DNA from: a virus
Virus record (IMG/VR): IMGVR_UViG_3300009432_001002
Location: 1-26,000 of that record
Strand: one strand, 5' to 3'
Length of the DNA: 26,000 nucleotides
The position numbers were made by a program, and so were the translations under genes. Shown here one piece after another: positions 1 to 26,000 of the stretch. Within the stretch, counting starts at the first letter, position 1. The number at the start of each line of letters is the position of its first letter. The notes below the pieces were generated by a model. It saw only the letters and a program-made list of their open reading frames with translations. It had not been told where the DNA came from and searched no databases.

Positions 1-468
1 TATCTCACCCATAGCAGCAGAATCTAATATCAATGCACTTATATTTACATAATTAGCAGGGTCTCTACCAATGATCGTTGTGAGTGTGTTTATGATATTA
101 GCTTCGTAAAATGCTGATTCACTATAGTGCCCAAAAGCCGCAGCATTATCTATTACCTTGTGTAGTGAAGATAAGACCTGTGAAGTGTTAGCCATAGCTG
201 TGGCATTCTTTGCTATCTCTTTAATAGGTTCAGCGTTTAACTCTGTGGTATTCTCAAATACTATCTCAATGGCTTTTTCACTTGCGTTTATGGCAGTCAT
301 GGTAATGGGGTTTCCCGCCATTCTACGCGCCATATGCCTAGTGCTTAACATTGCTCCGAACTCCGCTTTTTTTGCCTCTGAGCCTGATAAGATAGTTTCC
401 AAAGCTGGTCCTAATGTGGTTTGCCCTTCTACGCCTTGTAGTAGGTTGATTGCCCTTAATGATCCCAT
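1..468 (-). CDS. Structural or tail-associated protein, C-terminus cut off by the window edge
   Basis: I read 156 codons without a stop from an ATG at 468 (MGSLRAINLLQGVEG...) to the window edge, so the C-terminus is missing. The protein is Ala, Asn, Thr and Ile-rich and looks helical. It has no signal peptide or membrane segment, and I recognise no enzyme motif. It is the last visible gene of the minus-strand late operon and lies just after the collagen-like protein (stop at 481, a 12-base gap). That position suggests a tail, fibre or baseplate component. This role is inferred from context only. The plus-strand reading of the same bases is a shadow, because all neighbours are minus-strand and closely spaced. 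Confidence 0.75.
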   Translation of the reverse strand, partial: MGSLRAINLLQGVEGQTTLGPALETILSGSEAKKAEFGAMLSTRHMARRMAGNPITMTAINASEKAIEIVFENTTELNAEPIKEIAKNATAMANTSQVLSSLHKVIDNAAAFGHYSESAFYEANIINTLTTIIGRDPANYVNISALILDSAAMGEI

Positions 469-480
469 AAGTATTATGTT

Positions 481-1017
481 TTAATATGTGTTAAATCTTA
501 ATTGTTCGTCTTCCATCCATTCCCAAAGAACGGCATTGGAAAACATATTTTGTGCTGCAGTCCAATCATGAGCTGGAACAGTCATTATCCACTGACCTAT
601 TGGTGTAACTCCATCCCCAGAATCTAATACCTCGAAAGCAGTTTCATCATCATCTACAAAATCAAATGAAGGGTTAAACTGAAACTTTCCTAAATTAGGA
701 ATCATAATAACATCATCCGTTGAAGGATTGGTAGCTGGAGTTCTTAATGTAGCTCTAAGACTATAAGCTAACTGGGTGAGGTTTAAAGCTCCATCTACTC
801 CATCTGCTCCGTCATTTCCATTTGCTCCGTCTGCTCCATCTACTCCTTCGATATATCTGTCTGTGTGTATTGCTTCAATCCCTGTAACGCTCCAGTCGAT
901 ATGTTTGGATTCATTAGCTTCATGTGTGCCTAAGTCGGTTATAGCTTGTGCCGCTTGTGTTGTTAATGCGGTAGCTGCTGCTGCTGCTGCTATTAATGCG
1001 TCTGATTCCACTGACAT
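481..1017 (-). CDS. Collagen-like tail fibre or appendage protein
   Basis: The protein has 178 residues. Residues 1-45 are Ala-rich and helical (many GCA/GCT codons). A short run of collagen-type triplets follows at about residues 58-77 (GVD GAD GAN GND GAD GVD), then a mixed C-terminal domain ending in WEWMEDEQLRFNTY. Collagen-like Gly-X-Y segments are common in phage tail fibres, where they form trimeric stalks. The order of helical head, short stalk and globular tip fits such a subunit. It sits in the distal late operon between a 57-residue gene and another likely structural gene. The short triplet run is clear; the fibre role is inferred. The plus-strand frame opposite is an artefact of the repetitive Gly/Ala coding. 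Confidence 0.75.
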   Translation of the reverse strand: MSVESDALIAAAAAATALTTQAAQAITDLGTHEANESKHIDWSVTGIEAIHTDRYIEGVDGADGANGNDGADGVDGALNLTQLAYSLRATLRTPATNPSTDDVIMIPNLGKFQFNPSFDFVDDDETAFEVLDSGDGVTPIGQWIMTVPAHDWTAAQNMFSNAVLWEWMEDEQLRFNTY

Positions 1018-1018
1018 A

Positions 1019-1192
1019 TTATTTGTTTAAAATAGTGTTTACAAGAGTACTTAAATGAGTTAAAAACATTGTCTGCGTTTCAACCTGATGCTTAACCACT
1101 ACCGCTGATACAGTCAAAGACTCACGCAAATTTGCAGCGGAGTCCGAAACCTCAGTTGTTAAAAGCGCTAATTCTTCTGCTACTGTTGGCAT
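1019..1192 (-). CDS. Small hypothetical protein in tail-fibre gene cluster
   Basis: I read a 57-residue frame starting MPTVAEELALL and ending LVNTILNK at a TAA stop. It exactly fills the gap between the NPHNVT fibre-like gene (stop at 1194) and the collagen-like gene (start at 1017). Its ATG overlaps the boundary of the preceding gene within a few bases, as in the rest of the operon. The protein is helical with many Thr, Val and Leu residues. It has no hydrophobic stretch long enough to be a confident membrane span. It may be a small fibre subunit or coiled-coil adaptor. The function is unknown; the coding call rests on packing, strand and an uninterrupted frame. Confidence 0.65.
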   Translation of the reverse strand: MPTVAEELALLTTEVSDSAANLRESLTVSAVVVKHQVETQTMFLTHLSTLVNTILNK

Positions 1193-1193
1193 G

Positions 1194-1835
1194 TTATTGG
1201 TTTTTTAGTGCGGTGTCCATGTGAAAATTAAAGTTTCTTATATCCATTCTTGATTGGTGTATCAAGTGAGATACGCTAACAAGTTCGTAATCCTCAACTG
1301 AATCAACCTTACCCGCAATCTCATCTGTAAAATCTACATTGGGTACTTCACTTAACCCAACCTGAGTTTTTGTTACGTTGTGGGGATTAAGGGTATTTGA
1401 TAAATGGTCGAGTAGACTTCCCTTATTTGACTCAATCCAAGTGACTGCATTGTCATAAGCAGTCTTTAATAAATCAGTTAAATCATTCTTTGTTAATGAA
1501 TACCCGGTAACCTTGTCAACCTTTAATGAGAGATTATCGGTAACTGTTTTTTGGTCTACCGACCCATCGGCGTTACTTCCTAATAAGTTATAAAGTTTCA
1601 TTTTACCTGACAAAGTAGGAAGAGCATAAGGTACCACCCCTCTTTCTACTTCAATGGTAACAATTTTTATTTCTTGCGGAACTTCAATTATGTTATTAAT
1701 AATTGTAGAGTTAACCTCGATTTCTGTGGGGCTACTAGGTGGCGATATATTTATTTCAACGGTTGAATTTACCCCCTCAATTGTGATTACGGGTTCATTT
1801 ACTATGGTGGTTACTTCTATAGTAATATCACTCAT
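1194..1835 (-). CDS. Tail fibre-like protein with NPHNVT motif
   Basis: The protein has 213 residues. The first 65 or so are dense in Ile, Val, Thr and Glu, consistent with a beta-rich assembly domain. At about residues 145-170 it carries HLSNTLNPHNVTKTQVGL, a hallmark of many phage tail fibre and baseplate proteins (NPHnVTk-QVGL-nV-N). The motif is usually found just upstream of a receptor-binding or trimerisation region. Here only about 45 residues follow it, so the fibre is short or assembled from several subunits encoded by adjacent small genes. The ATG at 1835 overlaps the end of the 118-residue gene by 8 bases, suggesting translational coupling. Confidence 0.8.
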   Translation of the reverse strand: MSDITIEVTTIVNEPVITIEGVNSTVEINISPPSSPTEIEVNSTIINNIIEVPQEIKIVTIEVERGVVPYALPTLSGKMKLYNLLGSNADGSVDQKTVTDNLSLKVDKVTGYSLTKNDLTDLLKTAYDNAVTWIESNKGSLLDHLSNTLNPHNVTKTQVGLSEVPNVDFTDEIAGKVDSVEDYELVSVSHLIHQSRMDIRNFNFHMDTALKNQ

Positions 1836-2184
1836 CGTCTGTTGTATCTTGGTCTATTGAAAATTGCCCTTTGAAGTAGGTTCTTATGATCCCACTTGCG
1901 AAAGTAAATTGAGCATCATAGAAATATATTTGAGCATCCCAATCATTAATGTGTTCGTCTATGGTAAATTGTCCTGCGGTTGGATCATTAATAGTAATAC
2001 CGCCATTTTTTGTAGATGCTAGAGTGTGGTAGAGTACTCCGACATTAGAACCTATTCTAAACTGCATTTTTATGACAACGCCCGTTAAATCAATAACTAC
2101 ACCATCCTCTTTAATTGTAAAGACTGTTGCGTCAAAGGTATCTCCTTTATAGTGGTTGGGTATATTGTGAATTCCAGGGTTCAT
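1828..2184 (-). CDS. Phage structural protein, possible BppU-like N-terminal beta domain
   Basis: The protein has 118 residues. The pattern GDTFDATVFTI...DLTGVVIKMQFR...GGITINDP...GQFTID resembles small immunoglobulin-like or BppU-N-type domains of phage baseplates and fibres: a polarisation strand, an 'IDLTG..I..Q.R' strand pair and an 'GxFxI' strand. This is a resemblance I recognise by eye, not an alignment. It lies between an unassigned head-tail gene and the NPHNVT fibre-like gene, which suits a baseplate or fibre-adaptor role. The ATG at 2184 follows a 56-base gap that shows no clear promoter. Confidence 0.6.
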   Translation of the reverse strand: MNPGIHNIPNHYKGDTFDATVFTIKEDGVVIDLTGVVIKMQFRIGSNVGVLYHTLASTKNGGITINDPTAGQFTIDEHINDWDAQIYFYDAQFTFASGIIRTYFKGQFSIDQDTTDDE

Positions 2185-2240
2185 TTTTCGGGAATGAAGT
2201 TAATATAAATTGATTTAGTATTGTAATTTGGGCCTAGGTT

Positions 2241-2942
2241 TTAATTAGAGACTACTAAGCTATCCTGCATTAATACCTCTTCTAATTCTATCTGTAATGT
2301 AATTTCATTTATTAATGCCACAGCATCTTCTTCTATTGGGCATTCCGTTTCATAAACATCAGGAAATAAGAACCTATAAATTTTTTCTATAACCCCTTCT
2401 TGTTTGTTCGATGAATCAAAGTTACCAAGATTTTCATAAAAGAAATTACCCGCGGGTTGTAAGAGAATTTCAGGCCATACTGGGATGTACCCCCGCCTAC
2501 CAAGTGCATTAGATAATAAAGCATTCTGCATAACCATATGTAATGCTGTTGAACCCACTATGTGCACGTTAACCTCATAGGTTGATGATTGAGTAGGTAG
2601 CTTAACCCTATTATATGCATCACCCGCCTCATTTAATTCAAATGAAGCCGTAGGATCTAAACCTAGATCTCCAGGAAGAAACCCATAAGGATCTATAACA
2701 ATCCGGGGAGTTTGTTTATTACCCTTGAATTGGGAATTAGAATGTCCTATAAGTAATACTCCAAACTTATCCCCAGAACCCGTGGTGATTAATTTATTCG
2801 CTGTAGAGTAATCAGACCTTCCTGCACCCGTGGTTAAATCAAATAAAGTTCTATCTGGAGCATAACCGTATTCCGTTAGTGACCTATCTATAGCATGGAA
2901 TATACTCCTATCTAAAATTTGTTGTGTTAATGATAATGCCAT
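2241..2942 (-). CDS. Unassigned virion protein of the head-tail region
   Basis: The protein has 233 residues with no membrane segment and no enzyme motif I recognise. The middle is Gly/Asn/Pro-rich and probably beta (residues 60-120). The C-terminus is acidic and helical (EEDAVALINEITLQIELEEVL). It follows the HK97 gp10-like gene directly: the start and the upstream stop share base 2942. It precedes the fibre genes. In phage gene order this slot often holds a tail terminator, tail tube or adaptor protein, but nothing in the sequence decides between these. The function is inferred from position only. Confidence 0.6.
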   Translation of the reverse strand: MALSLTQQILDRSIFHAIDRSLTEYGYAPDRTLFDLTTGAGRSDYSTANKLITTGSGDKFGVLLIGHSNSQFKGNKQTPRIVIDPYGFLPGDLGLDPTASFELNEAGDAYNRVKLPTQSSTYEVNVHIVGSTALHMVMQNALLSNALGRRGYIPVWPEILLQPAGNFFYENLGNFDSSNKQEGVIEKIYRFLFPDVYETECPIEEDAVALINEITLQIELEEVLMQDSLVVSN

Positions 2943-3505
2943 TAGAATAATTTTGTTCTGATGTTGTGTCTCTTTCTTAATTCATATGCTATAGATGCTA
3001 TCATCATAGCTTTAACTTTTTTCTGCCCACCAAATAATTTAAAGGTTTCTTTCCATAAAGGTCGGGCGGGTATTTTACCATCTCTACTACCAGTTTCTAA
3101 TACAGAAGCATATTGAGCAATGGTAAAGTTAGAACCCTTACCAGTTTTAGGGTTTTTAGCTCCTTTCTTTATTCCAACATGCCATTGATCTTTCTTTTTG
3201 AATAGTTTTACAGATCTATAATAATAACCATAAAATACAAATGGAGATGGATCAAAACCCAAAGCAATTTTCCTATCGATGGTACTTTGAGCTAATTTTG
3301 GAAATGCAAATTTTGATCCTCCGTCCTGTATGTTAGATCTGACCATACGGTAGAACTTTGTTGCAGCCTTCTTTGAAGATCGGTTATAAGCTGTATGTAT
3401 GAGATTATCCAGGTCATAAACCAATTTATGTAATTTAGCCCAATCACCAATGGGTTTTACTACTACATGGAATTTCTTATTGCTAAGCCCCTTCCTCTTA
3501 TTCAT
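2942..3505 (-). CDS. HK97 gp10-like head-tail joining / tail completion protein
   Basis: The protein has 187 residues and is basic. The segment VLETGSRDGKIPARPLWKETF (about 136-156) matches the 'G....PARPFLRPA' region typical of HK97 gp10-like neck and tail-completion proteins. The N-terminal helix with repeated Lys and Arg is also usual for that family. It lies in the expected place, after a short connector candidate and before the next tail-region gene, and shares a base with both neighbours' ends. The family call is by motif and gene order; the exact fit was not tested by alignment. Confidence 0.65.
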   Translation of the reverse strand: MNKRKGLSNKKFHVVVKPIGDWAKLHKLVYDLDNLIHTAYNRSSKKAATKFYRMVRSNIQDGGSKFAFPKLAQSTIDRKIALGFDPSPFVFYGYYYRSVKLFKKKDQWHVGIKKGAKNPKTGKGSNFTIAQYASVLETGSRDGKIPARPLWKETFKLFGGQKKVKAMMIASIAYELRKRHNIRTKLF

Positions 3506-3969
3506 TAGTAAATTGAATCAGTGGTGTCTTTCTCTTCTCGCTTGAGGATAATATACTGTAATAATGGTTCATCAGATGCCTGTGCGGTTTGAGATTCTCC
3601 GAGGGCTTTATATTCCTGACCCTTTAATATGAATCTGTCATGGCCTGGGTCAAAATCTAAGAATCCGTCCCCATTGGTAAGGTTATTATCTTTCAGATAT
3701 TTTATGTTCAGGTATAATAAGGTATTCTGTTTATCAACTTCACCTGATGAGGTATTCTTAGTAGATGGCCATGTTCTATAATCATTATATTGTAATAGGC
3801 CTTTTAGGATTAGAACGGTATATGAATCTGGGGTATCTTCTCCATGTGGATCTAATCCTCCTTTTACTACTCTTCTAAGGGTAATTTCTTGTTGGAATGC
3901 ATCTTCATGGAATTCATTAACTACATTCTTATAATCAATCCAATCATTATTATCTACATAATTAGGCAT
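3505..3969 (-). CDS. Probable head-closure / head-tail connector protein
   Basis: The protein has 154 residues. It has a beta-rich centre (EITLRRVVKGGLD, YTVLILKGLLQYND, NTLLYLNIKYLKD) and a C-terminal segment (DRFILKGQEYKALGESQT...LLQYIILKRE) that looks like the small beta-barrel of phage head-closure or stopper proteins. There 'F.i.G..Y.v....' strands alternate with loops. It sits between the PKD-domain protein and the gp10-like protein, the usual place for this function. It begins one base before the preceding stop ends (3969/3970). The assignment is structural inference by eye plus gene order. Confidence 0.55.
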   Translation of the reverse strand: MPNYVDNNDWIDYKNVVNEFHEDAFQQEITLRRVVKGGLDPHGEDTPDSYTVLILKGLLQYNDYRTWPSTKNTSSGEVDKQNTLLYLNIKYLKDNNLTNGDGFLDFDPGHDRFILKGQEYKALGESQTAQASDEPLLQYIILKREEKDTTDSIY

Positions 3970-4752
3970 TTAGGCTTGGGATGAGGTATTAGATGAGGCA
4001 TTACATGGTTCGCAATCTGGTTGAACTATTGTACCGATAATTGGAGGTATTACTACCTTTATTTTTCCGCATATCTCGGGTATGTAAATATTCAATCTTA
4101 ATGCCAAAGAACATATACTATTAATGATGGCCCCTAATCCCCCGGCAGAGGATAATGAAGAGGATGAAGATGAAGACTCAGAATCCCCATACCATTCAAC
4201 TTCTGTTGGGCCTGTTACAATTTTCTTAACGGATTTTGTTGCAGATGATCCACCATTGTTATTTGCAACTATAGAAGCATTAGCTTGTTGTATGAGTATA
4301 TCATAGGCAGCCAATGCCGCAATAAGGGTATTTTCTAGTGGTTCATAGTAGAACTCATTATAGATATTACCAATTTCAATTTCATGTTTAACTAGAGGAT
4401 GAATAAATAGCTGCTGTTTTTGCAGTAAACCTGATAACTCTAGTGTATCATATATAACATTAGGTGGTATATACTGATTGATCAGGGTATATATACTTTG
4501 AGATAATACTGGCCCAACATTAGAAACTCCAATAGGGAATGACACCGTAGAGGTGCCATCACCATTAGTTACCACCAATGTCACAATATAAAATCCATTC
4601 CTACCATAGTCAATGAGTGGGTCTTGGACAACTGACGTTACTCCGTTTCCAAAATCCCAAGCCCAAGTTGTAGGACCGTTCGATGATAAATCATTGAACT
4701 GGATTATTTGTTCTGTTGGTGAATAATTAAAGTTTGCTATAGGCTGGGCCAT
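3970..4752 (-). CDS. PKD-domain virion protein with poly-Ser linker
   Basis: The protein has 260 residues. Residues 1-85 form a PKD/Ig-like domain: ANFNYSPTEQIIQFNDLSS, then the signature WAWDFGNG (canonical WDFGDG), then GFYIVTLVVTNGDGTST. A helical middle follows (about 90-165). Next is a linker with a run of Ser around residues 190-200 (SESSSSSSSLSS). The C-terminus is Cys and Ser-containing (CEPCNASSNTSS). PKD and Ig-like domains decorate phage capsids and tails and may bind host surface glycans. The helical part could be the head-tail adaptor, giving an adaptor with an Ig-type decoration. The domain call is strong; the virion role is inferred from position. Confidence 0.7.
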   Translation of the reverse strand: MAQPIANFNYSPTEQIIQFNDLSSNGPTTWAWDFGNGVTSVVQDPLIDYGRNGFYIVTLVVTNGDGTSTVSFPIGVSNVGPVLSQSIYTLINQYIPPNVIYDTLELSGLLQKQQLFIHPLVKHEIEIGNIYNEFYYEPLENTLIAALAAYDILIQQANASIVANNNGGSSATKSVKKIVTGPTEVEWYGDSESSSSSSSLSSAGGLGAIINSICSLALRLNIYIPEICGKIKVVIPPIIGTIVQPDCEPCNASSNTSSQA

Positions 4753-4773
4753 TATTAAAATTTAAGTGGTTTA

Positions 4774-5268
4774 TTATACGAATAAACTTTGAGCATAGGT
4801 AACTAACTGATCTTTCTCTAGTTTTTTCAATTCTGCTTCGGTTAAATCCATATCAAGTTCAATTGAATTCCCGATTAACCATTCCAATATATCCTTCTTA
4901 TTAGCAGGTATATCTTCAAGTGTTAAATCTTCCTCTTCCTCTTCCTCTTCCTCTTCCTCTTCCTCTTCCTCTTCCGGACAATCCTTAACCAATTTTAATT
5001 TATTAATCTTAGCCTCGGCAATCTTTTCAAATTTGGTTTTTTGATTTTCTAAATATTCTTGGTAGGTATCGAATTCTTCTTGGGTAGCGAATTCTAAGTG
5101 ACCACCTCTTAAGGCATCCTTAGTTAATTTGCTCGCCATTTGTTTTGGAGTTAAGCTCGCAACTTGGTTGGGAACTAACTTCACTTTAGAAATTGGGTCA
5201 TAGAAAGAAGAAGCCTTCTCCCCAAGAACAATAAATCTAGGTTGTTTGTTGGTATTTTTTTTAGCCAT
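4774..5268 (-). CDS. Head-region protein with poly-Glu tract and possible LEM/HeH-like C-terminus
   Basis: The protein has 164 residues. The N-terminal half (FIVLGEKASSFYDPISKVKLVPNQ) resembles small phage head proteins of unknown role. At about residues 98-112 there are 15 consecutive Glu residues, encoded by eight perfect copies of a six-base repeat. The C-terminal 50 residues (NKKDILEWLIGN...LTEAELKKLEKDQLVTYAQ) have the helix-extended-helix look of LEM/HeH or Rho-N-like domains found in phage head-completion proteins. It is the first gene after the MCP terminator, so it is probably read through at a reduced level or has its own promoter, which I could not see. Confidence 0.65.
   Translation of the reverse strand: MAKKNTNKQPRFIVLGEKASSFYDPISKVKLVPNQVASLTPKQMASKLTKDALRGGHLEFATQEEFDTYQEYLENQKTKFEKIAEAKINKLKLVKDCPEEEEEEEEEEEEEEEDLTLEDIPANKKDILEWLIGNSIELDMDLTEAELKKLEKDQLVTYAQSLFV
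4928..4975. repeat. Hexanucleotide microsatellite (TCTTCC)8 inside poly-Glu gene
   Basis: There are eight uninterrupted TCTTCC units (48 bases), reading GAA GAG on the coding minus strand. Because the unit is six bases long, gain or loss of a unit adds or removes two Glu residues without a frameshift. Confidence 0.95.
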
Positions 5269-5301
5269 TATCTGGGATTATTATTTTATATTAATAGAAC
5301 T

Positions 5302-5336
5302 AAAAAGGGCAAGCCCAATTGGATTTGCCCTTTTTT
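5302..5336 (-). terminator. Intrinsic terminator after the major capsid gene
   Basis: An 11 bp perfect stem, AAAAAGGGCAA (5302-5312) with TTGCCCTTTTT (5325-5335), encloses a 12-base loop. On the minus strand the stem ends in a run of T after a GC core, 23 bases past the capsid stop. The stem is A/T-flanked on both sides, so it could work in either direction. All genes here are minus-strand, so it probably stops or attenuates transcription after the capsid gene and lets the upstream head proteins be made in excess. Confidence 0.85.
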
Positions 5337-5358
5337 ATAGAATTCGTGGAATTAATTG

Positions 5359-6471
5359 TTACCCAATTAATACATTCTGAGCAGCATCAGCATCTAGGTA
5401 ATCAGGGAACCCATCTGTAGCAAAGTCTACTGATTTATCCAAGATTAATACTGAGTCAGACATGATCTTTGCAAAACCAGTGGTTAAACTTACATAGAAA
5501 GCCTCGGTTTGATTAGAAACGATCTTTTCAGATTCTAACATAAGAGGTACTGAGTTAAATTTAACCAATGCCATAGAAGGATCTACCATGATCTCTTGAT
5601 CGGCAGGTACATTCCCATGGATAAAATAACTGGCACTATTCGGTACTGGAGTTTTCAAATCTAAGTTTGCTTCGGTAGGCCCGGAGTTTTGTCTTAGTTT
5701 AAATTCATCCATATCCAAAGTGTCAAGGGCTGATGTTTCAGAACCAATGATTACATTTGGAGTTCTACCTAACCTAGACATTCTAATCCAGATTCTAAGC
5801 ATATCTCTATAAGCTTTAGTACCTGGAGTAGTTACCCCGATAATTGGTGCAGATTCTGATCCATCAGATTGCTCACCGTTTATAAGTGTATTTATTGCTA
5901 ATACATCTAAACCATGTCCTAACTTAACTCCAAAATCTCTAAGGAATATAGATACAACATCCAGTGATACATATTTCTTTACTTCATATGTAATCTTAAT
6001 ACCTCTTGCCATTTTCCATAAAGATATTTCCTTCTGACCATATGAAATGGTTCCAAGTGAGATTGTCTCACCTTCAGCGGTTCTCTTAGGAGTAGCATCA
6101 GACATATTAATATGAGGCATGATAGCTTTTAATCCATCTAACTGTTGCTCTGAAGCAGTGATGGCATTCCAGATTGGAGATGTTCTTAAACCTGTTAAGA
6201 TAGCCTCCCTAAAGATTTCAGGAATTATCCAAGATACATCCGCTTGACCTACTGTGTAGATGTTTTCGATTGTATCAACCGATGGATCTATTCCGATATC
6301 TGCTAGGAAAGAATCCATAGTCATATCATCATCTTCAAATTGTTCTCGGGCGGTTTCAATAAAAGAAGCATCCACAGGATTATCTTTATCTGATCTGAAA
6401 CCATCGGCCATTCTCACAGTTTCCTGGATCTTGCCAACAAATTTTGACTTTTCGTATTTTTCAATATTCAT
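5359..6471 (-). CDS. Major capsid protein (HK97-fold, probable)
   Basis: The protein has 370 residues, a usual size for an HK97-fold capsid protein without a long cleaved scaffold. It has an acidic helical N-terminal region (1-60). A segment DVSWIIPEIFREAILTGLRTSPIWN (about 78-102) is typical of the N-arm/E-loop start. Long beta-rich stretches follow (LWKMARGIKITYEVKKYVSLDVV) and the end is DFPDYLDADAAQNVLIG-like. It follows the protease-scaffold and decoration genes and is followed by a strong terminator, both expected for the capsid gene. No motif by itself proves the fold. The call rests on size, order and the terminator. Confidence 0.8.
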   Translation of the reverse strand: MNIEKYEKSKFVGKIQETVRMADGFRSDKDNPVDASFIETAREQFEDDDMTMDSFLADIGIDPSVDTIENIYTVGQADVSWIIPEIFREAILTGLRTSPIWNAITASEQQLDGLKAIMPHINMSDATPKRTAEGETISLGTISYGQKEISLWKMARGIKITYEVKKYVSLDVVSIFLRDFGVKLGHGLDVLAINTLINGEQSDGSESAPIIGVTTPGTKAYRDMLRIWIRMSRLGRTPNVIIGSETSALDTLDMDEFKLRQNSGPTEANLDLKTPVPNSASYFIHGNVPADQEIMVDPSMALVKFNSVPLMLESEKIVSNQTEAFYVSLTTGFAKIMSDSVLILDKSVDFATDGFPDYLDADAAQNVLIG

Positions 6472-6493
6472 TATTATGATTTTTTGCAGTTAA

Positions 6494-6931
6494 TTATCCT
6501 GCGATTACTATTCTACAATTTTCGGTATCTGCTACCGGCTCCATTACCCACCCAAGCATATTGGCTGCAGTCAGTGCATCCGCTTGTGAGATCTGGTGGT
6601 ATGAGGTTATATTAGGTTCTACCAGGGCAGTTCCTAAATGAGCAGGACCAGCATTCAATGCTCCTTCTGCTATTCCATAGACCGTACAGAACCCCTTAGC
6701 CATATAAGTACATACCGTACCTTCGGCAGCATTATGTGTTGAGATTCCAACCATTAATCTGACATTGTCAGCGGCAACTAATGGGGTTAAATGTCCTGTT
6801 GCAGGATCTAATTTTACTGGCTGGCCTCTTTTTATAGAAGCACCAGCAAGCACAGTAGCAGCATTGTGCAGTTTGTGCGATTCGGATTTAAAGATTACCT
6901 CTTTATCCGTACTTGTAATTATTTTAGGCAT
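6494..6931 (-). CDS. Capsid decoration / stabilising protein (DUF2190-like)
   Basis: The protein has 145 residues, is Ala/Gly/Val/Thr-rich and beta-like, with no Trp until residue 128. Features such as ASIKRGQPVKLDPATGHLTPL, LMVGISTHNAAEGT and ILGWVMEP-type strands recall the DUF2190 and lambda gpD-like decoration proteins encoded next to the capsid gene in many phages: a 'G.pV.ld...g.v..a...-.-iGia....-aGe.v.V...G' pattern. It lies 22 bases upstream of the capsid gene. Decoration proteins cement capsomers after expansion. I am fairly confident of the family type but did not align it. Confidence 0.7.
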   Translation of the reverse strand: MPKIITSTDKEVIFKSESHKLHNAATVLAGASIKRGQPVKLDPATGHLTPLVAADNVRLMVGISTHNAAEGTVCTYMAKGFCTVYGIAEGALNAGPAHLGTALVEPNITSYHQISQADALTAANMLGWVMEPVADTENCRIVIAG

Positions 6932-6955
6932 TACTTCTTTTGGATTTGTGGTGGA

Positions 6956-8482
6956 TTATTTTTTATTTTTCTTTTTGGTAGCGATCTTATCTTTTAAAGA
7001 TTGCCTTGAAGTAGGTTTATCATCAAGCTCTTCTTCACCTTTACCGTTCTTAGGAAGGATTACTCCATCGGAATTAAGAGATGCAGAAGCTCTATTGATA
7101 TCGGTAGATTGGCAAGCATTACATGTAGCTTGGAATCTCTCTTCGGCTTGTTTCTCAAAAGAAGCCAGTAATGAGGTAGCGGTAAGATAATCCGCATCTT
7201 CAATTACCTTGAGCATTGATGTATCGGATTTATCCTCCCCTCCTTGTAAGGCGATATAAAGTTCTTTAGATCTAATTTTTGCCGCAGATAAAGCACCATC
7301 GGCTATACCTTCTTTCTTTTTAAGAGTTACTATCTCTGCTTCCAAACCTACAACTTGAGTTGTTAAGGTTTGTTTATCTGTATCAGCAATTATTTTAGCT
7401 GCTTCCAGATTTTCAATTTTATCAGCAGATTCTTTTAATGATTTAAGGTGAGTACCAAACTCTGCTTCGAAGTTCTCTTCCGTAATACCATTATCCTGAT
7501 CTAGAGTAAAACCGATTAATGCCGCTAGGGCCATTATGTCTTTCATACTTGTGGATTTATTGTTTTCTGATTTATTATTAATTAAAGAATTAAGTGTTGT
7601 TGCTTCCGATAATGAAGTAATATCCGATTTCCAATTGAAAGCAAAATCTTTCTTCCCTTGAGTATTTTCAATTTGAGTTGCAGATAGGTTATAAACAGCA
7701 TCAGAGTATTTGGGATTAACTATTATACCATTATCTCCAATTTTTTGGGCAAAGACATCAGCCCCATGAGATACCAGTGAAGTTTCATGATAAGATAATA
7801 CTGAAGTAACTATCCTTCTAATCATAATACCCTTATCATCGTAGGTTGCTAGTTTATTCCAGAATTCATTATCCTCCATATCAGAATGTGATTTCACCCA
7901 CTTGAATCTAACCGTTACCGAGTTGGAGTGGATAGAAGGGGGATCCATTAATATTCCCCTAGCAATTCGGGGGTTTGATTTGGCATCTATCTTTAATATA
8001 CCATTAATACCCGCTGGTATAATAACCTCCTTACCTTCTATAGTGGTTTTAATCTCTTTCTGCCAGAATACTTCTTTTACTGCTCCTAAGGCATTACCCA
8101 CGGGAGTTTCATGGTCGGGGTTAACCGTTTGACCCACTAAAAGATTCATGGTTTTCTTTAATACATTCTTTTCTCCGAAGTCAATTGGATTCCATTGTTT
8201 ATGAACAATAGCTGAGGAGATCAACCTAAATGTAGGTTCTATAAACTCATCATCTGTGGGGTTTATATCCTTGGCAGTAACATCAGGATAATAGGTAGTA
8301 TAATTAGGAGAAGACATATCGAATAAACCGAATTTCTCTAAATCCATATTCTGTATATGGTTATCCAATTTTTTGGATAGCTCATTATGTGAAACTATTG
8401 AGGGTTTATATCCCGCAATAAGAGAATGACCTGATGCTAAATCTATCTGATCAATAAACTCTCGGGCTTTTAATTTAGGCAT
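6956..8482 (-). CDS. Prohead protease fused to scaffold
   Basis: The protein has 508 residues, longer than a simple prohead protease. The N-terminal part contains PDHETPVGNALGAV (about 122-135), matching the 'DH....VG.v' catalytic-His region of prohead proteases, and ETSLVSHGAD (233-240), matching the 'E.SLV..GA' motif with the catalytic Ser (S235). Likely catalytic residues are H124 and S235 with an acidic partner. The C-terminal half (about 345-400) is a coiled coil rich in Glu, Lys, Leu and Ala, as in scaffolding proteins, followed by a Lys-rich tail (KDKIATKKKNKK). The fusion would scaffold procapsid assembly and then degrade itself. Its ATG overlaps the portal stop (TAATG). Confidence 0.8.
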   Translation of the reverse strand: MPKLKAREFIDQIDLASGHSLIAGYKPSIVSHNELSKKLDNHIQNMDLEKFGLFDMSSPNYTTYYPDVTAKDINPTDDEFIEPTFRLISSAIVHKQWNPIDFGEKNVLKKTMNLLVGQTVNPDHETPVGNALGAVKEVFWQKEIKTTIEGKEVIIPAGINGILKIDAKSNPRIARGILMDPPSIHSNSVTVRFKWVKSHSDMEDNEFWNKLATYDDKGIMIRRIVTSVLSYHETSLVSHGADVFAQKIGDNGIIVNPKYSDAVYNLSATQIENTQGKKDFAFNWKSDITSLSEATTLNSLINNKSENNKSTSMKDIMALAALIGFTLDQDNGITEENFEAEFGTHLKSLKESADKIENLEAAKIIADTDKQTLTTQVVGLEAEIVTLKKKEGIADGALSAAKIRSKELYIALQGGEDKSDTSMLKVIEDADYLTATSLLASFEKQAEERFQATCNACQSTDINRASASLNSDGVILPKNGKGEEELDDKPTSRQSLKDKIATKKKNKK

Positions 8483-9945
8483 TATGATTTTTTGGATTTT
8501 GGTTGTTCTTTCTTTTTATCTCTTGCACCTTTATCGGATTTGGCATCTTTCTTATTCCTATCTTCTTTTTTTGCAGCAGGTGCCATAACATTGGTATCTC
8601 TAGTTACTCTAGGATCTTTTTGGTTGGGTTTCTCATACCCGGCTTCTTCTGCAAATTGTTCTTGTCCGATTATACCTTGGTCATACAAGGCTTGTAAGTT
8701 TCTTACTTTTATTTCCTTGGCTTGTTGGCTCTTTAAATCATCGGTTATAGTGGAGGGTTTAAATTCAACTCTTAATCCCTTTGGTCTGAAACCCGCTAAT
8801 CTCAATTCTGTATTATACCAATCATCCAATGTATTGGCACACATTTTCTGGACATTACTTAATTGAGATAACATCTTTGTGAATACAATTGATAAGGCAG
8901 ATTCTGATCCCCCGCCTTCCGATAGAAAGGCAATATGGTGTTTTAAACCGTTTGCTACTTGTTGCTTGGCATTATTAACCAGGATATCCAACCCTTGTAT
9001 ATTTGATGAGGTAGAGTGGAATTCATATTCATGGTCCTCTTTAAACCCAACTGATATACCATCTTTAAATCCTTCTTTAACATTATCCTTGGTTTCAACC
9101 AATAAAGCTTTTAACCTAGTGGTATATGCATCAACGTTCTCATCCCCATTCATATCGGGCTTTTCTAAGCCTACCTGTAAGAAACCTAGTACCCCCAGCA
9201 TTTCTAATACAGTATCTATATTGGTATGCATTTTATCTTGACTAGAAAGAGATTTCAGAGCGGATAAAAATGGAGGTGTTCCATAAGGAATTTCTTCATC
9301 TGTTATTAGTGCATCGTAGGTATAGGTTAGGGGATTTAATTTAATATAACCCGATTCGTTTAATACCTGGGTTTTAAAATGATTTACTATTTGGTAGGGT
9401 TCATAACGACCATTTGTAATACCATAACGGATAAGTTCTGGATTTACTAAACCAATTCTAGATATACCTCGTAAATTTAATTTAATAACCTTCTCTGCCG
9501 AGATTGCCCCTCCAATCCATATTTGAGCAATAAGTCGTGAAACTATACCATCAATGCCAGATACTCCGTCCAACCAACCCCCTGATACCTTCCTAAGGTG
9601 TTTTCTCATCTTATCCTGCTCATCTGCCGGAGTGTCCTGATCAAATCTTATATGGTGGCCCGTATTTGTTAATTGCACAATATCCATTAAAGCTAACCCC
9701 ATATCTGGATCTACTTTATATAAATCCCTAATTACGGGAATACAATTCTGGTTGAACTTGGGGTTTACATAAGAAACAGCCTGCTTCAGGATGGTTACCG
9801 GATTTTCTCCCTCGTTTATTTGAGACTTTCTACCCTTGGGTAAATCAACAACGGGTTTTCTCTTATTCTCAATGATTTCTGGTTTTTCGTCCTTAATATT
9901 AAAGATGAAAGATCCAAGAATTTGTAATGTGGTTTTTTTTCTCAT
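8482..9945 (-). CDS. Portal protein
   Basis: The protein has 487 residues, the usual length of portal proteins, and lies directly between TerL and the prohead protease. The sequence carries the mixed alpha/beta pattern of the family, e.g. VNPKFNQNCIPVIRDLYKVDPDMGLALMDIV and the later GLKHHIAFLSEGGGSESALSIVF, which resembles the portal wing-to-stem region. The C-terminus is strongly basic (about 455-487, many Lys and Asp), as in several portals. No short motif is diagnostic, so the call rests on order, length and general pattern. The start codon immediately follows the TerL stop. Confidence 0.8.
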   Translation of the reverse strand: MRKKTTLQILGSFIFNIKDEKPEIIENKRKPVVDLPKGRKSQINEGENPVTILKQAVSYVNPKFNQNCIPVIRDLYKVDPDMGLALMDIVQLTNTGHHIRFDQDTPADEQDKMRKHLRKVSGGWLDGVSGIDGIVSRLIAQIWIGGAISAEKVIKLNLRGISRIGLVNPELIRYGITNGRYEPYQIVNHFKTQVLNESGYIKLNPLTYTYDALITDEEIPYGTPPFLSALKSLSSQDKMHTNIDTVLEMLGVLGFLQVGLEKPDMNGDENVDAYTTRLKALLVETKDNVKEGFKDGISVGFKEDHEYEFHSTSSNIQGLDILVNNAKQQVANGLKHHIAFLSEGGGSESALSIVFTKMLSQLSNVQKMCANTLDDWYNTELRLAGFRPKGLRVEFKPSTITDDLKSQQAKEIKVRNLQALYDQGIIGQEQFAEEAGYEKPNQKDPRVTRDTNVMAPAAKKEDRNKKDAKSDKGARDKKKEQPKSKKS

Positions 9946-11445
9946 TTACTGTGGTGCTACTACTACTGTTTTGAGTTTTCCTTTACGGACGAAATTAGTA
10001 ATACATTTTCCGATAATTGCATCATCGTGGTAAGTATTCTCATCACCTTCATCTCCCGATGATCTCCCTTCTTTACCTAATGCCACCGCTTTATTTCTTT
10101 CATTATAAATAAAGGTGTAGGCTTCTTGTACAAAGAAAGGGTCTTTTATTATTACTTCATCATTCCTGATATCGGATTCTAGTTCATCTATAACTACTGG
10201 CCTATTCTTACCAGTGGTTAACCATCCAGGAATTTTTTGAATTTTACCTTTCTTTTTACCTTTCTCTTTTACAATCTGTTCACTGTAATATAAATTACGG
10301 TAACCTTCAGATTGTAATTTTGATGTTACTGCTAAACCTATATCGTTTGATTCAGGAGCAACTAGGGCATTATTATACTTCTTACCCCAATCAGCTAATA
10401 GGTCGGCAAGCTTATCTACGGGCACTTTAGCTTTGAATACCGCAGCCTCTTCCCCGTATTTATCCATTATTGTAAATGCGGAATAATCTCGTGATCTACC
10501 GGTTGATACATCTGAGCCAATGGCATATAACATATTCTTTTTTGGTTTATTAAATACCAGTAATTGACCATTCTCATGTTTATCTATAACAGGATAATCG
10601 GGTAATAAATCTTCTATGGCTTTAATTGTCTCTAAATCAAATACAGAATAACCCGAGGTTAAGAAATCTCCATCTATCTCCTGTGCTGTCCTTCTTGGGC
10701 CTAGTGCTGTTGACATGGCTTGGTACCAAGCCAGGTCTCTTTCGGGATGCATCTGCCACCTTAATCTTATTGGATAAAATCCGTTTCCTCCGGCACAGGC
10801 ATCTACCCATTCTTTATGGAAAAAATTACCAATACCATAAGGGGTAGAATTAAGTATAGCGGATCCTCCGGTGGATAGAGTAGGGAATGCTGCAGCCCAA
10901 ATTTGATTGGCCCACCTTACAATTGCCGCTTCATCAATTACCAATAATGATACTGCCTCTGATCTTCCTGCATCCTCGGTAGTTGGTATGGATGTTATAG
11001 AAGAACCATTTGAAAATATAATCTCTTCTGCCGTTCCATATTCTCCGGTACGCCCATTAACAATTGACACCTGGATATGTTCGGGTAGATTTTTATACAT
11101 ATATTTAATCTTCCTTAATACCTTCTTAGCAACCCTATCTTTAATTGATATAATCTGGATATTCTTGTTTGGGTGCATCATTGACAACCATAAAGAATAC
11201 ATGGCAATCAACTCGGTTAACCCAGCTTGCCTAAATTTAAGGACTATATTAAATCGATTTTTAAGGAAGGCATATAATACCTTCTTTTGGTAGTCGTATA
11301 ATTTAAATTGGGTTTTCCCTAATATTGGGTGAATCACATATATTAATGTTGAAAAGAAGAATGGGTCTTTACTGGCCTGTAATAATTCATCGAATTGCCT
11401 TCGGTTCAGGTTTTGCTTTACAACATTTTTTATTGTTTTTGTCAT
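9946..11445 (-). CDS. terL: Terminase large subunit (TerL)
   Basis: The protein has 499 residues. The N-terminal ATPase has a Walker A-like loop (KFRQAGLTE, about 70-78), Walker B (LLVIDEAA, 167-174, with D171 and E172) and the coupling motif STPYG (200-204). The C-terminal nuclease has GSDVSTGRSRDYSA (D312), APESNDIG (E365/D368) and HDDAI near the C-terminus, the acidic triad of the RNase H-like TerL nuclease. This is the T4-type (Terminase_6) layout. The enzyme pumps DNA into the prohead and cuts it. The small terminase is not next to it, which is noteworthy. The 352-residue HTH protein at 19262-20320 is one candidate. Confidence 0.95.
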   Translation of the reverse strand: MTKTIKNVVKQNLNRRQFDELLQASKDPFFFSTLIYVIHPILGKTQFKLYDYQKKVLYAFLKNRFNIVLKFRQAGLTELIAMYSLWLSMMHPNKNIQIISIKDRVAKKVLRKIKYMYKNLPEHIQVSIVNGRTGEYGTAEEIIFSNGSSITSIPTTEDAGRSEAVSLLVIDEAAIVRWANQIWAAAFPTLSTGGSAILNSTPYGIGNFFHKEWVDACAGGNGFYPIRLRWQMHPERDLAWYQAMSTALGPRRTAQEIDGDFLTSGYSVFDLETIKAIEDLLPDYPVIDKHENGQLLVFNKPKKNMLYAIGSDVSTGRSRDYSAFTIMDKYGEEAAVFKAKVPVDKLADLLADWGKKYNNALVAPESNDIGLAVTSKLQSEGYRNLYYSEQIVKEKGKKKGKIQKIPGWLTTGKNRPVVIDELESDIRNDEVIIKDPFFVQEAYTFIYNERNKAVALGKEGRSSGDEGDENTYHDDAIIGKCITNFVRKGKLKTVVVAPQ

Positions 11446-12138
11446 TTATTTTAATCTTAGTAATACTCCTACCTTAATGAATAGTGCGGGGTTATCTTCC
11501 AAGGTCATTTCCGTATTAGCTTCTAGGATAATTTTCTTGTAATTAACCTGGTACCTACCCCCTATATAAAGATTCTTAGCCAGTAGGGAATATCCAGAAA
11601 CCCCATATAATGCCCCCGTTAAATCTGGTTCGGGATCCCCGGCCTTGTTATATATTAGACTACTTCCGGTATGTATATAATCATATTTGTTTAGAAATAA
11701 AGGGTATTTATTTGTTTTTATACTCCCAGAAATATCTAATAGTGTAAGTTCTAGCTTATTTTGGGTAAGTTCTAGTGCTACTAACTTGGGTTTATTGGGG
11801 AAATTAAGTAAGTAATTTTTAGCAATTTCTAGACTATCTCTAAGCTCATCCACTAAAAGTAGGATTGAATCGGGAGTTATCTCGATTGTGGTGGTGATAT
11901 ATTCGGGAGTATAAATGGTTATTTCAGAGGCTGGGGCTACCTTTCCGGATTTTATGATTTCCTCCAGTTTTGGGATAACCTCATCGGTAAATGTTTCAGA
12001 TAACCATATGGTATCGGTATGGTAATGGTGATTATTAATGGGTACATCTACCACTAATGGGTGGTTAGTGAAAAGGTATAGTAATATAATGATCACCAGG
12101 AATTGAAGGCCAATAAGGATAGTGATAGGTTTATTCAT
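11446..12138 (-). CDS. Membrane-anchored protein of unknown function between endolysin and terL
   Basis: The protein has 230 residues. An N-terminal membrane helix (about 6-24, ITILIGLQFLVIIILLYLF) leaves the rest probably in the periplasm. Residues 65-120 are helical and acidic. The C-terminal third is beta-rich with alternating hydrophobics (YIGGRYQVNYKKIILEANTEMTLEDN...FIKVGVLLRLK), like a small beta-barrel or outer-membrane-facing domain. With the endolysin upstream, a role in lysis (a spanin-like partner) or at the cell envelope is possible. No lipobox is seen, and the family is unknown to me. The start codon adjoins the terL operon; its stop and the terL ATG are contiguous. Confidence 0.6.
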   Translation of the reverse strand: MNKPITILIGLQFLVIIILLYLFTNHPLVVDVPINNHHYHTDTIWLSETFTDEVIPKLEEIIKSGKVAPASEITIYTPEYITTTIEITPDSILLLVDELRDSLEIAKNYLLNFPNKPKLVALELTQNKLELTLLDISGSIKTNKYPLFLNKYDYIHTGSSLIYNKAGDPEPDLTGALYGVSGYSLLAKNLYIGGRYQVNYKKIILEANTEMTLEDNPALFIKVGVLLRLK

Positions 12139-12305
12139 GATTTATAGGATTAGGTATAGGATTATTCGATCCTTCGCGTGTGTATGCGTAAAGATTTTTA
12201 TATTTATTAATTAATTATACCCCCTTAAAGGGGATAATATTAATAAAAATATATTTATAAGGTTCTGTGTTGTTGTGCGCGCATACGAGGGGAGAAATTA
12301 AATAT
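12139..12305 (-). promoter_or_regulatory. AT-rich intergenic region, probable late-operon promoter
   Basis: This is a 167 bp gap on the coding strand between the endolysin and the membrane protein. It holds an AT-rich core with runs of TTAATTAATTA and a TATATTTT-like -7 candidate on the minus strand. A CCCCTTAAAGGGG palindrome (about 12224-12243) and a distant inverted pair GTATGCG (12182-12188) and CGCATAC (12280-12286) lie there too. It is the longest gap in the late region. It is a plausible site for late regulation but no -33 element is certain. Confidence 0.35.
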
Positions 12306-12965
12306 TTATCCTAAGTGATGTTCTTTAGGGTTCTTATAATCAACCTTCTTAAAATATCTATTCAAGGCTTTAATCATATTAGGTTGAGGAAATAAATCAT
12401 CCTTATCTGACCGTACAGCTCCATGAGAATAAATACCAGGTTTATGTTCTTTCACAATAGAGCCATCATATTTAAAACCATCAAGGAAATTATGCGGTAT
12501 AGGAATATTTGGGAACCTCATAACCAGGTGGCCGATTAATTCACATAAAGAAGTGATTTGTTCAGAAGTGATTTTCTGGTAATACCTATTTTTCTTATAA
12601 GGCCTCTTCAGTATTTCAACTTCAACCTCGGGTACTATTTGATTGTAGGTATCATAATATTTCTCACCCTTCTTGGTTAATCTTCCTATGGTTACCATCT
12701 CTATCCCAATACCATGGTGTTCATGGAAATTATCATCTCCTTTAATCCCTAAATGATAAGCCACTGCAGAAGGATCAAAGCATTCAATAATTTCTCCCTT
12801 TCTCCCAATCAAGTAAGCAGTACCAACCCTTTGCTTAGTTTGATTCCACCAATCCCAAGCTGATTGCCATGATGATGAAACTGTATGGTGTAACCATATA
12901 GAATACTTAATTTTAACATCAGGTATGTATTGCCCTTTAGTTAGATATTTTTTTAAAATCTTCAT
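12306..12965 (-). CDS. Endolysin, N-acetylmuramoyl-L-alanine amidase (PGRP/Amidase_2 fold)
   Basis: The protein has 219 residues. YSIWLHHTVSSSW (21-33) gives a zinc-binding His (H26/H27). GTAYLIGRKGEIIECF is the central strand pair with the conserved Tyr. AYHLG (69-73) and HHGIGIEMV (83-91) are typical Amidase_2 features. SHGAVRSDKDD (180-190) supplies the second zinc His (H181) and an acidic third ligand in the usual 'H.......KxD' position. This matches T7-lysozyme-like enzymes cutting the MurNAc-L-Ala bond. No signal peptide is seen, so a holin would be required. The 5' end overlaps the methyltransferase gene by 29 bases. Confidence 0.9.
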   Translation of the reverse strand: MKILKKYLTKGQYIPDVKIKYSIWLHHTVSSSWQSAWDWWNQTKQRVGTAYLIGRKGEIIECFDPSAVAYHLGIKGDDNFHEHHGIGIEMVTIGRLTKKGEKYYDTYNQIVPEVEVEILKRPYKKNRYYQKITSEQITSLCELIGHLVMRFPNIPIPHNFLDGFKYDGSIVKEHKPGIYSHGAVRSDKDDLFPQPNMIKALNRYFKKVDYKNPKEHHLG

Positions 12966-13962
12966 AATTGTTTATTTTCTTTTTAAACCATAATGCAATT
13001 TCATAAGGTGGGCACTTGGTAACGGTAACCCTTGCTTTATTCAACCAGTAATTCCAGTTGTCTTTATCGTAATGGATCTTGAAACTACCGGGTAGCCCTT
13101 GTATGGTTGCAAGCTGCCGGGGGGATAGGGCATTACCCCTGGAATCAAATTGTCTGGTTTCTTTACGAGCAGTCATAGGGTAACAATCTGCCATATTCCT
13201 ATAAACTCCCGGTAAATTTTTCATCCTGGTACCCGGCATAGCCCACCTCTTTTGCCCATGATATTTACTCCTCCATATTTTCTTAACCTCTTTTAGGTTT
13301 AATTTCTTTCCCTCGAATGACATAGGGACCGAATGTTCTGGATCTTCTCGATAATTAAAATCGGGGCATTCCTTTGCATCAAGTTCTAATTGCCTACTTG
13401 TTTTAAGTACCTTAGAAGTTTTTAATTCCCCGAATATATTATCAGCTTCTTTATTCTGATCCTTCCTTATCCCTATTAATATCAATCTTATCCTATTTAC
13501 TTGAGAATTACCGAACTCTTTTACGGATCCCTCATGAGTTATAAATCTATATTGATCAGATAATAATTCTATCATATCCTGGTAGGTACCGGTTTCTTTA
13601 AATTTAATCAAATTCTCCATTAGAAATACCTCAGGTTTAAAATATTCCACAGAAGAAATATATTGGGCTATCGAGATATTATCCTTAGGATCATGTGTTT
13701 TCTTTGCTCGAGAATAACTTAATATAGAGCTATGCCCACAATCAGGCGCACCAATTAAGTAATTAATACTCGAGGGCAATTCCTTGGCTTCTTTGTAGTC
13801 ATTTAAACTCTTAAAATAGGGAGTATTACCAAAATTTAGTTTCCATTGTTCTAGTAGTTTAGTATGGAATACCCTTCTAGGCTCTATATTTGCAACTATA
13901 TCCTTATTTTTAAAGGTATGTAGCATTACACCATTACCCGCGCATACACCAATTATTTTCAT
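12937..13962 (-). CDS. C5-cytosine DNA methyltransferase-like protein
   Basis: The protein has 341 residues. Motif I-like IGVCAGNGVMLHTF (4-17) binds AdoMet. LIGAPDCGHSS (69-79) occupies motif IV with the catalytic Cys at 75. FLMENL (113-118) is motif VI (ENV-like). QVNRIRLILIGIR (154-166) is motif VIII. SPRQLATIQGLPGSF near residue 295 is motif IX-X (TxRExaRLQGFP). It is thus a C5 methyltransferase family member, with a GAPDCGHSS variant instead of the canonical GGPPCQxFS. It may be an orphan phage enzyme protecting DNA from host restriction. No paired endonuclease is seen. Divergent from the plus-strand gene at 13993, with only 30 bases between. Confidence 0.85.
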   Translation of the reverse strand: MKIIGVCAGNGVMLHTFKNKDIVANIEPRRVFHTKLLEQWKLNFGNTPYFKSLNDYKEAKELPSSINYLIGAPDCGHSSILSYSRAKKTHDPKDNISIAQYISSVEYFKPEVFLMENLIKFKETGTYQDMIELLSDQYRFITHEGSVKEFGNSQVNRIRLILIGIRKDQNKEADNIFGELKTSKVLKTSRQLELDAKECPDFNYREDPEHSVPMSFEGKKLNLKEVKKIWRSKYHGQKRWAMPGTRMKNLPGVYRNMADCYPMTARKETRQFDSRGNALSPRQLATIQGLPGSFKIHYDKDNWNYWLNKARVTVTKCPPYEIALWFKKKINNYEDFKKISN

Positions 13963-13992
13963 GTGGTTTACTATTTAAATTAAATTTTTATT

Positions 13993-14376
13993 ATGGCTAA
14001 AGAATCGATTAAAAAACAAGCTGCTCATATCTTGGGTAAGCACCAGATAAACCTTATTATATTCAAACATAATTTAGGTAGGGTATTAAAAAACCTTGAT
14101 ATATTTAAGGATTCCAAATTGAAGAAGGGCCCTCTTAAGATTGCCACTAATTCCCTACATGGTCAAATCAATAGGCAATGTGCCCAGATAGAAAGGGGAT
14201 TAACCAATGATACCTTAGGGGCATATAAATATATTAATGATAACCAGGAATTATTTACCGAATGTTTTGACCTCATTTATCAATGTACCACTTCTCAGGA
14301 AATTACCAAAATACATAAGGTTATAAAGGCTATGTTAGATGGCCATGCTATCCATATTGAAGAGAAGGAAGACTAG
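13993..14376 (+). CDS. Hypothetical helical protein, first gene of the plus-strand cassette
   Basis: The protein has 127 residues. It is basic at the N-terminus (MAKESIKKQAAHILGKHQ) and acidic at the end (HIEEKED), almost all predicted helical by composition, with no membrane segment and no motif I recognise. Together with the next gene it forms the only plus-strand unit in the window. The divergent methyltransferase begins 30 bases away, so both promoters must overlap each other's leader or gene. Function unknown. The reading is confident because it is long, begins with a good ATG and has no competing frame on the opposite strand. Confidence 0.7.
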   Translation: MAKESIKKQAAHILGKHQINLIIFKHNLGRVLKNLDIFKDSKLKKGPLKIATNSLHGQINRQCAQIERGLTNDTLGAYKYINDNQELFTECFDLIYQCTTSQEITKIHKVIKAMLDGHAIHIEEKED

Positions 14377-14412
14377 GATACTATTACTAATTATATCCTT
14401 GATTAAGATATA

Positions 14413-15039
14413 GTGATTTTAAATTATACATACAATAGGGAGGAAGAGATTCCTCCTTATTTGTACCCATTGATCTTGCCACAAATAAACCCACATATAA
14501 TGAAGAACAATTTATTAACCCCAATTATTATCCTTATCTCTATATTACTGATGAATATGATAGGACCTGATTGGCTTAAAGGTATTATGTTTACCTTTGG
14601 ATGTATACTTTATATAATCCAATTATATAATATAAAACCTATATTAAAGGTTGGAGTTAACCTACCTCTTGCAAAGATTAAAATAATAAAGACCAAGGTT
14701 AGGAAGAAGGTTAAACCCTGGAAATTAGAAAAAAAGATTTTTACCATCTTATTAGGGGATATCCTAAATTCGGGTCCTGCGGAGATTTTAATGTCTCAGA
14801 AATCTAAGATAACCGGTTTTACTTGTATCATTGCCATTTTAGGATTTATGCAATTCTTTACCCATGAAATTTGGATTGATATCATCATTGGTATAATAGG
14901 GGGTATTACCTGGGCTTTACTAATTTTTTATGTTATTACCAGTTTAAGAAGGTTAATCCAATTAGCCGATGTAGCTAAGGATTTAGAGGTAGACCTTGAA
15001 ACTATCTTATCTTGGGTAAATAAGTATAAAATTGCCTAG
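14413..15039 (+). CDS. Multi-pass membrane protein, possible holin
   Basis: The protein has up to 208 residues from a GTG start. An ATG in frame at 14500 is an alternative that would drop the first 29 residues and leave a shorter, more hydrophobic N-terminus. Two hydrophobic pairs are visible: about residues 32-74 (LLTPIIILISILLMNMI and GIMFTFGCILYIIQLY) and about 135-180 (FTCIIAILGFMQFF and IIIGIIGGITWALLIFYVIT), with a basic loop between. This topology and the nearby amidase allow a holin or other membrane effector, but no holin family is recognised and the strand is opposite to the endolysin. It is followed by a terminator. Confidence 0.6.
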   Translation: MILNYTYNREEEIPPYLYPLILPQINPHIMKNNLLTPIIILISILLMNMIGPDWLKGIMFTFGCILYIIQLYNIKPILKVGVNLPLAKIKIIKTKVRKKVKPWKLEKKIFTILLGDILNSGPAEILMSQKSKITGFTCIIAILGFMQFFTHEIWIDIIIGIIGGITWALLIFYVITSLRRLIQLADVAKDLEVDLETILSWVNKYKIA

Positions 15040-15060
15040 ATCAACACCTGTTAATTTATA

Positions 15061-15083
15061 TTAGGGATTCTTAGGGATTCTTA
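15061..15083. repeat. Short tandem repeat TTAGGGATTC
   Basis: A 10 bp unit TTAGGGATTC occurs twice in tandem followed by a partial third (TTAC), just after the membrane gene's stop and before the terminator. Confidence 0.8.
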
Positions 15084-15101
15084 CTTTGTAGAATTGGGAA
15101 T

Positions 15102-15137
15102 AAAAAGGGGAGTTTAAGTCATTTTACTCCTCTTTTT
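15102..15137. terminator. Bidirectional intrinsic terminator between convergent transcription units
   Basis: A 12 bp stem AAAAAGGGGAGT (15102-15113) pairs with ACTCCTCTTTTT (15126-15137) with one G-U pair, and has a 12-base loop. Both ends carry A or T tracts, so it works for plus-strand transcripts from 13993-15039 and for minus-strand transcripts arriving from 15197 onward. Confidence 0.9.
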
Positions 15138-15184
15138 GTGTGTTATACTAGTTTATCTAGTTATCTAATTATATATATCTATAG

Positions 15185-15204
15185 GTAATTAGTATACTAA
15201 TTAC
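15185..15204. repeat. Perfect 20 bp palindrome at a gene end
   Basis: GTAATTAGTATACTAATTAC reads the same on both strands. It covers the stop codon of the gene at 15197-15418. It could be a protein-binding operator or an RNA hairpin that protects the transcript end; nothing here decides. Confidence 0.9.
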
Positions 15205-15418
15205 TAGAATTATCTATATTCTGGCAAATATCATACACTACCTTCTCTTCTCTATCTTTAATTAGCATTTTGGTTATGAGTTTATCTAATGATACCAATT
15301 CACCTTCTTTCATTAACCTTACAGTCCTTGCTACTCTATCTTCACTCAGGTGTGTTCCTGATTTCTTTCTGAAGATCCTTAAGATGATTTGTTTATTTAC
15401 TACCTCTGACCATTTCAT
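15197..15418 (-). CDS. Small hypothetical basic protein
   Basis: The protein has 73 residues with high Lys and Arg (MKWSEVVNKQIILRIFRKKSG...EDRVARTVRLMKEG). The middle could form a helix-turn-helix-like pair but no recognised motif is present. It has its own promoter with a perfect TATATTTG -7 element and the leader AAACCTATAATAATG, the same leader found on the 19-25 kb early modules. This supports the ATG and suggests regulation like the early genes. Function unknown. Confidence 0.65.
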   Translation of the reverse strand: MKWSEVVNKQIILRIFRKKSGTHLSEDRVARTVRLMKEGELVSLDKLITKMLIKDREEKVVYDICQNIDNSSN

Positions 15419-15420
15419 TA

Positions 15421-15470
15421 TTATAGGTTTTACACAAATATAGGGGAAAATTTCTCCTCCCCTATATCCA
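15421..15470 (-). promoter_or_regulatory. Early-type promoter overlapped by an 8 bp inverted repeat
   Basis: On the minus strand TATATTTG (plus-strand CAAATATA at 15435-15442) lies 17 bases before the 15418 ATG. TATAGGGG and CCCCTATA flank a 12-base loop just upstream and overlap the -7 box, so the same sequence could be a terminator for the gene above or a repressor site. Confidence 0.65.
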
Positions 15471-15481
15471 CTAAATAAAGT

Positions 15482-16270
15482 TTAAGTATTTCGTTGTCTT
15501 AACAACCCACGTTCGTTATAAAATACGTGTAGTGATGTTATATGCATATAAAGAATACCTATGTCTAAAACTGCCTTAAATGCTATGTGTTGAGTTAATC
15601 TGGATGCTAGGTAAACATCATCTCTAAAATGCCTTAAGAAATCACATGATCTAATATAATAATGGCAATGTAATTTCCCTCTTACCACATAAAAATGATA
15701 ACCCAATGTACAGGGTACTCTTTCATTCATAACATTCCCAGTATCTTCGGGAAACCAAACAGGTAGATAAGCTTGTCTGGTTGTAGGATCTCTCCTTAAT
15801 AAATCAATAACATCTTCAAGGTCTCCAAGGTTATACCTGATACCCATATTAGGAGTAATGAAACCATGGTCATCCGATTGTTGTCTTTCTATCAAAAGGG
15901 TATCATCAAACCTACCGGCAAACTTAGGCCAAAACCTTTCCATATAGGAATGGGAGAATTGTTGGTTGGAATCTCTGAACTTATCATCAGAGGGTTTATG
16001 TTTATAGAATCTCCAGTTTTTGTATTGGTTACCTGGGTTTAAAGGCATACCATTAATTCTTTCATTGAAATGATCTTCAGCCCAAGGTAGTTGGGGTTTT
16101 AAACCTGCCAATTCAAATGGTTCATCGGGGATGGGATATTCAAATATTACCGGGGATAATTCAAAGGTATCATCTGGGGATTTAACAGATTGCCAATGGG
16201 TTTGTTTTACCCTTAACCCTTTTAGTATGAATCCCTCTTTAAGGTCTTCTATGCTTGTATATCTATGCAT
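15482..16270 (-). CDS. Thymidylate synthase-family enzyme with dCMP-type Asp (possible dCMP hydroxymethylase)
   Basis: The protein has 262 residues, the usual thymidylate synthase size. TRQAYLPVW (R165) supplies the phosphate-binding Arg. ERVPCTLGYHFYV has the catalytic Cys (C177). GKLHCHYYIRSCD (197-200) is the RS.D dUMP-binding motif, and HITSLH (233-238) corresponds to the HxxSxH region. In thymidylate synthase RSCD....PFN has an Asn that selects dUMP; here the aligned residue is Asp (D208, in FRDD), as in T4 dCMP hydroxymethylase. So the substrate may be dCMP and the product hydroxymethyl-dCMP. The family is sure; the substrate is inference. A lone TAAATTTG lies just upstream of the ATG. 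Confidence 0.85.
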   Translation of the reverse strand: MHRYTSIEDLKEGFILKGLRVKQTHWQSVKSPDDTFELSPVIFEYPIPDEPFELAGLKPQLPWAEDHFNERINGMPLNPGNQYKNWRFYKHKPSDDKFRDSNQQFSHSYMERFWPKFAGRFDDTLLIERQQSDDHGFITPNMGIRYNLGDLEDVIDLLRRDPTTRQAYLPVWFPEDTGNVMNERVPCTLGYHFYVVRGKLHCHYYIRSCDFLRHFRDDVYLASRLTQHIAFKAVLDIGILYMHITSLHVFYNERGLLRQRNT

Positions 16271-16294
16271 GGTTCAAATTTAGATTTATGTATA

Positions 16295-16498
16295 TTAATA
16301 GTAAATGAGCTCGATGTAGGTATGATATTTTAATCGGGTAATCCTATTAGTTACTTTACTACCAAAAACGCTAAGATGAGGTCCCACCTTATCTTCTTCT
16401 AGTTTAAGAAGGTTATTCAATGCTTGGTATCTTTTATAGATATTACAGTAATTACTAGCAATAGGGGTCGGTTGGGGGTATGATATAGGAAGCGGCAT
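16295..16498 (-). CDS. Small hypothetical protein (uncertain)
   Basis: The frame has 67 residues (MPLPISYPQPTPIASNYC...) with a Pro-rich start and mixed C-terminus. It overlaps the end of the preceding gene by 44 bases, more than typical coupling but possible. No motif is seen. The next gene begins 24 bases downstream. I keep it because it fills the gap in the operon, but its start may be wrong, and it could be a non-coding stretch. Confidence 0.4.
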   Translation of the reverse strand: MPLPISYPQPTPIASNYCNIYKRYQALNNLLKLEEDKVGPHLSVFGSKVTNRITRLKYHTYIELIYY

Positions 16499-16715
16499 GA
16501 GTTTGGAGTATTTCTAATACCTGAGTATGTTCGGTTTTATCTTCGATATAACGGGCGATGATGGGTAGATACAGATCGATATCTTCGGCTTTGATAGGCC
16601 AGATATTTATTATATGTTGGGCAGTAAATCGGTTTTCGTAGATATTATTATTGAAGAAGAACACGGGGTCCTCAATCGCTTTCTGTAATAATATATCATA
16701 AGGTTCCTTATCCAT
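16455..16715 (-). CDS. Small hypothetical protein
   Basis: The protein has 86 residues, acidic and helical (ALQKAIEDPVFFFNNN-like, ARYIEDKTEHTQVLEILQTHAA), with no membrane segment and no family I recognise. Codon usage and strand agree with the neighbours. It lies upstream of the 67-residue gene and the synthase family gene. Its ATG at 16715 follows an AT-rich stretch (ATATATAAAAAT) with no clear Bacteroidota -7 motif. Confidence 0.55.
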   Translation of the reverse strand: MDKEPYDILLQKAIEDPVFFFNNNIYENRFTAQHIINIWPIKAEDIDLYLPIIARYIEDKTEHTQVLEILQTHAASYIIPPTDPYC

Positions 16716-16817
16716 GTTATGGGGTTATTTTTATATATTATAATAGTTTCCTTATTCCTTATTCCTAGATCCTCTTCCCACTAGAGTAATAAATTTCCTA
16801 AAATTTTTTTTCGGAGA

Positions 16818-16832
16818 ACCATCTTTGATGGT
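16818..16832. repeat. Short hairpin ACCATC-TTT-GATGGT
   Basis: A perfect 6 bp stem with a 3-base loop lies in the 148-base gap after the gene at 16864-17064. There is a T-run on the wrong side for a minus-strand terminator (TTTTTTTT at 16804-16811 lies 5' on the plus strand). I list it only as a structure. Confidence 0.5.
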
Positions 16833-16863
16833 GATACGGGGATAGGTCAGTGTGAACTAATCT

Positions 16864-17064
16864 TTAATAATATGGGGTACCTGATACCCATGAATGGAAG
16901 TAGGGGTCTATAGTGGGGGTGCCGGTTATTATTATCTTACCTAATGGAGGTAGGGTCTTAGGTCGGGTCATTCTCCAGTAATCCTCTATCCGGGGGTTGG
17001 TTAGTTTCCAGGAATTTCGATATGTGTGTTTACGGATCGATCGTTGTTTTCGGGATTCTTTCAT
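16864..17064 (-). CDS. Small basic hypothetical protein
   Basis: The frame has 66 residues, rich in Arg and Lys at the start (MKESRKQRSIRKHTYRNSWK) and Pro/Thr/Gly later. It is followed by a hairpin 32 bases on. The leader has CCTATAACC before the ATG, similar to leaders seen at 12138 and the early modules, which supports the start. No family is recognised; the basic N-terminus might bind nucleic acid. Confidence 0.45.
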   Translation of the reverse strand: MKESRKQRSIRKHTYRNSWKLTNPRIEDYWRMTRPKTLPPLGKIIITGTPTIDPYFHSWVSGTPYY

Positions 17065-17329
17065 GGTTATAGGAATAAGGATTAAAGGATTAACAGGATC
17101 ATCAGGGTTAAGAGGATTAAGGCTATACTAGATACCCATAGAGGACCTTTATGTTTCATATACTATAATAGTATGTAGGATCCCAATCAGCGGATCGCTT
17201 ATCGCGGGGTACCTAAAAAGTTGTGGTATTTTTTCAGGAGGTTGGTATGCATTAATTAAATAGACTAACCCTACAAAATAGGGGTTAATCTATCTAAATT
17301 TAATTTAGATTAAATACTTAACTTTCTTT
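17065..17329. other. Non-coding gap with hairpins
   Basis: A 265-base gap without a convincing gene. It starts with degenerate GGATTAA-type repeats near the 17064 ATG (a minus-strand leader rich in TTAATCCT). It contains a 6 bp palindrome ATACTA-TAA-TAGTAT (17160-17174) and a GC-rich patch GCGGATCGCTTATCGCGGGG (about 17189-17208), then the hairpin at 17260-17293. Confidence 0.5.
17260..17293 (-). terminator. Probable terminator of the AT-rich island operon
   Basis: A stem of about 12 pairs with one C-A mismatch: ATAGACTAACCC (17260-17271) and GGGTTAATCTAT (17282-17293), with a loop of about 10 bases. On the minus strand it is followed by TTTAATTAAT, a weak U-rich tail. It lies 37 bases past the last tiny gene (stop at 17330), where the operon should end. 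Confidence 0.55.
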
Positions 17330-17407
17330 TTACTCTTTGAATTTAACGTCTTTAACACCTAGACAGAGAATGATTAAAGCAAAGGGAATTAGTAGAATTA
17401 AACTCAT
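17330..17407 (-). CDS. Tiny hydrophobic peptide 2 of the AT-rich island
   Basis: I read a 25-residue frame, MSLILLIPFALIILCLGV with a charged tail VKDVKFKE. The first 17 residues form a plausible single membrane helix with a short cytoplasmic or periplasmic charged end. The ATG is separated from the stop of the preceding peptide by only three bases, so they could be co-translated. Too short for a homology-based call. The pairing with a second hydrophobic peptide directly upstream makes a chance frame less likely. Confidence 0.45.
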   Translation of the reverse strand: MSLILLIPFALIILCLGVKDVKFKE

Positions 17408-17410
17408 AGC

Positions 17411-17503
17411 TTATTTAATTTTGTAACCGTTGAAAATAATTATTGATAATGTAATTAGATAAATTATCAGTAAAGTGATTAGTAAAGTATTTAGTAACTG
17501 CAT
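17411..17503 (-). CDS. Tiny hydrophobic peptide 1 of the AT-rich island
   Basis: I read a 30-residue frame starting MQLLNTLLITLLIIYLITL and ending in NGYKIK. The middle 20 or so residues are hydrophobic and would span a membrane. Its ATG overlaps the stop of the 162-residue gene (sequence TAATG), the classic arrangement for translational coupling. A second hydrophobic peptide follows after three bases. Tiny hydrophobic peptides are seen in type I toxins, holin regulators and membrane-protein chaperones; none can be chosen here. Confidence 0.5.
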   Translation of the reverse strand: MQLLNTLLITLLIIYLITLSIIIFNGYKIK

Positions 17504-17991
17504 TATTTATTCAATTTAATGATTTGTAGAAATAATTGCACTTTTATTAAAGTTTCTGAATCGCTGTTTTTCTTTGCTAATGAGTTAACCGTATAATCAT
17601 TATTTAAATAAATATCTTTATAGAAGATATTAAATTCTTTAATTATAACTTTCTTATTCACTTCATTCTTTGTTTGAACTGCTAACAATAAAGAGTTTAC
17701 AAAAAAGTTTCTCTTCTTTCTAATTAACTCCCTTTCAGAAGAATCAATTTTTGTACGCTCTAATTTAAAGAACTTGTTAAACGCTTCTAAATTATAGATA
17801 GATTCCCTTTTACCCTTTACGCTATTTTTAACTTTTACTTTTACTTTATCTTCTAATAAAGCAAATATTTGGTCGTTTGTTAACTCCTTCCCATCTACTA
17901 ATTGGAGTAGGTCTTCACTTGTTTTAACGTTAGATAAATCTAATGCTTTAGATACTTTAGATACTTTAGAAATTGTTTTTAAATTACTCAT
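17503..17991 (-). CDS. Unknown basic protein A of the AT-rich island
   Basis: The protein has 162 residues, Lys-, Leu-, Asn- and Phe-rich, with an N-terminal stretch SKVSKVSKALDLSNVKTSEDLLQLVDGKELTNDQIF that could include a helical bundle and a Lys/Val-rich middle (VKVKVKNSVKGKRE). It has no membrane segment and no recognised motif. Codons are noticeably more AT-rich than in the late genes. The gene is preceded by a copy of the 97 bp leader-palindrome element shared with gene B and followed by two tiny peptides. Function unknown. Confidence 0.7.
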   Translation of the reverse strand: MSNLKTISKVSKVSKALDLSNVKTSEDLLQLVDGKELTNDQIFALLEDKVKVKVKNSVKGKRESIYNLEAFNKFFKLERTKIDSSERELIRKKRNFFVNSLLLAVQTKNEVNKKVIIKEFNIFYKDIYLNNDYTVNSLAKKNSDSETLIKVQLFLQIIKLNK

Positions 17992-17995
17992 GATT

Positions 17996-18092
17996 TAAAT
18001 TTTAAATTATTAATTATTTTGTAAAGATAGTCTTTTTGATACTCCAATTACGTTTTTTCTAATTTAGAATCATTCTAAATAAGAACTAATAA
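17996..18092 (-). promoter_or_regulatory. Duplicated leader-promoter element, copy A
   Basis: About 97 bases nearly identical to copy B at 18411-18508. On the minus strand it has a TTG-containing -33 candidate (AACGTAATTGGAG), a -7-type TATCTTTA, and the leader AATAATTAATAATTTAAAAT before the ATG of gene A. The far end carries the perfect 19 bp palindrome at 18062-18080. Confidence 0.75.
18062..18080. promoter_or_regulatory. Palindromic operator candidate, copy A
   Basis: ATTTAGAATCATTCTAAAT is a perfect 19 bp inverted repeat with a single central base. It sits just upstream of the -33 candidate of copy A, a position suited to an activator or repressor dimer. Confidence 0.7.
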
Positions 18093-18406
18093 AAAAAGTA
18101 TTCTATTTTAATACTGTTAAACTCCTTTCTGTTTTCACTTTCTTGTATTATTTCTTCTGAATATTCTAAACCGTAAGTATCTTCTAAATTTAAATCTAAT
18201 AAATAAATTTCTAATTTAAATAGAAGAAACTTTTTTAAATCGTTTACTAATCTAAATTTTATACTTGTATCAATTTTAAAGTTTATTCTCAAACTTGTTT
18301 CTTTTAAAGATAAGAAAAAAACTTCTTTTTTAAAGAACTGGTTAAACTCACGCTCAAATTTTAAATTAAGTTTATTTTGTATTGCTAGTAGTTCAGAATG
18401 ATTCAT
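18086..18406 (-). CDS. Unknown protein B of the AT-rich island
   Basis: The protein has 106 residues, Phe-, Lys- and Leu-rich (MNHSELLAIQNKLNLKFEREFNQFFKKEVFFL...), mostly helical, without a membrane segment or recognised motif. It is upstream of gene A and has its own copy of the same 97 bp leader, so the two may be controlled together while being transcribed separately. Proteins A and B do not look alike to me beyond general Lys/Phe/Leu richness. The stop overlaps the start of copy A of the leader by a few bases. Function unknown. Confidence 0.65.
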   Translation of the reverse strand: MNHSELLAIQNKLNLKFEREFNQFFKKEVFFLSLKETSLRINFKIDTSIKFRLVNDLKKFLLFKLEIYLLDLNLEDTYGLEYSEEIIQESENRKEFNSIKIEYFFY

Positions 18407-18410
18407 ATTG

Positions 18411-18508
18411 TAAATTTTAAATTATTAATTATTTTGTAAAGATACTTTTTTTCATGCTCCAATTACGTTCTATCTTAATTTATAATCATTCTAAATAAGA
18501 ATAATAAA
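18411..18508 (-). promoter_or_regulatory. Duplicated leader-promoter element, copy B
   Basis: Second copy of the 97 bp element, beginning TAAATTTTAAATTATTAATT and ending AGAATAATAAA. The leader and the start of the -7 region are identical to copy A for about 34 bases. The -7 to -33 spacer differs (TACTTTTTTTCATG against TAGTCTTTTTGATA), while CTCCAATTACGTT and the palindrome are kept. In this copy the palindrome (18478-18496) has one mismatch. Confidence 0.75.
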
Positions 18509-18951
18509 TCTAAAAAAATTAGGATATTAAATAAAAATAATGTTATTAAAAATTTGAAAAAATTGGTCAAAACTTTCACAACCTTGCACAACCTGCCCCC
18601 AGTTGGCAGCTAGCAGGGTGCTAGGGTTAGCAGCCGTTGGGCCTTAAGTGCGGGTCCTTGTTTTGTAGCGAAAGCTTCTTATTTGCTATATATATTATCT
18701 CCCCTTATTATGCCACAAACTACTAGAATCATACCCTTTTCTGCCCCATTGATGCCTCTTTCACTATACTTAATCTCCAGGCAAAAGTTGTATATGGTTT
18801 AAGGATATAGGTCTTTAGGGCCCTACTGTCCTAGAGCTATATAATAACTGGGAACGCCTAGGATACTATGAACTATGAACTAGGAACGAACTAGGAACGT
18901 GGAACGCCTCCGCTTTAGGGCCTATACTTGGTTAGGGCTCGGGATCACACG
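18509..18951. other. Non-coding region with structured GC-richer block and short repeats
   Basis: A gap of about 440 bases without a supported gene. Positions 18590-18660 are richer in G and C and can fold locally: GCTAGCAGGGTGCTAGGG, TGCC..GGCA type arms, and AGCGAAAGCT near 18667 (a GNRA-capped stem). A 100-base-spaced direct repeat CTTTAGGGCC lies at 18813-18822 and 18913-18922. The block 18851-18909 holds repeated GAAC units. This could be an origin, a cis-acting signal or an RNA gene; no tRNA was recognised. Confidence 0.45.
18851..18909. repeat. Short GAAC-type direct repeats
   Basis: GGAACGCCT at 18851-18859 and 18901-18909. ACTATGAAC at 18865-18873 and 18872-18880, overlapping. AACTAGGAACG in tandem at 18878-18888 and 18889-18899. 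Six GAAC cores fall within 60 bases. Confidence 0.8.
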
Positions 18952-18981
18952 AAAAAGCCCCTGTTGATGATTAGGGGCTTT
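18952..18981 (-). terminator. Intrinsic terminator after the 19000-19182 gene
   Basis: A 9 bp stem AAAGCCCCT (18954-18962) and AGGGGCTTT (18973-18981) with a 10-base loop. On the minus strand it ends in TTTTT. It lies 19 bases past the stop at 19000 and would end the transcript of that gene. Confidence 0.85.
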
Positions 18982-18999
18982 AGATTTAGGGAATAAGGT

Positions 19000-19182
19000 T
19001 TAAGCTATTAGATCTATGGTGATATGAAGTTCTTCATAGTCTCCGTCTACGTCATGGATTTTGGCAGTGATTTGGTCTTCTCGGGGCATTAGGTCAAAGA
19101 TACCCTCGTTGGCTTTATAATGGGGATGATTAGTGATAAAGGATTGTAGATCGGTAAGGAATTGTTTTTGGGATTTTGGCAT
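19000..19182 (-). CDS. Small acidic hypothetical protein
   Basis: The protein has 60 residues, MPKSQKQFLTDLQSF..., with an acidic C-terminal half (KIHDVDGDYEELHITIDLIA). It has its own repeat promoter (-7 at 19214-19221), the conserved leader CCTATAATAATG and a terminator just downstream, so it is a one-gene transcript. No family is recognised. The acidic surface is a feature shared with several early-module proteins here. Confidence 0.65.
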   Translation of the reverse strand: MPKSQKQFLTDLQSFITNHPHYKANEGIFDLMPREDQITAKIHDVDGDYEELHITIDLIA

Positions 19183-19189
19183 TATTATA

Positions 19190-19242
19190 GGTTTTTAATT
19201 ATTTAATTATACTCAAATATAAAAAATAATAGAACCTGAAAT
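19190..19242 (-). promoter_or_regulatory. Repeat promoter copy 1 (Bacteroidota -7 TATATTTG)
   Basis: Minus-strand reading: TTTCAGGTTCTATTATTTTT, then TATATTTG (plus CAAATATA at 19214-19221), then AGTATAATTAAATAATTAAAAACCTATAATA and the ATG at 19182. The same order, with few changes, occurs at four other gene starts. Confidence 0.85.
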
Positions 19243-19261
19243 TGGATCTTGGGATACCACC

Positions 19262-20320
19262 TTATTCCATATGGTCGGCATCTAGGTCTACACCTTCTTG
19301 GTGGGCCCTACGGTCTTGGTGTCCTTCAGCTTTAAGGCCTTGCCCTATGCCCTCTGCCTCATCCTTCGTAACAGGAGTAATTAACTTCGGAACACTAGAT
19401 TCGGTACCTTGTTCCATAGCGTTAACTGTAGGGAGATCATCTAAGGAATAGGCTTGGTTTAAGGCTTCGATGGCACTGTGGTTCCCAAGGGTGATCGGTA
19501 TCTTTGAGGTAGCGATTAAGGCTATTGCTTGATCTGCGGTAAAGGCTTTTAAGGCAGCCTTATCTTCATCCTTATTCCCTAGATCACCATTAAGGATCTG
19601 TATTGTTTGTGATACCTGGTTGCCTTTAGTGAGATCGATGAGATCCTTGAAACTACCTTGGCTTTTTAACAGTAGATCCAATGTCTTACCATATTCCCCA
19701 CTGATAAAAGCTTTGTAGCTCCCGCCCTGGCTCGATTTCAGCAACATGGCTTGTTCCATGATCAGGGCCCTATCGCTTAGTGAAGCCGAAAAAAGGCTCC
19801 CAATCCCTATTCCTGCGATCTCACTTATGATGTTTTGCCAGTTATTGTCCTCTTCATGGTTTGTGATATCTTGTTCACTTTGGGTAATATGATGGGAAAC
19901 ACTATTAGGTGCCTGGTTATGTGAAAAGGAATTGTGGTTAGTGTTAGCTTGTTCCGCTATTGTTATATTTGTATTGTTCTCTATAGTATTAGATAGATTA
20001 TTATGTAAAGGTTCTTGTTTTTTATGTGGTGAGGAACTAGGAACTGAGCTTAAAGGATTTAGTTTGTTTAATTGGAATAGTTCCTTGGTGTATTGGTATA
20101 TAAGGGTTTGGATGCTTCTGGTGGAAACCTTTAAAAGATTAGAAAGCTTTAGGGTGTCATAGTATTTACCGTTGATAGTATAGTTATTAGCTATGTAATG
20201 TCTTATGAGTAAGATCTTGGATTGGTGGTTGATTTCTTGTTTTTGTTTGTCATCATCGGTTCTGTGATAGGCCTGTTGGCTCATGGTGAATCCGAGTGGT
20301 CTAGGTATTCTAGCTGTCAT
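19262..20320 (-). CDS. HTH-like DNA-binding protein, possible regulator or small terminase
   Basis: The protein has 352 residues. Residues about 35-75 (SKILLIRHYIANNY...DTLKLSNLLKVSTRSIQTLIYQYT) look like a helix-turn-helix with a recognition helix in STRSIQTLIYQY. Residues 80-155 are Ser-, Gln-, Asn- and His-rich and probably flexible. Residues about 160-300 are helical with repeated Ala/Leu (a possible oligomerisation region). The tail is charged (KAEGHQDRRAHQEGVDLDADHME). An N-terminal HTH plus a helical core is a small-terminase arrangement, but a regulator is equally possible. No repeat promoter precedes it; instead a 194-base gap with several inverted repeats. Confidence 0.6.
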   Translation of the reverse strand: MTARIPRPLGFTMSQQAYHRTDDDKQKQEINHQSKILLIRHYIANNYTINGKYYDTLKLSNLLKVSTRSIQTLIYQYTKELFQLNKLNPLSSVPSSSPHKKQEPLHNNLSNTIENNTNITIAEQANTNHNSFSHNQAPNSVSHHITQSEQDITNHEEDNNWQNIISEIAGIGIGSLFSASLSDRALIMEQAMLLKSSQGGSYKAFISGEYGKTLDLLLKSQGSFKDLIDLTKGNQVSQTIQILNGDLGNKDEDKAALKAFTADQAIALIATSKIPITLGNHSAIEALNQAYSLDDLPTVNAMEQGTESSVPKLITPVTKDEAEGIGQGLKAEGHQDRRAHQEGVDLDADHME

Positions 20321-20352
20321 GATTTAATTGTTTGGTTTAGTTGTGGGATAGC

Positions 20353-20385
20353 TTACCCCGCTACGATTTGTAGCTGTTGTGGTAA
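20353..20385. repeat. Nested inverted repeats upstream of the HTH protein
   Basis: Outer arms TTACC (20353-20357) and GGTAA (20381-20385); inner arms GCTAC (20360-20364) and GTAGC (20370-20374). The two pairs are nested in one stem. Confidence 0.7.
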
Positions 20386-20402
20386 TATACTTTAGTATAT
20401 TA
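20383..20402. repeat. Perfect AT hairpin
   Basis: TAATATAC, a TTTA loop, then GTATATTA: an 8 bp perfect stem. It abuts the nested repeat. Confidence 0.8.
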
Positions 20403-20429
20403 TATAGCATAGTATTGATTTTACACTAG

Positions 20430-20458
20430 AATGGAGCAGGTGGTTAGCCTACTCCATT
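20430..20458. repeat. Hairpin with AATGGAG / CTCCATT arms
   Basis: AATGGAG (20430-20436) and CTCCATT (20452-20458), with AGG and CCT arms inside after a C/A mismatch. It lies between the stop of the 113-residue gene and the HTH gene's leader. It is not followed by a clear U run, so it is a weak terminator candidate for the gene at 20515-20856. Confidence 0.6.
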
Positions 20459-20514
20459 GTATTGGTTAAGTAATTGATATTGATATTAGATAGGTATACT
20501 CTTTAGTTGGTGGG

Positions 20515-20856
20515 TTACTCTATTATACGATAGGTGTATTGATAGTACCATTCCTCTGTTGGGTGGAAGCCATCGTTATCTGGGTTTTGTAACCATATAA
20601 GGATTCCTGATTCATTATAGGATTGATCGTCATGGGCTTCTTCCCATTGTTCTGAACCGTATACCCTTTTGTATTTCTTAGAGTATATGTTTACATCCTC
20701 CGTTTCGATTAGATGATCGCCTATGGCATCTAGGCATAGTTTCTCTAAATGATCCGGGGTAGGTTCGTCTATTATAGGTTTATGAATGATTCCTATTTTG
20801 GGTGATGTTTCTCCGTCTAGGTCGATATAGGATAAGGCAATTATTAATGTTTTCAT
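20515..20856 (-). CDS. Hypothetical acidic protein
   Basis: The protein has 113 residues with a beta-like start (MKTLIIALSYIDLDGE) and aromatic/acidic end (YGSEQWEEAHDDQSYNESG...EEWYYQYTYRII). No recognised family. It follows the 175-residue gene by 15 bases on the same strand and is probably in the same transcript, from the promoter copy 2 at 21401-21459. Acidic early proteins in phages often mimic DNA or bind host proteins; this is a general possibility only. Confidence 0.6.
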   Translation of the reverse strand: MKTLIIALSYIDLDGETSPKIGIIHKPIIDEPTPDHLEKLCLDAIGDHLIETEDVNIYSKKYKRVYGSEQWEEAHDDQSYNESGILIWLQNPDNDGFHPTEEWYYQYTYRIIE

Positions 20857-20871
20857 GTTTATGAATTAAAG

Positions 20872-21399
20872 TTAGGATAATTCTGTTCGGTATAGAGCAT
20901 CCTCGATAGCATCTGGATTATCGGTATTGATATATTCCATGAATTGATCCCATTGTTTAGGGGATTTGAATGTTTCACATAATTGGAATAGGATATCGGA
21001 TATTGAAGGTAGATAATCGAAGTAATCCCCGTCTCCACCCATGTTATCCCATAGGTCTGTTATATGGTTTAGGATATGGTCAAGGTATTGGTTTACCAAA
21101 TCCTCTGTTGGCTCCCAGATGGTTAGCATAAAGATATCTGAATGGGTATCGAAATCTGAGTGGGTATGGATATACCCGTTCTGATGTTTTTTAAGGAAAT
21201 TGGCGTGGGCATTATTTTGAAGTGTTTCGATTTCTTCTCTTGATGCCTCGGGCATGGCTAATTCTAAGGTGGTTTCGCATTCGGCACCATCGAATAGTTT
21301 TCGATTAATTAGATTGGGTATATCCGGTAGGGTATATTCCGATACTGCAGATTCGTAAAGGATTGAAATAATGTTATTATTGAATTTTGGTATTTGCAT
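20872..21399 (-). CDS. Hypothetical acidic protein, first gene of a promoter module
   Basis: The protein has 175 residues, strongly acidic in places (DLWDNMGGDGDYFDYLPSISDIL, TDNPDAIEDALYRTEL), mostly helical, with no membrane segment. It has promoter copy 2 directly upstream with leader AAAAACCTATAATA then the ATG. No recognised family. The 'GDGDYFDY' loop and a similar 'NDGDEYQAW' in the 112-residue protein at 22019-22357 might reflect a shared small domain, but similarity is too short to be sure. Confidence 0.65.
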   Translation of the reverse strand: MQIPKFNNNIISILYESAVSEYTLPDIPNLINRKLFDGAECETTLELAMPEASREEIETLQNNAHANFLKKHQNGYIHTHSDFDTHSDIFMLTIWEPTEDLVNQYLDHILNHITDLWDNMGGDGDYFDYLPSISDILFQLCETFKSPKQWDQFMEYINTDNPDAIEDALYRTELS

Positions 21400-21400
21400 T

Positions 21401-21459
21401 ATTATAGGTTTTTAATTATTTAATTATACTCAAATATAATAATTAGTAGAACCTGAAAT
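21401..21459 (-). promoter_or_regulatory. Repeat promoter copy 2
   Basis: Minus strand: ATTTCAGGTTCTACTAATTA, TATATTTG (plus CAAATATA at 21431-21438), AGTATAATTAAATAATTAAA, AACCTATAATA, then the ATG at 21399. Sequence upstream (plus 21460-21478) also matches copy 3: ACTATTTGTTAAACC against ACTATTTTTTAAACC. Confidence 0.85.
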
Positions 21460-21496
21460 ATAACTATTTGTTAAACCTAAGTTGTTAGGATAGGTT

Positions 21497-22006
21497 TTAT
21501 ATTGAATATTTACTTTCATGGCTAAACCATTCGTTTAAACTGCTATTATAATCCTCTTTCAGATCCTTAATTTTTAAGCCCTTAGATGGCGCTATTAACG
21601 TGCTATCTGTATGCTTATCGCTTAACCAATTCAAAACTAACTGCCCTCTGAGCTTTGTGAATTGGTAGTATAAACCTTTGTACTTATACAGAAAGGTGTG
21701 CTTTGTTCCTATTACATTCATTCTATATCTAATAATCGGTTCACCGTAGCGTTCTATGTCTTTTAATTCTTGCATTCTATTAGGTTTTATATAGAATGAT
21801 ATGGGATCTAATGTACCTTTAATGAGATCCTCGTATTGGGTTTTAGATATCCACCTTAGGCTTTCTCTATCTTCCAAGATACAATCTCCTTCGAATGTTT
21901 TTGAGATATGATATAAGGGTTGGTCGTTCTTGAATATACCTATTTGATATTCATTGAAGGAATATTGTTGGATGTGATTGTCTTCGCAATCTAGTTCGAA
22001 TTTCAT
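21497..22006 (-). CDS. Hypothetical protein
   Basis: The protein has 169 residues, mixed charge, beta-like at the start (KFELDCEDNHIQQYSFNEYQIGIF) and with a Phe/Tyr/Lys-rich centre (TFLYKYKGLYYQFTKLRGQLVLNW). No membrane segment and no known motif. It is the last gene of its module; the next base stretch is the promoter of the 21399 module, so it ends about 40 bases before that repeat. Function unknown. Confidence 0.6.
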   Translation of the reverse strand: MKFELDCEDNHIQQYSFNEYQIGIFKNDQPLYHISKTFEGDCILEDRESLRWISKTQYEDLIKGTLDPISFYIKPNRMQELKDIERYGEPIIRYRMNVIGTKHTFLYKYKGLYYQFTKLRGQLVLNWLSDKHTDSTLIAPSKGLKIKDLKEDYNSSLNEWFSHESKYSI

Positions 22007-22018
22007 GTTATTTAGATG

Positions 22019-22357
22019 TTAAAAGTTGGGATCTAATTTCTCAGCTATATCGTCCATGATCTCCGAGGCAACCTGTAAGTTAACTCCCCTTGATTCAGCA
22101 TCCTCATAGTATTCGTACCATTGGAATATATTAGTGGTATGTACTAGATCTTCTCCTTTGTATATCCCATTAGCTCCAGCATCCTGGAAGGCATCTGACC
22201 AAGCTTGGTATTCATCTCCATCATTCCCTACATCGTCTGTATCTAAGTTCTCCATAAAGGTTTCGCAGAAGTTGGGTGATGGTATTATAAAAGGATTGTT
22301 GAGTAATTGTAGTAATTCCTTGTTAAAGGCTTCAGGGGTTAGTTTTGAGCAATTCAT
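22019..22357 (-). CDS. Small acidic hypothetical protein
   Basis: The protein has 112 residues, acidic (ENLDTDDVGNDGDEYQAWSDAF...EDLVHTTNIFQWYEYYEDAESRG). A helical start, no membrane segment, no recognised family. It lies 12 bases upstream of the 169-residue gene and 19 bases after the 125-residue gene, so they form one transcript starting at promoter copy 3. Confidence 0.6.
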   Translation of the reverse strand: MNCSKLTPEAFNKELLQLLNNPFIIPSPNFCETFMENLDTDDVGNDGDEYQAWSDAFQDAGANGIYKGEDLVHTTNIFQWYEYYEDAESRGVNLQVASEIMDDIAEKLDPNF

Positions 22358-22376
22358 TGAATTTAGGTTTTAAGGA

Positions 22377-22754
22377 TTAACCCCAGGCAAATACCCGGAT
22401 TGAACTAATTATGGTAGGATATTTTATTTGGATATCTCTTACTAGTGGAGTATCTAACCAGATTTGTGGGTGAATATCGGTATCACACATGGCAAAGGCT
22501 AGTCGCCATATGCGGTAGATATTAATAAGGTCGGTAGTTTCTCCTGATGCATATAGGGTATTGGCCCGTATTATATCACTGACATCTCCCGGATTTTCCC
22601 AGAAGTTGCCATGTTTGTTGTCTTCCGGTAGTGAATCCCATAGTTTCCTCCGGTTCTCTTCCTCTGTTTGATTGGGATTATGAGTGTCCATGAAGACCAT
22701 GTCATGGAATTGACTGGGTAGTGTTATAAATAGGTGTATTTTTGAGAAGTCCAT
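22377..22754 (-). CDS. Hypothetical protein, first gene of a promoter module
   Basis: The protein has 125 residues (MDFSKIHLFITLPSQFHDMVFMDTHNPNQT...), mixed, with a conserved-looking patch IYRIWRLAFAMCDTDIHPQIWLDTPLVRDI. No membrane segment and no motif I recognise. Promoter copy 3 lies directly upstream (-7 at 22786-22793) with the same leader, which supports the ATG at 22754. Confidence 0.65.
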   Translation of the reverse strand: MDFSKIHLFITLPSQFHDMVFMDTHNPNQTEEENRRKLWDSLPEDNKHGNFWENPGDVSDIIRANTLYASGETTDLINIYRIWRLAFAMCDTDIHPQIWLDTPLVRDIQIKYPTIISSIRVFAWG

Positions 22755-22815
22755 TATTATGGGTTTTTAATTATTTAATTATACTCAAATATAAAAAATA
22801 ATATAACCTGAAATA
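22754..22815 (-). promoter_or_regulatory. Repeat promoter copy 3
   Basis: Minus strand: ATTTCAGGTTATATTATTTT, TATATTTG (plus CAAATATA at 22786-22793), AGTATAATTAAATAATTAAA, AACCCATAATA, ATG at 22754. The upstream half reaches into the 3' end of the previous gene, which stops at 22819. Confidence 0.85.
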
Positions 22816-22818
22816 TTA

Positions 22819-23154
22819 CTATTTTTTAAACCTAACTGAAACCATGTATTTGCTCTTACCCAACATATGGTTTCTCTCGAACTTAGCCATACCCTGTTTC
22901 TCGGGTAAAGGAAATAAACCCGATTCCAGGTGATCTTCAAATTCTACCCATAGGTCCCTCGAATCTCTTACATTAAAGGTTATGTTATTATGTTTAAGCC
23001 ATTGTAGGAATGTCTTAAGTTTACCTTTATGACGGGTGTTAAGTGATAAATACTCAGCTTCTACTTGATCTACCCAAGATTGCTCTATTGATTCCAGGGC
23101 TACTGCCAGGGCTAGAGCATCGAGGGTAGTAAATTTATGGTGGAGTTTTGGCAT
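22819..23154 (-). CDS. Hypothetical basic protein
   Basis: The protein has 111 residues (MPKLHHKFTTLDALALAVALESIEQSW...) with a helical first half, a positively charged end (FERNHMLGKSKYMVSVRFKK) and no membrane segment. Its stop adjoins promoter copy 3. No recognised family; it is probably the last gene of the module whose first gene starts at 23785. Confidence 0.6.
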   Translation of the reverse strand: MPKLHHKFTTLDALALAVALESIEQSWVDQVEAEYLSLNTRHKGKLKTFLQWLKHNNITFNVRDSRDLWVEFEDHLESGLFPLPEKQGMAKFERNHMLGKSKYMVSVRFKK

Positions 23155-23163
23155 CTTTAGATT

Positions 23164-23406
23164 TTAAGGTTTGTAATTGAGCGGTGCCCATCCTTCGATA
23201 TTACTAAAGGGTTCGTTGAAACCCATATGTAGTTCGTCCATATCAAGAGTAAGACCCCTAGATCCCATTTCATTTCTTATTGATCTCCTTAGGTCGTCTT
23301 CTTGTTTCCGGTGAGATTTATTTTTAAACCTACCCTCTTCTCTCCTGGCTTTAAGTAGAGCCCTTATAAGAAAGAGTTGGAAGTCGGTTAATTTGATTAT
23401 ATCCAT
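23164..23406 (-). CDS. Small basic hypothetical protein
   Basis: I chose the inner ATG at 23406 (MDIIKLTDFQLFLIRALLKARREEG...) instead of the ATG at 23457, because the inner start overlaps the stop of the preceding gene by 10 bases (ATGGATATAA), as in a coupled operon. The 17 extra residues of the longer reading would overlap that gene by 61 bases. The 80-residue protein is basic in the middle (RFKNKSHRKQEDDLRRSIRNEMG) and helical. No recognised family. Confidence 0.55.
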   Translation of the reverse strand: MDIIKLTDFQLFLIRALLKARREEGRFKNKSHRKQEDDLRRSIRNEMGSRGLTLDMDELHMGFNEPFSNIEGWAPLNYKP

Positions 23407-23588
23407 CCTTGGTTTTCTTGTTCTTGGGTGATAAGAGTGTTGAGGTTCTGTAGGCATTCAACCAATTCTTCTTGGTTTGGTGTTATTTCTATAGAGGACA
23501 TCTGGGCATCTTCAATGATGTCGATTAGGTTACTAGCGTTGGTATCGGTAGTATTCAATAAAGTCCTTGTGTGGTTGTCTAATATCAT
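23397..23588 (-). CDS. Small acidic hypothetical protein
   Basis: The protein has 63 residues (MILDNHTRTLLNTTDTNASNLIDIIED...), acidic, Asn-, Thr- and Glu-rich. Its ATG overlaps the stop of the gene before it (TAATG), which supports the start. No recognised family. Confidence 0.55.
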   Translation of the reverse strand: MILDNHTRTLLNTTDTNASNLIDIIEDAQMSSIEITPNQEELVECLQNLNTLITQEQENQGWI

Positions 23589-23785
23589 TAGTTTAGGATA
23601 TGGGAGTTTTGAGCTATATTAATGGTGTTATTATTTTGGTAGGTTATCGAGATATTACTCTGGCAATAGATAGCATGAGCATGAGCAACCAGGATGGCTT
23701 CCTGTATGTCTATGACATAGAATTCAAACTTACCGTTTTTGTCTGGATAGGAAATAATAGCAGTGTTTTTAGCTTCGAACTCCAT
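23588..23785 (-). CDS. Small hypothetical protein, first gene of a promoter module
   Basis: The protein has 65 residues (MEFEAKNTAIISYPDKNGKFEFYVIDIQEAILVAHA...), beta-like then helical, then Asn-rich. Promoter copy 4 lies directly upstream. The leader is slightly different from the others (AATTAAAAAATC ATG), with no CCTATAA box. Function unknown. Confidence 0.6.
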   Translation of the reverse strand: MEFEAKNTAIISYPDKNGKFEFYVIDIQEAILVAHAHAIYCQSNISITYQNNNTINIAQNSHILN

Positions 23786-23840
23786 GATTTTTTAATTTTT
23801 TAATTATACTCAAATATAATTAATAATAGAACCTGAAATA
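23786..23840 (-). promoter_or_regulatory. Repeat promoter copy 4
   Basis: Minus strand: ATTTCAGGTTCTATTATTAA, TTATATTTG (plus CAAATATA at 23811-23818), AGTATAATTAAAAAATTAAA, AAATC, ATG at 23785. The core is the same as the other copies; the leader between -7 and ATG is shorter. Confidence 0.8.
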
Positions 23841-23844
23841 TTAC

Positions 23845-24159
23845 TTACTGGGTATCCTGGGTTTGGTTCCTATATTTGGCATTTCGATTATGTATTCTAT
23901 TAAACTTCCTGATATCTGTAATGGTTGATACAGTATCTCTAAAGTCCTCAGCAATCCATTTTTCACTGAATTCCTTGTTTGACCAATACTGGTGTTTCTT
24001 ACCATGTATATGGGTATATTCTCTGACAGTTTGATAGAATAATCCAAATGATGTGGAATAGGTCAGGGTATAGATTTTATCTTTGGAGTTATAATCTATA
24101 AGTATTAAGTACCTCGAATTTTTAATCCAGGTTAATAGGTTTCTTAATGATTTTTTCAT
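23845..24159 (-). CDS. Hypothetical basic protein
   Basis: The protein has 104 residues (MKKSLRNLLTWIKNSRYLILIDYNSKDKIYTL...), basic and Tyr/Asn-rich, with a possible strand pair at the start and a helical end. It overlaps the 93-residue gene upstream by 38 bases. A second, shorter minus-strand frame inside it (23841-24047) is rejected as a shadow. No recognised family. Confidence 0.55.
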   Translation of the reverse strand: MKKSLRNLLTWIKNSRYLILIDYNSKDKIYTLTYSTSFGLFYQTVREYTHIHGKKHQYWSNKEFSEKWIAEDFRDTVSTITDIRKFNRIHNRNAKYRNQTQDTQ

Positions 24160-24403
24160 GTCCTAGATGATTATTTAATTTCTGGTAATATAACCAGATT
24201 TTCTCAGTGGCCTGCATGTTAAAGCTGGGGGTTTTATTAAGGAGTATTAGTTCGATCCTTTTATGGATCATAACCAGGGAATTCCAATGGTAATCATTAA
24301 GTGGTTTCCTAACCATAAATGATGAGTGGAATGTTTCCCCTATTGAATCTACTCCTGTTGATGATTTAATATGGTTGGATAGAATATTAGTTAATGATCC
24401 CAT
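24122..24403 (-). CDS. Small hypothetical protein
   Basis: The protein has 93 residues (MGSLTNILSNHIKSSTGVDSIGET...), helical in the second half (RIELILLNKTPSFNMQATEKIWLYYQKLNNHL). It overlaps the neighbours by 38 and 17 bases, the overlap style of this operon. No recognised family. Confidence 0.55.
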   Translation of the reverse strand: MGSLTNILSNHIKSSTGVDSIGETFHSSFMVRKPLNDYHWNSLVMIHKRIELILLNKTPSFNMQATEKIWLYYQKLNNHLGHEKIIKKPINLD

Positions 24404-24605
24404 AGACTTCTAATTTAATTGATTTGTTAGTGAATATCTCGGGGTGTTTATTCCTGAAATGATGGCGTTTAGCTTTCCCTGGTTCTGAGTTAGCGGTGTT
24501 TATTTGGTTGTGTTGCCTGCATATAATTCTCTGGCCGGATGTTAGTATATTATAAATGCGCCTGGTATATGCATCATAAGGTGTTAATAGGAGGGGTTTA
24601 GGCAT
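24387..24605 (-). CDS. Small basic hypothetical protein
   Basis: The protein has 72 residues (MPKPLLLTPYDAYTRRIYNILTSGQRIICRQHNQ...), with a basic, His-rich centre (GKAKRHHFRNKHPEIF). It resembles no family I know. It overlaps the following gene by 17 bases and the preceding gene by 8. A nucleic-acid-binding role is possible because of the charge. Confidence 0.5.
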   Translation of the reverse strand: MPKPLLLTPYDAYTRRIYNILTSGQRIICRQHNQINTANSEPGKAKRHHFRNKHPEIFTNKSIKLEVYGIIN

Positions 24606-24876
24606 CTTCTAGTGTCTTATAAGATTCGTAATCCTTGATTATATCAAGCTTATCTAATACCAATGCTGATATGAATAATTTCATACTCCGTGCATAGTAA
24701 TATTTGATGTTTTTAGCATCAAGTCTCATGGCATACATTTTAAGTATAGCCTGGATTAATTTGGGTTTCATATCCGTATTGTGGTTGATATGATTTATTA
24801 ATACCGATTGGTGGTTTGCAAGTAACCTTTTATAATGTTTGGTATTTGCAAGTTTTGAAGAAGTAGATTCATTCAT
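24598..24876 (-). CDS. Hypothetical protein, first gene of a promoter module
   Basis: The protein has 92 residues (MNESTSSKLANTKHYKRLLANHQSVLINHINHNTD...), helical and basic (KYYYARSMKLFISALVLDKLDIIKDY). Promoter copy 5 is directly upstream. It leads a module of four overlapping small genes (24598, 24387, 24122 and 23845 by stop coordinate). No recognised family. Confidence 0.55.
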   Translation of the reverse strand: MNESTSSKLANTKHYKRLLANHQSVLINHINHNTDMKPKLIQAILKMYAMRLDAKNIKYYYARSMKLFISALVLDKLDIIKDYESYKTLEDA

Positions 24877-24930
24877 AGTTTTTAATTATTTAATTATACT
24901 CAAATATAAAAAATTAAAAAACCTGAAAAT
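24877..24930 (-). promoter_or_regulatory. Repeat promoter copy 5
   Basis: Minus strand: ATTTTCAGGTTTTTTAATTT, TTTATATTTG (plus CAAATATA at 24901-24908), AGTATAATTAAATAATTAAAAACT, then the ATG at 24876. The CCTATAA box is absent, as in copy 4. Confidence 0.8.
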
Positions 24931-24942
24931 ACAACTTTTTGA

Positions 24943-25329
24943 TTAACCTGGAGAATGTGCCTTAAGTAATCCCATGAACTTAGGATTTAGTTCATTTATC
25001 AATCTCATAAAGGATTCATTGAGCATTATTACCACCTGGCATTTCGAGGCATATTTCCTAATGGTTAGATCAATGAATGAATATGGTTTTACTATATTCT
25101 GTATAGTTTCAAATACCTCATCCTCAAATACCTCATCATAATCAAATTTCATTTTAAATGTCCTCCGTACCATTATCAGAGTTCTTTCCATGGTATCATG
25201 CATATCCACAGGCATCATGAGTTCTTGGTATTTAAAACAATCATTATATATTAACTGAACTATGAGATCCATAGCTCCTAGGAATATCTCTTCCTCTTCT
25301 AAGTTTTCTAAATCTAATCTATGTAACAT
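24943..25329 (-). CDS. Hypothetical acidic protein
   Basis: The protein has 128 residues (MLHRLDLENLEEEEIFLGAMDLIVQLI...), with an acidic start and helical stretches (EDEVFETIQNIVKPYSFIDLTIRKYA). No membrane segment. It ends 13 bases before promoter copy 5. No recognised family. The leader (AAAACCCCTAAATAATG) resembles the CCTATAATAATG leaders of other genes. Confidence 0.6.
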   Translation of the reverse strand: MLHRLDLENLEEEEIFLGAMDLIVQLIYNDCFKYQELMMPVDMHDTMERTLIMVRRTFKMKFDYDEVFEDEVFETIQNIVKPYSFIDLTIRKYASKCQVVIMLNESFMRLINELNPKFMGLLKAHSPG

Positions 25330-25347
25330 TATTTAGGGGTTTTAATT

Positions 25348-25503
25348 TTAAGGTATTAAATAATCTGAGGCAAACTCCCCGATTCCAATACCATCTAAGG
25401 TGATTTCATAATTAGGATCCATCCCACTAAGGAGAATACATTGGATTAACTCCTCTAGGGTGTTGGAGCTTTCTAAATAATATGGGCAGTCTAATGAATA
25501 CAT
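25348..25503 (-). CDS. Small hypothetical protein
   Basis: I read a 51-residue frame from the ATG at 25503 (MYSLDCPYYLESSNTLEELI...) to a TAA at 25348. It fills the 176-base gap between two other minus-strand genes. Its start lies close behind the stop at 25506 of the 158-residue gene, which fits operon packing. It has no recognised family. Confidence 0.5.
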   Translation of the reverse strand: MYSLDCPYYLESSNTLEELIQCILLSGMDPNYEITLDGIGIGEFASDYLIP

Positions 25504-25505
25504 GA

Positions 25506-25982
25506 TTATTTAGGATAATTATGATTTACCCATTCTTCGTTCTGTATCACTACTCTCCTTGATAACCCCCTTTCGTAAGCTAACCCATCTAAGGTTTCCA
25601 TGAAGATTAGAGAAGCATGTCCTGGTTCATCAACTAAAGGATAATTGTTTACGAATGTATAGGCAGCTGATTTATCATAAAATACCTTGATCATATGGCA
25701 TTCATCTTCTTCGGGTACTGGTCCTTGTGTTGGTTTTATATTATTATAAAGATTATCTATGATGGTACTATCTGCTTCGAATTCTCCCCGCTTATTTAAT
25801 ATCCTAACCGCGTTCTGGATGCTTATAAAAAAGATATCGGGAGGTACCTCGCTTATAAACTGACTGTGGGCTTCCGCTAATGTATCCCTTAAACCGGGAA
25901 CCCCTATTAATGCTCGGGCTAAGGATTCCAGTTCCTCATTGTGGGGTTGGCATAATGATAATGGTTTTATAGTTTCTTTCAT
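25506..25982 (-). CDS. Hypothetical acidic protein
   Basis: The protein has 158 residues (MKETIKPLSLCQPHNEELESLARALIGVPGLRDTLAEAHSQFISEV...), acidic overall, helical in the first half, with a mixed second half (ECHMIKVFYDKSAAYTFVNNYPL). No membrane segment and no recognised motif. Its ATG is 18 bases from the window edge so any promoter lies outside. It is followed at once by the 51-residue gene. Confidence 0.6.
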   Translation of the reverse strand: MKETIKPLSLCQPHNEELESLARALIGVPGLRDTLAEAHSQFISEVPPDIFFISIQNAVRILNKRGEFEADSTIIDNLYNNIKPTQGPVPEEDECHMIKVFYDKSAAYTFVNNYPLVDEPGHASLIFMETLDGLAYERGLSRRVVIQNEEWVNHNYPK

Positions 25983-26000
25983 GATTTTGGTTTTAATGAA

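Follow-up and report, generated by a model that had tools for sequence, protein, structure and literature searches.

Phage morons, for example those of lambdoid phages, are accessory genes that carry their own promoter and terminator. Lambdoid phages also carry stx1, whose promoter is repressed by iron and Fur, and Fur-family sites generally share an AATNATT core arranged with 7-1-7 symmetry. In Riemerella anatipestifer (Flavobacteriales), a 19-bp Fur box, ATTTAGAATTATTCTAAAT, was derived with RegPredict; its copies lie 9 to 91 nt before start codons, and purified Fur shifts box-carrying promoters, as seen by EMSA on four promoters (PMC5609570).

The locus described here lies in a 26-kb stretch of tailed-phage DNA, called the window below, which is the whole record analysed and may be an incomplete genome. 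Like phage morons it has its own promoters and a terminator-like hairpin, both predicted, together with foreign composition and a variable location; unlike them, it carries two repeated operators of a host-regulator type. It resembles stx1 in being a phage-borne accessory locus under host Fur, a control that in the window is predicted, but stx1 is a single gene under classical repression, whereas the window shows repeated modules, a box upstream of the promoter and a lineage-wide pattern. The two boxes of the window lie about 70 nt before the start codon, inside the Riemerella range. The Riemerella box controls bacterial iron genes, whereas those of the window, as predicted Fur sites, precede orphan phage genes.

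An AT-rich cassette in a tailed-phage genome

The window encodes a terminase large subunit, a major head protein, a C5-cytosine methylase and a thymidylate synthase-like gene. Most of its genes, the cassette included, are on the minus strand. No tRNA genes were found in it, and an Rfam search gave no match above the gathering score. The window terminase shares 91% identity with its counterpart in contig L012 and 61 to 64% with those of three gut-phage records, including phage DP (MT121964). The methylase and the thymidylate synthase-like protein (12937-13962 and 15482-16270) are encoded near each other, which is possibly linked to DNA base modification.

The cassette occupies an AT-rich island at 17254-18545 (minus strand) with a G+C content of 21.9%, compared to 35.8% elsewhere in 1,200-bp windows (sd 2.2%, minimum 30.4%). 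At both edges, near 17250 and 18545, the fall in G+C is complete within about 50 bp. The 500-bp windows at 17501-18000 (24.6%) and 18001-18500 (19.4%) are the lowest of all, every other one being at least 29.6%. Genes A and B have 24.7% and 20.6% G+C, against 36.5% (sd 3.0%) for the remaining genes. The first-pass annotation, which had set the island apart from its surroundings and proposed the 500-bp comparison as a check, is thus borne out, and composition is not uniform across the window. Short tandem repeats, AGGATTAAC in 4.9 copies and GAACTAGGAACGAGGAAC in 2.1 copies, are seen in the non-coding DNA that flanks the island on its two sides (17078-17120 and 18870-18906).

Contig L012 is co-linear with the window from the terminase up to and including the gene at 16455-16715, beyond which it carries other genes. 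Within this comparison, which covers L012 up to the counterpart of 16455-16715 and the genes that follow it, the far side of the site being outside the contig, the cassette is absent; the palindrome described below is also absent from L012. Homologues of genes from both island flanks occur in a single genome, that of phage DP, in consistent order, from which we conclude that the two flanks form one unit, interrupted by a variable stretch that contains the island. An origin as a fragment of host DNA, or as an assembly artefact, rather than as a phage locus would be in keeping with the sharp composition edges, the non-coding DNA on either side and an operator of a type usual at host genes; we give it scarcely any weight, since the left and right flank genes represent one phage lineage with conserved order, as in phage DP, and since A and B have no match in the host genomes searched. 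The proposal that the island is an acquired, moron-type accessory cassette carried by a tailed Bacteroidota phage is instead supported by its composition, its own promoters, the terminator-like hairpin, the variable locus and the absence from L012.

Both annotated genes are present as first described. Gene A (17503-17991, minus strand) encodes a Lys-rich protein of 162 aa that is mostly helical in a low-confidence model, and gene B (18086-18406, minus strand) encodes a protein of 106 aa with a predicted alpha-beta-beta-alpha-beta-beta arrangement. From base composition, the chance of stop-free runs this long in such DNA is estimated at about 1e-7 for A and 3e-5 for B. Both proteins are orphans: no homologues were found in IMG/VR, sequenced phages or plasmids, or in 397 genomes of one flavobacterial family, and none of A in GTDB genomes, where searches by short exact peptides detect close relatives only. 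The best match in the flavobacterial family, with an E value of 2e-4 per genome, equals chance over 397 genomes and has no box near it. Homologues with a core phage function, which the first-pass annotation had named as evidence against an acquired cassette, did not appear, no homologues of any kind being found.

Neither protein matched a family or a defence system in Pfam, NCBIfam, PADLOC, PHROGs or PDB sequences. Prediction from the single sequence gave B the fold of a small alpha/beta protein with moderate confidence (pLDDT 72.6), and this model matched no PDB or BFVD structure at E <= 1e-3; the model of A (pLDDT 46) was not used. The suggested roles in immunity, toxicity or host control therefore stay candidates, none of them being favoured by a family or defence match or by a confident fold match. 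An alignment of A with B scored no better than shuffles, and we do not consider them paralogues. One box-carrying contig encodes an orphan, Lys-rich protein of 172 aa (L111:144-662, minus strand), with an upstream box of the same variant as at gene B. BLASTP aligned A with this protein at E 0.005, a score matched by 0 of 500 shuffles; we keep the kinship as a weak lead, the phmmer E value being 2.3 among 8,553 ORFs and the L111 protein having no relatives.

Downstream of A are two small ORFs, both on the minus strand and both strongly hydrophobic, with the appearance of single membrane helices. The start of the first (17411-17503, 30 aa) overlaps the stop of A as TAATG, and the second (17330-17407, 25 aa) starts 3 nt past the stop of the first. 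In dinucleotide shuffles, a comparable coupled membrane-like ORF arose in 3 of 5,000 and the pair in 0 of 5,000, which makes it improbable that the coupled ORFs arose by chance in AT-rich DNA. The operon is closed by a terminator-like hairpin (17255-17301, minus strand) with a minimum energy of -27.8 versus -16.6 kcal/mol (z = -3.8). The two tiny coupled membrane peptides and the bounding hairpin of the first-pass annotation both stand, the former on the ORFs themselves, their TAATG coupling and the shuffles, the latter on its z score.

The roles proposed for A, B and the peptides are drawn solely from composition and size. With low confidence, A and B may be small host-control or superinfection-exclusion proteins, and the two hydrophobic peptides may insert in the inner membrane, a placement also held at low confidence. 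The cassette products as a whole could act in control of the host envelope or in superinfection exclusion, with their expression linked to the iron state of the host; our confidence in this, too, is low.

Duplicated operator-promoter modules

The regions before B and between B and A are copies of one module of about 110 nt, at 18397-18501 and 17982-18085, respectively (minus strand). The direct repeats comprise 84 nt (85% identity) and 26 nt (96%) at a spacing of 415 to 416, and the two modules are identical over 34 nt from TATCTTTA through the leader, which agrees with the duplicated operator-promoters annotated before B and A. Since the same module of about 110 nt precedes each gene, an integron-type cassette array was considered; we set this reading aside on the ground that the repeat has the layout of an operator and a promoter.

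Each module contains a palindrome that we predict to be a Fur-type operator. The one upstream of A (18062-18080), ATTTAGAATGATTCTAAAT on the minus strand, matches ATTTAGAATNATTCTAAAT exactly, and the one upstream of B (18478-18496), ATTTAGAATGATTATAAAT on the minus strand, has one mismatch to it. The box before A differs from the Riemerella sequence at the central base only, and that before B differs at one more. No further palindrome closer than 4 mismatches occurs in the 26-kb window. The boxes are followed on the minus strand by AACGTAATTGGAG, conserved in both copies and a putative -33 region (18457-18469 for B, 18042-18054 for A), and by TATCTTTA, a putative -7 element of the TAnnTTTG type (18437-18444 for B, 18022-18029 for A), which starts 33 nt after the box in the B module and 32 nt after it in the A module. 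Both -7 elements of the window end in A, compared to G in TAnnTTTG, a departure that, like the mismatch in the box before B, counts against control by Fur or a Fur-like protein. The distinct promoter type that the first-pass annotation had reported is retained, with TATCTTTA as its -7 element; the operator that accompanies it had gone unrecognised. Pattern searches for two conserved blocks, TAATTGG and TATCTTTA, produced chance matches in coding DNA, and a rodent-gut microvirus with a similar promoter has no box.

The palindrome in flavobacterial and viral genomes

In 149 flavobacterial genomes the exact palindrome occurs at 7 sites, compared to 0 for a reversed-palindrome control. These sites are confined to 6 of the 149 genomes, so that many have few or none, and the core motif in the host of the window phage may differ, exact boxes being scarce in many flavobacterial genomes. 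With up to one mismatch allowed, 60 genomes of one flavobacterial order have 45 sites versus 2 for the reversed palindrome. Pfam backs the identities of the genes that follow host boxes. Several genomes have hemA in this position and several others nqrA; further targets include cytochrome c of respiratory complexes, a 4Fe-4S ferredoxin, sufS-like class-V aminotransferases, FTR1 iron permeases, TonB-receptor-like genes and a Peripla_BP_2 protein. As predicted from these assignments, the set of flavobacterial genes behind the box is an iron regulon in content. The distance from host box to -7 element is 47 nt at nqrA, 45 and 56 nt at cytochrome c and 34 nt at ferredoxin.

Such sites might instead be used by a host regulator related to Fur, of the PerR, Zur or haem-responsive type, or by another redox or iron regulator with a similar 7-1-7 site, in which case the cassette would read the peroxide, haem or oxygen state. 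The hemA, sufS-like, nqrA, cytochrome c and ferredoxin targets would also fit a haem or redox regulon, and at several host boxes a conserved AraC-type gene is divergent from hemA. We nevertheless consider such a regulator somewhat unlikely, because the Riemerella EMSA used Fur itself on promoters with this box (PMC5609570) and because the targets include FTR1 and TonB-receptor-like genes.

In viral DNA the exact palindrome is present in at least 119 IMG/VR stretches, compared to 2 for its reversal, which has identical composition, and the sites are almost never inside large ORFs. In dereplicated contexts, TAnnTTTG follows the viral boxes 64 times, compared to 13 to 23 for control motifs. The distances from box to TAnnTTTG, in contigs picked by exact box match on which the spacing classes rest, cluster at 13 to 16, 34 to 35, 44 to 47 and 55 to 56 nt, a phasing reached by 0 of 5,000 random position sets, also with one site per contig. 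The 13- to 16-nt class precedes structural-type genes, which encode a portal and tail-like proteins as well as a protein that starts with MAVKPEIIKARLKALFPKANLS, and the classes from 34 to 56 nt precede small ORFs without assigned function, several of which have a membrane segment. Flavobacterium and Polaribacter phages account for most relatives of one of the boxed portals among sequenced phages, evidence in favour of flavobacterial hosts for the contig concerned, at least. In five contigs (L201, L221, L225, L239 and L242) a single box lies between divergent genes, with the -7 element on the side of the tail-like gene at 13 to 14 nt; on the opposite side, with the -7 element at 34 to 35 nt, several of them encode a short protein whose N-terminal segment is membrane-like.

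Although common, the box does not occur in every flavobacterial phage. Three sites each are present in two of the phages with relatives of that portal, the cultured Polaribacter phages Danklef_1 and Freya_1, where the control palindrome has none, and three other cultured flavobacterial phages have no box with up to one mismatch. A literature search, with subscription papers outside its coverage, found no account of either Fur boxes or Fur proteins from phages of this kind.

This distribution bears on the self-regulation proposed in the first pass, taken here as a model in which A or B would act on the duplicated operator as a repressor or antitoxin, in the manner of a toxin-antitoxin system. 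A small cassette with two operators is consistent with that model, as are hydrophobic peptides of 25 to 30 aa, which are presumably close to type I toxins in size and character. However, the same operator recurs in the iron regulon of hosts and in many unrelated viral contigs without A or B homologues: among ORFs around viral boxes, no match to A was better than E 0.38, and no match to B was listed. Furthermore, A and B match no DNA-binding family, each has its own promoter, unlike a typical toxin-antitoxin operon, and no toxin-antitoxin homologue or known fold was found for the cassette in Pfam, NCBIfam, PADLOC, PHROGs or PDB sequences. Self-regulation is highly improbable on these grounds. 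As far as its sequence allows it to be classed, the switch of the cassette is of the host Fur type and recurs with unrelated genes, and no self-regulation is visible in it.

Candidate regulators and the sense of control

We lean, with some reserve, towards a reading in which host Fur, or a protein resembling it, controls the cassette, whose products would act on the envelope and in host control. One putative promoter module, built from the Fur-type 7-1-7 palindrome, the TTG region and the Bacteroidota -7 element, serves gene B in one copy and the operon of A with the 30-aa and 25-aa peptides in the other. Both boxes would be bound by host Fur, or by a member of its family whose gene lies elsewhere in the phage genome, and B and A would then be switched together with the iron state of the cell.

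A phage-encoded, Fur-like regulator outside the 26 kb has a possible parallel in Freyavirus (Danklef/Freya; MT732458, MT732463), in which Danklef_1 and Freya_1 each combine their three boxes with a protein that its annotation assigns to the ferric uptake regulator family (Pfam E 1e-7, N-terminal part only). Freyavirus is like the window in having the same palindrome at intergenic sites, but differs in that its boxes are near the -7 element (TAnnTTTG at 3, 5 and 16 nt) and precede structural genes, and in that it carries its own Fur-type gene, whereas the 26-kb window has none. A search for Fur-family genes (PF01475) gave no match in the window, a record that may be incomplete, and no Fur domain was found in 40 other box-carrying viral records; the Freyavirus protein is itself confined to 17 records among sequenced phages. 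A phage-encoded regulator is distinctly unlikely in view of these results, and the absence of a Fur-family gene from the 26 kb and from the 40 records makes host Fur the most likely regulator.

The main text of the paper on the isolation of the Danklef and Freya phages does not mention the Fur-family gene. In its product (Danklef_1, L278:44806-45234; L285-L288), a Fur-type winged-helix region is fused to a C-terminal stretch, NGRVFVEG..DP..IGYALLD, which in five box-carrying viral contigs is a separate small ORF. No Fur domain was detected in these five contigs. This arrangement hints that the small NGRVFVEG-type protein may be a partner of host Fur.

For the window, activation in iron-replete cells appears slightly more likely than simple repression, by analogy with the host nqrA, ferredoxin and cytochrome c promoters, since the box is upstream of the -33 region as it is there, and from the helical phase. 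The two boxes of the window, at 32 and 33 nt, are consistent with each other but 1 to 3 nt short of the commonest class, 34 to 35 nt, which weakens the activation model. The Freyavirus boxes that adjoin the -7 element would fit repression better.

New here is a defined, host-type operator that many Bacteroidota phages carry in phase with the promoter and that, in one cultured lineage, is accompanied by a phage-encoded Fur-like protein. The box provides a sequence handle for finding promoters, and with them accessory cassettes whose proteins lack homologues. A broader proposal, which we put forward tentatively and at less than even confidence, is that Bacteroidota phages have repeatedly adopted the host Fur operator as a promoter module, set on one constant face of the helix, where Fur, or a Fur-like protein of the phage, would activate small accessory genes as well as structural ones with iron as the common input, the cassette of the window being one instance with tandem modules. 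The iron-sensing hypothesis is directly testable in the cultured Polaribacter phage-host pairs. If it is true, Bacteroidota phages, which are major in the gut and the sea and whose regulation is largely unexplored, would sense the iron state of their hosts.
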